64,000 nucleotides of DNA, taken from the NCBI RefSeq assembly GCF_018704065.1, contig NZ_JAGUQP010000002.1, positions 1-64,000 of the forward strand, in the 5' to 3' direction. Position 1 is the first letter of the stretch. The number at the start of each line of letters is the position of its first letter. Below, one piece after another: positions 1-64,000 of this stretch. The notes below the pieces were generated by a model. The model searched no databases. It was not told the DNA's origin and saw nothing but the letters and a program-made list of their open reading frames with translations. The position numbers were made by a program, and so were the translations under genes. This DNA comes from Desulfovulcanus ferrireducens. Lineage in GTDB: Bacteria > Desulfobacterota > Desulfovibrionia > Desulfovibrionales > Desulfonatronovibrionaceae.

Positions 1-64
1 AAAATTGTTCTTGAAAACAAAATAAACTAACCAATAAATTTTAACCATTAACTATTGACAAAAA

Positions 65-354
65 ACACAGTTGCTGAGTTAATTTGCGAGCGCATTTTCT
101 TCAATGCTAACAAAAACTTGGACACATCTAAGGCTTGCTTGCGGGCTGTGCATAATGGGGTTAGTCAATAGAATATTATTTAATGCCTTTTCTGTTGTTA
201 TGATGGGTTTCGAAAGTTCGATGGAATAACCTCCCTATGCACAGCACTTCCGCAATCTTCGCCAAGATGTGTTACCCAACCCGTTTGTAATGCATTTCAG
301 AAAGCGCACTCTTCATTTGTAATTTGAGGATGTTAATCGTGTCAGAAAGTTGAG
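65..354. repeat. MITE family 1, copy A
   Basis: Non-coding element about 290 bp long, nearly identical along its length to the copy at 11329-11623. Its right end carries the terminal sequence TCAGAAAGTTGAG (342-354). The left end is degenerate (ACAGTTGCTGA around 66-76 in place of CTCAACTTTCTGA). The interior contains an imperfect inverted repeat (GCTTGCGGGCTGTGCAT against ATGCACAG...CCGCAA). No target duplication is visible, because the right end abuts an inverted copy of family 2. No open reading frame of interest lies in it. Confidence 0.8.
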
Positions 355-726
355 TGGTTTAAATTGAGCGATTTTTTGCAGTTCAAACTTTGAGATTGCT
401 TCGCTACACTTTGTTCCACTCGCAATGACAGGAGCGAGTTCGTCATTGCGAGGGCAGCGAAGCTGTCCGTGGCAATCTCATCACCCATTGAGTGAAAATC
501 GCTAAATTTAGGTATAATTAAAAAAAATTCGTTTATCCAAAATGCCCCATTATGCCCTGCCAGCAAGCAAGCTTTTTGCCCCGTTGAATCCAGCGATGCG
601 TGGCTGGCTTTTGCCAGTACTCAACTGGGGTAGATGGGCCCAGGCATTTGCACCAGCTTGAAAGAAATCAGGATTGAAAAAAATTATGAAAAATTGTCCT
701 TCAGAGTAAGGTTTGGCCACAGAGTC
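355..726. repeat. MITE family 2, inverted copy, with nested palindromic element
   Basis: Reverse-orientation copy of the family found at 4642, 29884, 44311, 61183 and 62114. It begins directly after family 1 copy A and lacks the outer right arm seen in complete copies. It includes the nested palindromic unit (about 357-508) with ends TTGAGCGATTTT and AAAATCGCTAAA. It also has a roughly 60-bp extra segment (570-630) that is shared only with the 4642 copy. Its outer end is GGTTTGGCCACAGAGTC near 710-726. The rest of 1-775 holds no gene that I can support. Confidence 0.75.
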
Positions 727-775
727 TTAAACCAATAGGCCATTAAGCTATTCAACCATTTAACTATTATCGAAA

Positions 776-1540
776 ATGAGAAGTAAAAAAGAGCGGATCA
801 ATATTTACTTTGTCGGGGCTGGTCCGGGTGACCCCGAACTGATCACTGTCAAGGGGCAAAAGATCATTAACCAGGCCGACATTATCCTCTATGCGGGTTC
901 TCTGGTGCCCAAGGAGCTATTTACCCATGCACGTGCTCGCCAGGTAATTGACTCCTCGTCGCTTACTCTGGAGGAAATAGAGGAGATAATCCTTAATGCT
1001 CACCTCAAAAATCTTTTACTTGCCCGTGTGCACACAGGAGACCCAAGCCTTTACGGGACCATACTAGAGCAGATTCGGTGGATGGAGGCCAGAGGAATTG
1101 CCTATGAAATCATACCGGGGGTTAGCGCTGCTTTTGCTGCTGCAGCTAAGGCCAGGGTTTCCTTCACAGTGCCTGAATTAAATCAAACCTTGATTTTAAC
1201 CAGGGTTGAGGGTCGCACTCCTGTTCCTGAGAGCCAGCGTTTAAAAAAACTGGCCTCAACCAAAAGTGCACTGGCCATTTATCTTTCTGCCAGCCAAGCC
1301 CGGAGCATCCAGGAAGAACTATTGCAGGCTGGTTTTAAAGAAGATAGCCAGGTGATTATCGGGTATCGGGTAGGCTGGCCTGATGAACAGATTGTCCACA
1401 CCACTTTAATAGATTTGACCAGGCAAATGGAAAAGAAAGGATTTACCCGGCAGGTGATTTTTCTTGTTTTGCCCTTTAAAGGCGAAAACAAACGCTCCAA
1501 GCTCTATGATCCGGGTTTCAGCCACGGCTTTCGCAGCTAG
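776..1540 (+). CDS. cobM: Precorrin-4 C11-methyltransferase (CobM/CbiF)
   Basis: 254 aa SAM-dependent tetrapyrrole methylase of cobalamin (B12) ring synthesis; it methylates C-11 of (cobalt-)precorrin-4 in the cytoplasm. The N-terminal GAGPGDPELIT loop (about residues 14-24), the HTGDPSLYG motif (about 86-94) and the PGVSAAFAAA stretch (about 118-127) are the family signatures, and the length is normal for CobM/CbiF. The start at 776 has no clear Shine-Dalgarno sequence. No other cob gene is in the window, so the pathway must be encoded elsewhere. It converges on moaA. The anaerobic (CbiF) form is more likely in an anaerobe, but the sequence alone does not decide this. Confidence 0.93.
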   Translation: MRSKKERINIYFVGAGPGDPELITVKGQKIINQADIILYAGSLVPKELFTHARARQVIDSSSLTLEEIEEIILNAHLKNLLLARVHTGDPSLYGTILEQIRWMEARGIAYEIIPGVSAAFAAAAKARVSFTVPELNQTLILTRVEGRTPVPESQRLKKLASTKSALAIYLSASQARSIQEELLQAGFKEDSQVIIGYRVGWPDEQIVHTTLIDLTRQMEKKGFTRQVIFLVLPFKGENKRSKLYDPGFSHGFRS

Positions 1541-1576
1541 TTTGAACAGGCGTGTCGGCCACAGGCTCAAAAATTT

Positions 1577-2572
1577 TCATCCGCCAATAGAAGACATAAC
1601 CCTCTGACATACACTTTGCTTGTTTTCATCCCTGGACAACAAATTATAACCCAAGGGTTTTTTTCGGCTTGTCTGTTCCAACACCTTTTTTAACTGTTCC
1701 AGACCCAGTTTCGGGGAACGTAGCAAGGGGAGCAAACGGTATTCTTTATCTGAAAACAGGCAGGTTCGAAGCTTCCCATCAGGGGTAATCCTTAAGCGGT
1801 TACACTTATCGCAAAAATGATCGCTTAGCGGAGAAATGATGCCCAATCTGCCCTGGCCCTCCTTCAATCCAAAAATTTTCGCCGGGCCACTGGTCTGACC
1901 GGCCTTCTGTTGAAGAATCAAAGGCGTAATTTTTTGTGCTGCTGTTAAAATCTCTTTTGCTGACCAGTAAAAATCCTTGTTCCACATGGTTCTGCCCCCA
2001 ATGGGCATAAACTCAATAAAACGTATATCAACCGGGTGGGTTAGAGCAAAACGGACAAAATCCTCCAGTTCATTGTCATTGACCCCTTTTAAAGCCACAA
2101 CATTTATCTTGACCCGTATTCCTTTCTCCAAACAACGATCAATACTAGTGCGCACTTTATGATAAAAATCACGCCCGGTAATTTCGATAAATTTGTCCGC
2201 ATCCAGGGTGTCTAAAGAAATATTTATACAGTTTATACCCATATCTTTTAATGCCTGAACTTTATTGGCAATTAAAGTGCCGTTGGTTGTAATGCGCAAG
2301 TCAAGAAACGGAAATTTATCACGCAACCTTGCTAAAAAATAGAGAAAATCCCTGCGTACAAAAGGCTCGCCCCCGGTCAGGCGTATCTTCTGTACCCCCA
2401 GGTCTACACAAGCCCTGATAAGTTCAAACATTTCCTCATAGGTCAGGATATTTTGATGAGAAATGAATTTTAAATACTTACAATTACGACAATAAAAACA
2501 ACGTAAATTACAACGGTCTGTCACGCTTAAGCGCAAATAACTTACACCGCGGCCATATTGATCTACAATCAT
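1577..2572 (-). CDS. moaA: GTP 3',8-cyclase MoaA (molybdopterin synthesis)
   Basis: 331 aa radical SAM enzyme for the first step of molybdenum/tungsten cofactor synthesis, the rearrangement of GTP to 3',8-cyclo-GTP. Near residues 22-29 the N-terminal 4Fe-4S motif CNLRCFYC is visible. The C-terminal cluster cysteines (FCDKCNRLR and a third Cys about 13 residues on) are present, as is the C-terminal Gly-Gly (MSSIGG). I start at 2572 because GGAGG sits 5 nt upstream; a longer reading from 2584 would begin inside that ribosome site. It fits with the tungsten-type AOR at 15-16.7 kb, which needs this cofactor. Confidence 0.95.
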   Translation of the reverse strand: MIVDQYGRGVSYLRLSVTDRCNLRCFYCRNCKYLKFISHQNILTYEEMFELIRACVDLGVQKIRLTGGEPFVRRDFLYFLARLRDKFPFLDLRITTNGTLIANKVQALKDMGINCINISLDTLDADKFIEITGRDFYHKVRTSIDRCLEKGIRVKINVVALKGVNDNELEDFVRFALTHPVDIRFIEFMPIGGRTMWNKDFYWSAKEILTAAQKITPLILQQKAGQTSGPAKIFGLKEGQGRLGIISPLSDHFCDKCNRLRITPDGKLRTCLFSDKEYRLLPLLRSPKLGLEQLKKVLEQTSRKKPLGYNLLSRDENKQSVCQRVMSSIGG

Positions 2573-2594
2573 TATATCCTCCAAACTTCAATTT

Positions 2595-3806
2595 TCAGGG
2601 CAGCATCCATTCACGTTCCGGAAACATCCCTTGAATCAAATCTGAGGAAACAAAATGTTGACTTCCCATACCTGGGTTTAAAAATAAACGTAAAGCATGC
2701 CTCAATCTCAGCCGTGAGCTGACATAAAGGTCATGTCCGAATACCGGCCTATAAACCACGCCCACCTCATCAAAATCTGATGTAAGGACACAGAGTTCAT
2801 CCTGCTCATCTTTCTTATTATCCAGAATGAATTGAATTATTGATTTATGAGTCAAATTTTCATGGCAAATAAGGTCAAAGTGACAGGGCCGCGATTCTAC
2901 ACAAGGGGCACAATGGGGCATAGCCTGAAAAACTACATGACCTTGGCCATAAGGTCCGGTTTCAAAGCACCAGGCAGAAGAAAAGAAAAAGGCCCACACA
3001 GGCACACCTAGATGAGCGGCTAAATGCATTGTTCCGGTGTCCGGCGTAACTACAGCCTCTAAACTTTGCACCAGTTGGACAAGGTCTGTCCAGCTGGTTT
3101 TTCCTGTTAGGTCTTTTACTTCAGAAATAATTTTCGGGTCGAGCAGACCCTTCAACTTCTGGGCTAAGGGCTGCTGTGCTTGGCTCCCCAAAAAATAAAT
3201 TGGGCCCTGACCAAGCCTCTTGCGCATAGCCAAAATAATAGGGGCCAAAGTCGTTAAAGGGATGGAACGCCTGGGATCACGACCAGCTATGACTACGCCA
3301 AGTCCCTTGCCCGACCGTCCCGGGACTGGGTTGACATTGACCGGTGAAACAGGATGGTCATCAAAAAAAGCCCAGTAATCAACAAGATTTATAGGTGCGG
3401 TTACTCTGTCTTTGGCCAACCGAAAAGTCAACCTTACCAATTTATCTCTAACTTCCTGTCCATGAAAATTCTGATACCCACGGACTCTGTACGGATCAAA
3501 CAGACGAATCAGGGCAAAATTCAAACCAGAAAAATTAAGGTTAACTACGAGATCAAAGTCTATCTCTTTCAGTCGGGACAGCACCTTCCTGTTTTCCATT
3601 AATATTCTGGCGGGACTGGTCTTCTGACCATGAGCCAGGATAGGATGCAAAATGACTTCCGGGTAAACCAATTCAGCCAGGCTGCTCAAAGACTTGTCCA
3701 GTACCAGGTGAACCTGCCCTTTTTGTTGTAGAGACAAGATTAGACGCTTACTCTGGATAAGATCGCCAAACCTGGCTAACTGGATGACTAAGTATTTTTT
3801 ATCCAT
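2595..3806 (-). CDS. Glycosyltransferase family 9 (heptosyltransferase-like)
   Basis: 403 aa inner-membrane-associated transferase that probably adds heptose from ADP-heptose to the LPS core. The N-terminus (MDKKYLVIQLARFGDLIQS) and the donor-site motif TPDTGTMHLAAHLGVP (about residues 255-270) are typical of the WaaC/WaaF/GT9 fold. The last 70 or so residues form an extra C-terminal tail with no recognised domain. An ADP-heptose synthesis gene lies divergently at 4036, which supports the LPS role. No Shine-Dalgarno sequence is seen at the start; moaA follows 22 bp downstream. Acceptor specificity cannot be read from sequence. Confidence 0.85.
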   Translation of the reverse strand: MDKKYLVIQLARFGDLIQSKRLILSLQQKGQVHLVLDKSLSSLAELVYPEVILHPILAHGQKTSPARILMENRKVLSRLKEIDFDLVVNLNFSGLNFALIRLFDPYRVRGYQNFHGQEVRDKLVRLTFRLAKDRVTAPINLVDYWAFFDDHPVSPVNVNPVPGRSGKGLGVVIAGRDPRRSIPLTTLAPIILAMRKRLGQGPIYFLGSQAQQPLAQKLKGLLDPKIISEVKDLTGKTSWTDLVQLVQSLEAVVTPDTGTMHLAAHLGVPVWAFFFSSAWCFETGPYGQGHVVFQAMPHCAPCVESRPCHFDLICHENLTHKSIIQFILDNKKDEQDELCVLTSDFDEVGVVYRPVFGHDLYVSSRLRLRHALRLFLNPGMGSQHFVSSDLIQGMFPEREWMLP

Positions 3807-3836
3807 GGAGGTAAACGGTTTGGGGTACGAGATACA

Positions 3837-3936
3837 GAGTCTGTGCCAAAACCATACTTAAGATACAATTTTTCATAATTTTTTTTCAATCCTGATTTCT
3901 AATCTGGTGGTCAAAATGGGGTTTGGCCACAGACTC
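3837..3936. repeat. MITE family 2, 100-bp internally deleted copy with TACA duplication
   Basis: Short derivative that keeps only both ends of the family: GAGTCTGTGCCAAAACC on the left and GGTTTGGCCACAGACTC on the right, inverted repeats of each other. It is flanked on both sides by TACA (3833-3836 and 3937-3940), which reads as a 4-bp target duplication. It sits in the divergent spacer between the GT9 gene and the heptose adenylyltransferase gene. Confidence 0.8.
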
Positions 3937-4035
3937 TACAAGTTAAGGAATGACATCAAAAGTCACCTTTCTTAATCCTTGCAGGTTGTTGATATAAGCT
4001 TTAAGGTAAAAGGTAAAGGTTTGAGGTAGAATGAA

Positions 4036-4518
4036 ATGAGAATGAATCCGAGCAGCGAAAAAATTATATCCCTGGATGATTTTTTAAAGCAAAGAGACAG
4101 GCTAACTGACAAAAAAATTGTTTTTACCAATGGTTGCTTTGATCTTCTGCATCCCGGCCATGTGGATTATTTAGAGAGAGCAAAGGCCCTGGGAGATGTG
4201 TTGGTGGTTGGCCTGAATAGTGATGAATCCGTGCGCAGGCTTAAAGGGCCAAAGCGACCCATTAATCCGGAAATGGACAGGGCCTTGGTTTTGGCAGGCC
4301 TGGGTTGCGTAAATTTTGTTATCATCTTTAGTGAAGACACTCCTTATAACCTAATCAAGGCTGTCCAGCCAGATGTCCTGGTAAAAGGTGGAGACTGGCC
4401 GATCGATAAAATCGTGGGCAAGGATATTGTTCTGGCCAAAGGGGGAGAAGTAAAAAGTCTTGATTTTTTACCTGGTTACTCCACTACCAGCTTGATTGAC
4501 AAAATAAAAAATACTTAA
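4036..4518 (+). CDS. D-glycero-beta-D-manno-heptose-1-phosphate adenylyltransferase (RfaE2/HldC type)
   Basis: 160 aa nucleotidyltransferase making ADP-heptose, the donor for LPS inner core. The [16 protein letters not shown] segment (about residues 31-46) holds the HxGH catalytic motif of the cytidylyltransferase-like fold, and the tail contains the family [11 protein letters not shown] sequence. Only the adenylyltransferase half of HldE is present, so the kinase must be a separate gene elsewhere. GAGG lies 9 nt before the chosen ATG at 4036; a second in-frame ATG at 4042 is possible. It is divergent from the heptosyltransferase-like gene across a small MITE. Confidence 0.9.
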
Positions 4519-4641
4519 ACTTATTCGCCGGGTTGAATCTAGGGCCGAGAGTCGGAATCACAACTCGTTTTTTAGTATCCCTCCTCTTCTCAACTTCTCA
4601 ATATCCTACTCTTCCCAATTTCTTCTTGCACGCCTATTCCA

Positions 4642-5038
4642 GGGCCTGTGGCCGAATTTTTATATCAACTCAATTTCCATAGTTTATTTCAGTGTTTATT
4701 CCAATCCTGATTTTTTTCATGCTGGTGCAAATGCCTGGACCCATCTACCCCTGCTGAATACTGGCCCAGCCACGCTTCGCTGGATTCAACGGGGCAAAAA
4801 GCTTGCTTGCGGATAGAGCATAATGGGATACTTTGGGTAAACAAATATTCTTTTAATTATACCTAAGTTTAGCGATTTTCACTCAATGGGTGATGAGATT
4901 GTCACGGACAGCTTCGCTGCCCTCGCAATGACGAACTCGCTCCTGTCATTGCGAGGGGAACAAAGTGTAGCGAAGCAATCTCAAAGTTTGAACTGCAAAA
5001 AAATCGCTCAATTTAAACCATAGATAGTTATGATGCGG
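4642..5038. repeat. MITE family 2, right-truncated copy with nested palindrome
   Basis: Begins with GGGCCTGTGGCC, a variant of the family left end, and runs through the internal CTTGCTTGCGG motif. It contains the nested palindromic unit at about 4864-5015, with inverted ends TTTAGCGATTTT and AAAATCGCTCAA. The outer right arm is missing. The 4519-4641 stretch before it is pyrimidine-rich low-complexity DNA without a gene. Confidence 0.8.
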
Positions 5039-5330
5039 CAATGTTGAATTTTGAATGTTGAATTATTTGAATAGGTTATAAGATAAAGTTGTTTGTCAGA
5101 ACTGTAAAATTTTAACTATTGCAGTTGCATCTTACAAATCTGTAAAACCAGCTCGTGCGTTTTCTGCCATACCCTCAAATTTTTCCAATACATCCCACTT
5201 ATCCCTTAATCCTTACCCCCTACCACGTACCCCGTATCCCTCAAATCCTACCCCTCAATAAAATATAAGCTTTCATAATTAGTTTTAGTCCGGGCAACTT
5301 TTCCCCTTGCGGCGGGATTATGCACGCTGA
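5036..5330. repeat. Spacer with a dispersed repeat (copy also at 17001) and degenerate short repeats
   Basis: 5036-5135 matches 17001-17105 closely: CAATGTTGAATTTTGAATG at one end and TTGCAGTTGCATC at the other. The following 5175-5262 is a degenerate CCCTTATCC/TACCCC-type tract. I see no gene here. Confidence 0.65.
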
Positions 5331-7001
5331 TTAGTTGTTATTTGATTTTTGTGCTTGCGCCTCTTTTGTGACTGCAAGGTAATAAGCTCTGTCCACAATC
5401 CATTGTTTATGTACAATTTTTAAATTTTCAGGCCGCTCACGCCAACTGTCCCAATATTTTTTGCGCATGGCCAGGACAATTTTCTCCCCGTTTCTGACTC
5501 TTTGGCCGATCATGGCGAGGTCTCTCGTTTCAAGGATGTTTTGTCCGGCATAATAGGTGTAAGTACCAGAATAAATCTTATAGGCAATGGGGGTATAGCC
5601 TTTTCTGATGTAAAACCCCATTTTTTCGGCCTGCTCTCTAGGGCTCATGACCGCATCCAGGGATGGGGCGGTAAAGATTCCCAGGACATTGATAAGCAGC
5701 GTCATGCCCATAACCAAGGTCATGAGGGGTAGGCAAAAGTCTTTTTTCCTAAGCTTGAAGATGAGAACGGCCAGGCCAAGGCAGACAAATGCAGCCAGAA
5801 AATGGCCTTTTATTTTAATGGGCCAGGGATGGAAAAAGTTGGCCAGAGGCAAAACAAGAGCCAGTAGGGCAAAGAATAGGGCTAAGCCCAGCCAGAACTT
5901 AGACTTTTGTTGGCTTTCCCAGAGGAATTTGGCCGTTAAAATAGCCAGTGGGGCAAAGATAGGCAAAAGATAGATGACGATTTTTATACTGATACAAGAC
6001 AGCAGAATAAAACCAGAAAGAAAATATACGGATAAAAAACGCAAGCCTGATTTCAGCCCATCCGTGGCTTCGCCTCTCGACTCTTGACTCCCGACACTTG
6101 ACTCCCGGCTCTTTTTGCCTTTTACCATGTTCCATGCTTTTAGCAAAAACAAGATCGTCCAGGGCAACCAAACCAGAGGCAGGGTTAAAAGGTAGTGATA
6201 AAAGGGTTGCGGGTGATGCCAGGTATTTACTGCTCGGCGATAAATCTGGTCATAAAAAATACTATGTAAAAATTTTTCTCCTTCGACAATATATGCTCCA
6301 ATAACCCACAATAAAAGAATGCTGAGACAGAGGCCAATTCCTTTTAAAAAATTTTTTTGCCAGATTAAATTCATCTTTTTTTGTAGGGCTAGAAAAATAA
6401 GAAAAGATATTAAGGGAAAGGCCAGACCAAGTGGTCCTTTAGTCAATACAGCCAAGGCTGATAATATAAATGCAGTATAGAGATATTTATTTTTTTGGAT
6501 AAGATAATATTTGTAAAAAAATATATGACTTAAAATTATTAGAGAAGCAAAGAAGAGGTCCATGCGTAAATAATGTGTAACTCCCATAAAGTACAAATTG
6601 GTTAAGAGAACAAGACAGGCTAGCAAGGATATGTTTTTATCTTTTATGGTAACTAGTGCCAGGTGATAAGTGGCTATCAGGTATAAATATGCTGAAAGAC
6701 TTGTGCAAAAAAAGAAAAGCGCAGGAGGAGTAAATGGCGTGCATGATTTTACCAGGTAGATGAACCAGAAGTACACCGGCGGTTTATCAGGGTAAGGCTG
6801 ACCGTTTAAGTATAGGACAAGCCATTTTTTTGCCTGGATCAAGTGTTCAAATACATTGGCATAGCGGATTTCGTCAGAAAACCATAGGTTTCTGGTATTG
6901 AGCGTAAAAGCAGTCTGTAGACCTAGAATAACGGCCAGAGAGAAATAAGGATGTTTTTGAATCCACGTCCATATTTTGGTACAAAACTTATCTGTCTGCA
7001 T
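5331..7001 (-). CDS. ArnT/PMT-type membrane glycosyltransferase (GT39/GT83-like)
   Basis: 556 aa polytopic inner-membrane protein with about a dozen hydrophobic segments. The periplasmic acidic motif WFSDEIRYA (about residues 40-48) and the YPDKPPVYFW segment (about 69-78) are the hallmarks of enzymes that move a sugar from a polyprenyl phosphate to lipid A or protein. It overlaps the PAP2 phosphatase gene by 14 bp, so the two are translated together and probably act on the same lipid or its carrier. A hydrophilic insert (SRESSVGSQESRG, DNA about 6068-6110) is encoded by GACTCTTGACTCCC-type degenerate repeats and looks like repeat DNA taken into the gene. Substrate unknown. Confidence 0.82.
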   Translation of the reverse strand: MQTDKFCTKIWTWIQKHPYFSLAVILGLQTAFTLNTRNLWFSDEIRYANVFEHLIQAKKWLVLYLNGQPYPDKPPVYFWFIYLVKSCTPFTPPALFFFCTSLSAYLYLIATYHLALVTIKDKNISLLACLVLLTNLYFMGVTHYLRMDLFFASLIILSHIFFYKYYLIQKNKYLYTAFILSALAVLTKGPLGLAFPLISFLIFLALQKKMNLIWQKNFLKGIGLCLSILLLWVIGAYIVEGEKFLHSIFYDQIYRRAVNTWHHPQPFYHYLLTLPLVWLPWTILFLLKAWNMVKGKKSRESSVGSQESRGEATDGLKSGLRFLSVYFLSGFILLSCISIKIVIYLLPIFAPLAILTAKFLWESQQKSKFWLGLALFFALLALVLPLANFFHPWPIKIKGHFLAAFVCLGLAVLIFKLRKKDFCLPLMTLVMGMTLLINVLGIFTAPSLDAVMSPREQAEKMGFYIRKGYTPIAYKIYSGTYTYYAGQNILETRDLAMIGQRVRNGEKIVLAMRKKYWDSWRERPENLKIVHKQWIVDRAYYLAVTKEAQAQKSNNN

Positions 7002-7599
7002 TTTTTTTCTTCCAAAAGGTAAAGATTAAAAAACCGCTTAACGAACCTAGAAAATAACCTAAGATCAGATCAGAAGGGTGATGCTCACCCAAATAGACTC
7101 GAGAAAAGGCCAGCAGCGTCCCAAAACAGCCCAAAACAAGGCAGATGATATTTTTTCGGCGCCATAATGCAAGAGGAAGGATGGCGCCGAAAATTTCCGC
7201 TGTATGCCCCGAAGGCAGGGAATTGAACTTGTTTTGTATTGAGAAGGGATGAAACTGGTCTCCCATGCCTGGTCTTGGCCTGCCAATACTGATTTTTAGC
7301 ACACGGACCACGAAAAAAGAGATTACCAGTTGAAACAAGATATAATAACCACAGAGTAAAATTAAGCTTTTTTCTTTTTTAACTAGGCCCCGGATAAGAA
7401 GAGTAGAATAGACTACGTAAAAAAAAGCATTGCCCCAATCTGTGAGAAGCGTAAAAAAAGTAGTCAACCCGGGATGTTCCGGTCGAAAAGCAGTGAAGAA
7501 GAGATAGATTTTTTCCTCAGAGCCCAGAAAAAAATAAAGGCAGAAAACAATTGCCCAAAAGGGTAAGCTTGTTATGATAAAAGGTCGTATATCATTCAT
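6988..7599 (-). CDS. PAP2-superfamily membrane phosphatase
   Basis: 203 aa integral membrane phosphatase. All three family motifs are seen in order: KISIGRPRP (about residue 103), PSGH (about 129) and SRVYLGEHHPSD (about 166), with five to six hydrophobic helices around them. Likely substrates are undecaprenyl pyrophosphate or lipid A phosphate; LpxE-like action would suit the overlapping ArnT-like gene, which modifies lipid A in other bacteria. This substrate assignment is inference from context. Confidence 0.85.
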   Translation of the reverse strand: MNDIRPFIITSLPFWAIVFCLYFFLGSEEKIYLFFTAFRPEHPGLTTFFTLLTDWGNAFFYVVYSTLLIRGLVKKEKSLILLCGYYILFQLVISFFVVRVLKISIGRPRPGMGDQFHPFSIQNKFNSLPSGHTAEIFGAILPLALWRRKNIICLVLGCFGTLLAFSRVYLGEHHPSDLILGYFLGSLSGFLIFTFWKKKNADR

Positions 7600-7698
7600 T
7601 TGTTGGTTAAATGATGGAAAGTCAGGAAGATGGGAAGTTGGGAGGTAATATTTTTCTCATTTTCTCCTAACTTCTTGGCTTCCCAGCTTCTTAAGTTC

Positions 7699-9450
7699 TT
7701 ATTTTTTCGCGTAACGTTCGATTTTTCCTTTATAAGCCAGAATACCTTTGACCAGACCTTTGGCCATTTGGTTGAGAAAAGAGTCTGATGTGAGTTTGCG
7801 TCGATCATAGTAATTGGTAATGTAGCCAAGTTCTACCAGGATAGCTGGCATTTTCGCTCCCATAAGGACGTAAAAAGGAGCTTCCCGCACTCCTTGATCC
7901 TTAAAGTTAGAGTATAATTTTCTGGCGTATCTAAGGGTATTTGTATGAGCATTGTGGGCTAGGTCCCGCGACTCGTTGATTTTGGAGTTGAGCATCAGGT
8001 CAGTAAGAATAAATTGCAAGTCACTGATTTTTTTAGTGGAAACGGCATTTTCCCTGGCTGCTACTCTGATGGCGTCCTTGGATTTGGCCAGGTTCAGGTA
8101 GTAAACCTCAAAACCTCGAATTTTTCTGTTTCTATGGGCATTACAGTGGATGGAGATAAACAAGTCTACTTTTTTGGAATTGGCCATGGCAGTTCTTTCT
8201 TCTAAGGGAATAAAAACATCTTTTGTTCTAGTGTAGAGAACAGTAAAGCCTTGCTTTTTGAGTTGTCTTCCCAGAATTTTGACCATTTTCAGGTTGATAT
8301 CTTTTTCTCGCACCCTTTTGCATACGGCCCCTGGATCTTTTCCACCATGTCCGGCATCAAGCATGATGGTTTTGATTTTTAACCCCAATTGCTCCAGCAG
8401 GTTTTGCGAAGTCAAGGCCTTGCTTTTTGGATCAAGGTGTAGCTTTGTGATATTTTTGTCGGTCTTTTGAGTATTTTTTTTGTCCGGAGCATAGACATCG
8501 ACAACAACACGAAAAGGATTGTTCAGGGAAAAGACTCGAAAATTGTCTAGACTCTGGATGTCTAAGACCACCCGGGCCTGATTTTGACTATGTTGGGCAG
8601 CACGAATTGAGCGCAAAATGCCGTCGGTTACTTTTTCCTCGCGAGGAGTGTGTGCTTCCAGGACGGTTTTGTTCAAATCAATAAACAGTCTGTATGGTGT
8701 GCCCAGGTTGGGGTCTGGTTTTAGCAGTTTGTAATAATATTTGACCTCTTCATCCAGGTCCAGGACGACTCGTGTATAATCGTCACTGCTCCAATGACGG
8801 ATATTGTTTAATCCGACAACAGGCCGAATGCCTTGCGAAAGGCGGGATTGGGCACTATGTTTATCAGATTTTCCTACAGAATGAGAGGAAGATGCATGTG
8901 TTTTCTTATTTGTACTTTTTTTCAGTCCATTTATTTTTTTTAAATTGGCTTGGTCCAGCTTGTGGAGAATTTTTCGGGCCTTGCCGCACATGTCTCCTTT
9001 CGGATAATTATGAACTACTTTTAGTAGCTCCAGGTAGGCCTGGGCTGAATCCCTCAGGTGATAGAGATAGATGGTAGCCTTTTTGAACTGTGCGTCATCT
9101 GCCCAGGAATGTCCGGGAAAGCGGTTTATGAGCCGTTGGTAATAGTCAACAGCCTTATAAAAATCAGATTTAAGACAAGATTTTTTACCCAGCTCTTCGT
9201 AAACACGTCCTAGATAATAGAGGGCCTTGGGAGCGTAAGCTCCTTTTGGGTTGTGTTCATAGGCTCGCCAGAATTTTTTTTTGACTTCAAGCCAATATGA
9301 GCGGTACTGGGCCTTTTTTTTGTTTTTTACAAGGCGGTGAAATTCCTGCCAGCCCTGCCTGAAATCACGGGCAGGGCTGGCCAGGGCTACCGTACTGAAG
9401 CAAAGTGCTAAAAGCAGGGTGAAAAAAAAGAGAGATTTTTTAAGGGCCAT
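7699..9450 (-). CDS. N-acetylmuramoyl-L-alanine amidase with AMIN domain
   Basis: 583 aa exported peptidoglycan amidase of the AmiC type. It has a signal peptide (MALKKSLFFFTLLLALCFST, cleavage near ALAS), a TPR-like helical region (about 40-170), a linker, a peptidoglycan/pole-targeting AMIN domain (about 205-325) and an Amidase_3 zinc domain starting near residue 365. Catalytic zinc residues are visible in MLDAGHGGKDPG and FISIHCNAH. It cuts the stem peptide during cell separation. The ATG at 9450 is one base after the glmS stop, with GGAG inside the glmS end, so the pair is translationally coupled. The helical TPR-like front is longer than in E. coli AmiC. Confidence 0.92.
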   Translation of the reverse strand: MALKKSLFFFTLLLALCFSTVALASPARDFRQGWQEFHRLVKNKKKAQYRSYWLEVKKKFWRAYEHNPKGAYAPKALYYLGRVYEELGKKSCLKSDFYKAVDYYQRLINRFPGHSWADDAQFKKATIYLYHLRDSAQAYLELLKVVHNYPKGDMCGKARKILHKLDQANLKKINGLKKSTNKKTHASSSHSVGKSDKHSAQSRLSQGIRPVVGLNNIRHWSSDDYTRVVLDLDEEVKYYYKLLKPDPNLGTPYRLFIDLNKTVLEAHTPREEKVTDGILRSIRAAQHSQNQARVVLDIQSLDNFRVFSLNNPFRVVVDVYAPDKKNTQKTDKNITKLHLDPKSKALTSQNLLEQLGLKIKTIMLDAGHGGKDPGAVCKRVREKDINLKMVKILGRQLKKQGFTVLYTRTKDVFIPLEERTAMANSKKVDLFISIHCNAHRNRKIRGFEVYYLNLAKSKDAIRVAARENAVSTKKISDLQFILTDLMLNSKINESRDLAHNAHTNTLRYARKLYSNFKDQGVREAPFYVLMGAKMPAILVELGYITNYYDRRKLTSDSFLNQMAKGLVKGILAYKGKIERYAKK

Positions 9451-9451
9451 T

Positions 9452-11275
9452 CTACTCCACAGTAACACTCTTGGCCAAGTTCCTTGGTTGGTCCACGTCT
9501 TTGCCTAAATAAACAGCCATTTCATAGGCAAATAACTGTAGGGCAGGCAATACCATGAAGCTGTTTAACGGACCCCACAAAAGAGGTAGCTCCCATGGAT
9601 GGTCAACTTTAAGATCCGTCTGGGGATGGGTCAGGGCTATGATTTTGCCTCCTCTGGCCTCAACCTCTTTCAGGTTGGACTTGACCTTGGGTAGAAGTTC
9701 ATCGTTTAAGGCCAGAGCAAATGTGGGAAAGTTTGGGTCAATAAGGGCAATAGGACCATGCTTCATTTCTCCTGCAGCATAGCCTTCAGCGTGGATATAG
9801 GAAATTTCTTTGAGTTTGAGCGCTCCTTCCAGGGCCAGTGGGTAATTGATTCCTCGGCCGAGAAAAAAGAAGCTGCGGGCTGCTGCGTATTCCTGACTTA
9901 AAGCAGCGGCCTTTTCCCTGAGCCGTGGCAACTCTGTTTCCAGAATATCAGGCAGGCTGCTAAAGGTGTGTATTGATTTGGACAGCACATCAAGAGGCAG
10001 GACTTTTTGCCGCTGCCCCCAGTACAAGGTTAAGAGGTATAGCAGGACTAACTGGCTGCACATGGCCTTTGTCGAGGCCACGCTAATCTCTGGGCCGGCC
10101 TGGGTATAGATGACCCGATCAGACTCCCTGGCCACTGTTGAGCCAACAACATTGCATAACCCTATAACCTTTATCCCCTTTTCTTTGGCCAGTCTTATCC
10201 CGGCCAGGGTGTCGGCGGTTTCTCCCGATTGGCTGATGGCCAGGACGAGCTCATCAGGATTTAAGACCAGGTGACGATAACGAAATTCAGAAGCTATTTC
10301 CACTTCCACAGGGATGTGCGCCCATTTTTCCAAAAGATATTTAGCCCAAAGACCAGCATGATAAGATGTGCCGCAGGCCACTATATGCAATCTTCTGGGA
10401 ACAGGCAGATCGTCAAGCTCTGTTAAAATCACCTGTTCTTTTTTACGGTCTATCCGTCCAGCCAGGCAATCACGAATTACTCTTGGCTGTTCAAATATTT
10501 CCTTGAGCATAAAGTGCTTAAATCCACCTTTTTGGGCTGCCTGGACATCCCACGCAATATGCTGCACCTGCTTATCTACTGGTTTTAAAGAATCTACAGA
10601 GTAAACCTGCCAGGAGTTGGCATCCATTTCCACCAATTCTCCGTCTTCAAGAAAGACAACATCCTTTGTATACTGCAAAAAGGCAGGGATGTCTGAAGCA
10701 ACAAAATTCTCACCTGTGCCAACGCCGAGTAAAAGCGGGCTAGCTTGTCTGGCAGCCCAGATTTTGCCTGGGTAGTCTTTGCTGATCAGGGCAAAGGCAT
10801 AGGAACCTTCAATTTGGGACAATGCCCATGAGATGGCTTCGGGAAAGGATGACATTTTTTGCAGGCCCTTGGCAATAAGATGGACTAATACCTCGGTATC
10901 TGTCTCAGAATTAAATTGGTGTCCCTCTTTTATTAATTCTTCTCGTAGCTCCTGGAAATTTTCAATTATCCCGTTGTGGACCAGAGCCAGGCTACCGGAA
11001 GAGTCCAGGTGAGGGTGGGCATTTTGTTCATTTGGCAGGCCATGGGTGGCCCATCTGGTATGACCAATACCGGATGTGGGCTGCATGATAATAGGCGAGG
11101 TTAATCTGTCCTCCAGAGCTTCTAGCTTGCCAGATGCCCGGTAAAGGTGGATCTGCTCCGACAAAGCAAAGGCAAGACCAGCAGAGTCATATCCTCGATA
11201 TTCCAGTTTTTTCAGACCTTCTACTATGACAGGAATGGCCGGACGGTGGCCGGTATATGCAATAATTCCACACAT
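9452..11275 (-). CDS. glmS: Glutamine--fructose-6-phosphate aminotransferase
   Basis: 607 aa cytoplasmic enzyme making glucosamine-6-phosphate for peptidoglycan and LPS. Cys2 in MCGIIAYTG is the glutaminase nucleophile after Met removal. Two SIS sugar-isomerase domains follow (CGTSYHAGLWAKY near residue 302; FFLGRGINYPLALEG near 468), and the end DQPRNLAKSVTVE is the classic GlmS tail. GAGG lies 7 nt upstream of the ATG. No glmS ribozyme was recognised in the short leader. The downstream amidase gene is coupled to it. Confidence 0.97.
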   Translation of the reverse strand: MCGIIAYTGHRPAIPVIVEGLKKLEYRGYDSAGLAFALSEQIHLYRASGKLEALEDRLTSPIIMQPTSGIGHTRWATHGLPNEQNAHPHLDSSGSLALVHNGIIENFQELREELIKEGHQFNSETDTEVLVHLIAKGLQKMSSFPEAISWALSQIEGSYAFALISKDYPGKIWAARQASPLLLGVGTGENFVASDIPAFLQYTKDVVFLEDGELVEMDANSWQVYSVDSLKPVDKQVQHIAWDVQAAQKGGFKHFMLKEIFEQPRVIRDCLAGRIDRKKEQVILTELDDLPVPRRLHIVACGTSYHAGLWAKYLLEKWAHIPVEVEIASEFRYRHLVLNPDELVLAISQSGETADTLAGIRLAKEKGIKVIGLCNVVGSTVARESDRVIYTQAGPEISVASTKAMCSQLVLLYLLTLYWGQRQKVLPLDVLSKSIHTFSSLPDILETELPRLREKAAALSQEYAAARSFFFLGRGINYPLALEGALKLKEISYIHAEGYAAGEMKHGPIALIDPNFPTFALALNDELLPKVKSNLKEVEARGGKIIALTHPQTDLKVDHPWELPLLWGPLNSFMVLPALQLFAYEMAVYLGKDVDQPRNLAKSVTVE

Positions 11276-11328
11276 GGGGATTCCTCTTTTAAGGTTATTA
11301 GATTAAGAGGTTCATTGAACTTAATTAC

Positions 11329-11623
11329 CTCAACTTTCTGAGTTAATTTGCGAGTGCATTTTCTTCAATGCTAACAAAGACTTGGACACATCTAAGGCTT
11401 GCTTGCGGGCTGTGCATAATGGGGTTAGTCAATAGAATGTTACTTAATCCCTTTTCTGTTGTTATGATGGGTTTCGAAAATTCGATGGAATAACCTCCCT
11501 ATGCACAGTACTTCCACAATCTTCGCCAAGATGTGTTACCCAACCCGTTTGTAATGCGTTTCTGAAAATGCACTCTTCAATTGTGTAGTAATTTGAGGAT
11601 GTTAATCGTGTCAGAAAGTTGAG
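11329..11623. mobile_element. Complete MITE family 1 copy with 13-bp inverted ends and 8-bp target duplication
   Basis: 295-bp non-coding element. Left end CTCAACTTTCTGA (11329-11341) and right end TCAGAAAGTTGAG (11611-11623) are perfect inverted repeats. The element is flanked by TTAATTAC on both sides (11321-11328 and 11624-11631), a clean 8-bp target duplication. It lies 5 bp past the duplication from the rdgB stop and before glmS. An internal inverted repeat could fold the transcript. With no transposase inside, it must be mobilised in trans by an unknown enzyme. Confidence 0.9.
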
Positions 11624-11635
11624 TTAATTACCTTT

Positions 11636-12256
11636 TTAGCTCTTATTTTTTATCTTTTTGTAAAAATTTGTCCATTTTTTTAAAAGTTCTTTTAATGCTT
11701 TGGCCCTATGGCTGATTTTATTTTTTTCTTCCCGGGTCATTTCAGCTGCATGTCGACCGCTTTCTTTGTCTATAAAAATCGGATCATAGCCAAAACCATG
11801 TTCTCCCTTGGGCTGAAAAGCAATTTTCCCTTCCCATTTGCCATGGGCCACCAATGTCTGGCCATCAGGGGCGCAAACAGCCATGACACAGGCGAAGTAG
11901 GCATATCGCTCTGGTTCTGCTAAATTCTGCATTTTGGCCAGAAGCTTGGCATTATTTTTTTCATCTGTGGCATCAGGTCCGCTGTAGCGGGCAGAGTAAA
12001 CACCTGGCTCTCCACCTATCGCCGGGACCACCAGGCCGGAATCATCTGCAAGACTTATCAATCCTGTCAACTCGCATACTGTCCTGGCCTTTTGAAGTGC
12101 ATTTTCTTCAAAAGTATTCCCGGTTTCAGGAATTTCTCCTATATTTGGGAAACTATCCAGACCAAGAACTTCCAGTTCTGGACACAGTGTGCTTAGAAGT
12201 TCTTTGATTTCCTTAATCTTTCCTTTGTTGCGCGTTGCTAAAACAATTTTAGACAT
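11636..12256 (-). CDS. rdgB: XTP/dITP diphosphatase (RdgB/HAM1)
   Basis: About 206 aa house-cleaning pyrophosphatase that removes deaminated purine nucleotides (XTP, ITP) from the pool. The N-terminal MSKIVLATRNKGKIKEI and the central SLADDSGLVVPAIGGEPGVY active-site segment are diagnostic, as is GFGYDPIFI. I start at 12256, where AGAGGGCAGGT precedes the ATG. The alternative ATG at 12271 overlaps the kinase stop as ATGA but lacks a ribosome site; the family alignment favours the shorter form. Encoded directly after the histidine kinase. Confidence 0.93.
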   Translation of the reverse strand: MSKIVLATRNKGKIKEIKELLSTLCPELEVLGLDSFPNIGEIPETGNTFEENALQKARTVCELTGLISLADDSGLVVPAIGGEPGVYSARYSGPDATDEKNNAKLLAKMQNLAEPERYAYFACVMAVCAPDGQTLVAHGKWEGKIAFQPKGEHGFGYDPIFIDKESGRHAAEMTREEKNKISHRAKALKELLKKWTNFYKKIKNKS

Positions 12257-12267
12257 ACCTGCCCTCT

Positions 12268-13782
12268 TCATCTTATAGAGATATTTTTAGTGTGTTTATC
12301 TTTTAAAGCCAGGACCGGGGGGAGATAGATGGAAACAGTTGTCCCTTGTCCCACCTTACTTTTGATCTCCAACTTGCCTCCTATATCCTCAATTATTTTT
12401 TTGGTCATTGCAAGCCCCAGACCAGAGCCTTTATTTTTGGTGCTAAAAAAGGGATTAAAGATTTTGCTCAGGAGTTCGGGAGGGATGCCTGGCCCTGTAT
12501 CTTTAATCTGGAGACAGAGCATTTTTTCCTCCATGAAGGTCTTGATCCGGAGTTGTCCGCCATCAGGCATGCATTCAATGGCATTCTTGATAATATTTAT
12601 CAGGCCTTGTTTAATCAACCCCGGATCAGCCTTGGCCATGGGCAAACCAGACTTAAGCTCCAGATCAACCTGGATATTTTGTTTTTTACAGCCTATTCCC
12701 AAGAGATCCATGGTTTCTTTGATCAACTGATGAACTTCAACTTCTGAGATATCTGTTTTTGTCGGACGGGCAAAATTAAGGATACTTTTTAAAATTTTGT
12801 CCAGCCGTTTGGATTCGTCAAGAATGATCCCGGCTTTTTTTTGAGCCTTTTTACTCAGTTCTGGCATTTTGAGTAAGCTATTGGCAAATCCGCCAATAGC
12901 AAAGAGAGGGTTTCTGATTTCGTGAGCAATGTAAGTAGATAGTTCACCGATGGCAGCCATTTTCTCTGACTGCTGTAGTTTTTTTTCAAGAAAAGTACGT
13001 TTAGTTATGTCCCGGCGCATTTCCAGCAGGTGCGTGATGCGCCCCTCATTATCTTTGACCGGATAAATGTATATGCGAAAATATTGTAAGTGCCCCTGGC
13101 TATCAGTTCTGGAGTGGAGAGCCTCCGCCTTACGGCCGGTTCTTAGAACAGTCTCAAAAGGGCAATGTAGATTGGCTTCTTTGCAAGACTGACTTGAATT
13201 GTCCCAGGTAGACCAGCATGGCCTGCCCAGGATATCTGTTTTAGACAATCCAAGGCGCTGGCTGACGTTTTTATTTGCGTCAAGGATAATTTTATTCCTA
13301 TCAAGGATGAGAATGTCTTCATGCACCTCGTTAATAATGGTCTGGAGCATGTTTTGAGTGTGGGAGAGATTAGTCTGACAACTCAAGCATAATTTTTCTT
13401 GGACGAGGGTTTGCCATAAGTAAGAGGCTGTTTGTGAATCAATAATAGATATGGACGGCGAAAGGTTCCGGCGTAAGTCGTGAGCAAATTCCGGACCGTT
13501 TCTCAGAAAAATAATGGTGTTGATATCTGGGATTTGGACCAACATATCCTGATAGTGATCAAAGATTCGAATCCCGGCCGAGGTGATAACTTGGGCCAGA
13601 TCAGGCTCTAGTCGTGTGTCGGCTATACCCAGGATTTTTACCTCCGGAAACAAGGTGGGCAAGTCATATTTTTGGGCGAGGTGGACCATGTCCTGGATAA
13701 AGTCATCCGCTTTGACCAGAGCAAGGCGATATTGGGGCGTGTTGTGGTGCATTGTTTTGTCTCCGGGCAAGGGCCGCTTCAT
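12268..13782 (-). CDS. PAS-domain sensor histidine kinase
   Basis: 504 aa (or 494 from an ATG at 13752, which has GGAG 8 nt upstream) and apparently cytoplasmic, as no membrane segment is seen. An N-terminal domain of about 110 residues (VKILGIADTRLEPDLAQVI) resembles a Rossmann/DHH-like sensing fold but is not recognised with certainty. It is followed by a PAS domain rich in Cys (GRPCWSTWDN, then CKEANLHCPF), a HisKA dimerisation helix with the phospho-site in YIAHEIRNPL, and a HATPase domain (DTGPGIPPELL, KGSGLGLAMTKKI). No response regulator is adjacent. The cysteines suggest redox or metal sensing, which is inference. Confidence 0.88.
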   Translation of the reverse strand: MKRPLPGDKTMHHNTPQYRLALVKADDFIQDMVHLAQKYDLPTLFPEVKILGIADTRLEPDLAQVITSAGIRIFDHYQDMLVQIPDINTIIFLRNGPEFAHDLRRNLSPSISIIDSQTASYLWQTLVQEKLCLSCQTNLSHTQNMLQTIINEVHEDILILDRNKIILDANKNVSQRLGLSKTDILGRPCWSTWDNSSQSCKEANLHCPFETVLRTGRKAEALHSRTDSQGHLQYFRIYIYPVKDNEGRITHLLEMRRDITKRTFLEKKLQQSEKMAAIGELSTYIAHEIRNPLFAIGGFANSLLKMPELSKKAQKKAGIILDESKRLDKILKSILNFARPTKTDISEVEVHQLIKETMDLLGIGCKKQNIQVDLELKSGLPMAKADPGLIKQGLINIIKNAIECMPDGGQLRIKTFMEEKMLCLQIKDTGPGIPPELLSKIFNPFFSTKNKGSGLGLAMTKKIIEDIGGKLEIKSKVGQGTTVSIYLPPVLALKDKHTKNISIR

Positions 13783-13803
13783 TGCTGCTGAGTCTCCCCA
13801 TGC

Positions 13804-14679
13804 CTAAAGGCAGGGGCTTGCGCTGGCTGAGGTGCGGTCATTGAGATCGAAAATTTCCGAAGTCATTGTCTTCAGGTCGATAAAGAAAATTTTGCCCACT
13901 AAATTAGCTTTTCTTTGGGTCAGAATATTTATGGCTTCAGCGCATTGAATAGAGGCTATGAGGCTAACGATAGGAGCCAGACAACCCAGTTCAATCTCAG
14001 CGGATTGACTTTCCTGGCCGAGCCAGAAGTCAACAGGCCCCTTGTGTCCAGGTGTTATTGTGGCGGCAAATCCTGTCCAGCCGGCAACTGCTCCGGATAT
14101 CAGTGTAAGGCCTGAGTTTACGGTGTGTTCGAGTAGAACTTGTCTGAAGCCAATTCCACCCAGAGCATCAATGACCAGATCAACCTTGCTTAAAAGTGGA
14201 GGCAAGGAAGATTCATCCAGAAATTTGGGAATGACCTGGCATTTAACAAATGGGTTAATGGACTGAATACGGCGTTTGGCCGCATGAACTTTTGGAGTCC
14301 CCAGGGTCTCCTGGGTGGAAAGAACCTGGCGGTTTAAATTGCTTTCTTCAAATACATCGCCGTCAGCTATGATAATCTGGCCCACTCCTGTCCGTGCCAG
14401 GCTTTCTGAAATGTATCCGCCCAGTCCACCAGCACCGACAATAAGTACTTTGCTTTTGGCCAGGGCCTGTTGGTCTTTGGTGGACAATGCTTTAAAGTTT
14501 CTTAAGTATCGATCGGGGACAATATTGTATTGTAAGGCCAGATTGTGGGCAGAGTGGAGGTCCAGATTAAACTCATCCGCCAACTGGGCAAGCTCTTGCG
14601 AGGAGATTCTGTTTATTGATAGAGAAGTGTTCTTTGTACTCGCCTGAATGAGTTTTTGTTTAAATGCAGTATCATTCAT
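13804..14679 (-). CDS. MoeB/ThiF-family E1-like adenylyltransferase
   Basis: 291 aa enzyme that adenylates the C-terminal glycine of a MoaD/ThiS-like sulfur carrier. The nucleotide loop GAGGLGGYISESLARTGVG (about residues 88-106) and the DGDVFEESNLNRQ ATP-binding segment are clear. Its start is at 14679: ATG comes 1 nt after the stop of the small carrier gene, with GGTGGGGGA as ribosome site inside that gene. The usual CxxC zinc pairs of MoeB are not evident. The tight link to the carrier and to AOR suggests it works in tungsten cofactor maturation. Confidence 0.87.
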   Translation of the reverse strand: MNDTAFKQKLIQASTKNTSLSINRISSQELAQLADEFNLDLHSAHNLALQYNIVPDRYLRNFKALSTKDQQALAKSKVLIVGAGGLGGYISESLARTGVGQIIIADGDVFEESNLNRQVLSTQETLGTPKVHAAKRRIQSINPFVKCQVIPKFLDESSLPPLLSKVDLVIDALGGIGFRQVLLEHTVNSGLTLISGAVAGWTGFAATITPGHKGPVDFWLGQESQSAEIELGCLAPIVSLIASIQCAEAINILTQRKANLVGKIFFIDLKTMTSEIFDLNDRTSASASPCL

Positions 14680-14680
14680 A

Positions 14681-14902
14681 TTATCCCCCACCAACGGCCG
14701 GGAAAATACCTACACGATCATTATCCTTAAGTTTTGTATCCAGGGTGGCCTTTTTGCCATTAACAAAGACAATTTTTACTTCGTCTTCCGGGATGCCAAG
14801 CTTTTTGATTAACTGGGCCACATCCTGTCCTGCGGGCAAATCGATTTGACCACCTGGTGGAGCATATTCTGCTAAAGTAGCAAAACATTTAACTTCGATC
14901 AT
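14681..14902 (-). CDS. MoaD/ThiS-like sulfur carrier
   Basis: 73 aa ubiquitin-fold sulfur carrier beginning MIEVKCFATLAEYAPPGG and ending in the required di-glycine (FPAVGGG). GAGGAG sits 5 nt before the ATG at 14902; the longer reading upstream of it is not a real N-terminus. It is adenylated by the adjacent MoeB-like protein, charged as a thiocarboxylate, and donates sulfur during pyranopterin synthesis. It is a common companion of AOR-family genes. Confidence 0.9.
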   Translation of the reverse strand: MIEVKCFATLAEYAPPGGQIDLPAGQDVAQLIKKLGIPEDEVKIVFVNGKKATLDTKLKDNDRVGIFPAVGGG

Positions 14903-14946
14903 AATTCTCCTCGTAAAGGCTGATTTGGGTTGAGAGCAATGAGTAT

Positions 14947-14977
14947 AAAAAAAGGGCAGACTATGTATAGCCTGCCC
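14947..14977 (-). terminator. Intrinsic terminator after the AOR gene
   Basis: On the minus strand a 10-bp stem (GGGCAGGCTA/TAGTCTGCCC, one G-U pair, 4-nt loop) is followed directly by seven T residues. It lies between the AOR stop (15011) and the MoaD-like start (14902), so it would let AOR be made in excess over the carrier and E1-like genes behind it. Confidence 0.75.
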
Positions 14978-15010
14978 ATAGCGCAAAAACGATGGATTAA
15001 CAAGGATCAG

Positions 15011-16750
15011 TTAAACGTCGGCTCTGGCTTTCTGCAGTTCCTCCACGGTAAAATCCCAGACAGTGTTGTGAGGAGGCAGTTTTTCTTTGGCGAAGAAGTC
15101 CGGGAGTTGATCGTGGACTTTTGTGAAACCAGCATCCTTGTTGAAGGAATACTCATCCTTGAGGACTTCAATGCCTGCTTTGACAATATCATCTGTAGTA
15201 AAGTCGATACCATACTTGGCGCTGATCATCTTGGCAATTACATCCAGGGCATCTTCAGTATCCAGAACAGCAAAGGCTACAAACAGGCACATACCGGTAG
15301 CATCTATAGCTGCTGTGGCAATTTGAAGATTTTTGGATATTTCAACGTTGCCCTCTTTACCTAAAGGATTGACGTCTCCACCAACTTTAAGGATATTTTG
15401 ACATACTCCATAACCAGCAGTGTGGTCAGCGCCCATAGGACTGGTAGCGTAGGTGACCCCAACACCCTTGACCGCGCGCGGATCATAGGCTGGCAGGGCC
15501 TGGCGTTTAACTACGGGAACCCTATCTACTCCCAGGGCCTCGCCGGTAAAGGCTGAGCCATTGGCGATAATCCGGCCCAGGTAGTCATTAGGATCATAAA
15601 TACGTTTCATCAGGTCAATGGCTGCCTGGCCATCGCCCCAGGGAATAACCCCTCCTTCCATGGCTACGGCTATAGTGTTGCCCATTTCAATGGTGTCCAG
15701 ACCAAGATCATCACAGAGGCGATCCAGTTGGGCAATCTTGTCTAAATCCTTGATGGTTGTGTTGGCGCCAAAGGCCCAGACAGTCTCATATTCAAAGCCA
15801 GAGGTGAGATATTCTCCCTTTTCGTCGCAGTAGGCCTGGGAGCACTGAATAATACAGCCTGCGTGACAGCCTTCTTTGACTACGCCTCCTCTTTTTTCAA
15901 TGATCTCGACCATTTTTTCGCCACTGATATCAGCAGCAGATTCAAAACGACCATCACGGAAGTTTTTGGTCGGAAAAGCGCCGGCTTCATTAATGATATT
16001 TACAAGAATTGCCGTGCCATAGGATGGGAGACCCTGGCCTGTGACAGGGTGGCTACGCAGAATTTCCACCCATCTCTTGGCTGCTGTCTTAAATGTTTCT
16101 GGGTCCGCAGGTTGTGCTGCTTTTGCTCCGGAGTCATCAACGACAATGGCTTTGATCTTTTTTGAACCCATTAACGCACCGAGACCACCACGTCCTGCAG
16201 CCCGAGCAGGTCTGCCTTTGGGATCTGTGAACTGGATAGAGGCCCCCAAACGCAGATTTTCACCGGCAGGGCCGATGACCATGATTCCGGCCTTTTGGCC
16301 GAACCTTTCGAAGAGCTTGGCTGAAGTTTCATAAGTGCCGAGGCCGGCCAGTTCGGGAGTTTCAATTAACTGCACTTCATCTTTATTTATGAAAATGGTC
16401 ATCAGAGGGCTGTCTGGCTCTGGCTTATCCTCCACAACTATACCCATAATACCTAGTTTAGCCAGTTTTTGAGAAAATACTCCGCCGGAATTGGATTCTT
16501 TGATGCCACCGGTTAAAGGAGATTTGCCCCCAACTGAAATCCTTCCCGTATTAGCAGCGATTGTTCCGGTTAAAAGCCCAGTTGCAATGACCAGCTTATT
16601 GTCTTTGCCTAAGGGATGACAGGTGGGAGGAACCTCTTTGCGCACTATCCTGGAAGTTAATGCTCTTCCACCAAGACCTGCGTAATCGCCACTTAGTTCT
16701 TCAAAAGCGAACTCTTTTTTTTGAATGTTAATGCGTAATAAACGTGTCAT
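15011..16750 (-). CDS. Aldehyde:ferredoxin oxidoreductase, tungsten type (AOR family)
   Basis: 579 aa cytoplasmic enzyme oxidising aldehydes to acids with ferredoxin. The N-terminal domain (MTRLLRINIQKKEF, TGRISVGGKSPLTGGI) and the bis-pyranopterin contacts are typical. The 4Fe-4S ligands are CHAGCIIQC plus a distant Cys in ATGMCLF, giving the expected CxxxCxxxC...C pattern. The ribosome site CAGGAGG precedes the ATG. Genes for a MoaD-like carrier and a MoeB-like enzyme follow after a terminator, and moaA is also in the window. The natural aldehyde is unknown; acetaldehyde would link to acs, encoded divergently nearby. Confidence 0.94.
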   Translation of the reverse strand: MTRLLRINIQKKEFAFEELSGDYAGLGGRALTSRIVRKEVPPTCHPLGKDNKLVIATGLLTGTIAANTGRISVGGKSPLTGGIKESNSGGVFSQKLAKLGIMGIVVEDKPEPDSPLMTIFINKDEVQLIETPELAGLGTYETSAKLFERFGQKAGIMVIGPAGENLRLGASIQFTDPKGRPARAAGRGGLGALMGSKKIKAIVVDDSGAKAAQPADPETFKTAAKRWVEILRSHPVTGQGLPSYGTAILVNIINEAGAFPTKNFRDGRFESAADISGEKMVEIIEKRGGVVKEGCHAGCIIQCSQAYCDEKGEYLTSGFEYETVWAFGANTTIKDLDKIAQLDRLCDDLGLDTIEMGNTIAVAMEGGVIPWGDGQAAIDLMKRIYDPNDYLGRIIANGSAFTGEALGVDRVPVVKRQALPAYDPRAVKGVGVTYATSPMGADHTAGYGVCQNILKVGGDVNPLGKEGNVEISKNLQIATAAIDATGMCLFVAFAVLDTEDALDVIAKMISAKYGIDFTTDDIVKAGIEVLKDEYSFNKDAGFTKVHDQLPDFFAKEKLPPHNTVWDFTVEELQKARADV

Positions 16751-16824
16751 TGATACCTCCTGATTTTTAAAACTGCTTTTGCAGTATTTATGTCAACTAT
16801 GACTTAAAGGTGTTTAGATAACAA

Positions 16825-16853
16825 TATATAATAGTGAAATGTTCACCTGTAAA
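16825..16853 (-). promoter_or_regulatory. Candidate sigma-70-like promoter with palindrome, upstream of AOR
   Basis: Minus-strand TTTACA (-35) and TATATA (-10) are separated by 17 bp. The spacer contains the perfect inverted repeat GTGAA-CAT-TTCAC (16834-16846), placed where a repressor or activator could act. A long leader of about 65 nt would follow. It is a prediction from pattern only. Confidence 0.4.
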
Positions 16854-16973
16854 GCCATAATAACTATTTTTATATTAAGCAGTTTTTTAGGTTAAAGCAA
16901 CATAAAACTTAATTAAAAACGTTGTGTTGTTTGACATATTTTTGTTATATGATTGCAGACATAATAAAGATGC

Positions 16974-17105
16974 GCCTGCAAAAAGTCCCTTTTTGCAGGC
17001 AATGTTGAATTTTGAATTATGAATGTTGAATTATTTAAAAGGGTTATAGGATAATTTTTTGCCAAAATTGTAAATTTTTAATTTTTGCAGTTGCATCAAC
17101 AAATT
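16974..17105. repeat. Hairpin GCCTGCAAAAA plus dispersed repeat (copies near 5036 and 30438)
   Basis: 16974-17000 is an 11-bp perfect stem (GCCTGCAAAAA/TTTTTGCAGGC) with a 5-nt loop. It is followed by 17001-17105, a near copy of 5036-5135 that ends TTGCAGTTGCATC. A hairpin with the same arms occurs at 30438 in the opposite orientation, again flanked by the TTCAACATT tail. It lies in the divergent AOR/LytTR spacer, apparently in the leader of the regulator. Confidence 0.65.
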
Positions 17106-17220
17106 TGATCTGTCTTAATTTATGAGCGACAGGTCAATTGAAGATAAGAAAACTAACACTTGCCATCTGGGTATAAAATTTGCTAAAAATTTAAAAAATG
17201 AACAAGCCCTTGAGGTAGAT

Positions 17221-18069
17221 ATGTCTTTTTTGAAGGCTCTGATTATCCATCCTGACCGTGAAGTCTCCGCTACTTTACGCGAGTATTTAGCCAAGGAGGA
17301 GCAGATAAAAATCCTTGGCGAGGCCATGACTTCTTTTGAGGCTTTGGAGCTTTTAGAAAACATCGCCTATGATGTTTTTTTTCTGGGTATAGATCTTCCC
17401 AACGGGGTTGACGGGATAGAGTTGGCCCAGATTCTCAATCAACGCAAACAAAGACCAGCCTTGGTCTTTATTGCTTCAGATGAGCACATGGCCTTCAAGG
17501 CCTTTGAGGTTGGTGCGACAGATTATTTGCTGTGGCCTTTCCCGAAGGCCAGGCTACAAAAAACAATTGAACGATTGCTTAGAGTTTCTCCGCAATTGCG
17601 TATTATTGAGAGAAGCAAACTCAAAAAATCAGAAGATGATGAGACCGTCCATATTGCCCTGGGAGAGGAGGAGGAAGATTTAATTATTAAAGCCTTGCGC
17701 CAGGCTTGGGATTATAAACAGTACAAGCAGGTGGAAATTGAGAAATTGCCAATTAATCAGGATGGTAAACTTTTGCTCATACCCTATAATCAAATAGTTT
17801 TTGTGGAGGCCTTTGAGGATTATAGCTACGTGCACACGGCCAATGATAAATATTTAACGTCCTATCGTCTCAAGAACCTGGAGGAAAGACTGAGGCAGTA
17901 TCGGTTTTTTCGGGTGCATCGGAAATACCTGGTCAACCTGGATATGGTTACAGAGATAGCTTCTTTACCCGGAAGCAATTTCATGCTTAGAACTGCAGGT
18001 AAAAAAAGGATAGAATTGCCTATCAGCCGACGGAGAATCGGGGAATTAAAGCAGATACTCGGGCTGTAA
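17221..18069 (+). CDS. LytTR-family transcription regulator with degenerate receiver
   Basis: 282 aa DNA-binding regulator. Residues about 4-120 are a CheY-like receiver, but the phospho-acceptor Asp is Gly56 (FFLGIDLP), the conserved Lys is Trp105 (YLLWPF) and the acidic pair is reduced to HPD. Residues about 180-282 form a LytTR domain (IVFVEAFEDYSYVHT, FFRVHRKYLVNLDMV). The ATG at 17221 has GAGG 5-6 nt upstream; a longer reading from 17122 has none. acs follows after 221 bp that hold a matching operator, so acs control is the likely job. Phosphorylation is unlikely; a ligand or partner may replace it. Confidence 0.9.
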   Translation: MSFLKALIIHPDREVSATLREYLAKEEQIKILGEAMTSFEALELLENIAYDVFFLGIDLPNGVDGIELAQILNQRKQRPALVFIASDEHMAFKAFEVGATDYLLWPFPKARLQKTIERLLRVSPQLRIIERSKLKKSEDDETVHIALGEEEEDLIIKALRQAWDYKQYKQVEIEKLPINQDGKLLLIPYNQIVFVEAFEDYSYVHTANDKYLTSYRLKNLEERLRQYRFFRVHRKYLVNLDMVTEIASLPGSNFMLRTAGKKRIELPISRRRIGELKQILGL

Positions 18070-18111
18070 AACTCTTTGTTAACAAATTCGTTGCCTTTAA
18101 GAAATTATAAA

Positions 18112-18141
18112 ACCGTTCAACTATATCTTTAAACCTTTAGT
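18112..18141 (+). promoter_or_regulatory. Predicted LytTR operator upstream of acs
   Basis: Two direct 9-bp boxes, ACCGTTCAA (18112-18120) and ACCTTTAGT (18133-18141), are separated by exactly 12 bp. This matches the known 9-12-9 layout of sites bound by AgrA/ComE/AlgR-type LytTR proteins. It lies 43 bp after the LytTR gene and 150 bp before acs. The second box is weaker. Confidence 0.5.
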
Positions 18142-18290
18142 CGATTATCTTTCTTTTTTTAGCCTGCCTAAGGTTAAATTTAAGTTGAGAAAATTCCTTG
18201 TTTTGATATATAGTTAAGTAAATTAAGGTTACGATTTGGCCATAAGGAGGCATGATTTTCTATTTGTGGCCAGAGCTAAAGGAGGAAAAG

Positions 18291-20210
18291 ATGGAAACAA
18301 AAGGCGCGCTGGACGCTCTTTTACATGAGGAGAGAGTTTTTAGGCCTCTACCCCAGTTGGTCATTGAGGCCAACGTTAATCCGCAAGAATATGCTGAAGC
18401 CATGAAGTTGGCGTCTGAAGATTATCTGAAGTATTGGGAGGAAGCAGCCAAAGAGTTGGACTGGTTTAAAAAGTGGAATCAGGTATTGGATGATTCTAAT
18501 GCTCCTTTTTACAAATGGTTTGTGGATGCAAAGTGTAATATTGTCTATAATGCCCTTGACCGACATATAGAGACAGCCAACAAAAACAAGCTGGCTTTGA
18601 TCTGGGAGGGAGAACCGGGCGATACCAAAAAGTTAACCTATTATGAGTTGTATCGGGCTGTAAACAGGTTCGCCAACGCCCTTAAAACTTTAGGTATTTC
18701 TAAAGGTGACCGGGTAGTTTTATACTTGCCTCCTCTGCCGGAGACCATGATTGCCATGCTGGCCGTTGCCAAGATCGGGGCCGTGCACAGCATGGTTTTT
18801 GCCGGATTTTCAGCTAAAGCCTTGAGAGATCGCATCATTGACGCTGAGGCAAAGTTAGTCATTACAGCTGACGGATTTTATCGCAACGGACGAGTGGTTA
18901 ACTTGAAAAAGGTAGTTGACCAGGCCCTTGTGGATGGATGTGACTGTGTGGAGACAGTAGTCGTAGTACACAGGGCCAGTGTGGAAATGGAAATGGTGGA
19001 TACCAGAGACATTTGGTATGAAGACCTCGTCCGCCAGGAGAGTCCTGTTTGTCCTACCGAAGTAATGGACTCCGAAGACATGCTTTTCCTGCTCTACAGT
19101 TCAGGTACGACAGGTAAGCCAAAAGGAATAGTGCATACTCATGGTGGTTATATGGTGGGTGTGCATAGAAGCTTGAACTGGGTTTTTGATATTAAGCCCA
19201 CGGATATTTTCTGGTGCACGGCTGACGTTGGTTGGATTACCGGGCATAGCTATGTTGTCTATGGGCCTCTTATGGTTGGGACAACGACTATAATGTATGA
19301 AGGCCATCCTCTCTATCCGCAGGCAGATAGACTCTGGGACATAGTAGAGCGTTATGGTGTTACTATTTTTTATACTGCTCCGACTTTGATCAGGATGCTT
19401 ATGCGTTTTGGCTCACAATATCCCAAAAAACATGATCTATCTACACTAAGGCTTCTGGGGTCAGTTGGTGAGCCCATAAACCCCGAAGCCTGGGTCTGGT
19501 TTTATACAAACGTGGGCCGTTCGGAATGTCCTATTATGGATACTTGGTGGCAGACCGAGACTGGTTCGTTTATGATCAGTCCCTTGCCCATTACGTTGCT
19601 CAAGCCTGGTTCCGCTACCAAGCCTTTACCTGGCATTGAAGCCGATGTGGTGGATGAAGAAGGAAATCCTGTACCGCCGGGTAAGGGAGGGCTTCTGGTT
19701 ATCAAGAAACCTTGGCCGTCTATGCTGCGCACATTGTACAAAAATCCCGAGAGGTATAAAAAGACCTATTGGGAAAAGTTCCCGGGCATGTATTTGGCCG
19801 GAGACGTAGCTCGCAAGGACGAAGACGGCTATTTCTGGATTCAGGGACGTTCTGACGATGTCCTGAATATTGCCGGACACCGAGTTGGTTCTGCTGAGCT
19901 TGAAAGTGCCTTTGTCTCCCACCGGGCAGTTGCAGAGGCAGCAGTCATTGGTGTGCCAGATAAGATTAAAGGCGAAGTTGCCAAGGCCTTTGTGATTTTA
20001 AGTGAAGATGTCGAAGTTGAAGATCCGGACGAACTGATAAAAGAACTTAAAATGCATGTCCGCAATGAGCTTGGGCCGGTTGCAGTAGTCAAGAGCATTG
20101 AGTTCAGGGATAAACTGCCCAAGACCAGGAGCGGGAAGATTATGCGCCGCATCCTGAGAGCCCAGGAATTAGGCGAAGAGGTTGGCGATACTTCAACTTT
20201 GGAAGATTAG
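18291..20210 (+). CDS. acs: Acetyl-CoA synthetase
   Basis: 639 aa AMP-forming acetate:CoA ligase (acetate + ATP + CoA to acetyl-CoA). The P-loop [18 protein letters not shown] (about residues 268-285), the adenylate motifs (DTWWQTETG near 412; [16 protein letters not shown] near 500) and the acetylatable lysine motif TRSGKIMRR near the C-terminus are intact. I start at 18291 because AAAGGAGG precedes it by 5 nt; an ATG at 18252 has GGAGG only 1 nt away. It may assimilate acetate, or act with AOR as an acetaldehyde-to-acetyl-CoA route. A LytTR regulator and operator lie upstream. Confidence 0.96.
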
Positions 20211-20222
20211 AAAGAATGTATA

Positions 20223-20268
20223 ATCAAGGGATAAAGGGTGTATTTAGTCCTGCCCTTTATCCCTTGAT
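20223..20268. terminator. Perfect 16-bp hairpin between convergent genes
   Basis: ATCAAGGGATAAAGGG (20223-20238) and its exact reverse complement (20253-20268) flank a 14-nt loop. It separates the converging acs and radical SAM genes and probably ends transcripts from both sides, though no T-run follows on either strand. Confidence 0.55.
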
Positions 20269-20288
20269 ACTGGCTTACCCCTTTCTCC

Positions 20289-21698
20289 TTAATCCTTTAT
20301 TATTTCTTTCCATTTTTTTTGCTTTTCCCAGGAAAATCCTCCGGGTACACAGGGCCAGATAGAATTGTTCTGAAACAAAGGCTCATCTAAAGGATAGGGA
20401 GAATGTTCCTGTGCCTTAGAAAAAAGTTTGCTGCCAGGTATAGGAGTGTAATAGGCCAGCTCAGGCCTTATGCCCCATTCTTTGACCTTTTTAATGGCCA
20501 GTTCGATTTCCTCATCTTTTTGTCCTGGGAGGCCAAAGAGGATATAAGCAGCAATATCTTTACTGTTAAACCCTGCCCGTAATATATTTTTTATTCCCCT
20601 CTGCCACTCCTCTTCAGTCAGTTTCGCGTCCAATCTGTTTTGAAAGTCAGCACTTTCCAAGCCTAAACGAATAGTAGTCAGGCCGGCTTTTTTTAATTTG
20701 TGACAGACATCCTGGCTTAAATAGCGAATGTGCATTGCATTGGGAGTGTGGAGCCTTAAACGAAGCCCTTTTTTGTGGATGAGTTCAAGAAAAGGCCAGA
20801 GCCACTTATCAGGGTTAACCAACAATGCATCATCATAAAAGGCAAAATCACGAGTTCCGCGTTGAAATTGGGCGTATGTTTCTTCAAAAACCAGGTCAGC
20901 CTCTTTTTGTCTAAATCCTGAGAAGAGCTTATTGCTGGCACAATAAGCACAGTGAAAAGGACAACCGCGGGACCCTAAGATTGGCGCAAAATTTGTCTCA
21001 GGATAGAGGTCCATGGCCAGGCTTAAGCCTGCATGTTTTGGGAGTGGAGGCGGGCTAATATCTAGAAGGTGCCAAAGGGACTGCCAGTTGTTTTGGTTTT
21101 CTAATGGCCCTTTAATGACCAGATCAACATCCAAGCACTGGGCATGTTCAAAACAAAGCGAGGCATAGATTCCTCCCAGAACAATGGGAACATGGGGCCA
21201 GGTCTTGCGTATCATTCTGATAGCTGTGACCACCCCTGGGTACCAGTAAGTCATGATGGAGGTGACCAGAACGAGATCCGGGGGAGGAGAAAGCCTGGCC
21301 AGGGCCTGGGCTACAGCCTGCAAGGGCAGCCCGTAGCGGCTGTAGTTGCGCGGAACATGGACCAAGAGAGAAGGTCTGGGTAAATTGACTTTGGGATAAT
21401 GGCCCTGACCATAGCTTTTTGGCCGGGGCCAGTTTATGTCGGCCCAGGTTTTATCCAGACAGTCTAAAAGAGCCACTCTGGCACCTGCCTTCCTGAGCAT
21501 GTCCAGACAAGCCAGGAGTCCTACAGGCCTGGACCAGAGATTATAAGCGGCAAAATCATATATCCAGGGGTTAAGGCCTAAAATTCGCGGGGCGTAAGGT
21601 TCAGGGGAGGAAGCCCAGATAATCTCGGGCCACTTGGGCCTCTTTGCAAGAGGGGTCAAGCTCGAGGATTTGTCTGAACCACTTTTTGGCCTGTTCAT
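20289..21698 (-). CDS. B12-binding-type radical SAM protein
   Basis: About 469 aa. The N-terminal 200 residues look like a cobalamin-binding Rossmann domain (LVLVTSIMTYWYPGV, VPIVLGGIYAS). The radical SAM domain follows with the 4Fe-4S motif GCPFHCAYCAS (about 248-258) and the SAM-site segment TIRLGLESAD. The reaction is unknown; relatives act as methyltransferases or lipid/cofactor tailoring enzymes. The first start codons (GTG 21704, ATG 21698) lie about 100 bp inside the TPR lipoprotein gene. This unusually long overlap means the true start could be a non-ATG codon nearer 21650. Confidence 0.8.
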   Translation of the reverse strand: MNRPKSGSDKSSSLTPLAKRPKWPEIIWASSPEPYAPRILGLNPWIYDFAAYNLWSRPVGLLACLDMLRKAGARVALLDCLDKTWADINWPRPKSYGQGHYPKVNLPRPSLLVHVPRNYSRYGLPLQAVAQALARLSPPPDLVLVTSIMTYWYPGVVTAIRMIRKTWPHVPIVLGGIYASLCFEHAQCLDVDLVIKGPLENQNNWQSLWHLLDISPPPLPKHAGLSLAMDLYPETNFAPILGSRGCPFHCAYCASNKLFSGFRQKEADLVFEETYAQFQRGTRDFAFYDDALLVNPDKWLWPFLELIHKKGLRLRLHTPNAMHIRYLSQDVCHKLKKAGLTTIRLGLESADFQNRLDAKLTEEEWQRGIKNILRAGFNSKDIAAYILFGLPGQKDEEIELAIKKVKEWGIRPELAYYTPIPGSKLFSKAQEHSPYPLDEPLFQNNSIWPCVPGGFSWEKQKKWKEIIKD

Positions 21699-22392
21699 TT
21701 TCACCAGCCCGGACTAGGTATTCTGCCAGGTTTAAGATAATTTGAGGATTTTCTGGGTTGGCTTCCACTCCCTGCTGTAACAAATTAACGGCTTGTATTA
21801 GCTGCCCTTTTTGTAGATACAGTTTTGCAGTGAGGATATAGCCAGGGATATAGCGCCAGTTTTTATCAATACTTAATTTTGCGTATTTGAGGGCCAGGTC
21901 TGGCTGGCCCTGTTTTAAGTATAGTTGAGCCAGATTATAAGCGGCAAATTCAGGAGTGAGATAAGTAAGAATAGATAAAGCCTTTTTAAAGGCTTGTTCA
22001 GCTTGAGAATATCTCCCCTGGACCAAGTAAATTTGGCCCAGGTTGTTCCACGCCTCTGCATAATTTTGATCCAGTTGTATAGCTTTTAGAAAAGCTTGTT
22101 CAGCTTTTGGGTCTTCCCCCATGGCCATATAGGTCAGGCCCAGGTCGAAATAGAGGCGAGGATTGTCCTTCGCTTTAGGCTCAATGAGTAAAAGCTGTTG
22201 CAGGGCCAGCCTGGGCTCGCCCTCTACCAGATATCTTTCAGCCAGTTCCAGACGAGCCTGGACTTGTTCAGGGGTAACTATTTCTTCAGGGCCTATCTTT
22301 GGAGCGCATGCCACGAGAAATAGCACCGCAAGCAATAGAAGCTTTGGACGTAAATGGTAGTATGTAATTTGTGATGCGTTTGTTTTTGTCAC
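21601..22392 (-). CDS. TPR-repeat lipoprotein
   Basis: 263 aa lipoprotein. A hydrophobic signal with lipobox LVAC (Cys near residue 29) is followed by six or so TPR repeats (for example AEAWNNLGQIYLVQGRYSQAEQAF). The layout resembles PilF/PilW pilotins, which assemble secretins, but no pilus genes are adjacent, so the role is open. The start is a GTG at 22392. It is followed by, and overlaps, the radical SAM gene and is preceded closely by hisG. Confidence 0.82.
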   Translation of the reverse strand: MTKTNASQITYYHLRPKLLLLAVLFLVACAPKIGPEEIVTPEQVQARLELAERYLVEGEPRLALQQLLLIEPKAKDNPRLYFDLGLTYMAMGEDPKAEQAFLKAIQLDQNYAEAWNNLGQIYLVQGRYSQAEQAFKKALSILTYLTPEFAAYNLAQLYLKQGQPDLALKYAKLSIDKNWRYIPGYILTAKLYLQKGQLIQAVNLLQQGVEANPENPQIILNLAEYLVRAGENEQAKKWFRQILELDPSCKEAQVARDYLGFLP

Positions 22393-22412
22393 TATAAAAC
22401 CAATTAAGCAGA

Positions 22413-23297
22413 TTAAATAACTTTATTTAATGAGTATTCAATAATAGCCTCGGCCCCACGAGACATGAGTTCGGGGATCAGCTCACGGACCTTGTTTTCC
22501 TCGACGACTATCTCTACGGAAAGCCATTCTTTGTGGTACAGGTTGGCCACGGTAGGCGCGGTCATGCTGGGCAGCACATCCATGACCTGCTCCATCTTTT
22601 CTTTAGGCACATTCATTTTCAGACCAACCAATTTATCCGCACGCAAGGCACCTTGGAGCAAGGTGTTGATAGTTTCTATTTTGTGCCGTTTCCAAGGGTC
22701 TTCCCAAGCCTTTTTGTTGGCAATTAGCTGAGTATTGGTCTGTAAAAGTTCTGCGATGATGCGTAGGCCGTGGGCCTTGATGGTTGTTCCTGTTTCTGTG
22801 ACTTCAACTATGGCATCGACCAGACCTTCCACAACCTTGGCTTCTGTAGCTCCCCAGGAAAATTCCACTTCCACTGGAATATTAGCGTTTTTAAAATATT
22901 TGACAGTGAAATTCTTTAATTCCGTAGCAATTTTTTTCCCGGCCAGGTCTTCTGGTCGTTTGTATGGTGAATCACCAGCCACGGCCAGTACCCAGCGGGC
23001 TGGACGGTTACTTACTTTGGAATAAACCAGATCGGAAACCACTACTACGTCGGACTCATTTTCTAAAATCCAGTCTTTACCGGTAAGACCGGCATCAAGG
23101 GTGCCGGATTCAACATATCTGGACATCTCCTGGGCCCGGCATAAGGAGCATTGCAGTTCCGGGTCATTGACTTCCGGGAAGTAATTTCTGTGATGGGGCT
23201 TGATCTTCCATCCTGCCCGAGCAAAGAGGCGCATGGTTGCTTCCTGAAGTGAACCTTTGGGGATGCCTAGTTTTAAAATTTTATCGTTAGCGTTCAT
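22413..23297 (-). CDS. hisG: ATP phosphoribosyltransferase (long form)
   Basis: 294 aa enzyme of the first step of histidine synthesis (ATP + PRPP). Its length and the C-terminal ACT-like regulatory domain ([19 protein letters not shown]) mark the long, HisZ-independent form, normally feedback-inhibited by histidine. The N-terminus [16 protein letters not shown] and the PRPP loop [15 protein letters not shown] are visible. Its ATG directly follows the hisI stop (TAAATG), so the two genes are coupled. Confidence 0.96.
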
Positions 23298-23669
23298 TTA
23301 CTTATATACCTCCTTGGGGTCAAAGACTTTGGGCGAGCAAATTTTTTCTTTACCGTTTTCCAGTTTGCGATAAAAGCAGCTTTTATACCCCTCATGACAG
23401 GCAGCACCTCCCACCTGGTCCACAATAAAAAGCACCGTATCCAGATCACAGTCAAGGCGAATTTCTTTTATTTTTTGCACATGACCGGAAGTTCCACCTT
23501 TATGCCAGAGGGTTTTCCGACTACGGCTATAATAATGTGCCTCACCTGTTTCAAGTGTTTTATTCCAGGCTTCTTCATTAATATAAGCCAGCATTAAAAC
23601 TTCACCTGTGGCGGCTTCCTGAACGATAGCCGGGACTAGGCCGTTTCCTTTAGCAAAGTCTGGTTTCAA
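23298..23669 (-). CDS. hisI: Phosphoribosyl-AMP cyclohydrolase
   Basis: 123 aa metal enzyme for the third step of histidine synthesis, opening the purine ring of PR-AMP. The metal-binding run DCDLDTVLF and the zinc-ligand motif [12 protein letters not shown] are present, as is [16 protein letters not shown]. It is a single-domain HisI without the HisE pyrophosphatase, which must be separate. It forms a two-gene unit with hisG. Confidence 0.96.
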
Positions 23670-23762
23670 TGTTTTTCCTCCATTTATTTTGGTTGAGTGG
23701 TGGAGTGATTTATTAGTTGACTGGTATTGGATTTAATTGAAACTAGTTTTCTACTTGCCCAC

Positions 23763-24815
23763 TCAACTATTTAACTTTGACATTACAATCAATTGTCCAC
23801 ACGCAGCGCTTATATCTTGTCCTTTGCTTTTGCGTAAGATAGCTGTCATGCCCTTGGACCAGAGAATTTGCTCAAACTTTAAAATATCCTTTTTTTCAGG
23901 AGCCCTGTACTTTGAATCCGGGCCGGGATTGTAAGCTATGAGATTGATTTTGCATTTAACTCTTGAAAGCAAGCGAACCAGTTGCCTTGCATGCTCTGGC
24001 GTGTCATTTACTCCGCCCAGCAAGACATATTCAATAGTGATCCTCTCTCGCCTGGCTAGGGGATACTCGGCCAGCACGGACACCAACTCGTTCAGATCCC
24101 ATCTGGCTGCTTTGGGCATAATTTTTTCCCTTAGTTCCTGTGTCGGGGCGTGGAGAGAAACTGCCAAAAGCGCCAGTTTTGATTGTCCAAAGTCTTGCAA
24201 AACTCCCTTAATCCCGACAGTGGACAAGGTTATTTTGCGTCTGGAGAAGTTGAGACCCAATGGGTGATTTATGATTTGCAGGGCCTCTCTAACTTCTTTC
24301 CAGTTGAGAAGGGGTTCTCCCATGCCCATAAAGACCAGATTGGTCAAGTGCTTGGGGGAGTTTTTTTTCTGGAGATAGTCTTGGGCCACCAGGATTTGGG
24401 CAGCAATTTCATGGCTGTACATATTGCGTTTAAAGCCCATCTGGCCAGTGCTGCAAAAGGTACAGGCCAGGGAACAACCTACTTGTGAGGACAGGCACTG
24501 CGTGTAGTGATCCTTTTCCGGGATAAGGACAGTTTCGATTAGCTTTTCGTCCTCAAGGGCCAGTAGAAATTTGACTGTTCCGTCTTTACTTTCTTTAATA
24601 TCCCTGACTTCTGGCCATTTAATGCAAAAGTTCTGAGCAAGAATTTTTCGCAGTGGCTTTGATAAATTGGTCATCAGGGAGAAGTCTTTTACCCTTTTGG
24701 CCCAAAGCCAGGGCCAGAGCTGTTTGGCCCTGAATTCCTTTTCCCCCCTGTTTATAAGCCAGTGAGAGATTTGGTCAAAATTTAAACTCAGGATGTTTTT
24801 GGTTTTATTTTTCAA
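23763..24815 (-). CDS. rlmN: Dual-specificity 23S rRNA/tRNA adenine C2-methyltransferase
   Basis: 350 aa radical SAM enzyme methylating C2 of A2503 in 23S rRNA and A37 in some tRNAs. The 4Fe-4S motif CSLACTFC (about residues 113-120) and the C-terminal catalytic Cys in SAACGQL (about 338) are both present, as are FMGMGEPLLN and STVGI. Length and order are standard. No ribosome site of note. It is separated from the HD protein upstream by a strong hairpin. Confidence 0.96.
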   Translation of the reverse strand: MKNKTKNILSLNFDQISHWLINRGEKEFRAKQLWPWLWAKRVKDFSLMTNLSKPLRKILAQNFCIKWPEVRDIKESKDGTVKFLLALEDEKLIETVLIPEKDHYTQCLSSQVGCSLACTFCSTGQMGFKRNMYSHEIAAQILVAQDYLQKKNSPKHLTNLVFMGMGEPLLNWKEVREALQIINHPLGLNFSRRKITLSTVGIKGVLQDFGQSKLALLAVSLHAPTQELREKIMPKAARWDLNELVSVLAEYPLARRERITIEYVLLGGVNDTPEHARQLVRLLSRVKCKINLIAYNPGPDSKYRAPEKKDILKFEQILWSKGMTAILRKSKGQDISAACGQLIVMSKLNS

Positions 24816-24884
24816 GGTTCGAAAATCGAGGCTTGATCTTTCCTGCCTTCTGCTTACTTTAATTGTTGTGGAAATTTATCCAAC

Positions 24885-24917
24885 TTGGGAAGTCCCGCCA
24901 AAGGCGGGACTTCCCAA
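24885..24917. terminator. Perfect 15-bp hairpin with 3-nt loop
   Basis: TTGGGAAGTCCCGCC (24885-24899) pairs fully with 24903-24917 around an AAA loop. It sits 50 bp after the stop of the HD-domain gene (minus strand) and before rlmN. It is very stable but lacks a T-run, so it is either a terminator of unusual type or an RNA-stabilising element. Confidence 0.5.
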
Positions 24918-24968
24918 CCTTCCTGTCTCATCCTTCTTACGTTTCGCATACTAGCAAATATGACCCAC

Positions 24969-26294
24969 TTAAGACAACTTTTCCTTGTCTTTATACTTGC
25001 GAACAAAGGTAATAGCCTCTTCCACATTGGTCACATCGCCGGCTATCTGGGCCTGGAGCAATGCATCGCGAATTAGTCCTACCAGTGGTCCGGGCTTGAT
25101 GCCTGTATACTCCATGATCTGATGGCCGTTAAGCAACGGTTCAAGCATTTCCTCACTGATATCGGCACGGTCAAGCATTTTTATGTTGTGATTGAATTCT
25201 TTGTAGCTGCCGTTTCTGGCCTTGATATCGGCGCGCACCATTTCGATGAGTCGTGGGTACTCATCCAGGCTTTTAAATCTGCGGATACCTTTATCAGTGA
25301 GCATAAAATGAAAGCGCATATGATGCCGGACAAGATGGCAGATAAGGTCGATTTCTTCAGGGTCAAAACGGAGTCTTTTTAGTATTTTCCTGGTCACTTT
25401 AGCTCCGACCTGGTGGTGTTGGTAGAAAGTCATTTGCTGGTCGTAGATTTCCCCGGTGTAGAGTTTGCCAACGTCGTGGAACAGGCAGGCCAATGTTCCA
25501 TACCAGTCATAGGGAAGTTCTTCTGGATAGTGACGCATGACTTGGACAGTGTGTTCCCAGACTGTTTCCTCGCCTTCTTCGGGGTTTTTGATCTGTTTGA
25601 CACGACTCAGGGCTGCCAGTTCCGGGATGAGGCCGTGCAGGATCATACTGTCAAATAAAAGCTGGACAAAGGCCCACATATTCTCTGCTTCCACCTTGCG
25701 CCATTCATCCATTATGTCTGAAACCGAAACATAATCCAGTACTCTCCTGGCCGCCCTGACAATGGCTAGCCAAGTGTTTCCTTCAATAGGTAGATGATAA
25801 TTGGCAGAAAAGCGCAAAGCACGCACAGCTCGCAGATAATCTCTTTTCAATGCCTCATCGGGAATTCCTTGCAGACATATCTGTCCGGAATTTAAATCTT
25901 CAAAACCGTCATATACGTCTTTGGGAGTAGGAACATAGGGGCAGGCCAGGCTCATGGGCAGTTCGTCTTTTTGTGCTAACTGCTTTAAAAGTCTGGGAGT
26001 GAGCCTGGCCACGGTGCTTTCTGTGTAAGAACTTTCCAGAACATCTGCAGGGTAGAAGTGAAAGATGATTTCCCCTTGCTTAAGACTGGCGATTAATGAC
26101 TCGTCTTGTATATTGTGTATGTGGGGAAAAAGTTTTTTCAAACCTTCAAAATCCAGGTCAGTACAGATATCCACAATAAGATTGCTATTCTGCAGAGCTT
26201 TTTCCTGCAGGGGGGCATTGATAATATAGGCATCATAGCCATTACGCATAATTGTTTTACAGATTGAAACAGCGTCTTTTATGGGTTGGGGCAT
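24969..26294 (-). CDS. HD-domain protein related to CCA-adding tRNA nucleotidyltransferase
   Basis: 441 aa. The middle (ALKRDYLRAVRALRFSANYHLP) matches the RNA-binding neck of the class II CCA/poly(A) polymerase family, and the back half is an HD phosphohydrolase domain (WEHTVQVMRHY, LFHDVGKL, HHQVGAKV). The front polymerase head is eroded: the usual GGxVRD loop reads NGYDAYIIN, and the two catalytic Asp residues survive only as a loose DICTDLDF. It may have lost tRNA tailing and kept phosphohydrolase activity. I start at 26294, where GGAG lies 6 nt upstream. Confidence 0.8.
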   Translation of the reverse strand: MPQPIKDAVSICKTIMRNGYDAYIINAPLQEKALQNSNLIVDICTDLDFEGLKKLFPHIHNIQDESLIASLKQGEIIFHFYPADVLESSYTESTVARLTPRLLKQLAQKDELPMSLACPYVPTPKDVYDGFEDLNSGQICLQGIPDEALKRDYLRAVRALRFSANYHLPIEGNTWLAIVRAARRVLDYVSVSDIMDEWRKVEAENMWAFVQLLFDSMILHGLIPELAALSRVKQIKNPEEGEETVWEHTVQVMRHYPEELPYDWYGTLACLFHDVGKLYTGEIYDQQMTFYQHHQVGAKVTRKILKRLRFDPEEIDLICHLVRHHMRFHFMLTDKGIRRFKSLDEYPRLIEMVRADIKARNGSYKEFNHNIKMLDRADISEEMLEPLLNGHQIMEYTGIKPGPLVGLIRDALLQAQIAGDVTNVEEAITFVRKYKDKEKLS

Positions 26295-26473
26295 AAGTTT
26301 CTCCTTTAATTCCACAAATTCATTTCATCCAGTGGAATATTTATGAAGATGAGAATGAAGTTTACCGAATACTCTCCAAGAAAACTATAAATGGATTTGT
26401 CACTGTCTTCAATGTTTCACATTGTAAACTTTATAATCTCAATGAGAGCGAAACTCAACAAGTTGATAGTCGG

Positions 26474-27409
26474 CTATACTTTCAACTTTCCCCGCCACTC
26501 AGACCAGGAACCAATATTTAACTGAGCGAGTTTTCGGGGTAATTCTTCGACGATTTGAAAGGCTTTGTCAGGTCGCATGAAGTTGGCCGTGCCTATCTGA
26601 ATGGCAGTGGCCCCGACCAGGATAAACTCCAGGACATCCTCCACAGTGCTAATGCCGCCAATGCCTATAACTGGCAGGTTGGTACAATTTACCACTTCAT
26701 AAACCATTTTCAGGGCAACGGGCTTAATGGCTGGCCCGGAAAGGCCACCAATAATATTAGCCAGCATGGGCTTTTGGGTATAAATATTAACAGCCATTCC
26801 GCTTAAGGTATTAATTAGAGACAAAATATCCGCACCGGCCTTTTCAACGGCCCTGGCTATGACTTTGATGTCAGTAACGTTGGGGCTTAATTTGACAATG
26901 ACAGGTTTGTTGCCGGCATTTTTTTTGACTGCTTCCGTGACCTGGGCAGCCATATCGGGGTCCTGACCAAATAGCACTCCTCCCTCTTTCACGTTGGGGC
27001 AGGAGATATTGACTTCCAGGGCAGCAATGCCTTTCTCCCGGGCCAAAATTTCAGCCAACCTGGCAAATTCTTCCTTGGTCTGGGCGTAAAGATTGGCAAT
27101 GATGGCTGTTTCCTTCCAGGGCAGCTTGGGTAACTTATGAGCCAAAAATTTTTCTACGCCAATGTTTTGCAAGCCAATGGCATTGAGCATCCCGCATGGG
27201 GTTTCCACTATTCGAGGGACGGGATTACCTTTTCTGGGCTTTAAGGATAAGCCTTTGACCACTATCCCCCCCAGGGAGGACAAATTTCCGTAAGGGGCAA
27301 ACTCCAGACCGTAACCAAAGGTTCCTGAGGCAGTTAGGATGGGGTTTTTTAAACACAAGTTCCCCAGGCTTACGGTAGTTATTGGGTTTGTTGAACTTGT
27401 CTGGCTCAT
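26474..27409 (-). CDS. pyrD: Dihydroorotate dehydrogenase B, catalytic subunit
   Basis: 311 aa FMN enzyme oxidising dihydroorotate to orotate in pyrimidine synthesis. The catalytic Cys lies in [13 protein letters not shown] (about residue 133), which marks class 1B, the type that needs a PyrK partner. [13 protein letters not shown] at the front and [15 protein letters not shown] at the FMN phosphate site are typical. The pyrK gene directly upstream (12 bp gap) supplies that partner and uses NAD. Confidence 0.95.
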
Positions 27410-27421
27410 TTCAACAGCATC

Positions 27422-28183
27422 TCATATCTTTATTTCATCAGCCCAGAATACCGGGCCAAGGGTGCAGGTTTGAATGTAATCATCATTTTTATTTTTGGTT
27501 ACACAGCCGAGACAGGCTCCAATGCCGCAGGCCATTTTGTTTTCTAAAGAAACTTGTACCCTGGCGTTAAATTCCAGAGCGAACCTGTGAACAACCTTTA
27601 AAAACGGATAGGGGCCGCAGGCCAAAATAGTACCTTTGGAAGCAAAGTCCTGGATGCGGAGACGCAGGTATTGTTCAAAGTATTTTAAATCTTGTTCAGA
27701 TTCCTGCTGCTTATGTTCTTTTTTTACCTGTTCTGGTATGAGGTCAAAGGGATAGCAGGAAATATTCAAACGATGGCCAAACAAAAAATTAATCAGCTCT
27801 GGCCGCTTGTGGGTCCTGGTCAGGCCAATAAAAGGGGCAAGGCCCATGCCTCCGGCTATGATAAGCAGAGGTTTATTCTGGTCTATACTAAACCCTTTGC
27901 CCAGCGGGCCCCAGACCGTGATCCGGTCCCCTTTGGTTAGGTACGATAAAAGCTCTGTGCCTCGGCCAACTACCTGGAAAAATATATGTAGATAGTCGCT
28001 GGTTAGCTCGCAAATGGAAAACGGTCTGGGCCAGAGAGGGTCTTTGCCCCAGGCCGTTGGTCTTAGCATAACAAACTGGCCAGGGGTAAATTGCCAGTCT
28101 GGTGGCTCAAGATAAAGGTGGCAAAAATCTTGTGAACATGAAAAGTCTATGTGCTTGATTTTTAGGTCAAGACAGTGATTCAT
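27422..28183 (-). CDS. pyrK: Dihydroorotate dehydrogenase electron transfer subunit
   Basis: 253 aa FAD/2Fe-2S protein passing electrons from PyrD to NAD. The FAD-binding RPFSICEL, the NAD-site GGMGLAPFIGL and the 2Fe-2S ligands CGIGACLGC...C (about residues 218-240) are all visible. It lies between recN (3 bp gap) and pyrD in one transcription unit. Confidence 0.93.
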   Translation of the reverse strand: MNHCLDLKIKHIDFSCSQDFCHLYLEPPDWQFTPGQFVMLRPTAWGKDPLWPRPFSICELTSDYLHIFFQVVGRGTELLSYLTKGDRITVWGPLGKGFSIDQNKPLLIIAGGMGLAPFIGLTRTHKRPELINFLFGHRLNISCYPFDLIPEQVKKEHKQQESEQDLKYFEQYLRLRIQDFASKGTILACGPYPFLKVVHRFALEFNARVQVSLENKMACGIGACLGCVTKNKNDDYIQTCTLGPVFWADEIKI

Positions 28184-28186
28184 AAT

Positions 28187-29791
28187 TTAAACTTCTTTAC
28201 GGTAAGTTGTTAGTTTACGGGCCAGGGCCAGGCCCTTGTCTCCACCGCCAGCCATCCGGGCCAGCTCATGTAAAGACTTTTTGTTATCAAGTTCTGTACA
28301 CAGGGTGTATGTTTGGTCGTTTATAATCTTCTTTTGTACCTGAAAGTGTTTATCCGCCAAGCAGGCTAGTTGCGGCCAATGTGTGATCAAGATTACCTGT
28401 CTGTCCTGAGAGAGTCTTTTTATTTTCTCTCCCACTCTGGACAAGGTGATTCCTCCTATGCCTGCGTCGACCTCATCAAAAAGCAAGGTGGGCAGATTCT
28501 TTTCAGATTGCAGACCCACCAGTGCAAGTAAAAAGCGGGAAAGCTCGCCGCCGGACGCGATTTTGTCCAGAGGTTGGGGAGGTTGGCCGGGATTGGGCAC
28601 CCACAAAAGCCTGACCTTCAATTCATTTATTTGTGGATAAACTTCTTCAGAGTAGAGGTCAAATTGAATCTGGATGTGCTCGGAAAAGCCCAGGTTTTTT
28701 AATTCTTCTTCAAGGGCCTGTTTAAGGACTTTTGCTGCTTGTTTTCTTTGCTCATTAAGGCTGTCAATAATCCGGCTTAAGTTTTGGGCCAATTCCTTTT
28801 CTTTGCGCTCCAGCTGTTTTAGACTCAAGGTGCTGGCATCAAGAAAGGACAGGTTTTGCTCAATCTCCTGTTCAAGAGCCAGGATTTCGTCCAGACTTTT
28901 GTTTAATTTACGTTTAAGCCGGGCCAGCTCAAAGAGCCTGGCTTCAATGGTCTCTATATTGCTTTCCTCTGTGTCTACGGGAACAGACTTTAAGGTTCTG
29001 TCCATGTCCTGCAAAATGGCGATTACCCCGTCCATTTCTGTGTCTAGCTGGACAAATTCTTCATCTTCAGCAAGCCTGGAAATAATTTTTTGCAGCTCAT
29101 AAAGATTGTGCAAAAGATTGGTTTCCGGGCTGTGCAGGATATTGAGAGCGCGGTTGATGTTTTGGACAAAGTCTGTCCTGGACTTTAGCCTGGTGAGTTC
29201 CTCCAGAAGCTCTTCCTCTTCATTAGGCTTCGGGCTTACACGGGCAATCTCTTCCCTTTGATACTCCAGGAAGTCCTTTTGTGCAGCTAGGTGGGCAATC
29301 TTGGCTTCCAACTCCTTTTTTTCGCCCAGGACCTGGCGTAAGGCGCGCAGTGCCATTTCTTTTTGACTTAACAGTTCCGGTTTGGGCAGAAAATAGTCTA
29401 ATATTTTTGTGTGAAAAGATGGTTTTAACAATTTTTGCTGACCGTGCTGGCTGGTATGGATCAAAAGCCTGGGACGAAGAGAGAGGACCTTCTCCTGTGA
29501 ACTTAAACTATCATTAAGATAAAACCTACTTCGACCTGTACTAGCAATTAGTTCTCGGCGCAGCATGATTTCTTCATCATTCAGGATAAACAAGGCTTCG
29601 ACAACCGCTCTGTCTTTTTCCGGACGAACCATTGACACGGGAATCTTTTCGCCCAGAATAAAGTCCAGGGCTTTTAAGATAAATGATTTGCCTGCTCCTG
29701 ACTCGCCAGTGAGAACATTTAAACCAGGATGAAATTCAAGCTCCAGGTCTTCAATAAGGGCAAGGTTTTTGATGCGTAAAAGTTCAAGCAT
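28187..29791 (-). CDS. recN: DNA repair protein RecN
   Basis: 534 aa SMC-like ATPase of double-strand break repair. Walker A GESGAGKSFILKAL lies near residue 31; a long coiled coil occupies about 150-370; the ABC signature GGELSRFLLAL and Walker B LLFDEVDAGIGG lie near 420-460. It is slightly shorter than E. coli RecN (553 aa). First gene of a recN-pyrK-pyrD run. Confidence 0.95.
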   Translation of the reverse strand: MLELLRIKNLALIEDLELEFHPGLNVLTGESGAGKSFILKALDFILGEKIPVSMVRPEKDRAVVEALFILNDEEIMLRRELIASTGRSRFYLNDSLSSQEKVLSLRPRLLIHTSQHGQQKLLKPSFHTKILDYFLPKPELLSQKEMALRALRQVLGEKKELEAKIAHLAAQKDFLEYQREEIARVSPKPNEEEELLEELTRLKSRTDFVQNINRALNILHSPETNLLHNLYELQKIISRLAEDEEFVQLDTEMDGVIAILQDMDRTLKSVPVDTEESNIETIEARLFELARLKRKLNKSLDEILALEQEIEQNLSFLDASTLSLKQLERKEKELAQNLSRIIDSLNEQRKQAAKVLKQALEEELKNLGFSEHIQIQFDLYSEEVYPQINELKVRLLWVPNPGQPPQPLDKIASGGELSRFLLALVGLQSEKNLPTLLFDEVDAGIGGITLSRVGEKIKRLSQDRQVILITHWPQLACLADKHFQVQKKIINDQTYTLCTELDNKKSLHELARMAGGGDKGLALARKLTTYRKEV

Positions 29792-29808
29792 GTTATTTGG
29801 TTAAGTTG

Positions 29809-30358
29809 TTTCAATTTTCGGAGTTAATTTACGGGCACATTTTCTTTAGTGCTGACAAAGGCTTGCTTGCAGGCTATGCGTAAGAGTCTGTGGCTGAACC
29901 TTTTTATCAACTTAATTTCAAAGGTTTATTTCAGTCTTGGTTTCTTTCATGCTGGAACAAAGACTTGGACCCATCTAAAACTTGCTTGCGGACAGAGCAT
30001 AATGGGTACTTTGGGTAAACAAATATTCTTTTAATTATACCTAAGTTTGGCCATTTTCACTCAATGGGTGATGAGATTGCCACGGACAGCTTCGCTGCCC
30101 TCGCAATGACGAACTCGCTCCTGTCATTGCGAGTGGAACAAAGTGTAGCGAAGCAATCTCAAAGTTTGAACTGCAAAAAATCGCTCAATTTAAACTATAG
30201 ATAGGTATGGTCAGTATCGCAAAATATTCAGTCCATTCATCCCAATGCTCTGTTTTCTGCAAGCAAAACTCAAGATTGGGTTATCCAAGTCGTTTGTAAT
30301 GCATTTCAGAAACCAGGACTTTCAATCAGCGGTTAAAATGTGGTTTGGCCACAGACTC
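29809..30358. repeat. Composite: family 1 fragment followed by full-length family 2 MITE (29884-30358)
   Basis: 29809-29880 is a diverged, truncated start of family 1 (GAGTTAATTT...CTTGCTTGC). From 29884 runs a complete 475-bp family 2 element, with left end GAGTCTGTGGCTGAACC and right end GGTTTGGCCACAGACTC (30342-30358). It carries the nested palindromic unit at about 30044-30190, containing the paired CGCAATGACG and TCATTGCGAG arms. No clear target duplication. It fills most of the recN/glycosyltransferase spacer. Confidence 0.85.
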
Positions 30359-30437
30359 ATAGTATACTTTTTTCACAAAAGTATATACTTTATAACATCT
30401 TCAAATAATTCATCATTCAAAACCCAACATTCAACAT

Positions 30438-30466
30438 TGCCTGCAAAAATTTATTTTTTGCAGGCA
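30438..30466 (-). terminator. Hairpin TGCCTGCAAAAA after the CgeB-like gene
   Basis: 12-bp perfect stem (30438-30449 with 30455-30466) and a 5-nt loop, 11 bp beyond the stop of the minus-strand glycosyltransferase gene. The arm is A-rich, so the ascending T stretch of the stem could help termination. The same arms occur at 16974 in reverse orientation, so it is also a dispersed repeat. Confidence 0.5.
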
Positions 30467-30477
30467 CACCTGCTATT

Positions 30478-32175
30478 TCACGGGGCGAGGCCCTGCTTTT
30501 TAATCTGTTGCAAAAGCTGGACAAAGAAACTTTTTACGGTTGCATCCTTTTTCTTTAACCGTCGAAGGAAAACATCTGCTTTATTCATTTTTTGCGCTGT
30601 TTCAAAGGCCAATAACAATTCTTCCAGACCTTGGCCCAGGCGGAAGGCTTTTAAATTGGTCAACGCTAAATCAAGCCCCAAGCGCCAGTTTTCCGGTTCA
30701 ATGAGGCTTAAATGAGATTGAATCTGAAGCAAAAGTGGCTCCTGCCCTTTTTGGTTTTGGATAAGATTTAAAATTTCGTTTAATACCTCTTTGTTTTGTG
30801 GACCCAGGTATTCCGCATAAATTAGGCATTCCAAGGCGGACCGTGGAAGCATATTCCTGGGATTAAAGCGTAGACCTATGCGAAAGATTTCACCTTTGCG
30901 TGTAAGTTCTTTAGCCCAGAACAGGCTAAGTTGCAAAGGGGTGGAGGCAGGTTTAAGTTTTCGTCCATTGCTTAAGAGGTACCTATGCCAGAATTGGCGG
31001 GCCAAAGGAAGGTCATTGTGTTTTAAGGCAGCAAAGGAGCAGGCTAGATTTAGCCCCAAATGAAAATCGTATTGTTTTTGCTCTAAAATAGGGATTAAAA
31101 AGGACTTTGTCTTTTTCTCATCCTGCGCATGGAGCTCTATTAAACCTCTTAACACTTCGGGATCAATGGGTAGCTTTAAAAATAAATCAATGAGATCCTT
31201 CTTGTCTAAAGCCAGTGCCTGGTTTTGCCAGAGGAAAAAGAGAGAGAGGACAATATTTTTAAAGGCCTGCTGTTCTGACTGTGCTTTGGGACTTATTCCT
31301 TTAGCGTAGTGCAGAAGTTTTTGGGCGCGATGTATGGCCAAGTGGTTGTTTTGAATTCTTTCCCACCCGGCGCGGGCTATTGTCTCCGCATGGGTTTGAT
31401 GACATAAATAAAATTTTATGAGCTCCCTGAGCTCTAAAACATGTTCAAAGACCAGGGTTTCTTTGCCCGGGATAAATAGAGGAGTGATTTCGTCGCCCAA
31501 GTCTTGATTTAGGACCAGAGCGCCGCAGGAGGCAGCCTCAAAGGTGCGAAAGTTTACTTCTCCGGCTATGGCCTCGTTAGGAGCAAGTTTTGTTTGTCTA
31601 TAAATATCAAGCATCCGGGTAAATTCTATATTTTGGGCTATGTGCGCCTTGAACTCTTGGCGCAAAAATTCAACCAGCCACTTGCGTGCTGGCCTGTGGG
31701 CAGTTACCCGGCCGACAAAACTTAAATCATATTTTCTTTTGCTAAAATCTTTCCATTCTTTTTTTATTCCAAACCAAGGTAGCCATTTGACCTTCTCCAG
31801 TCCCAGAACTTGTAGTTTTTCTACCCATCCTTTTTGAGTGGTCAGGACAAGATCAAAATTGCGGCCATAGAATTTATGCCAGAAAGAGTTCAGGTGGGTG
31901 TCAATGGACCAGAAAATTTTAGGGCAGGAGAAATGTTCAAGGCCTAAAAGCAGGGTTCTGGGACCTAGGTTTTCCTGTTGAATAACCAGGTCGGGATTAA
32001 AGCCTTGGACATTGGGATGGTGGCTTAGATCAAGAAGTTCACCTGGTGGCGGGTTAAGATTTAAGACTTTAGCTCCGAGTTCTTCTAGGGCTCTTGCGAG
32101 GCTTAGGTGGATGCCTAAAATTCGTAATTCGTGATTTCTGGTCCGAGATTCGTATTTGTTCACAGTATTAAGCAC
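30478..32175 (-). CDS. CgeB-like glycosyltransferase with helical C-terminal region
   Basis: 565 aa. An N-terminal domain (about 20-160) includes LLLGLEHFSCPKIFWSIDTH. A GT4-like donor domain carries the family segment EVNFRTFEAASCGALVLNQD (about 208-227), matching CgeB/YkvP-type transferases. Residues 300-565 are helical and TPR-like. The first 20 residues include ESRTRNHELRILG, encoded by AATTCGTGATTTC-type repeat DNA, so the native start may be lower. It could glycosylate a surface polymer or protein; the acceptor is unknown. Confidence 0.72.
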   Translation of the reverse strand: MLNTVNKYESRTRNHELRILGIHLSLARALEELGAKVLNLNPPPGELLDLSHHPNVQGFNPDLVIQQENLGPRTLLLGLEHFSCPKIFWSIDTHLNSFWHKFYGRNFDLVLTTQKGWVEKLQVLGLEKVKWLPWFGIKKEWKDFSKRKYDLSFVGRVTAHRPARKWLVEFLRQEFKAHIAQNIEFTRMLDIYRQTKLAPNEAIAGEVNFRTFEAASCGALVLNQDLGDEITPLFIPGKETLVFEHVLELRELIKFYLCHQTHAETIARAGWERIQNNHLAIHRAQKLLHYAKGISPKAQSEQQAFKNIVLSLFFLWQNQALALDKKDLIDLFLKLPIDPEVLRGLIELHAQDEKKTKSFLIPILEQKQYDFHLGLNLACSFAALKHNDLPLARQFWHRYLLSNGRKLKPASTPLQLSLFWAKELTRKGEIFRIGLRFNPRNMLPRSALECLIYAEYLGPQNKEVLNEILNLIQNQKGQEPLLLQIQSHLSLIEPENWRLGLDLALTNLKAFRLGQGLEELLLAFETAQKMNKADVFLRRLKKKDATVKSFFVQLLQQIKKQGLAP

Positions 32176-32200
32176 CCAACTTAACCCTCCAACTCTCTAT

Positions 32201-33016
32201 CTATTTTTGTTTCAAGCGCGGATCCAAAATATCACGTAAAGACTCTCCAAGTAAATTATACCCCAAAACAGTAAGTAAGATACAAAGGCCGGGGAAAATA
32301 GATAGCCAGGGAGCAATCTCAAGGACATCTTTTCCTTCCATGAGCATGTTGCCCCAGCTAGGCGTAGGCGGTTGAACTCCCAGGCCCAAAAAACTTAAAG
32401 CGGATTCCGTGAGAATGGCCGAGGCAACCCCCAGAGTGGCCGAGACCAGGACCGGGGCCAGGGCATTAGGGAGGATATGGGCGAATAATATCCGCCATAG
32501 TCTTGCACCACACAATTTTGCCGCGAGGATAAATTCTCTCTGGCGCAAAGACAGGGTTTCTGCCCTGACCAGCCTGGCTACTCCCATCCATGAGGTCAGG
32601 CCGATAACAATCATTATGTTTGTTAAGCTAGGTTCTAAAAATGCAATTACCGCCAGAATAAGAAAAAAGGAAGGGAAACAGAGCATAATATCGACAAAAC
32701 GCATGATTATCTCATCAATAATTCCGCCAAAATAGCCAGCCAGGAGGCCTAAAAAGATGCCTATACCTACAGAAATACCCACAGCTATAAAACCAACCCA
32801 TAAAGAGACTCTGGCCCCGTAAACCAAGCGGGAAAACACATCGCGACCCAGGCTGTCCGTACCCAGCAGATATTTACTAGAAGGCGGTGCCAAGATGGCA
32901 TCAACATTTAAGCTGGTAGGATCATAAGGGGCAATAACCGGAGCTAGAAGAGCAATCAAGCTCATGCTGCCTACGATGACAATACCTAGGATAAACAGCC
33001 AATTTCTATTTTTCAC
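32201..33016 (-). CDS. Peptide/nickel ABC transporter permease (DppC/OppC type)
   Basis: 271 aa inner-membrane permease with about six membrane helices. LGTDSLGRDVFSRLVYGAR is the family N-terminal signature, and the ATPase-contact EAA-like loop is AAKLCGARLWRILFAHILP (about residues 180-198). It lies 4 bp after the DppB-type gene, with which it forms the channel. No ATPase or binding protein gene is adjacent, so the remaining subunits are elsewhere. Confidence 0.93.
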   Translation of the reverse strand: MKNRNWLFILGIVIVGSMSLIALLAPVIAPYDPTSLNVDAILAPPSSKYLLGTDSLGRDVFSRLVYGARVSLWVGFIAVGISVGIGIFLGLLAGYFGGIIDEIIMRFVDIMLCFPSFFLILAVIAFLEPSLTNIMIVIGLTSWMGVARLVRAETLSLRQREFILAAKLCGARLWRILFAHILPNALAPVLVSATLGVASAILTESALSFLGLGVQPPTPSWGNMLMEGKDVLEIAPWLSIFPGLCILLTVLGYNLLGESLRDILDPRLKQK

Positions 33017-33020
33017 CTTT

Positions 33021-34001
33021 CTAATCCCTGGAACCTAATCTAATGCGTGGGTCTGCTAAGGCATAACCAATATCAGCCAGGAGATTCCCCGCCAGGGTCA
33101 AAATTGCTCCCAGAACCAGATTGCCCATAATTAAAGGGTAATCCCTGGCCATAACTGCTTGATAAAAGAGTTGACCTAAACCAGGTAGGGCAAAAATGGA
33201 TTCAATGATCACGCTACCGCCAATAAGCCCCGGGACAGAGAGACCTAAAATGGTAATAACCGGCAAAAGTGCGTTTCTTAGACCGTGTTTAAAGATGACT
33301 ACATGGCCGGGCAACCCTTTTGCCCTGGCCGTGAGGATAAAATCCTGGCGCAAGACCTCAAGCATGGAGGTACGCATAAATCTGGACATGCCAGCTAACC
33401 CGGTGATGGTGAATACAAATACGGGCAGGGCCAAATGTTTGGCCAGGTCCATGAGTTTTCCCCAGAAAGAAAGATATGGAAAATCCAGTGAAGTCAGGCC
33501 GGCAATAGGCAAGATGGGCCAGTAAATGCCAAAGCTTAGCATAAGGAGCAGGGCCAGCCAGAATCCTGGTATGGCAAAGCCAATAAAGACCAGGATGGTC
33601 ATTAGGCGATCAAACCAGCTATTTTGATATACAGCCGAGAAAATCCCAATGGGGATACTTATAACCAGTATTAAAAACATGGAAATGAGGTTAAGGGACA
33701 AAGTCAGGGGTAGGCGTTCTTTAATCTTATCCCATACCGGGCGATGATCTCCGCTTAAAGACTGGCCAAAATCAAACCTGACAATGCGTTTTAGCCAGTT
33801 CAAGTACTGGATATGCAGGGGCTTATCCAGGCCATAAATTTTTTCCAGTCTTGCCCTGGCACCGGCTCCGGCCATGGGATTTAAAGTGGTCTGCAGGTCA
33901 GTAGGTGAACCAGGGGCCAGGTGAATGACCCAGAAACTGATGACCGTAATACCGAAAAAAATTAGTACCAGCCAGAGGAGTTTAGTTATGATCAGTTTCA
34001 T
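33021..34001 (-). CDS. Peptide/nickel ABC transporter permease (DppB/OppB type)
   Basis: 326 aa inner-membrane permease. The front GITVISFWVIHLAPGSPTD and the EAA-like loop ARAKGLPGHVVIFKHGLRNA (about 224-243) are typical of DppB/OppB, with the C-terminal DYPLIMGNLVLGA segment. Partner of the downstream DppC-type permease; substrate not predictable. Confidence 0.93.
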   Translation of the reverse strand: MKLIITKLLWLVLIFFGITVISFWVIHLAPGSPTDLQTTLNPMAGAGARARLEKIYGLDKPLHIQYLNWLKRIVRFDFGQSLSGDHRPVWDKIKERLPLTLSLNLISMFLILVISIPIGIFSAVYQNSWFDRLMTILVFIGFAIPGFWLALLLMLSFGIYWPILPIAGLTSLDFPYLSFWGKLMDLAKHLALPVFVFTITGLAGMSRFMRTSMLEVLRQDFILTARAKGLPGHVVIFKHGLRNALLPVITILGLSVPGLIGGSVIIESIFALPGLGQLFYQAVMARDYPLIMGNLVLGAILTLAGNLLADIGYALADPRIRLGSRD

Positions 34002-34067
34002 TCCACTCTTTACATCATTCCAGTTTCTTTAATTCAACATTCATCATTTAACATTAATCATCAGGCA

Positions 34068-35063
34068 TCATTCCGCTTTCAGCTTGCGGCTCATTAGTTC
34101 CTGTACTGCCTGTTTAGGATCTTTGTCTTTGAATAAAACTTCATAAACTTGTTCTGTTATGGGTAACTCTACACCGAGTTTTCTGCTTAAAAAATAGACT
34201 GATTCCGTGGTTTTAACACCTTCAGCAACGGTTCTGGTCTCGGCCAGGATCTGGCCGAGCTTTTGGCCCTGGCCTAGTTTTAGTCCCACCTGGCGGTTGC
34301 GGCTTAAGTCCCCGGTACAGGTGAGGACCAAATCCCCCATGCCGGAAAGGCCCATGAAGGTCCTTTCTTTGGCCCCCAAGGCTACGCCCAGCCGGCTCAT
34401 TTCAGCCAACCCCCGGGTAATAAGGGCGGCCCGGGCATCATGGCCAAAACCCAAACCATCAGAAATACCAGCGGCAATGGCCATGATATTCTTGATGGCC
34501 CCCCCAAGTTCTACTCCGCGATAGTCTTCGTTTAAATAGACACGAAAGTAATCTGTTGAAAGAAGCTCCTGCAGTTTGCGTCCCAGATTATTATCTGCAC
34601 AGCCAAGGCTTACAGCCGTGGGCAGTTTATGACTAACCTCTTTCGCAAAAGAAGGGCCAGAAAGGATAGCGTAATATGGTTTTTTGTCCTCAAGCACATC
34701 TTCAATTACCTGGGACATGGGTTTTAATGTCTTTAATTCTACGCCTTTACTGGCACAGATAATAATAGGATTGTGCGGGAAAAGGTGTTTATAAGTGGAA
34801 AGGACCTGACGGATAAACTGGCAGGGAATGACCACCAGAAAGTAGTCTGCTCCATCTACCACCTGAGCCATGTCCGGACTTACTCGCAGTCCTGGGCTAA
34901 GCTTTATTCCTGGCAGATACCAGGTGTTTTCGCCACGGTTTTTGATTTCCTCCACAAGCTCTGCTTCCCTGATCCACAACCATGTGGTCAGTCCTTTTCC
35001 AGCGAGCATGTTGGCTAGGGTAGTGCCCCAGCTACCTCCTCCGAGAACGGCAACTTTAGGCAT
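34068..35063 (-). CDS. gpsA: Glycerol-3-phosphate dehydrogenase [NAD(P)+]
   Basis: 331 aa cytoplasmic enzyme making sn-glycerol-3-phosphate for phospholipids. The Rossmann loop VAVLGGGSWGTTLA is at residues 4-17 when started at 35063. GGAGG lies 5 nt before this ATG. The longer reading from 35189 would translate a GTGTTA repeat as Thr-Asn repeats and is rejected. The catalytic GAIKNIMAIAAGISDGL segment (Lys near 192) is intact. Confidence 0.95.
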   Translation of the reverse strand: MPKVAVLGGGSWGTTLANMLAGKGLTTWLWIREAELVEEIKNRGENTWYLPGIKLSPGLRVSPDMAQVVDGADYFLVVIPCQFIRQVLSTYKHLFPHNPIIICASKGVELKTLKPMSQVIEDVLEDKKPYYAILSGPSFAKEVSHKLPTAVSLGCADNNLGRKLQELLSTDYFRVYLNEDYRGVELGGAIKNIMAIAAGISDGLGFGHDARAALITRGLAEMSRLGVALGAKERTFMGLSGMGDLVLTCTGDLSRNRQVGLKLGQGQKLGQILAETRTVAEGVKTTESVYFLSRKLGVELPITEQVYEVLFKDKDPKQAVQELMSRKLKAE

Positions 35064-35078
35064 TGGGCCTCCAATTAT

Positions 35079-35112
35079 AGTGTTAGTGTTGGTGTTAGTG
35101 TTAGTGTCAGGG
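35079..35112. repeat. GTGTTA short tandem tract in the gpsA leader
   Basis: Degenerate hexamer repeats (TAGTGT/TTAGTG) of about five units lie just upstream of the gpsA ribosome site. Related GTGTTAGTGTCAGTG DNA encodes part of the GspH leader at 40894-40916. Copy number may vary between strains. Confidence 0.7.
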
Positions 35113-35192
35113 ATGGAGGAGGTCAAGTGTTTACAGTATGTCGAGGACGCCAGTCTTTGAGGTTGTGACATTATATGCAAATAACGCAAAAC

Positions 35193-36053
35193 CTAAAGCC
35201 ATGATACTTTAGGATTTGCAATGGTACCCTGGATATTCAGGCGAATTTTTTTTCTTTTAGACATCAAGGGTTTAAGTGATTGTGGGAAATTTTTTAGATT
35301 TGAACCAATTTTTAGTTCGACGGCTAGATTTATCCTGCTCGAATTAATATTCTTGTTTAGGAAAATACTTCCCTTAATTTTTCCGTTGATACCAGCCAAA
35401 CTTACAGGCCCTTCTTTTATCTTTAACACCCCGTTTTTAATGGTAAATTTTATGGTTGTCTTTATGTCCTGCAAAAGAATATTTTTAAATAAGGGGGTAT
35501 CAAAATTTATATTACAGTTAATTATTTTTATGTTGCCTTGGCCGCCTAACCTAGGCAGGCTAAAATTTTTAGGGTATTGGAGATTAATAGTGCTGTCTAA
35601 ACTCCCGTCAATCGAATTAATATATATATCTTTGAGGTAAGCGATGGAATCAGAGAGGCGAATGTCTTTTAATTCTACTTTTAACTCACCAATTTTCCAG
35701 TTTTTTATTGAATCAAAAATAGCGTTAATGAATATTTTCCCATCCCATAGCTGGGTATAAATATTGAATTCCGGGATGCCTAAAAAGAGACTCGATGGAT
35801 TTAATTTAAGGTTCGGATTTGATAAAGTTAGAGGAGGGAATTTTGGAGTTTTGATAACTAAACTTTGAGCTTTTAGTCCTAAAAAAGCACTTGGAGCAAG
35901 GGATGTTAAGCTTACCTCTAAATTGAGTGCACGGCTTAAATGTTGGGAAAGTCTCTGTTCCAGAGTTTTGAACGGAAAAGTAAAAATAATAGTGGCGGTT
36001 ACGGTGATTAGAGCAAGTACCGAATAGAGAAGAATAAGCTTTGATTTTGACAT
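35193..36053 (-). CDS. gspN: Type II secretion system protein GspN
   Basis: 286 aa envelope protein. It has one N-terminal membrane anchor (about residues 7-27) followed by beta-rich periplasmic sequence like AsmA-type proteins (GPVSLAGINGKIKGSIFL). It matches the GspN variety found in delta-type T2SS operons. Last gene of the operon; its exact role in secretion is not established. Confidence 0.75.
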   Translation of the reverse strand: MSKSKLILLYSVLALITVTATIIFTFPFKTLEQRLSQHLSRALNLEVSLTSLAPSAFLGLKAQSLVIKTPKFPPLTLSNPNLKLNPSSLFLGIPEFNIYTQLWDGKIFINAIFDSIKNWKIGELKVELKDIRLSDSIAYLKDIYINSIDGSLDSTINLQYPKNFSLPRLGGQGNIKIINCNINFDTPLFKNILLQDIKTTIKFTIKNGVLKIKEGPVSLAGINGKIKGSIFLNKNINSSRINLAVELKIGSNLKNFPQSLKPLMSKRKKIRLNIQGTIANPKVSWL

Positions 36054-36113
36054 AAATATGAACCTGCTACAAAAAGACCTGTAGTTTTTTGCAGTGTTGC
36101 ATTTTTTAGTTCA

Positions 36114-36632
36114 TCAATCCTGCTTCAGGATTGAACATGTTATATCAACATCCAAGAGCCCGGTTTTTTTTTCAGTGCGGATTATCAATCGATCTATACT
36201 GATGCCGTAAGGCGATGATTCTATTTGGGTAAGGAATGGTATTAGCTTTCCGAGTCTGACTTTTTTTAAACGGAGGTCAACAATTTCCATGGATACACCG
36301 TTGTTAATGTTTTTGGACGATGGACGCAGGAAATCAACATTTTTTTTGACCTGGTTCTGAGTGGCCAGGCGGTCTAAATAGGAAAAAAGGGTGAAGTTAC
36401 GAGGGAGATTGCCTTGGCTTGGTGTAGGTTTTAAATTTGTTTCTAAAATTTTTTTTAACTGGCTTTCCAACCTTAAAAGTTTCTCAAGTCGAGTTGTATT
36501 GATGGTAATGGTTTGGTCCAGTCTTTTTTGGTAGTTGACGAGGGGTATTACAGCCCATTGCCATATGGCCAAAACAAGTATTATTCCCGCAAAGAGTAAA
36601 ATTACAATTTTTCTCTGTGTGTTACTTATCAT
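36114..36632 (-). CDS. gspM: Type II secretion protein GspM-like
   Basis: 172 aa inner-membrane protein: one membrane helix (VILLFAGIILVLAIWQWAVI, about 9-28), a short coiled coil and a periplasmic ferredoxin-like domain (FLTQIESSPYGISIDRLII). Its place between gspL and gspN and its length are those of GspM, which steadies GspL and GspE at the inner membrane. Sequence similarity in this family is low, so the call rests largely on position. Confidence 0.75.
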   Translation of the reverse strand: MISNTQRKIVILLFAGIILVLAIWQWAVIPLVNYQKRLDQTITINTTRLEKLLRLESQLKKILETNLKPTPSQGNLPRNFTLFSYLDRLATQNQVKKNVDFLRPSSKNINNGVSMEIVDLRLKKVRLGKLIPFLTQIESSPYGISIDRLIIRTEKKTGLLDVDITCSILKQD

Positions 36633-36708
36633 TATTAGACAATTTAGTTTTATAATTTAGGTTCTGAGCATTTAGCCTTGCTGGTTTTGTGACTTTTCTT
36701 TTTCTATT

Positions 36709-38196
36709 TTAAAATGATTTTGTATCACATGAAAGATCGATGTGTAAAGCGAATGCAACCTGTCTATTTGTATCTGTTTTAGCTCCTTTAATTTCCACCT
36801 TTTGAAACAAATCTATACTTTCAAGTGATTTTTTAATTTTGTCTACAGTAAAAAAAGAGTCAGTTATTCCCTGGATTCTGATATGTTGATGGTCTGCTGT
36901 AAAGTTTTTAAATTGTACAGCTAATGTTTTTGGTACCTGAGAGCTTATTAAATTTAAAATTTCTATCGTTTTTACTTTCGAGATAGATAAACCTTTGTCG
37001 TTTATGTTTAATTGTTGAATTTTTGACTTAAATAAACTGATATATTGTATTGGAGTTAATTGATCTTGAATGTCTTTAAAGTTTCTTGAAATCACTTCAT
37101 TCATTTTATTGTAAATTTGGTTTAATCTTTTTTCCTTAATATAAATATGAGATATATAACTGAAGGAAATACTAGCAAGTAATATAAATAGTGATATTAT
37201 TATTGTTTTGATGTTGTCTTTATATTTGTAATAATGTTTGTATTGTGATTTATTTTGAATAAAATTTAAAGTTTTTGCTTTTTGTCCAAAACCAAGGAAC
37301 AGGCCCAGATTTGGATAAAACTTCGGGATATCTTTTTTGCTAATAATTTGAAATAACTTAGAATGAAAATTTAATTTATAAATTTCTTGTACAGGGATGC
37401 TGAGTTTTTTTTCAATAGAGTCAGGTAGATTTTCCGGGTATGGACCTGAAATTATAATTTGTTCTATGACAAAATCTATTGAGTCGTTGTCTGCTTTAAG
37501 TAAAGATATTTTTATTTTGTCGATAAGATGATCATGATTGCTGCTATAATTTGTGTTTGATATGTCGTTTGGCGAGCTGTTTTTATGTAGCTTCCATTTA
37601 AACTCATGTCCTTCTATAAGTTTATTACTTTCTATGCATAGCAAAAAAGCGCATTCTGGTTCAAAGTGAAGGAGCATGTATCTTTTTGGCCTGGGTTCTG
37701 CTATATTACTGCAGAGGGATAAGAGAGAAGAGTAGGGCAGGTCTATGAGAAAAGGATATATATTAACATCTTCAAGGGCTTGGACCAGCTCATCTATTTC
37801 CTGTTTTTTTATGCCCAGGCATAATATTTGTTGGTTTTGAGCCGCATCTTTTAGGGTAGGTATAAAATCATAGTAGAATTCATCCAGTGGAAAAGGAAGG
37901 CTATCCTCAAGCTCTTGAGGCAGAATTTCGGAAATTTTGTTTTTGTCAGAAAATGGAAAGGTCAACTGCCTGAGAAAATAGCTTTCTGGTAAAATCGAGA
38001 GCAAGAGACAATCGTAAATTAACTTTTTTTCTTCAAGTTCCAATTTGATGCTTTGAGCTAATTCAGATTTTGATTTAATACCTGACAATTTTTTTTGCCA
38101 GCAATTTACATCTGTTATTTGCCCCCATTTTTTTTCTACAAAAAGAAAGTTTAAATAGGAACTTGATATGTGCAGGGTTAAAATTTTTGATAACAT
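36709..38196 (-). CDS. gspL: Type II secretion protein GspL
   Basis: 495 aa bitopic protein. An actin-like cytoplasmic part (about 1-330) recruits the ATPase GspE, a single membrane helix lies at about 337-360 (TIIISLFILLASISFSYI), and the periplasmic region ends in a ferredoxin-like domain. FPFSDKNKISEILPQELEDSLPF recalls the PilM/GspL fold. Codon use is more AT-rich than in gspD or gspE. The stop touches the gspK end region directly (shared base region at 38196). Confidence 0.82.
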   Translation of the reverse strand: MLSKILTLHISSSYLNFLFVEKKWGQITDVNCWQKKLSGIKSKSELAQSIKLELEEKKLIYDCLLLSILPESYFLRQLTFPFSDKNKISEILPQELEDSLPFPLDEFYYDFIPTLKDAAQNQQILCLGIKKQEIDELVQALEDVNIYPFLIDLPYSSLLSLCSNIAEPRPKRYMLLHFEPECAFLLCIESNKLIEGHEFKWKLHKNSSPNDISNTNYSSNHDHLIDKIKISLLKADNDSIDFVIEQIIISGPYPENLPDSIEKKLSIPVQEIYKLNFHSKLFQIISKKDIPKFYPNLGLFLGFGQKAKTLNFIQNKSQYKHYYKYKDNIKTIIISLFILLASISFSYISHIYIKEKRLNQIYNKMNEVISRNFKDIQDQLTPIQYISLFKSKIQQLNINDKGLSISKVKTIEILNLISSQVPKTLAVQFKNFTADHQHIRIQGITDSFFTVDKIKKSLESIDLFQKVEIKGAKTDTNRQVAFALHIDLSCDTKSF

Positions 38197-39263
38197 TATG
38201 AATACTCTACAAAAAGAGGAATAAATTTTATCTTCTTTTTATTTTGTTGTGTTTTTAACTTTAAAATTGCCCGTACTTTTACTTCTGTTTGACCAAGCTT
38301 GCCTGTACTTAATACAGAAAAGTATCTGGATTTAATGGTTATAAAACTATAAAAATGAATACCTAAAGCTCCAGGCAAATTATTGTACCACCCCGATGAT
38401 GATAATTTATCAAAGTGCATTCTGTCCTGGCGGTATTCAATCATTTCCTGAGCAAAATCCAGGGCATCTTCAGCTGGCACACCCGTGTCCCCTTGTTTAA
38501 TTAAAGAGGCTAAAATATACTGTGGCGCTGTGTTGATATTTACCTTCCCGTCACTAAAAATAGTTAAAAGCTCTTTTAATCCAGGGCGACCACTGTCCCC
38601 AAAATATAAACTGTCACTGATGCCCGCTATATGTCTTAATTCAGATAAAGTTTGTATGGGGCCATTTCTGACCCGGATTTTTTTTTTATTTTGGTCATAG
38701 TAATCCTGTTCAAACCCGGCTTCTGATTCTGGCAACTCATCGCTGTCTAACCAGTCTTTGATGGCGATGATTATATTTTGCGCTTTTTCAGGGTCCAGGT
38801 GAAAGGCCGGGCCGATCAAGAGGTTGAAAAAAGCTTGGCGATATTCTTCTCGCCATCTTCCACGTGAATCAATTAGATAATTTATGGAGAACTTGGCCTG
38901 TTCATCAGCTATTTGTAAAAGTATTTGTCCTCTTTCCGGCGCTGGCAAGTCTAACCCATCCTGCTCATCAGGATGAGCCCATATTTCACCCGGGTGATCA
39001 GACTCATTATCTTGTGCTCGATCATAAGTAAGTAATGCCTTTGCCAGAGCAAGGCCTGAACGGGCAAGAGCACGACACCTTTCCTTTCTGGCCATATAGA
39101 TTGTTGATGTTAAATAAACTCGATTTTTGCTCTGTGTTTCCAGGACGATGGTCACTAAAATGGTAATAATCAATAAGGTCAGGATTAGGACACTGCCGTT
39201 TTTTTGCTCGAGTTTTTTTCTAATTCCCAATTTCCAACTCCTAACTCCATTTACCAACTTCAA
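38196..39263 (-). CDS. gspK: Minor pseudopilin GspK
   Basis: 355 aa tip pseudopilin. The prepilin-like helix starts at GSVLILTLLIITILVTIVLE and has no Glu5-type FTLIE, as is usual for GspK. The large alpha domain and calcium loop (DWLDSDELPESEAGFEQDYY) follow. The start is TTG at 39263. The 22-residue leader is encoded by degenerate CCAACTTC/CTAACTCC repeats (39216-39262). It caps the GspI-J-K complex. Confidence 0.88.
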   Translation of the reverse strand: MKLVNGVRSWKLGIRKKLEQKNGSVLILTLLIITILVTIVLETQSKNRVYLTSTIYMARKERCRALARSGLALAKALLTYDRAQDNESDHPGEIWAHPDEQDGLDLPAPERGQILLQIADEQAKFSINYLIDSRGRWREEYRQAFFNLLIGPAFHLDPEKAQNIIIAIKDWLDSDELPESEAGFEQDYYDQNKKKIRVRNGPIQTLSELRHIAGISDSLYFGDSGRPGLKELLTIFSDGKVNINTAPQYILASLIKQGDTGVPAEDALDFAQEMIEYRQDRMHFDKLSSSGWYNNLPGALGIHFYSFITIKSRYFSVLSTGKLGQTEVKVRAILKLKTQQNKKKIKFIPLFVEYS

Positions 39264-39274
39264 ACCTTATCCGG

Positions 39275-40018
39275 TCACTGATGAACTGACCATCCTTCCA
39301 CAGGGATAAAATAAACAAATTTTCTGCTAAAGTTATTCTCTTCCTTTATTCGCAAGGTTAATTTGACTAAACAAGGCAGAGCAGAACCATAGAATTCATT
39401 ATTTTCACTGTCCCAATCCTCAAATTCCTGTCCCTCTTTATTTAAAAAGAGAAGAGAGAACTCTTGAATATTGTCTGCTATTTCCAGAACATGCCATTTT
39501 GTTTGCTGTGAGCTCTTTTGTTTTCTCATCAGAGAAAATAACTCATTATTTTTTCTTAAAAAGTACTGCACTTGATTGATTGTCATGCATGGAAAGCTAT
39601 TATCGAAAGTCAAATCATTGGTTGTTGCCATAGACAATACCAATCGACAATCTTTATTATCGCCTATAGTTTCTAAGGTAGAGGTAGTAGTAAACTTGAA
39701 ATTTTCTTGTGTACTGTTGTCTGCTTTTTTATAATAAGCAGAATGGATGTCCTGATAGGTTATATCCATGATGGTTTGAGCCATCTGGTTTATTTTAAAA
39801 TATGTATTAAAATTTTCTGTTAAAGTTAAAGTATTGCTATATACAGCAAAAACAGTAAAAAAAATTATCCCAGCAATGGCAAGGGAAATTAGAATTTCCA
39901 GTAAGGTGAAGCCATTTTGACGTTTGACGTTCGACGTTCTACATCCGATATAGACCTTAGCTCTTAGCCTTTTGTTAGTTCGGCGTTCGATGTTATTTTT
40001 CTGAAATATATCAATCAT
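39275..40018 (-). CDS. gspJ: Minor pseudopilin GspJ
   Basis: 247 aa. The prepilin motif NGFTLLEILISLAIAGIIFF is preceded by an exceptionally long leader of about 36 residues. Its DNA (39918-39947 and 39988-40003) is ACGTTCG/ACGTTTG repeat sequence. The ATG overlaps the gspI stop. C-terminal beta domain as expected for the tip complex with GspI and GspK. Confidence 0.87.
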   Translation of the reverse strand: MIDIFQKNNIERRTNKRLRAKVYIGCRTSNVKRQNGFTLLEILISLAIAGIIFFTVFAVYSNTLTLTENFNTYFKINQMAQTIMDITYQDIHSAYYKKADNSTQENFKFTTTSTLETIGDNKDCRLVLSMATTNDLTFDNSFPCMTINQVQYFLRKNNELFSLMRKQKSSQQTKWHVLEIADNIQEFSLLFLNKEGQEFEDWDSENNEFYGSALPCLVKLTLRIKEENNFSRKFVYFIPVEGWSVHQ

Positions 40019-40415
40019 CGCTCCAGAAAAATGCCTCCAATTGGTTTACAGTAGCATCAAGTTTGTAGATCGTTACTTTTAGTCTCCAGAGGTTTTCAAT
40101 GTCTGTGGCATCAACTTGTATGTCATATTCCAAGCCTTTCTTTTCTATTTCCATTGGAAACTGGTCATATTTTTTTATTCCAAAAGTCTGAATATGAGCC
40201 ATTATATTCTGAGCAAGAAGGTTTGCCATGATTTCTTCTTCTGCAGCTTGGTTTGTGTCTTCTATTGAAACATTGGCCTTTAAAACTGCAACTAACGCGA
40301 TACTTAAAATGGCCAGAGATATGAGTACCTCCATCAAGGTAAAACCAGATGGAATGGTGGATGTTGAATGTAGAGAGTTGAATGGGTAAAGGTATTTCAC
40401 ATTGAACATTTTCAT
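40011..40415 (-). CDS. gspI: Minor pseudopilin GspI
   Basis: 134 aa. The prepilin motif SGFTLMEVLISLAILSIALV comes after a long leader of about 24 residues that is partly encoded by TTGAATG-type repeats (40350-40385). The ATG overlaps the gspH stop as ATGA. GspI starts assembly of the pseudopilus tip. Confidence 0.88.
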   Translation of the reverse strand: MKMFNVKYLYPFNSLHSTSTIPSGFTLMEVLISLAILSIALVAVLKANVSIEDTNQAAEEEIMANLLAQNIMAHIQTFGIKKYDQFPMEIEKKGLEYDIQVDATDIENLWRLKVTIYKLDATVNQLEAFFWSDD

Positions 40416-40927
40416 TGTGTCACTTTTCCCGATGCAACTTCCATGCGTGCGAATGGTTTGATAATTATGTGAAAATAATTTTCGTCATCCTTAAAATTGA
40501 TTATGCCGTTCAAGTTAAGTCCATTTGGCAGAAAAATAAACTTTACCGCTCCAGAAGTTTCAGGCACCCCTTTTGGTGTGATAATACTTACTATATCAAG
40601 GTGTTCTGGGACGCTAATTCTTTGAGGCTTTCTTTTGGAGCTGGTGTCCTGGTTGTGTGTGTTCAGCCAGAAATATTCCCTGCCTGCGCCTGTTTTGAGC
40701 TGAAAAGTCAGGGAAACCGGGCGGCTGGAAAGCATGGCCTGGTTCCTGGCCTCTTGAAGGGCTCCGTGCAACTTGCGTAAGAAACTTTTCTTTTCATTGA
40801 CAAATAATCCAGAGCTAATTTTGGGCGCCAAAAAACCTAGTCCAATGGACAAAATCAGAATGACCACCACAAGTTCGATCAGGGTGAAGCCCTTTAGTGT
40901 GTTAGTGTCAGTGTATGAAATCTTCAT
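40412..40927 (-). CDS. gspH: Minor pseudopilin GspH
   Basis: 171 aa. The cleavage region KGFTLIELVVVILILSIGLG is clear. Its 13-residue leader (MKISYTDTNTLKG) has Thr-Asp-Thr-Asn-Thr encoded by GTGTTAGTGTCAGTG repeat DNA. No real Shine-Dalgarno site; the gspG/gspH junction is itself AATGTTTAATGTTGAATG repeat. It links the tip complex to the GspG shaft. Confidence 0.86.
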   Translation of the reverse strand: MKISYTDTNTLKGFTLIELVVVILILSIGLGFLAPKISSGLFVNEKKSFLRKLHGALQEARNQAMLSSRPVSLTFQLKTGAGREYFWLNTHNQDTSSKRKPQRISVPEHLDIVSIITPKGVPETSGAVKFIFLPNGLNLNGIINFKDDENYFHIIIKPFARMEVASGKVTQ

Positions 40928-40940
40928 TCAACATTAAACA

Positions 40941-41426
40941 TTAATCCAGTTCCCAACTGCCTATGTCTTTGTTATGTCCGTCTCCGCCTTCAGCACCATC
41001 AGCTCCAAGGCTGATAATATCAAAATCATCATGTTCTCCTGGGCAGATATAAATGTAGTCGTTGCCCCAGGGGGCTTTGGGGATTTTTGGTAAATAACCA
41101 TTGGGGGGATAATTTTTAGGTTCTTGACCAACAGTTGGTTTTTCTACCAACGCTTGTAAACCCTGTTCTGTCGACGGATAAAATCCATTGTCCAGTTTAA
41201 ATTTTTTCAGGGCCGTCACTAACTCGCCCATCTGAAGTTTAGCTTTGACAATCCTGGCCTTGTCAGGTTCGTCCATTAGTCTGGGCACAATTAAACCGGC
41301 CAAGACACCGAGGATAATAATGACCACTAGAATTTCAATTAAGGTGAAACCTTTTTGTCGCTGCTTTTGAGCTGTTTCTGGTAGATATCTTGCTTGTGTG
41401 CGCATTAATTTATTTTTTGTCTTCAT
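40941..41426 (-). CDS. gspG: Major pseudopilin GspG
   Basis: 161 aa main shaft subunit. The prepilin motif KGFTLIEILVVIIILGVLAG follows a leader of about 25 residues. The C-terminal loop (GADGAEGGDGHNKDIGSW) holds the conserved calcium ligands. I start at 41426, where AGGAGG precedes ATG by 5 nt; the longer reading from 41471 overlaps gspA. The strong ribosome site suits the most abundant subunit. Confidence 0.95.
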   Translation of the reverse strand: MKTKNKLMRTQARYLPETAQKQRQKGFTLIEILVVIIILGVLAGLIVPRLMDEPDKARIVKAKLQMGELVTALKKFKLDNGFYPSTEQGLQALVEKPTVGQEPKNYPPNGYLPKIPKAPWGNDYIYICPGEHDDFDIISLGADGAEGGDGHNKDIGSWELD

Positions 41427-41467
41427 GTCCGCCTCCTGACTTTTTAGTCCTATAGCTTTTTTTATTC

Positions 41468-42898
41468 TCATTTTAATTCACTTTTTATCTTCAGTGTATA
41501 AGTTAAACCATCTTTAACAAGCCGGACATAGTTCTTTTCAATAGATATTAACCTATACCCTGATACCTCTTCTCCTTGGCGGAGTATTTTTTCATTTATT
41601 ACAGCACATCGTTGTTCAGGTTCATTATCCCAGACTATAGCGTTTAAATTAAGATCCGTGGCTACTTTGGTTTGAAAGATAAAATTTTGTGTCCTGGAGA
41701 TGTTATTGTTTTGTGCTTTCTGTCCAGGTGGCATATTTTTTTCGTGCTTAATCTCTGTCTTGGTTTGATTATGGTAAACTGTTTTTAACTGTTTAATTTC
41801 TTGGCTCAATGAATTCAAGGCAGTGATCAATTTGATTTGTGTTGAATTATTGTCATCCATAACTGCAATATTTAGGCGTTGGCTTGTCTGCAGTTTGTTT
41901 TTGAATCGGTAATTATCAAGATTTGAACCAATAGTATTTTGAGTAAGTTGTTCTTTAAGTCCATTTAACGTTTTTTTAGAAATTTGTTCTGGAAAAGTCA
42001 AAGAGATAAAAGCAACAGTTAAAAAAGTGATTAAGAAAATTCTCCCTGTAAGAGGGCGAGGGTAAAATGTCGAGTTTTCATTTTGCAGTACAGCCTTTTT
42101 TAAAGTGAACGAGGTAATTTTTTGTTGTTTGTGGCTATAAAGATAGTCAAGACAAAGGTCGCAAACTTTGTTTACCAGGCGAGGAATTCCTTTGGTCCAG
42201 AGCCAGATTTTTCTAGACGTGCGGGAAGAAATTTGAATCTTGTCATCTAGCCCGGATTTAGTCAGCCGATATTGGATGTAGTTTCGAGTATCCCTGGCAC
42301 TTAAACCGGATAAAAATATCCGTCCACCAATGCGTTGATACAGGGAAGCAAAACGAGGTTGCCTGAGAGTGTTTTCCAACTCTGGTTGGCCTGCAATCAC
42401 GATTTGTAAAAGGTGGACATTGTCGGCCTGAAGATTAGATAGAATAAGGATAAATTCAAATAGTTCAGGGCTTAAAAGATGGCCCTCATCCAAGAAAAGA
42501 ACAGGGTTTTTTTGGTCATTATGTAATTTCAGAAGGGTATTATGTAGTAAACTCAAAAAATCATTATTGCTGGAAGCAGTCAGGTTAAATTCCTGAAGCA
42601 CTTTTTGTTCAAACTGTTTTGGGGTTAAAAAAGGATTTCCTATTAAACCGATTACAAACTCCTGAGCATAATTTGCTTGAATATATCGGCACAAAGTTGT
42701 TTTCCCTGTGCCTATTTTTCCCATTAATAAAAAAAGACCTTTTTTTGCTCTAAGAAATTTAAGTAATAGGTTCAGTGCTGCCTGGTGTTCTTTAGATGGA
42801 AAGAATAAGTATGGGTCAGGAGCATTATGGAATGGATGTCGATAGTTCATGGTTGAAATATAAGGATTCATGGTCTCTTGCATCCTCAAAAAGTACAC
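41468..42898 (-). CDS. GspA ATPase fused to a GspB-type periplasmic domain
   Basis: 476 aa. Residues about 30-260 are an ExeA/GspA AAA ATPase (GKIGTGKTTLCRYIQ Walker A, PVLFLDEGHLL Walker B). A membrane helix lies at about 280-297, then a linker. The last 70 residues (NAIVWDNEPEQRCAVINEKI, then GYRLISIEKNYVRL) look like the GspB C-terminal domain. GspA and GspB normally form a two-gene complex that helps insert the secretin through peptidoglycan; here one polypeptide seems to do both. The GspB-domain call is from pattern, not alignment. Confidence 0.8.
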   Translation of the reverse strand: MYFLRMQETMNPYISTMNYRHPFHNAPDPYLFFPSKEHQAALNLLLKFLRAKKGLFLLMGKIGTGKTTLCRYIQANYAQEFVIGLIGNPFLTPKQFEQKVLQEFNLTASSNNDFLSLLHNTLLKLHNDQKNPVLFLDEGHLLSPELFEFILILSNLQADNVHLLQIVIAGQPELENTLRQPRFASLYQRIGGRIFLSGLSARDTRNYIQYRLTKSGLDDKIQISSRTSRKIWLWTKGIPRLVNKVCDLCLDYLYSHKQQKITSFTLKKAVLQNENSTFYPRPLTGRIFLITFLTVAFISLTFPEQISKKTLNGLKEQLTQNTIGSNLDNYRFKNKLQTSQRLNIAVMDDNNSTQIKLITALNSLSQEIKQLKTVYHNQTKTEIKHEKNMPPGQKAQNNNISRTQNFIFQTKVATDLNLNAIVWDNEPEQRCAVINEKILRQGEEVSGYRLISIEKNYVRLVKDGLTYTLKIKSELK

Positions 42899-43020
42899 AT
42901 TGTTAGGTTCTGTCGTTATGGAAAAGGAAAATGTTAAATGTTGAATGAGGAGCTAAAAAATATATTATGGTAGCTGAGAATACATTTCAAATATACAGTA
43001 CTTGATTCCGTAACAATTTT

Positions 43021-44241
43021 TTATTTTACCAGGTGACTCATTTCAAAAATGGGTAATAACACCGCCAGAACAACAAAGCCAACCAAGCCTCCTAGGAGTA
43101 AAATCATAATAGGCTCTAATAAGGACGTGATGACCACAAGCCTGGAACCGATTTCATTTTCATAAGTTTCCGCCACCTTGAGAAGCATATCTCCAAGTTT
43201 ACCGCTTTGTTCACCTGCTGAGGCCATCTGAACAACAGGAGAAGGAAATATTCGGCTCTCATGAAGGGCGTCCGCCATGTTTTCACCCTGGCTGATTTTT
43301 TGCTGCATTAAGTCCACTGCTTCGGTAAATACAACATTGTTGATTGCATTGCGGACAATGTGTAAAGCTGTAGTCAAAGGGACATGGTTATTGAGGAGAG
43401 TACCTAAAGTGCGTGTAAATCTTGCTATAGCCATTTTGTTATATAGAGTTCCTAAAAGAGGCGTTTTGAATTTTAACTGGTCAACAATCCATTTGCCTTT
43501 GTCCGTCCGACTGAATTTATAAACGGCACCAAGAGATAAGATGATGAACATGAGTATAACCCACCAGTAGTATTGGAATAAGTGACTTATAGCTATCAAA
43601 ATGGTCGTGGGCAGGGGCAATGCCTGTTCAAGATCAAAAAAAATTTTTGTGATTTTGGGAACAACATAACCCATTAAAAAAAAGATTACACTTATGCCGG
43701 CCACGAGCAAGAGAAGGGGATAGGCAAGGGCGGATTGTACTTTACGGCTCAGGGCAAGCTGTTGTTCTGCCATGTCTGCTAATCTTTCCAAAACAAGTTC
43801 TAATGTGCCCGAATTTTCTCCGGCCCTGACCATAGAAGTGATAGTTTGATCAAAGACATGACTTTGTTCCTCCATGGCAGCTGACAGGCTTGCTCCTTCA
43901 TTGATTCGTTCTTTTATCTGGACGAGCATTTTTTTTAGGGCAGAATCTTTCATTTGACCAATTACTAGGGTCAGGGCGTTGAGCAAAGGGAGGCCAGCGT
44001 TCAAAAGGGTTGCTAATTGGCGTTGAAATATTGCTAGTTCGGTCCGGCTTATGCGGGGTTTGAAGAGGTTCAGACCGGAGATTTTTTGTTCTTTTTTTGG
44101 GGTTTTAATAAGAGATATGGAAGAAATGAATATCCCCTGCTTGCGCAACCTGGTTTTAGCTGCGTTTTTGCCCGGAGCATCAATGATTCCTTTTATGCTT
44201 TTCCCACGCAGGTCATAGCCTTTATATTCATAAACAGGCAT
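43021..44241 (-). CDS. gspF: Type II secretion inner-membrane protein GspF
   Basis: 406 aa polytopic protein with two repeated T2SSF cytoplasmic domains (about 70-190 and 270-395) and three membrane helices. MPVYEYKGYDLRGKSIKG is the standard front. It forms the central assembly platform with GspE and GspL. A MITE copy separates it from gspE upstream. Confidence 0.95.
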   Translation of the reverse strand: MPVYEYKGYDLRGKSIKGIIDAPGKNAAKTRLRKQGIFISSISLIKTPKKEQKISGLNLFKPRISRTELAIFQRQLATLLNAGLPLLNALTLVIGQMKDSALKKMLVQIKERINEGASLSAAMEEQSHVFDQTITSMVRAGENSGTLELVLERLADMAEQQLALSRKVQSALAYPLLLLVAGISVIFFLMGYVVPKITKIFFDLEQALPLPTTILIAISHLFQYYWWVILMFIILSLGAVYKFSRTDKGKWIVDQLKFKTPLLGTLYNKMAIARFTRTLGTLLNNHVPLTTALHIVRNAINNVVFTEAVDLMQQKISQGENMADALHESRIFPSPVVQMASAGEQSGKLGDMLLKVAETYENEIGSRLVVITSLLEPIMILLLGGLVGFVVLAVLLPIFEMSHLVK

Positions 44242-44310
44242 TTGGGCTCCTTAATTAGCTTTTAGCATCAACCAGCTGGCATAAACTATTAAATTAATAA
44301 CACCCCTAAA

Positions 44311-44639
44311 GAGCCTATGGCCAAACCTTTTTATCAACTTATTTATCAATTTAATTTCCAAGGTTTATTTCAGTCTTGGTTTCTTTCATGCTGGTACAAA
44401 GACTTGGACCCATCTAAAACTTGCTTGCGGACAGAGCATAATGGGATATTTGGGGTAAACAAAAACTCTTTTTGATATCGATAGTTATGGTTAACATCGC
44501 AAAGTATTTAGCCTATTCATCCCGATGCTCTGTTTTTCCGCAAGCTTCGTTAAGATTGGGTTACCCAAGCCGTTTGTAATGCATTTCAGAAACCAAGACT
44601 TTCAATCAGCGGTTAAAATGGGGGGTTGGCCACATGCCC
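44311..44639. mobile_element. MITE family 2 copy inside the type II secretion operon, with TAAA duplication
   Basis: 329-bp copy without the nested palindrome. Ends are GAGCCTATGGCCAAACC on the left and GGTTGGCCACATGCCC on the right, flanked by TAAA (44307-44310 and 44640-44643), a 4-bp target duplication. It lies between gspE and gspF, and its right terminal base pair is the last base (G) of the gspE TAG stop. It may affect gspF expression by folding through its internal GCTTGCGGACAGAGCAT inverted repeat. Confidence 0.85.
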
Positions 44640-46330
44640 TAAAGTTGCGCTACGCGTAAAACTTCACTTACGGTGGTTAGTCCTTTGAGAACTTTTTCAA
44701 TACCGTCCTGGCGCAGGGTTTTCATTCCTCCCTGAATTGCTTTATTTCTAATTACGTTGGCATCAGATGATTTTAAAATCAGACTCTGGAGTTCATTATT
44801 TAAGTAGATAAATTCAAAAATCCCTGTACGCCCTTTATAGCCAGTATTAAGACAATGCTCACATCCCTTGGCTTGACCAATTGTTATTTCTTTATCCTTG
44901 TCATTTACCCCCAACTGTTGCGCCTCAATGTCCGATGGACGATATTGCTGCTTGCAATAAGGACATAAAATGCGTACTAGCCGTTGTGCAATAATTGCCC
45001 GTACGGCAGTGGAAAGCAAAAATGGTTCGATGCCCATGTCAATAAGCCGGGTAATGGCACTTGGGGCATCATTGGTATGCAAAGTGGAAAAGACCAGATG
45101 ACCGGTCAAAGCAGCCTGGATTGCAATTTCTGCGGTTTCCAGATCTCTTATTTCGCCTACCAGAATTACGTCAGGGTCTTGTCTCACCATTGAGCGTAGG
45201 CCCGAAGAAAAGGTAAGGCCGATTTTGGGGTTAACCTGCATTTGTCCGATGCCTTCCAAGCGGTACTCTATGGGATCTTCAATTGTGAGGATATTTTTCC
45301 CCGGGGAGTTTATATGGTTTAAAGCAGAATATAAGGTTGTGGTTTTGCCGCTGCCTGTGGGGCCTGTAACCAGAATAATACCATGCGATAAAGTTAGTAA
45401 TTGCTTAAGCTGGGTTAAGTTATGCTCGTTCAAGCCAATATCGTTTAGAGCCAAAAGTCGAGCTCCTTTTTCCAGGAGCCTTAGAACGATTCTTTCCCCG
45501 TATGAAGTAGGTAGACTGGATACGCGTAGGTCTACCTGCCTGTTGCCTATTTTAATTTCAATTCTACCGTCTTGAGGCAATCTCTTTTCAGCAATGTTTA
45601 GCCCGGCCATTATTTTCACCCGCGAGACCATATGGGGATGGATTTTCCGGGGCAGTGAGAGAAAATCATATAAAATACCATCCAGACGGAAACGGACTTT
45701 TAAGTTGTGCTCATATGGTTCAATATGTATATCACTGGCCTGGCCGCGTACAGCCTGGGTGATGATGTGGTTGACCAGCTTTATGACTGGGGAATCGTCT
45801 GCTTCGTCCAATAAGTCGATGCTGCCCTGTTCCAGCTCGGATAAAAAGTCTTCACTTTCAGTGTTTAAATCGTCAATGATTTCGTCTGGTTCTGTTTCGA
45901 TTTGCCCAAAGACGCGATTTATGGTCGTGATTATTTCGTTTTTGGGGCAAAGCTGGAATTCAATGGAATCTGTTTGAAAAATAATTTTTAAATCCGCAAG
46001 CAAACCATCAAAAAAGGGAAGATTGACTGCCAGGACAAGATGATTTTCCAGAAGACGCAATGGAACAAAACAATGCTTCTTTAAATAGTGAAGCGGAAGT
46101 TTTTGAACAAGCTCTGCATTAATCTCTTTTTCCGAAATCTTATTTATAAATACCAGGCCTAATTCTTTGGCCAATAATGGTAAGAGGTCTTCTTCCCTTA
46201 TTTTCTTGCTTTGTAAAAGGTAGCCAAGCATGCTCCTGTTTTTATCTCTGATTTCCTGAACAAGATGTTTGACTTCCTCTTCAGAAATCAGGCCGTGGTC
46301 AATAAGGAGTGATGTAAGTGATGTGCGCAT
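44639..46330 (-). CDS. gspE: Type II secretion ATPase GspE
   Basis: 563 aa cytoplasmic motor. The N1E domain begins SLLIDHGLISEEEVKHL. Walker A is GPTGSGKTTTLYSAL (about 325-339), followed by the Asp box (QDPDVILVGEIRD) and His box (FSTLHTNDA). A zinc domain has CPYC and CEHC pairs near 460-495. Its TAG stop spans the junction with the MITE at 44311-44639: T and A come from the target site and G from the element. Confidence 0.96.
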   Translation of the reverse strand: MRTSLTSLLIDHGLISEEEVKHLVQEIRDKNRSMLGYLLQSKKIREEDLLPLLAKELGLVFINKISEKEINAELVQKLPLHYLKKHCFVPLRLLENHLVLAVNLPFFDGLLADLKIIFQTDSIEFQLCPKNEIITTINRVFGQIETEPDEIIDDLNTESEDFLSELEQGSIDLLDEADDSPVIKLVNHIITQAVRGQASDIHIEPYEHNLKVRFRLDGILYDFLSLPRKIHPHMVSRVKIMAGLNIAEKRLPQDGRIEIKIGNRQVDLRVSSLPTSYGERIVLRLLEKGARLLALNDIGLNEHNLTQLKQLLTLSHGIILVTGPTGSGKTTTLYSALNHINSPGKNILTIEDPIEYRLEGIGQMQVNPKIGLTFSSGLRSMVRQDPDVILVGEIRDLETAEIAIQAALTGHLVFSTLHTNDAPSAITRLIDMGIEPFLLSTAVRAIIAQRLVRILCPYCKQQYRPSDIEAQQLGVNDKDKEITIGQAKGCEHCLNTGYKGRTGIFEFIYLNNELQSLILKSSDANVIRNKAIQGGMKTLRQDGIEKVLKGLTTVSEVLRVAQL

Positions 46331-46361
46331 GCTCTTGCGTCTCGCCTGGTCTCGACTTAAG

Positions 46362-48296
46362 TTAATATTCTGCCCAAATAAAAGGTTTTATGATTGGCTC
46401 AGCCTTTCCGCTAGGCCCAAAACGAAGATTGTCCAGCAGCTCTGCCTTACTCAAGTATATTTTTCGGGCATCATTTGGGTTGTCCAGCACGTAAGGGGTA
46501 ATAAAGACCATTAAATTTGTTCTATTATTTTTTTTCGTATTTGATTTGAACAGCCAACCCAGAACAGGGATGTCACTAAGACCTGGCACTCCTTGAGTGG
46601 TGTCTTCTTTTCCTTTCTCCAGAAGCCCTGCAATGACGATGGTTTCGCCGTTTCTCACTTCAACTGTTGTTTCGGCGGTCCTTTTTTTGGTAGTAGGTGC
46701 TATGGCCACGACTCCCTGCGTTTCGTCCGATACAACCTGGTTCACGATACGGCTGACTTCCTGAAAAATTTTCAGTTTGACTGAGCCCTTATCATTTATC
46801 TGCGGCGTAACTTTAAGGGTGACCCCTACATCCTTGTATTCAATGTTCTGGATAGCTCGGTCAGTACTGGATGTACCCTGGTCAACTCTTGTGGTAAAAG
46901 GTATGTTGTCAGCAACAATAATTTTAGCCTCTTCGTTCTCCATAGTCATAATCTGGGGATATGATATAATGTTAAAGCTGGAATCGTTTTTAGCCAGATT
47001 AAGTAACGTGGCCAGATTATAGACAGTCTTTCCGTTAAAGGTAAATGGAAAGGAAACAAGGCCCAAAGATAGACCAGGAGGCGGTGCCAGGGATTCGGCA
47101 TTGAATAAGTTTGGAGGGCCGCCCGGATTGGATCCTGCAAACCCAACAGTATCTTTATCCATATGAAAAATATTTTTTTGACCGGCCAGGTTCCAATTTA
47201 CTCCCAGAGTTTTGATCTTTGACTCTGAAATTTCCAGGATCGCGGCCTCTATAAAAACCTGTTTGCGCGGAGCATCCAGTTGGGAAATAATTGGTTCAAG
47301 CACTGCAAACTCATCAGGTTCAGCAGTTATGACCAGACTGTTGGTTGGTTTGTCGGCGACGATTTTTACATTTTTAGAAATAATTGGTTCGTTTTGTGTC
47401 TTACTTTTTGTTCCTGCCAGCCCAGACAATACTTTGGCTAATTTTCCCGCTTCGGCATTTTCGAGTTGGACTACCTGCACCTTGCTTTTCCCTTTGGGGG
47501 TAGGTTTATCAAGTTTGGTAATCAGATCTTTGATTTCTTGTAATTCATGTCTTGTAGCCAGAACAATGAGTGCATTAAGCCGTTCATCGGCTAGAGCCAA
47601 GGTAGGGGTGGCAGCGCCTTTTTTTTTTGTTCTTTTTTTAGAGTGCAAGATCTGATTAATATGGTTGCAGATTTTGGTCGCTGATGCATATTCCAAATGA
47701 ATTAATTCCAGGCGCACATTTACACCCGGAGCGTCAATTTCTTTAATAATCCGTAGCAACCTGCGGATATTAGAGGCATAATCGGCCAAGATAAGTGTTT
47801 CTGTGGCGGGATACGCTACCAATAAGCCCTGTTTGGAGACCATGGGAATAAGTATTTTGCGCACTTCATTAGCTGAAGCAAATTCCAGCGGTATAATCTG
47901 GGTAACTAATTTATCCTCTGAGCCTGGTAGTTGGTTGCTTGATTTGAATGTTTGAATACTTTTTTGCCGGGCAGAAATTGTGGGGACAATTTTAATCACA
48001 TCTTCAGAAGGGATCGTAGTAAAACCATTAACTTCCAGGACAGATTGAAAGACCTTGTAAGCTTCATTGAGAGTAATGCTTCTAGGCGATAAAACCGTGA
48101 CCTTCCCTTTGACTTTGTTATCAATAATAAAATTTTTACCGGTTAGTTCGCTGATGAATTTGATAAAAACCCTGATATCAACGTTATCAAAATCCATGGT
48201 TATTTGCTTGGCGGCGTTATCCGCAAAAGTAGGTACTGGCACTGATAACAAAAACAATAAAAAATATATAAATATTCTCATATGTAGCATTTTCAT
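46362..48296 (-). CDS. gspD: Type II secretion secretin GspD
   Basis: 644 aa outer-membrane pore. Signal peptide (to about residue 25), N0 domain (TMDFDNVDIRVFIKFISELT), N1-N3 repeats, and a C-terminal secretin domain from about 440 with VPGLSDIPVLGWLFKSN and the final beta strand TNLMVFITPYVL. Length is typical. GspC upstream binds the N0 domain. A TPR lipoprotein at the operon head could serve as pilotin. Confidence 0.96.
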   Translation of the reverse strand: MKMLHMRIFIYFLLFLLSVPVPTFADNAAKQITMDFDNVDIRVFIKFISELTGKNFIIDNKVKGKVTVLSPRSITLNEAYKVFQSVLEVNGFTTIPSEDVIKIVPTISARQKSIQTFKSSNQLPGSEDKLVTQIIPLEFASANEVRKILIPMVSKQGLLVAYPATETLILADYASNIRRLLRIIKEIDAPGVNVRLELIHLEYASATKICNHINQILHSKKRTKKKGAATPTLALADERLNALIVLATRHELQEIKDLITKLDKPTPKGKSKVQVVQLENAEAGKLAKVLSGLAGTKSKTQNEPIISKNVKIVADKPTNSLVITAEPDEFAVLEPIISQLDAPRKQVFIEAAILEISESKIKTLGVNWNLAGQKNIFHMDKDTVGFAGSNPGGPPNLFNAESLAPPPGLSLGLVSFPFTFNGKTVYNLATLLNLAKNDSSFNIISYPQIMTMENEEAKIIVADNIPFTTRVDQGTSSTDRAIQNIEYKDVGVTLKVTPQINDKGSVKLKIFQEVSRIVNQVVSDETQGVVAIAPTTKKRTAETTVEVRNGETIVIAGLLEKGKEDTTQGVPGLSDIPVLGWLFKSNTKKNNRTNLMVFITPYVLDNPNDARKIYLSKAELLDNLRFGPSGKAEPIIKPFIWAEY

Positions 48297-48432
48297 TCCC
48301 TTTGTAGTTATTTGGACGCTAATTGAAAAATTTTTTACCGTTGACTTGGCAGTCAGCAGGCTGACTGTCTGTTAAACTACCGGCCTTTGGTCAGGAAAGT
48401 CACGAAATTATGTGTCGTTGCTGGCAGTTACA

Positions 48433-49386
48433 CTAATATATCTGATACTCTACCGTCTCTTCCTTTCCTGCTCGCGATATTTTTAGTTTAATTTTACTTT
48501 TATCTTTGAATCGTTCATAAAGATTGAGTAATTTTCTAGGACTATCCAATTTCTCCTTATTTATATCCAAAAGCACGTCCCCATTTTGTAGCCCGAGTTT
48601 TGTGTAAATGCTGTCTGGTTTAATCTTGGTGATTTTAAAGCCGGCGATTTGGCCGCGTATAAGGTAGGGTTTTATCAGGGCATCCTGCATGATGTTGGCC
48701 AAATTACTCATGGAAGTTTCGATCACTTTTCTGGGAATTTTTATTTTTCCTTTTGTTGTGCGGCTAGAATCTTTTTGTTTATTTTTTAATTCTTCAGGAC
48801 GCATGCTTAAAATTTCATCTCTTTTTCCTGTATTTACGATCACATAAGTGCGCAAAATTTTTTTTATCAAGGCATTTTTAATCCTCTCCCCAACGTGATA
48901 AAGGCTCTGTTCTCTTTTTGCTAAATCTTCAATGATAGCTGTTGAGATATCTCCATCCTTGTCCACAATGGTCCCTACCAGTTTAAGCCTGAGCGTGGCC
49001 AACGGAAGGTCTTCTGGTTTTTGCTCTTCTTCTTTTTGAATAGCAGGTTCATAAAGTTTTCCGCCAAATAGATTTCTATCAATAATGGATTTAAAATCCA
49101 GGGCCTGGGGATTTGTCCGGGGCCTGAGAGTTGCTAAAAACTTTGACTTTTGGGGAGCAGGTAGGGTTAGTCCGGGCTCTGGGATAAGGTTAAAGGATAG
49201 CCAGGCAGTTATTGTCCTGCCCAGACAAATGGATGAGATAACTATGCTTACCCCGAGCACTAAATATTTTAGATTGTTTGAGTGTGCAAAGGTTAGGAAA
49301 AATTCTCGGCAGGTGTTGATAATTTCACTCAATTTTTCACCGTTTAACAATTCGTGACTCATAGTCCGCATCTTTTCTTCTTTCAT
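48433..49386 (-). CDS. gspC: Type II secretion protein GspC with PDZ domain
   Basis: 317 aa bitopic protein: one membrane helix (about 39-58), a periplasmic HR domain (IIDRNLFGGKLY) that contacts GspD, and a C-terminal PDZ domain (GFKITKIKPDSIYTKLGLQ) probably involved in substrate choice. I place the start at ATG 49386, which overlaps the stop of the TPR gene as ATGA. Confidence 0.92.
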   Translation of the reverse strand: MKEEKMRTMSHELLNGEKLSEIINTCREFFLTFAHSNNLKYLVLGVSIVISSICLGRTITAWLSFNLIPEPGLTLPAPQKSKFLATLRPRTNPQALDFKSIIDRNLFGGKLYEPAIQKEEEQKPEDLPLATLRLKLVGTIVDKDGDISTAIIEDLAKREQSLYHVGERIKNALIKKILRTYVIVNTGKRDEILSMRPEELKNKQKDSSRTTKGKIKIPRKVIETSMSNLANIMQDALIKPYLIRGQIAGFKITKIKPDSIYTKLGLQNGDVLLDINKEKLDSPRKLLNLYERFKDKSKIKLKISRAGKEETVEYQIY

Positions 49387-50237
49387 TCGACCGGACATTC
49401 TCCACTATTTTGCAATTGTTTGTACCGGCCGCATAGACCTAACTTGCAGGCTTGACTTAAATCAGCACAACCTAACTTGCGCTTGTTTTTACGCAGACGC
49501 AGAATCCCTCGATTATAATAAGCAGGAGCAAACTCAGGATCCAGAGATAAAGCACGGGAATAATCGTCAAGGGCTTGGTTAATTTCGCCTGAGGCCTCAT
49601 AAATAAGAGCCCGATTATAATATGCATGGACGTCTGTGGGGTTGAGAGCCGTGGCCTGGGTTACATCGTGCAAGGCCTGGTTTATTTTTCCGGATTTTAA
49701 ATAGGCAATGCCGCGATTTAAATAGGCATTTGTAAGGTTGGGCTTTAAGATAATTGCTTGTGTGTAGTAATAACTCGCTCGTTCATACTGTTTTTTTTGT
49801 AAATAAATATTGCCCAGATTGTAGAGTATTACCGGATTATTCTTATCCAGGTTTAAGGCCTTATGTAAATTTTTTTGAGCCTCATCGAAGTTGTTAACTG
49901 CTGCATAGGCTAGACCTTTGTTTACATAAGCTTGAACAAAGTAAGGATTTAATGAAATGGCTCGTGTAAAGTTTTCAATAGCATTAGAGTAAAGTTTTAA
50001 CTTAGCTTGGCAGAGACCCTTGTTAAAGTATAAGGTTGCATTGGCAGGTTTGTTTTTTATTGCCAGGTCAAACGCTCTTATGGCTTTTTCATACTCGCCT
50101 TTTGTGTAAAAAAACAGGCCACTTCTAACATTAGATATTGGCCTCAGTTGGCTGTCATGTTTACTTTTTTGAGCTGCACAACCTGCAAATATTATGAATA
50201 AGCAGATTAAAAGTTTTGTTGCGCTTGTTGGAGTCAT
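49383..50237 (-). CDS. TPR lipoprotein at the head of the type II secretion operon
   Basis: 284 aa. Lipobox FAGC (Cys near residue 19), then six or seven canonical TPR repeats (AYYNRALIYEASGEINQALDD) and a Cys-rich end (LGCADLSQACKLGLCG). By position and fold it may be the pilotin or an assembly factor for the GspD secretin; this is inference. Overlaps gspC by 4 bp. First gene of the run. Confidence 0.85.
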   Translation of the reverse strand: MTPTSATKLLICLFIIFAGCAAQKSKHDSQLRPISNVRSGLFFYTKGEYEKAIRAFDLAIKNKPANATLYFNKGLCQAKLKLYSNAIENFTRAISLNPYFVQAYVNKGLAYAAVNNFDEAQKNLHKALNLDKNNPVILYNLGNIYLQKKQYERASYYYTQAIILKPNLTNAYLNRGIAYLKSGKINQALHDVTQATALNPTDVHAYYNRALIYEASGEINQALDDYSRALSLDPEFAPAYYNRGILRLRKNKRKLGCADLSQACKLGLCGRYKQLQNSGECPVE

Positions 50238-51687
50238 TGAAAACCTTGCGTTTCTTTTGTTTGTTAAAGATTTATTTGGAGGTGATGGTGATGGAAAAGG
50301 TCGATTGCCTCAATTTTATAGAATTTATTACCAAGAGTGTCTTGCCAGCTTCACATCGCTTCACATCGTTTCCGAGGGGAAGCGAAGAAGAAGTTCCTTC
50401 CATTTGTTCAGGATTCTTCAGCCAGTCTCTCCCGCATCTGGCTTGATTAAGAATGATGGGGTAAGAAGCACCATTCAGAACAATACAACTTTTCTCACTA
50501 TTCCATCTGTATCTTCCATATTTCTTATTCTCTCGGGCAGCTCGCATTTTTGATGTAAAAAACGCTAAAAGATCCTATAAGTAGATGATATGGTTAATGA
50601 TTTTTTAATGTTAAAATGACAAGACTTGTTCCATTGGTCTATAAAAATAAAAAATATTGCAAAATAAATGAAGAATCCAGCGGGAGTTAATTTGTTTATA
50701 TTTATCTCAAATCATAGCAAAAATTTATGTATACAGGCTAAGAGAATAGAAAACAAGATGTTGTACAAGCTTATATATGCATTGGCAGACATTAAAAAAT
50801 CTGTATAACTTGTTTTGTATAATATAAATAAAAATTATGTCTTACTTCATGGACTTCTGGACAGGAAGCAAGGTAGATATTTTAAGAAGAAGAAATATCA
50901 CAAGAAACCTGCCTACCGATATTTTAAACCTAATCTAATCAAAAACCAACCGTTATTTAGCCCTATCAAATGTAAATATATAGAAAATTTCAAATTTAAC
51001 TCTGGCCAGAAAATATTGCTCAGGGCAGATTCGTATCGTAAGAAAAGAGGGCGTAATGAGTTATTGGCAATTCTATATTTTAAAAAATCTGTAAATCTAT
51101 AGATTGACCATTGCAAAAAAAAGTAATTTATGCTTATAAGACAAATATTATTTTTTTGCAATAAATAATTCATTTTTGAGAAAACTAGTTCGATGGTTGA
51201 GGCAGAAAATAGAAATCATTTCTGCTCCCAGTCTCCCGCTGTAACTGACTGTCTTTTAAAAGATAATCATATAAGCTTTGTTTGGGATTGTCTTAAAATG
51301 TTATCTACTTAACTCCTCGCTATCGTTCTATCCTCTCGAGTGAAATTTTCTTATAATCTCAAAATGATGTCTTCAATTTGGTTTTTGACTGGAAATGTCA
51401 TTGGCTGATCTTATTTCTATAAACCCATTTTGAACTAGACATAAGGAAAGGTTTAAGAGTTTTTTTACTTAAATTTTACGTAATATGATGGAACTGGGCT
51501 TTTGATACTCAAGAATATTTCATTTCAGACCAGATTTTCAAGAAGTTTGATTAAAGATGGTAGTGTGTTGAATTTATTAAGTTTTCGAATAATTTTTTTG
51601 TTAGAATATTTTTGGCAATAAAACATAATATTATTTATCGTTTTATTATTTAAAATGTAAGAAAAATAAAATAAGGTGGGATGAAAG
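50238..51687. other. 1.45-kb AT-rich region without a supported gene
   Basis: Visibly more AT-rich than its flanks, especially 50560-51690. Short readings at 50272-50547 (minus) and 50815-51102 (plus) have no recognisable family, ribosome site or motif, and I do not call them. It separates the secretion operon from the lipoprotein/exported protein pair and could hold remnants of transferred DNA and the promoter of that pair. Confidence 0.6.
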
Positions 51688-51816
51688 ATGAAGAAAAAGT
51701 TAGTTTTGGTAGTTGTGACCGTGTTAATGCTCATTTGTTTAGCTATTGCTACTGGTTGCAATGGAGGTGGAAGTAGTAATGACAGTACTTCAACTATAGA
51801 TGGAAGCGGGAGTTAA
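51688..51816 (+). CDS. Very small lipoprotein (42 aa)
   Basis: Encodes MKKKLVLVVVTVLMLICLAI followed by lipobox ATGC, then a Gly/Ser/Asp/Thr-rich tail of 18 residues (NGGGSSNDSTSTIDGSGS). Purine-rich AAGGTGGGATG precedes the ATG. The mature peptide would be only 19 residues on a lipid anchor. It ends 25 bp before the large exported protein, so the two are co-transcribed. Function unknown; the form recalls bacteriocin-release or entericidin-like lipopeptides, which is only a resemblance. Confidence 0.7.
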   Translation: MKKKLVLVVVTVLMLICLAIATGCNGGGSSNDSTSTIDGSGS

Positions 51817-51841
51817 ATTTTATTTAAGAATGGAGGAAAAA

Positions 51842-53710
51842 ATGAAAATATTTACACTTCCAAAGATAGGATTAATAATTATAGCATTTTTTTGGGTAAG
51901 TAGTGTATGTTACGGGGCATTAACGCCCGGTCAAATTTATACTATTGAAGTTTCTCCTATTGACTCAAATGGAAAAGTTGGTTCGCTGGCTGCTTCTACA
52001 ACGTCAACCGCAGATTTAAATGGAAAGATATCTTTTTTTCTAGACGGTGTGCCCACCACTAGTGATGGATATAACTTTCTTCTGGTTGTCATAAAAGATT
52101 CCGACGGCACTATTGTCAGGCGTTCTCTCGCCCCCGCCCCTTCTCCGGGTTCAACTGTTAACTTGGGTGTTTCTCCTATGACAGAGGCCCAGAGTCAGGC
52201 CATGCTTGGTGCCATGGAGACTGCCGGAAGTGACGATCCTATTATGGTACTTTTTGGTTTTACTCTGGTAAGATCAGGCGGTTATATACATGATGATATT
52301 TCTCATCTTGGAAGCCTGGGAAGAGTTGCTGTCAGAGGGGAAAATGGGTTTAATAACTACCTCGAAGGCAAAATTGGAGCGGATAAAATGGCTGTTTTTC
52401 GGTCGGCTGTTCAGACTAGCCTTGCTCAGTATACCGCAAAAATAAAAGAAGCGGTTGACCATATTGCTGATTCTCAAACGGCCAAAAATTATAGAGGAGA
52501 AGCTGCTGCTTTGCTCTCAGAATTGCTTATAGGCGCAGCCTCAGAGGCTGGTTTTGACCCAGGTTATATTAATGCCGCCATAAGGGCAATGGGAGACAAA
52601 GCAGATGATTATCTTGCAAATGATGGGGCTACCATGTCTCCAAGTGTCTTATCATCCATAGATGCCATTATGAGCGCTACTTATATGAAGATACAAGCAG
52701 AATGTGTCAGAAAAAAATATACTTCGGCACTTACTGTTCTTGATGCATCACAGAGTCAGGTGGAAAGAGTAAACACTGCCGTCACTAATCTTTCCAACGC
52801 TATGCTAACTGCTTTTCAGGGTTTTGAAGCGCTATTTGAAAACGAAGAGAATCTTCCTTCAATCTCAGACATCGATCAGGAGCAACAAAATTTCGATCAA
52901 AAGATGCAACAAGCATTTAACAATTTTATGCAGGATATCGCATCAACCAATGCCGAGATAGATACCATGGTTGATAAAATGAAGAGTGGGTTTTGTGGTG
53001 GCGATCAGAATTGCGAAACTCTACTAAATAGTATGAAGGACTCTAACTCCGATGGTAATTATACCGATGGCACATTTACATTTTGGGACATGTCCGGGAA
53101 CGCCAGAAACTGGCCTATAACTATGGTTGTTCCGGTGACCTGGGTGGTAGCAAATTATTCCGACACTTTTACCTACACCCGCGATACCATTCAAGCACCT
53201 CAGTGTATGGATTGGCTTGATAGCGATGATAATTCCACTAACGGTATAGATCATCAGCGACATGATTTCCAGGCTATGGGGTTGCCAGGCAGCCTTGCTG
53301 CCTTATTTAGTTTACGAGAGGATATAGAAATCATAAATACAAGAAGATGGGCAGGAGAAATGGCGTCATCCTGTGATATGACCAATGCTACATATAATAA
53401 TCTGGACCCAGGGGAACAAACTGACGCATATGAACTATCAGTAAATGGAACGGATTTAGGTAGGGCCTATAATCTTGAGATTATAACTATTGAGGATAGT
53501 ACATCGGAGGATGACTTGGCTGGTATCAATGCCACGAATTTTACCTATTGCAGTGTTTTTTCTCCTTACCTTCTTGCGTCAGAAATAGAAGGTTTAGAAG
53601 ATTTAAGGCTTTCAAGATTAGCGCAAAGAAAGGCTGCTATTGGCCCGGCTGAGATCTCCGAGGCCCAGAGACAGGCATTGGTAGATACTGCCACCATGCC
53701 TGATTTTTGA
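51842..53710 (+). CDS. Large exported protein of unknown function
   Basis: 622 aa starting at ATG 51842 with GGAGG 6 nt upstream. Signal peptide MKIFTLPKIGLIIIAFFWVS with cleavage near CYGA. An N-terminal beta domain (TIEVSPIDSNGKVG) is followed by a long helical middle (about 180-400) with several Met-rich stretches. The C-terminal third is rich in Asp/Asn/Thr (DSNSDGNYTDG, DWLDSDDNSTNGIDH), possibly calcium-binding, with several Cys. No family recognised. Next to the T2SS operon and with no membrane anchor, it is a reasonable T2SS cargo candidate. A classic terminator follows. Confidence 0.85.
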   Translation: MKIFTLPKIGLIIIAFFWVSSVCYGALTPGQIYTIEVSPIDSNGKVGSLAASTTSTADLNGKISFFLDGVPTTSDGYNFLLVVIKDSDGTIVRRSLAPAPSPGSTVNLGVSPMTEAQSQAMLGAMETAGSDDPIMVLFGFTLVRSGGYIHDDISHLGSLGRVAVRGENGFNNYLEGKIGADKMAVFRSAVQTSLAQYTAKIKEAVDHIADSQTAKNYRGEAAALLSELLIGAASEAGFDPGYINAAIRAMGDKADDYLANDGATMSPSVLSSIDAIMSATYMKIQAECVRKKYTSALTVLDASQSQVERVNTAVTNLSNAMLTAFQGFEALFENEENLPSISDIDQEQQNFDQKMQQAFNNFMQDIASTNAEIDTMVDKMKSGFCGGDQNCETLLNSMKDSNSDGNYTDGTFTFWDMSGNARNWPITMVVPVTWVVANYSDTFTYTRDTIQAPQCMDWLDSDDNSTNGIDHQRHDFQAMGLPGSLAALFSLREDIEIINTRRWAGEMASSCDMTNATYNNLDPGEQTDAYELSVNGTDLGRAYNLEIITIEDSTSEDDLAGINATNFTYCSVFSPYLLASEIEGLEDLRLSRLAQRKAAIGPAEISEAQRQALVDTATMPDF

Positions 53711-53722
53711 TATCTCCATAAG

Positions 53723-53751
53723 GGGAAACCTATTCAGGTTTCCCGTTTTTT
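53723..53751 (+). terminator. Intrinsic terminator after the exported protein
   Basis: GGGAAACCT/AGGTTTCCC 9-bp stem with ATTC loop, followed by GTTTTTT. Confidence 0.9.
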
Positions 53752-54112
53752 ACTAACTCAACTTACGGGGTTAGTGCTTCATGGAAATTTTGGTGTGTGA
53801 TAATAGTTTATAAACTGGTCAGGTAACGGCCACTAACTTTGAGCCACATCAGGGTAAGGGGGGGGGAGTCAATGGAGTTAGTTGAACAGTTGGGGCTTTT
53901 CTCGGCGGTGTAATTTTAAAGCCAGGAGGAATTTTTGAGGGGTTGATTGTGCTTATCAAGAATAAACGAAAAAGGCTGTACTGTAAAAGCTTAACTCAGT
54001 AGGCCATACTTTGCTAGTTAGGGGCGCCTATTTCTCTCACCTCGCAACACCTCCCCTTTTCAACAATTTTTTCAACTAAAGGCCAAGCTGTGTCGAAATT
54101 TGGCACTTCCTC
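53752..54112. other. Intergenic region with a G9 run, no gene seen
   Basis: 361 bp between a terminator and the Hsp20 promoter. A run of nine G (53858-53866) is the only notable feature; no ORF with motif or ribosome site was found. Confidence 0.6.
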
Positions 54113-54140
54113 TTGACGCCTCTCTTTTGGTGTTTATTAT
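54113..54140 (+). promoter_or_regulatory. Promoter of the Hsp20 cluster
   Basis: TTGACG and TATTAT spaced by 16 bp, about 35 bp upstream of the first Hsp20 ATG. The -35 is preceded by CTC, giving CTTGAC, compatible with sigma-70 or a sigma-32-like factor. No CIRCE element is visible. Confidence 0.55.
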
Positions 54141-54174
54141 ATAAAGCAAAAAAAGATTGATGGAGGTGATAATT

Positions 54175-54588
54175 ATGGTAATCGATTTTAGTGCATTTTA
54201 TGATTTGCCAAGACAAATAGATAGATTTTTTGATGAATTCTGGAAACCAAATGTAATCAGCCAGAGACGGGCATCATATCCTCCAATAAACATTACTGAA
54301 GATCAGGCTAATATATATGTAACTGCTGAAATTCCCGGGATGGATATTGACGATTTAGAGATAACTTTAACCGATGGCAGTGTAGTTATCAAAGGTAACA
54401 GAAAGGCAGACAATGGTAATTACTACCGACAGGAAAGACCTACTGGTGTATTCCAAAGAGTTATAAATTTAAATGTTCCAATTGATGCTGATAAAGTAAA
54501 AGCAAAAATGAAAGACGGCTTGTTGGAAATAGTTTTGCCAAAGGCTGATGAAGCCAAACCAAAGAAAATCAGTATAGAAGCTGAATAA
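54175..54588 (+). CDS. Small heat-shock protein Hsp20 (first of three)
   Basis: 137 aa holdase chaperone. The alpha-crystallin domain runs from NITEDQANIYVTAEIPGMD to the C-terminal strand KDGLLEIVLPK (about residues 38-130). A strong ribosome site (GGAGGTGAT) fixes the start at 54175. The C-terminal tail lacks a clear IxI/V motif beyond KKISIEAE. First gene of a tandem trio. Confidence 0.92.
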   Translation: MVIDFSAFYDLPRQIDRFFDEFWKPNVISQRRASYPPINITEDQANIYVTAEIPGMDIDDLEITLTDGSVVIKGNRKADNGNYYRQERPTGVFQRVINLNVPIDADKVKAKMKDGLLEIVLPKADEAKPKKISIEAE

Positions 54589-54603
54589 TGGGAGGTGAGC
54601 ACA

Positions 54604-54972
54604 ATGACCCAAGAAGTAATCAAAAAAGAGACCAACACACTGCCTCGCTTTGCTCCTAACACTGATATTATAGAACGTGAAGATGGATTTCATATATATA
54701 TGGACCTTCCTGGAGTGAGCAAGGATGACTTAACGATTGATCTTAAAGAAAACGAACTCCAGGTTAGTGCCAGGGCCGTTTATCCTAAGAGGGAAAATGT
54801 AAACAATATCCATCTTGAATTTGGCGATAGTGAATATGTGCGTAATTTTACCATCTCTGATATCGTTGATCGCCAGAATATTAAAGCAACTTTAAAGAAC
54901 GGAGTATTGGAACTATTCTTGCCTAAAGCAGAAAAGGCCAAGCCGAGAAAAATCGAGATACAAGCTGAATAA
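54604..54972 (+). CDS. Small heat-shock protein Hsp20 (second)
   Basis: 122 aa alpha-crystallin protein, shorter at the front than its neighbours. The core motifs FHIYMDLPGVSKDDLTIDL and LKNGVLELFLPKAEKAKPRK are intact. Starts at ATG 54604 after GGGAGGTGAG. It probably forms mixed oligomers with the first and third paralogs. Confidence 0.9.
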   Translation: MTQEVIKKETNTLPRFAPNTDIIEREDGFHIYMDLPGVSKDDLTIDLKENELQVSARAVYPKRENVNNIHLEFGDSEYVRNFTISDIVDRQNIKATLKNGVLELFLPKAEKAKPRKIEIQAE

Positions 54973-55013
54973 TAGAAGAAAGAATATCTAATGGGTATAA
55001 AGGGGGTGATATT

Positions 55014-55469
55014 ATGTTTGAAAGAATGTTCCCAGTCTTACGGAGAAAAAAAGAATCCGAAATAAAGAGTCCTCAAACCATTTTCGACCTGTTTGAAGAA
55101 ATGTGGAGGCAGCCATTTTGGGGCATGGAGCAATTTACACCTGGCTTCGTCCCTGCAGTTGAAGTAAGTGAAAAAGATGACGAAATAGTCGTGCGGGCAG
55201 AAATCCCTGGTCTGGATACCAAAGATTTGGATGTAACTATTGAAAATAACTATCTGATTATCAAGGGAGAAAAAAAGAGGGAAAAGAAAGAGGAAAAAGA
55301 GAGTTTTGTGCACATGGAGTGTTCTTACGGCTCTTTTTACCGTACTATTCCATTAACTACCGAAGTGGATAAGGATAAAATTAAAGCCAAATATAAAAAA
55401 GGTGTTTTAACCATTACGCTACCAAAGGTTGAGTCTGCCAAAGCCAAACGTATTGCCATTGAAAGTTAA
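55014..55469 (+). CDS. Small heat-shock protein Hsp20 (third)
   Basis: 151 aa, the longest of the three. It has an N-terminal region with FDLFEEMWRQPFWGME (typical amphipathic front), the alpha-crystallin core (VVRAEIPGLDTKDLDVTIE) with a long basic loop (KREKKEEKES), and the tail KKGVLTITLPKVESAKAK. Ribosome site AAGGGGGTGAT. It is more like class A Hsp20 than the other two. Confidence 0.93.
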   Translation: MFERMFPVLRRKKESEIKSPQTIFDLFEEMWRQPFWGMEQFTPGFVPAVEVSEKDDEIVVRAEIPGLDTKDLDVTIENNYLIIKGEKKREKKEEKESFVHMECSYGSFYRTIPLTTEVDKDKIKAKYKKGVLTITLPKVESAKAKRIAIES

Positions 55470-55486
55470 TAAAATTTCAAAAGAGC

Positions 55487-55517
55487 AAAAAAAAGGAGGG
55501 AATCCCCTCCTTTTTTT
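55487..55517 (+). terminator. Intrinsic terminator after the Hsp20 cluster
   Basis: AAAAAAAGGAGGG/CCCTCCTTTTTTT stem with a short AATC loop ending in seven T. The symmetric A and T flanks also let it end tRNA-Leu transcripts from the other strand. Confidence 0.9.
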
Positions 55518-55525
55518 GTTTTTCT

Positions 55526-55615
55526 TGGTGCCCGGGGCCAGACTCGAACTGGCACGAAGCTAAGCTTCGAGGGATTTTAAGTCCCTTGCGTCTACCAAAA
55601 TTCCGCCACCCGGGC
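55526..55615 (-). tRNA. tRNA-Leu (anticodon UAA)
   Basis: Class II tRNA of 90 nt including encoded CCA (55526-55528 on the plus strand reads TGG). Acceptor stem GCCCGGG/CCCGGGC, anticodon loop CTTAAAA with UAA at positions 34-36, a variable arm CGAAGCTTAGCTTCG and T-loop GTTCGAGTC. Confidence 0.96.
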
Positions 55616-55725
55616 GAAGAAGTCCTTTCATTATACTTTGATTTAATTCCCGTCAACCATTTACTCGCATTTGAGAGAGGGTTTACGCTCTAGTCTTTTC
55701 AAGCTAATATTGTTAAGATTTATAT

Positions 55726-57027
55726 ATGTTTAAGGAACGAGAGCGTATTTTAGTTATTGGTTTGGATGGCTTGCCTTATTCTTTGGTCAAAAAACTTTGT
55801 CAGAAGAGAATTCTACCTCACCTAAAATCAATTATTGACTCTCCTTATTGCCGATCCATTCAAGCAGAAATTCCACCACTTTCTCCGGTGAACTGGACCT
55901 CTTTTTATACAGGCGAGGGTCCGGAAGTCCATGGTATCTTTGGGTTTACCAATATAGTTCCCAAAGATTACGGGCTTTATATAACTGATTTTTCTCAGGT
56001 CAAAATACCTACTATCTTTGACCAGTTAGGGCAAAAAGGATTTCTTTCCAAAGCTATTAACCTGCCCAATACCTATCCTGCCAGGCCAATAAAAGGTATG
56101 CTCATTTCTGGTTTTGTGGCCCAGGATCTAAAAAAAGCAGTATTCCCCCCGCCCCTTTTTGCCATTCTTAAGAGCAAGGGATATAAGTTGGAGGCAGACA
56201 CCATAAGAGGGGCCAAAGATCCTGCACTGCTTTTAAGAGAGCTCAGACAGACCCTCTCTTCCAGGCTCGCAGCCCTGGAACTTTTTTGGCCGGATCTTTC
56301 CTGGGACCTGTTTGTGATAGTGTTTACTGAAACAGATCGGGTTTTCCACTTTCTTTTCCCAGCCTTGATACAGGAAAACCATCCCTTGCACAGCGAATGT
56401 ATGGAATTCATGCGTGATTTTGATAAGGCTGTTGGCCAGCTACTGGACAGATTTGACAGGCTGCCTGAGCCCAAAAGGCTGATCATGCTCGCAGACCATG
56501 GTTTTACCAATTTGAAGACAGAAGTCGATCTGAATGCATGGCTGGCCAGGGCTGGCTTTTTTAAATTTGACCAAAAGCCCAGACATGAGTTGGATGCATC
56601 AATAATAAGTTCCAACTGTCAGGCCTTTGCTTTGGATGCGGGTAGAATTTATCTGCATAAAAAAGATTTGTTTCCCAGGGGGCAGGTAACACATATTGAT
56701 GCACCCAAAATTATCCAGGAAATCAAGGCAGGGCTTATGAGCTTATCTTATGCAGGAGAAAGGGTCATGGAGAGGGTTTTTACAAAAGATGAGCTCTATC
56801 CGGACACGGAACATCTAGCGCCTGATCTGGTTTGTTTGCCCAACCCCGGCTTCGACCTCAAGGGAAAATTTGACCGACAGGAAATTTTCGGCCATTTTGG
56901 CCGCTTTGGTTGTCATACGGTCCAAAACACCTTTTTCTTTGACAGCCATGGATTTAACCCACAAAAACTAAGACAGACCGGCCAGGAAATCCTGGCCCAT
57001 TTTGGCAAAAAGCATATCATCAGTTAA
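55726..57027 (+). CDS. Alkaline-phosphatase-superfamily phosphodiesterase
   Basis: 433 aa type I phosphodiesterase/nucleotide pyrophosphatase-like enzyme. The metal site VIGLDGL (Asp14), the nucleophile Thr58 in NWTSFYTGEG, FTETDRVFHF (Asp/His metal ligands) and ADHGF are all in place. The substrate may be a nucleotide, phospholipid head group or glycan phosphate; no membrane anchor is visible. The start has no Shine-Dalgarno site. Four bases separate its stop from the helicase ATG. Confidence 0.85.
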   Translation: MFKERERILVIGLDGLPYSLVKKLCQKRILPHLKSIIDSPYCRSIQAEIPPLSPVNWTSFYTGEGPEVHGIFGFTNIVPKDYGLYITDFSQVKIPTIFDQLGQKGFLSKAINLPNTYPARPIKGMLISGFVAQDLKKAVFPPPLFAILKSKGYKLEADTIRGAKDPALLLRELRQTLSSRLAALELFWPDLSWDLFVIVFTETDRVFHFLFPALIQENHPLHSECMEFMRDFDKAVGQLLDRFDRLPEPKRLIMLADHGFTNLKTEVDLNAWLARAGFFKFDQKPRHELDASIISSNCQAFALDAGRIYLHKKDLFPRGQVTHIDAPKIIQEIKAGLMSLSYAGERVMERVFTKDELYPDTEHLAPDLVCLPNPGFDLKGKFDRQEIFGHFGRFGCHTVQNTFFFDSHGFNPQKLRQTGQEILAHFGKKHIIS

Positions 57028-57031
57028 AATT

Positions 57032-59152
57032 ATGAAGATAGATTACCAAAAAGACTTGAATCCTGCCCAGTATGAAGCTGTAACTACCACTTCAGGCCCT
57101 GTTCTGGTTATTGCCGGAGCTGGCAGCGGCAAAACAAGGACCATTGTCTATCGCCTGGCTTATCTTGTAGAACATGAGGTGAGCCCACAAAATATTCTCT
57201 TGCTTACCTTCACCCGTAAAGCAGCAGGGGAGATGTTGAAGAGAGCTGAAAGCCTGCTTGGGCGGGGACTACTGGGGGTCCACAGCGGAACTTTTCACAG
57301 CTTTGCGTACGGGATGCTGCGCAAATTTGCCACTGCCTTGGGATACGTGAACGGCATTACTGTCATGGATTCCAGTGATGCCGAAGACCTGCTCAAAAGT
57401 GTCAAAGAACAACTTAAAATAGGGCAGGGCGACCGTTCTTTTCCCAAGAAAAAAACAGTCCTCGCTTTGATCAGCAAGGCCAGAAACAAGGAAATGGAGC
57501 TGGAGCAGGTTTTGCTCAAGGAAGCATATCATCTGCGAGGCTATGCCGAAGACCTGGAACGCATTTACAGAGAGTATCAACTTTTTAAGCAAAAACACGG
57601 TTTGCTCGATTATGATGACCTTTTGTTTCAGCTGGAACGGCTTCTGGTAGAGCACGATGATATACGGGATTTTTTGCGCCAAGCATTTCAATACATTATG
57701 GTGGACGAATTTCAGGATACAAACCTGGTGCAGGGAAGGTTGGTTAAGCTTATAGTCGGGAGCGAGGGCAATGTCATGGCCGTAGGGGATGATGCCCAGT
57801 CTATATATGCTTTCCGGGGTGCTAATGTAAACAATATCCTTAATTTCCCTAAAATTTTTAAAAATGCCAAAATTATCAAGCTGGAACAAAACTATCGTTC
57901 TACTCAGCCAATTTTAAATTTGACCAACCAAATTTTGGCTCAGGCCACGGAAAAATACCCCAAGAACCTGTTTACCAAACGTAAGTCATCTCTCAAACCT
58001 CAATTGATCCGCCCCTTGAGTGACCTCAGTCAAGCCAGGGTTGTGGTCCAAAAAGTTATTGAACTTACCCAAAAATATTCTCTTCACGAAATCGCAGTGC
58101 TTTTTCGCGCTGGATATCAATCATATCCGCTGGAGGTCGAACTAAACAGAGCTTCCATTCCTTTTCAAAAGTTTGGTGGGATCAAATTTTCTGAAGCAGC
58201 CCATATAAAAGATGTTTTAGCGTTTATGCGTTTGGTGGCCAATCCGGCAGACCTTTTGGCCTGGACCAGGGGGCTGTCCAATCTAAAGGGTATCGGACCC
58301 AAAACTTGCGAACGGCTCTACAGTGCTTTTATGCAGGGCAACAGCCAGTACATTGAAAAACAATGTAAAAAGAGCAAGCAATTAGAACATATCCTGAATC
58401 TTTTGGATGAGTTGCGGTCCAAGCAAGACAGCCCGGCCCAAATATTAGATGAGATAGTCAGGTTTTACCAGCCGATAATGCAAGAGAAGTTTGCTGATGA
58501 TTATCCCAAACGAGCAACTGGCCTGGAACAGCTGGCCCAAATAGCATCTGCTTATGACAATCTGGATATCTTTTTGGCTGATATGAGTTTGGAAAATCCG
58601 GACCCGGAGGGCAACAAGGTCAAGGAAGACACACTGGTTTTATCCACGGTACACTCTGCCAAGGGGCTGGAATGGTCTGCAGTGCTTATTATTGACCTGG
58701 TGGAAGAGCGCTTTCCATCCAAACATGCCTTGATGGACTATGATGAACTGGAAGAGGAACGCAGGCTTCTGTATGTAGCTTGTACTCGGGCCAAAGATTA
58801 TCTTGCTCTGTTCGTGCCTGATTCCATATACAACCGTTATCAGGACCTGCATGAGTCAGTGCTGCCCTGTCCTTTTATCCAGGAACTGGACAATTCATTA
58901 TTTGAAGAATGGCGCGAAAATTATCTGGGCAGCCTGGTACCTACTCAAAACAAGAAACCCAGGACCAAAACCTTAGGGCAAAAGTCGTACGGCCAAGGGC
59001 TCGGCCAGAGGCCTGATTGTCGTTATTGCTCGCACAAGATATTTGGACGAGGTAAGGTCATTGCTGAAATTCCGCCCAACAAGTTCAAGGTCAACTTCCC
59101 GGGGTTTGGTCTAAAAACAGTAATTGGGGACTACCTGGAGTTTGAGGAATAG
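57032..59152 (+). CDS. UvrD/PcrA-type ATP-dependent DNA helicase
   Basis: 706 aa superfamily 1A 3'-5' helicase. Motif I GAGSGKTRTIVYRL (about 32-45), motif II VDEFQDTN (about 220), motif III GDDAQSIYAFRGA, motif IV EQNYRST and motif V/VI (STVHSAKGLEW, LYVACTRAKDYL) are intact. The C-terminal GRGKVIAEIPPNKFKVNF segment resembles the PcrA/UvrD RNA-polymerase-binding Tudor domain; it is preceded by a CRYCSHK stretch. I start at 57032. Function: repair and removal of stalled complexes. Confidence 0.93.
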   Translation: MKIDYQKDLNPAQYEAVTTTSGPVLVIAGAGSGKTRTIVYRLAYLVEHEVSPQNILLLTFTRKAAGEMLKRAESLLGRGLLGVHSGTFHSFAYGMLRKFATALGYVNGITVMDSSDAEDLLKSVKEQLKIGQGDRSFPKKKTVLALISKARNKEMELEQVLLKEAYHLRGYAEDLERIYREYQLFKQKHGLLDYDDLLFQLERLLVEHDDIRDFLRQAFQYIMVDEFQDTNLVQGRLVKLIVGSEGNVMAVGDDAQSIYAFRGANVNNILNFPKIFKNAKIIKLEQNYRSTQPILNLTNQILAQATEKYPKNLFTKRKSSLKPQLIRPLSDLSQARVVVQKVIELTQKYSLHEIAVLFRAGYQSYPLEVELNRASIPFQKFGGIKFSEAAHIKDVLAFMRLVANPADLLAWTRGLSNLKGIGPKTCERLYSAFMQGNSQYIEKQCKKSKQLEHILNLLDELRSKQDSPAQILDEIVRFYQPIMQEKFADDYPKRATGLEQLAQIASAYDNLDIFLADMSLENPDPEGNKVKEDTLVLSTVHSAKGLEWSAVLIIDLVEERFPSKHALMDYDELEEERRLLYVACTRAKDYLALFVPDSIYNRYQDLHESVLPCPFIQELDNSLFEEWRENYLGSLVPTQNKKPRTKTLGQKSYGQGLGQRPDCRYCSHKIFGRGKVIAEIPPNKFKVNFPGFGLKTVIGDYLEFEE

Positions 59153-59298
59153 AAATTTGGTTGGCCTGTCCTGAGTTCAATAGTTTAGTTTAGATAAGAC
59201 TAAAGGCTAGGGGTCAAAGGTTAAAGGGTTAGCAGCTTGAGCGGGGTAATCTCGTTCTCACTCAACTCAAAAATTAAAACTTAAAACTCGAGAGCCGT

Positions 59299-60249
59299 AT
59301 GTTTAAAAGCGAAGATGATTTTTTGGCCCTGATTGATACCTATTTTCCCCAGGAGCACCCTCATCTTCTCTTGGGCCGGGGCCATGACTGTGCTGTCTTA
59401 AATACCCCTGCCCGCATAAGCATAAGCACTGATCTTTTTGTCCAGGACATCCATTTCCGTACCGAGTATTTTAGGCCAGAGCACATCGGACACAAGGGCC
59501 TGGCTGTTAATTTGAGCGACTTGGCTGCCATGGGAGCCAAACCATTGGGGTTTGAGCTGGGTCTTACCTGGCCCGGGAATCTGGACAAAAATTTTGCGCA
59601 CCGTTTATTCAAGGGTATGTCCAATTTAGCCAAGCAGTTTGATCTGGCTTTGGCCGGGGGCGATTTAAGCCTGGGTGAGCGTTTAAGTCTGTGCATTACC
59701 ATTTGGGGTGAGTGTCCGGAAAAGATTCTTTGTCGTCAAAATGTCTCCCCAGATGACTTGGTTTTTGTGGTTGGTCATGTTGGCCTGGCCAGGGCGGGTC
59801 TACATATACTGGAACAGAAAACCCCCCCCCAGGAAGACTTCCCCATTTCCATTTCCAGGCATCTTTCTCCAGAGCCTTTGGTGCGTGAAGGAATGCTTCT
59901 GGCCAAGATAGACTGCGTCAAGGGGCTGATGGATGTTTCAGATGGACTGGCGCAGGACATACCGCGTTTTTTGGGTCCTGGTTTGGGCTTAGAGATTGAT
60001 GAACAAAATTTTGCTCTGCACCAGGAAGTGCTTACCTACTGCCGGCTAACAGATCAGGACCCCCTTATGTTTAGCCTGCAGGGTGGTGAAGATTATGCAC
60101 TAATCGGGGCAACTTCGCCAAAATCATTTTCGAAAATAGAAAAGATTATTCCACATGCCTGGATTTTAGGCAAAGTGGTGCCCAACCCCGGTCTTTTTGT
60201 GCGTGGGGCAAGAATAGGAATAAAGGGGTTCGATCACTTTGTTGGCTGA
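59299..60249 (+). CDS. thiL: Thiamine-monophosphate kinase
   Basis: 316 aa enzyme converting thiamine phosphate to the active diphosphate. Signatures: GRGHDCAVL, STDLFVQDIHF, AVNLSDLAAMGAKPLG and the C-terminal GGEDYALI. The gene contains a run of nine C (59822-59830) coding Thr-Pro-Pro, which is prone to slippage. No TPP riboswitch seen upstream. Confidence 0.94.
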   Translation: MFKSEDDFLALIDTYFPQEHPHLLLGRGHDCAVLNTPARISISTDLFVQDIHFRTEYFRPEHIGHKGLAVNLSDLAAMGAKPLGFELGLTWPGNLDKNFAHRLFKGMSNLAKQFDLALAGGDLSLGERLSLCITIWGECPEKILCRQNVSPDDLVFVVGHVGLARAGLHILEQKTPPQEDFPISISRHLSPEPLVREGMLLAKIDCVKGLMDVSDGLAQDIPRFLGPGLGLEIDEQNFALHQEVLTYCRLTDQDPLMFSLQGGEDYALIGATSPKSFSKIEKIIPHAWILGKVVPNPGLFVRGARIGIKGFDHFVG

Positions 60250-60288
60250 ATCGTTTTGATTTGCTTCAGGCCTCAAACGACTGAAGAT

Positions 60289-60312
60289 AACACTTTATTG
60301 TGTTTTTTTTTG
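60289..60312 (+). terminator. Weak terminator after thiL
   Basis: AACAC/GTGTT stem followed by a run of ten T, 40 bp after the thiL stop. Confidence 0.4.
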
Positions 60313-60343
60313 AAATACTTTGAAACTGGGGCCGGGCGATTTG

Positions 60344-61162
60344 CTAGATGTTTGGCTCACTAAAGTAAGGGCATTTCATGCCTCGACATCCATGTGGATG
60401 CTGGTTGATAGAGTTACATTGAATAGGGGTCGAAGGCAGCATAAGACAGATTTTAAAGTTATCTTTCAAAAAATGCACAGCGTTTTCCAGAGCTGTTCGA
60501 ACATAAGCTTTGCAACAACTCGGTCCTGTTAACTCTGTAATAGCATGAACAATTTTTGAAACCACTTCCATAGTCAATCTCTGTTCTTTATCCGTTCCAC
60601 ATTTAGAACCAAGCAGGATAGAAAAACAAGCACCAATGGCAGGTACAATGCCGCAAACCCCTGTTAACCCACAATAACCACCTATAGCTTGCCGTTCTGT
60701 GCGGTTGAATGCTTCTTCAATTTGTTCGTCAGCGACTCTTATAGTCCCTTCATTCCGAATAGCAGTCATTAAAGCTCCTGCTGCAACAAAGGCATGGTGA
60801 CATCCAAGCATAGGAAATTGAGAGAGAGCCATTATTTGCTCTGCAATCTCAAAAGGATTTTTAGATTTGGCCGACAAACAAATTTCTTTGATTGTTTTTA
60901 TAGCTTGTTGATTGTGGCATATATCGCAAACATAATGGTTGTTTGGGCAACGAATATGACCTGTTTCAAGTCTGCCACAACTGGAGCATTGCAGCTCTAC
61001 GGCATGATTGAGGTATTCTAATTGAGACCCACATACCATACAGTTTTTTATGTTGTCCCCAGAATCAGTTTGGACAGAAGAGCCAGTATAAACCCGACCG
61101 GATTTGTTAGCTGGTTGCGCTCAACAACTTGTGCCGTTTTTTATTTTTTTATTTTCTATCAT
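60344..61162 (-). CDS. DUF5714-like cysteine-rich protein, candidate selenoprotein (Sec14)
   Basis: 272 aa if the in-frame UGA at 61123-61121 is read as selenocysteine; 231 aa if started at 61039. The upstream start (ATG 61162, AAGGAG 11 nt before) gives MIENKKIKNGTSC-U-AQPANK. It restores the first Cys of a zinc ribbon, CMVCG (41-45), which the shorter form loses. Other Cys pairs are CSSC and CDIC. The core QAIGGYCGLTGVCGIVPAIG with SKCGTD is the signature I recall for DUF5714 proteins. A SECIS-like hairpin follows the UGA. Function unknown; Cys-Sec suggests redox or metal chemistry. The AhpD-like gene lies upstream on the same strand. Confidence 0.75.
61083..61123 (-). promoter_or_regulatory. 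Candidate bacterial SECIS element with UGA codon
   Basis: UGA at 61123-61121, then a stem: lower CCAG/CUGG, two pairs UA/UA, and upper AAAUCC/GGGUUU closing on the tetraloop GGUC (61099-61096). The loop begins 21 nt after UGA, against 18 nt in E. coli fdhF, whose loop also begins GGUC. This meets the known layout rules for bacterial SECIS hairpins. Confidence 0.65.
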
Positions 61163-61182
61163 ATCCTTCTTTACTCCTTAGA

Positions 61183-61498
61183 AAGTTTTAGGCCAAACTC
61201 TACTCAGAGGACAATTTTACATAATTTTTTTCAATCCTGATTTCTTTCATGCTGGTGCAAATGCCTGGACCCATCTATAGCTTGCTTGCGGGCAGAGCAT
61301 AATGGGGCATTTAGGATAAATGAATATTCTTTTTGTTGTCGATAGTTATGGCAAATAGTTCCAGATACTTAGCTTTGTCATCCCGATGCTCTGCTTATCC
61401 GCAAGCTTAGCCAAGATGGCTTACCCAGCCCTTTGCAATGCTTTCAAGAAACCAGGATTTCTAATCTGGTAGTCAAAATGGGGTTTGGCCACAGACTC
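61183..61498. repeat. MITE family 2 copy between the DUF5714-like and AhpD-like genes
   Basis: About 316 bp, without the nested palindrome. Right end GGTTTGGCCACAGACTC (61482-61498) is perfect; the left end (GTTTTAGGCCAAAC near 61186) is decayed. Its left edge is just 20 bp upstream of the start codon of the candidate selenoprotein gene. Confidence 0.78.
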
Positions 61499-61595
61499 TA
61501 GAAAGCCAAAGGCTAACGTGACAGGCAGGCTAGGACTCCAGCTTTGTTATTAGATCTTCTTCGAAACCCAGCAAAATTAAAAATTTATTTATGGT

Positions 61596-61919
61596 TTATT
61601 TTTGACAATCACATTTTATGTTTCCTGCAATTATTTCTTTCCAGTCTCCGATCACATCATGAGTCCAACAATCGTCTGCTCCGGCCGCCTCTCTCATAAC
61701 TAGAGCAAGGATATATGCTAATTCCTTGACAGTAGCTCCAGCTTCCAAGGCTCCCTTGAAATGTTTTAGAACGCAAGGCTTGGATCGGGCCTTAATCGAA
61801 AGTGCAAAACAGATGAATTGGTAGGTCTTTTCATCGATCATCCGTTTCTCTTGGTAGAGGTTATCCATTTTATCCAGCAATTCAGAGAATTCCGGAAAAA
61901 ATTCAGCCAACATTCTCAT
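61596..61919 (-). CDS. Carboxymuconolactone decarboxylase/AhpD-like protein
   Basis: 107 aa all-helical CMD-family protein. The active-site region reads SKPCVLKHFKGALEAGAT: the second Cys (Cys49) and His53 of the CxxCxxxH redox motif are present, but the first Cys is Ser46. It ends in CDCQK, which might supply another thiol. GGAGG lies 8 nt before the ATG. Probably a peroxidase-related or thiol protein. Confidence 0.85.
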   Translation of the reverse strand: MRMLAEFFPEFSELLDKMDNLYQEKRMIDEKTYQFICFALSIKARSKPCVLKHFKGALEAGATVKELAYILALVMREAAGADDCWTHDVIGDWKEIIAGNIKCDCQK

Positions 61920-62113
61920 TTTAAACCTCCGTGTTATGTTAGTTTATTAATAAACACTTACTGGCAAATATGGCCTAACAATGTTGATAGTAGGGGTGTG
62001 GTCCGTCTTCTGGGTGGTCATGTCAGCTTAGCAATTGTCAATAGTTGGGCGATTAGCAAGATGGTTTTTGGCATAAACTATTAGTCTAGCCGGAAGCAAG
62101 AGGATTATCTTGA

Positions 62114-62590
62114 GGTATTTCTGTGGTCAAACCTTACTTAAGAGGCCAACTTTTCATAATTTATTTCAGTCCTGGTTTCTTTCATGCTGGTACAAAGACT
62201 TGGACCCATCTATATTTTGCTTGCGGACAGAGCATAATGGTGTACTTTGGATAAACGAATAGACTTTTAATTATACCTAAGTTGAGCGATTTTCACTCAA
62301 TGGGTGAGATTGCCACGGACAGCTTCGCTGCCCTCGCAATGACAATCTCGCCCCTGTCATTGCGACTGGAACAAAGTGTAGCGAAGCAATCTCAAAGTTT
62401 GAACTGCAAAAAAATCGCTCATAAATTTTAGATAGTTGCGGTAAGTCTCGCAACATATTTAGCCCATTCATCCCGATGCTCTGTCTTTCCGCAAGCAAAG
62501 TTCAAGAGTGGGTTACCCAAGCCGTTTATAATGCATTTCAGAAACCAAGACTTTCAACCAGCGGTTAAAATGGGGTTTGGCCACAGACTC
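62114..62590. repeat. Full-length MITE family 2 copy with nested palindrome
   Basis: About 477 bp, right end GGTTTGGCCACAGACTC (62574-62590), left end CTGTGGTCAAACC (62121 on). The nested unit is at about 62281-62420. The stretch 61920-62113 before it holds only the leader of the AhpD-like gene; no other gene seen. Confidence 0.83.
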
Positions 62591-62751
62591 TAAGCGCTTG
62601 CGGTTTTTTTCTTGCCGGATTGTGAATAATTGTATTAATAATTTATTTTCGGCTAGGCTCAAGTTTTTTTTATTCTATCAGACAGAAGCATCAGGCTTTT
62701 CGTGGAATGAAAAACAAAAAATTAAATATTATGATAAAAGAGTCGCGAATT

Positions 62752-63735
62752 ATGAATCACGAATTACGCACCATAGGCCTTGTTCGTTCACCCGTCAAAG
62801 ACCCAGGGCAGTGTCCCAAGCAGGGCGATGCAAAATGCCCCAAAGTATGGATCGAGATTTTCCCGCAATATGCTGAAGCTCTCGATTGTCTATCCCCTGA
62901 TCAGGAAATAATTGTCCTTACCTGGCTGCACATGGCCAGGCGGGATGTCTTGCGCTGCCATCCGAGAGACAATCCTAATATTCCCCTGCATGGAGTTTTT
63001 GCCACCAGATCTCCGGATCGGCCAAATCCCATCGGCCTTCATCAGGTGCGTATCATTGATACTGATGGGAACAGACTTTTGGTGCATCCCTTAGAAGTTG
63101 TGGACCAAACTCCAATTATAGATATCAAGCCGGTTCTTCAACCTAAAAAAGATGATGCTGGCATTGGAGTCTACTTTCCAATGCATCTGGTTCAGGATTT
63201 GATCCGAGGTGCTAGGACTGCCTGGGATAAAGGCCTTTTGAATGGTTTTAACGGCAATTTAAGCCTGCGCGAGAACAATCGCATGCTCATCACCAATTCC
63301 GGAGCGGCCAAGGGCCACCTAAGAGTTTCTGACTTATCTGTCTTAGATGTCGAGTCAGGTCGCCTCTTAAACAAAGGCTTTCCCTCGTCAGAAACCCCCA
63401 TGCATTTGGAAATCTATCGCCAGCAAAAAAATGCCCAGGCTATTGTGCATACTCACCCCCCGCATTTGTTGGCGCTGTCTTTGCTCAAACATGATATGCT
63501 AGATTTACCTCTTTTTGAGGCCGAGATGTTTAAGGCTCAAATGGCCACGGTTCCTGCACTAAAACCTGGCAGCAAAGACTTGGCCTTGGCTGTGGGCCAG
63601 AAGGCAAAAGCAAAAAAGTGTATTTTCTTACAGAGGCATGGCCTTATTTGTTGGGGAGAAAGGATAGAGGAAGCCTTGGCCTTAAGTGAGGAATTAGAGG
63701 CATTGGCCAGGATAGAGATTTATAGCCGGAGATAA
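62752..63735 (+). CDS. TrmO-class II aldolase fusion protein
   Basis: 327 aa from ATG 62752. Residues 1-130 are a TsaA/TrmO domain (IGLVRSPVKDP, HGVFATRSPDRPNPIGLHQV), which methylates N6-threonylcarbamoyl-A37 of tRNA. Residues 140-327 are a class II aldolase/adducin domain with its zinc ligands intact (HTHPPH, QRHGLI) and the catalytic Glu in SSETPMHLE. The joined reactions seem unrelated. The start is uncertain: ATGs at 62707 and 62731 are in frame, none has a clear ribosome site, and the region carries GAATCACGAATTACG repeat DNA. Confidence 0.88.
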   Translation: MNHELRTIGLVRSPVKDPGQCPKQGDAKCPKVWIEIFPQYAEALDCLSPDQEIIVLTWLHMARRDVLRCHPRDNPNIPLHGVFATRSPDRPNPIGLHQVRIIDTDGNRLLVHPLEVVDQTPIIDIKPVLQPKKDDAGIGVYFPMHLVQDLIRGARTAWDKGLLNGFNGNLSLRENNRMLITNSGAAKGHLRVSDLSVLDVESGRLLNKGFPSSETPMHLEIYRQQKNAQAIVHTHPPHLLALSLLKHDMLDLPLFEAEMFKAQMATVPALKPGSKDLALAVGQKAKAKKCIFLQRHGLICWGERIEEALALSEELEALARIEIYSRR

Positions 63736-63773
63736 CTTTCAGGGCGAAAAGGATACTTTTCGCCCTGAAAGTT
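63734..63773. terminator. Perfect 18-bp hairpin between convergent genes
   Basis: AACTTTCAGGGCGAAAAG (63734-63751) pairs with 63756-63773 around GATA. It overlaps the last bases of the fusion-gene stop codon. No T-run follows, but the stem is very stable and lies between two converging genes. Confidence 0.6.
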
Positions 63774-63803
63774 AGGAGAATTGGGAGAATAGTATTTGAA
63801 TAA

Positions 63804-64000
63804 TCAAGAGGTTAAGGTAGCCTTTTGATATTCGTAAATAAAAGTAGCGTAGCTGTCATAGTCTAAAAATTTGATTTCTTGTTTACCAAAGTCGCCAGCC
63901 AGAGTTAGTTTAAAAATCTTATTGGCCCCATCATTTTCTATACATTCCGATTTTTGCTTAATTTGATTCAACGGAATTTTTTTACTAAATATTAACCACC
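63804..64000 (-). CDS. Hypothetical protein, C-terminal part (cut by window edge)
   Basis: The last 65 codons of a minus-strand gene, ending NDGANKIFKLTLAGDFG and, after a further 20 residues, YEYQKATLTS, with a TGA stop at 63806-63804. The composition is protein-like, with alternating hydrophobic residues suggesting beta strands. Not recognised; its start lies outside the window. Confidence 0.55.
   Translation of the reverse strand, partial: WLIFSKKIPLNQIKQKSECIENDGANKIFKLTLAGDFGKQEIKFLDYDSYATFIYEYQKATLTS

Follow-up and report, generated by a model that had tools for sequence, protein, structure and literature searches.

The window analysed here, a 64,000-nucleotide stretch of DNA from Desulfovulcanus ferrireducens, carries on its minus strand a reading frame that extends from an ATG at 61162 to a TAG at 60346-60344, and whose sole interruption is a TGA at 61123-61121. 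Thirteen codons precede this TGA, and the last of them encodes Cys13 (MIENKKIKNGTSC). The features of the locus are as follows.

60344-61162, minus strand: gene of 272 codons followed by TAG, very probably encoding a selenoprotein, in a short form of MbdU
61174-61179, minus strand: likely ribosome-binding site AAGGAG, 11 nt ahead of the ATG at 61162, read directly
61160-61162, minus strand: predicted start codon ATG, read directly and compared with homologues
61121-61123, minus strand: in-frame TGA, codon 14, very probably read as selenocysteine (Cys13-Sec14)
61090-61105, minus strand: upper hairpin of the putative SECIS element, formed by AAATCC (61105-61100), the loop GGTC (61099-61096) and GGGTTT (61095-61090)
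61037-61039, minus strand: internal ATG, a probable mis-annotated start, rejected here, with other residues at this place in homologues
61596-61919, minus strand: CMD/AhpD-like gene of 107 aa, upstream, 433 bp away, a possible functional partner

A first-pass annotation of this DNA had already described the gene, and on re-reading its frame, coordinates, sequence, the Cys before the TGA and the AAGGAG at 61179-61174 all proved exact. The product would be composed of an N-terminal Cys-Sec tail, zinc-ribbon-like Cys pairs and a DUF5714 domain (Pfam PF18978, residues 91-267, 177.5 bits for a gathering cut-off of 26.2). Its single match in NCBIfam is NF045648, 'metal-binding double selenoprotein MbdU' (E 1.6e-113, 380 bits), which aligns residues 7-269 with positions 2-268 of the 468-position profile and passes through the UGA.

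That translation begins at ATG 61162 is supported by comparison with homologous sequences. Indeed, in a homologue from the same family (L061) the Met stands nearly equally far from the Sec (METKKINSTSGGCU). A mechanical ORF call gives 60344-61039 instead, i.e. a start at ATG 61039, and the TGA would then be the plain stop of a short upstream frame. We consider this start very unlikely. It would remove the first Cys of C41-x2-C44, a CxxC that homologues keep, as the first-pass annotation had correctly stated; no ribosome-binding site is seen at 61039; and the ATG, which had been raised there as the competing start, is not conserved, homologues having L, T, F, S or I where it encodes Met. Moreover, the NF045648 match takes in the upstream part, and homologue codons ahead of this point are under purifying selection, with a pN/pS of 0.33 ahead of the UGA (p 8e-4, five homologue pairs) and of 0.40 from the UGA to the zinc ribbon (p 2e-5, four homologue pairs, the pair L034/L029 being left out for its internal deletion). 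Purifying selection on either side of the UGA thus indicates that both parts are translated in this frame, starting in all likelihood from ATG 61162.

The genome of D. ferrireducens (2.59 Mb, 98.6% complete, a 60-contig assembly) possesses the means to insert selenocysteine. All four sel genes to which the earlier annotation had pointed were found: selC, the tRNA-Sec gene (83.1 bits, contig C39), selB (409.8 bits, contig C17), selA (632 bits, contig C15) and selD (L019, G000:C5:70624-71550); the organism is therefore a Sec user. The selD gene has one in-frame TGA of its own, so that SelD itself is probably a selenoprotein. Reading of TGA as another residue through a changed genetic code occurs in other bacteria. 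In the present case the chance that the TGA stands for tryptophan, or is otherwise reassigned, appears negligible, as the genome encodes tRNA-Sec and a complete Sec pathway, the residue always sits beside a Cys (CU or UC), and Sec is the residue assigned to it in the curated family.

Selenocysteine decoding finds further support in homologues. Among 18 other loci with the same N-terminal tail, from several phyla, the motif is CU in 17 (with TGA taken as U: L061, L034, L024, L023, L025, L032, L033, L028, L026, L027, L036, L039, L038, L035, L029, L044 and L040) and UC in one; three loci that end at a contig end and are unscorable (L030, L041, L042) are outside this count. The exception, L043 (G383, from about 1416), shows the inverted motif, Sec-Cys (GUC) in place of Cys-Sec. 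A short CU form of 257 aa, beginning MIDKTSHVGGCU, is also encoded on a circular closed record of Acetoanaerobium noterae (Bacillota). An N-terminal Cys-Sec pair, for which homologues were to be compared, is thus present in them. The N-terminus of L037 differs and is without the CU motif, and we found no stand-alone homologue with plain Cys-Cys exactly at the position of Cys13-Sec14; in fused relatives, CC pairs sit in a linker and can be aligned with Cys13-Sec14 only without confidence.

A check of 20 genomes for tRNA-Sec found it, at 69 bits or above, in every one of the 11 in which the CU or UC form occurs. In the genome of L037 (G004), whose homologue lacks the motif, the best tRNA-Sec score is 48.8 bits, the level of an ordinary tRNA. 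Five genomes with distant DUF5714 proteins (G052, G209, G252, G266 and G324) have tRNA-Sec as well, so that the correlation between motif and tRNA-Sec is consistent with selenocysteine and is not a strong test of it.

The same comparison bears on the possibility that a Cys or Trp codon was turned into TGA by a nonsense mutation or misread in sequencing. A single base change suffices to convert TGC, TGT or TGG to TGA, and the genome is assembled in 60 contigs. Conservation already refutes this explanation, to which we give practically no weight: the same Cys-TGA recurs in the 17 other loci of several phyla and in the circular closed record, and the hairpin behind it covaries.

This hairpin, whose GGUC loop lies 21 nt downstream of the UGA, has an unremarkable folding energy when this one sequence is folded singly (z between -0.9 and +0.4); on its own it is weak evidence, and covariation is needed. 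Twelve sequences share the register, with a six-pair stem, a loop that is mostly GGUC and a distance of 21 nt past the UGA. In these, 91.7% of stem cells are paired versus 47.2% when shuffled, a level that 0 of 500 shuffles attained; 34 stem cells changed on both sides versus 14.4 in shuffled data, and each of the six pairs covaries. Covariation scores 1.131 versus 0.282, and at most 0.37 when the partners are slid by 1-3 columns. A similar hairpin occurs one codon closer to the UGA in L023, L025, L035 and L036; in L043 the loop is AGTA; and neither Acetoanaerobium nor L040 shows an evident hairpin of the GGUC type. An Rfam search of the region returned nothing credible. Comparison across homologues thus supports the hairpin as the putative SECIS element of this UGA.

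With its 4-nt loop bearing GG in positions 1-2, its 6-bp upper stem and its distance of 21 nt from the UGA, the element falls within the published model of bacterial SECIS elements of the E. coli fdhF type, from which it differs in having no conserved lower stem. The first-pass annotation had proposed a stem in two parts. The inner part (AAATCC/GGGTTT closing on GGUC at 21 nt) holds, while the outer CCAG/CUGG is peculiar to this sequence: across homologues 16.7% of it is paired versus 18.8% in shuffled data, and we rejected it as a part of the SECIS element.

Taken together, the sel genes, the CU/UC homologues, the purifying selection and the SECIS covariation strongly support the earlier proposal that the UGA specifies selenocysteine, and we hold with high confidence that it is decoded so, in a protein of the MbdU type that ordinary gene calling would shorten. 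The accompanying claim, that the family was not established as one of selenoproteins, fails. The protein matches, over residues 7-269, the catalogued MbdU (NF045648), which the citing passage of a 2026 review lists as a selenoprotein carrying two Sec and the motif CU (Haft and Tolstoy 2025, cited in PMC13188914); given this match and this listing, the family is an established, predicted selenoprotein family. In the literature searched we found no mention of DUF5714 by name. Measured against the MbdU description as conveyed by the citing review, what would be new here is only the short form, with a single Sec and DUF5714 alone.

The window protein shares with MbdU the Cys-Sec N-terminal tail, the zinc-ribbon-like region and DUF5714. 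Unlike MbdU, it corresponds to the DUF5714 half alone with one Sec, has neither the DUF2284 half nor the second Sec, and scores 380 bits where the NF045648 cut-off is 600; for these reasons we regard it as a short relative and not as a double MbdU. A full-length MbdU, L023 from a Nitrospirota metagenome-assembled genome, reaches 764.6 bits and has DUF5714 and DUF2284 with one UGA per half. One could thus suppose that the window gene is a fragment of such a double protein, mutation or assembly having recently removed the DUF2284 half. This is highly improbable. The convergent thiL gene lies only some 95 bp beyond the TAG, too close for a DUF2284 half to fit between them, and short forms, sharing the end motif HPHGC...CPY, are the rule. 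Moreover, none of 395 genomes of the same phylum has an NF045648 match over the cut-off, many matches there being shorter, and the window's own genome has this one match and no second. We are therefore left with what is, very probably, a functional gene for a short-form MbdU-family protein, with one DUF5714 and one selenocysteine.

DUF5714 also occurs in proteins of about 1000 aa in which it is fused to radical SAM and ArsM-like parts. These share the domain with the window protein but were not seen to carry a Cys-UGA tail at this place, and the tree separates the CU group from fused or more distant DUF5714 proteins with full support.

The MbdU model catches the double form only: 0 of 395 genomes exceed its cut-off, versus 11 sampled genomes in which a form with a CU or UC tail is encoded (ten of the 395 and one of the same family as D. 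ferrireducens). Since the window protein scores below the cut-off, ATG 61039 is probably the start that rule-based annotation would choose, at the cost of the selenocysteine.

No solved relative was found by sequence; the hits, to a 30-residue stretch of viral haemagglutinins (E 0.2 or worse), are chance matches. A model predicted from nine sequences (mean pLDDT 72.8, with residues 1-37 under 50) consists of a helical domain and, at the Cys pairs, a small beta portion. Foldseek with this model returned no match under E 0.001. The best structural match is the [4Fe-4S] cysteine desulfidase CyuA (Z 7.3, 139 residues, 4.6 A), and L-serine dehydratase gives Z 5.2; according to the tool's own note, a Z under 8 may reflect only a common helical arrangement. 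These matches raise the question whether DUF5714 could be an iron-sulfur enzyme with the fold of L-serine dehydratase and CyuA, and not a metal(loid) carrier. Profile comparison with CyuA lines up the cysteine-containing stretches roughly, at a probability of 2%. Kinship with serine dehydratase is unsupported, its profiles scoring like reversed controls. We thus consider an enzyme of this kind unlikely, while giving it clearly more weight than any of the rivals discussed above.

The carrier reading draws on gene neighbourhoods. ArsR-like regulators, named from reading the sequences, lie upstream in 8 loci, and in L068 the CU-DUF5714 gene adjoins a 1039-aa radical SAM / ArsM-like / DUF5714 protein. 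The ArsM-like, ArsR, CMD/AhpD and DUF2284 neighbours and fusions point to metalloid chemistry. No obvious arsenic operon surrounds the gene within the window, and its CMD/AhpD-like neighbour has SKPC, without UGA, where selenoprotein relatives have CxxU.

Several relatives adjoin further UGA frames of the TsoA type (NF045695) and of the CxxU AhpD/CMD type (as in NF041537), families different from that of the window selenoprotein. In L024 a CMD/AhpD-like gene (3794-4100) with GAGCQPUTQYC, i.e. a CxxU site, lies directly 3' of the CU-DUF5714 gene. L026 encodes a DUF5714-CMD fusion (2103-3278), unlike MbdU in architecture, that contains three UGAs: one in the CU tail, one at the CxxU site of the CMD domain and one close to the end (CSFUT). 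A UGA-interrupted gene, with EYU or EHU and then I-x-EC, stands just upstream of CU-DUF5714 in five loci (L023 2050-2712, L024 2444-3121, L026 about 1348-2100, L027 about 1822-2490, and L062 on the minus strand), and reads through as MVEYU-INECTDSGVNP... Against TsoA, the L062 copy scores 93.5 bits, short of the cut-off (170 bits), so that it may be a divergent selenoprotein of the TsoA type. A TsoA search of the window's own genome gave no match, though the control gave no match anywhere either.

From these neighbours and fusions only, a metal(loid) role of the Cys-Sec tail and the Cys-rich domain can be put forward as a tentative proposal. Recognition of the hairpin would let SelB with Sec-tRNA read the UGA, and the mobile N-terminal tail would carry a vicinal thiol/selenol pair, Cys13-Sec14. 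Together with the nearby Cys pairs and the invariant cysteines of DUF5714, this pair could bind or reduce a soft metal or metalloid, perhaps arsenic, and might hand it to a partner enzyme, for instance an ArsM-like methyltransferase, or receive it from one.

In a broader reading, which we advance as possible and somewhat short of even odds, the stand-alone, single-Sec DUF5714 proteins (about 250-290 aa, with a CU tail) would form a selenoprotein subfamily that occurs in at least two phyla and is separate from double MbdU, and would serve as selenolate metal(loid) carriers for ArsM-type chemistry; since the MbdU model requires the two halves together, current rule-based annotation would overlook them. 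Given how widely the short form occurs, the covariation in its SECIS element and its links with ArsM, ArsR, AhpD/CMD and TsoA-like selenoproteins, the hypothesis of a selenoprotein that handles metal(loid)s can be put to the test.

Two other features of the window were recorded. A MITE-like element occupies 61191-61500 and stops 29 bp short of the selenoprotein gene's start; this dispersed repeat of about 310 bp recurs in the genome in some 40 copies that are 78-94% identical, and its ends are inverted (GAGTCTGTGGCCAAACC). Further sites of the end repeat lie in the window at 3920-3936, 30342-30358 and 62574-62590, and 127 are found genome-wide with up to one mismatch, versus 0 for the reversed control. 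On the plus strand, at 62707-63735, a single frame of 342 aa fuses a TrmO-like domain to a class II aldolase domain.
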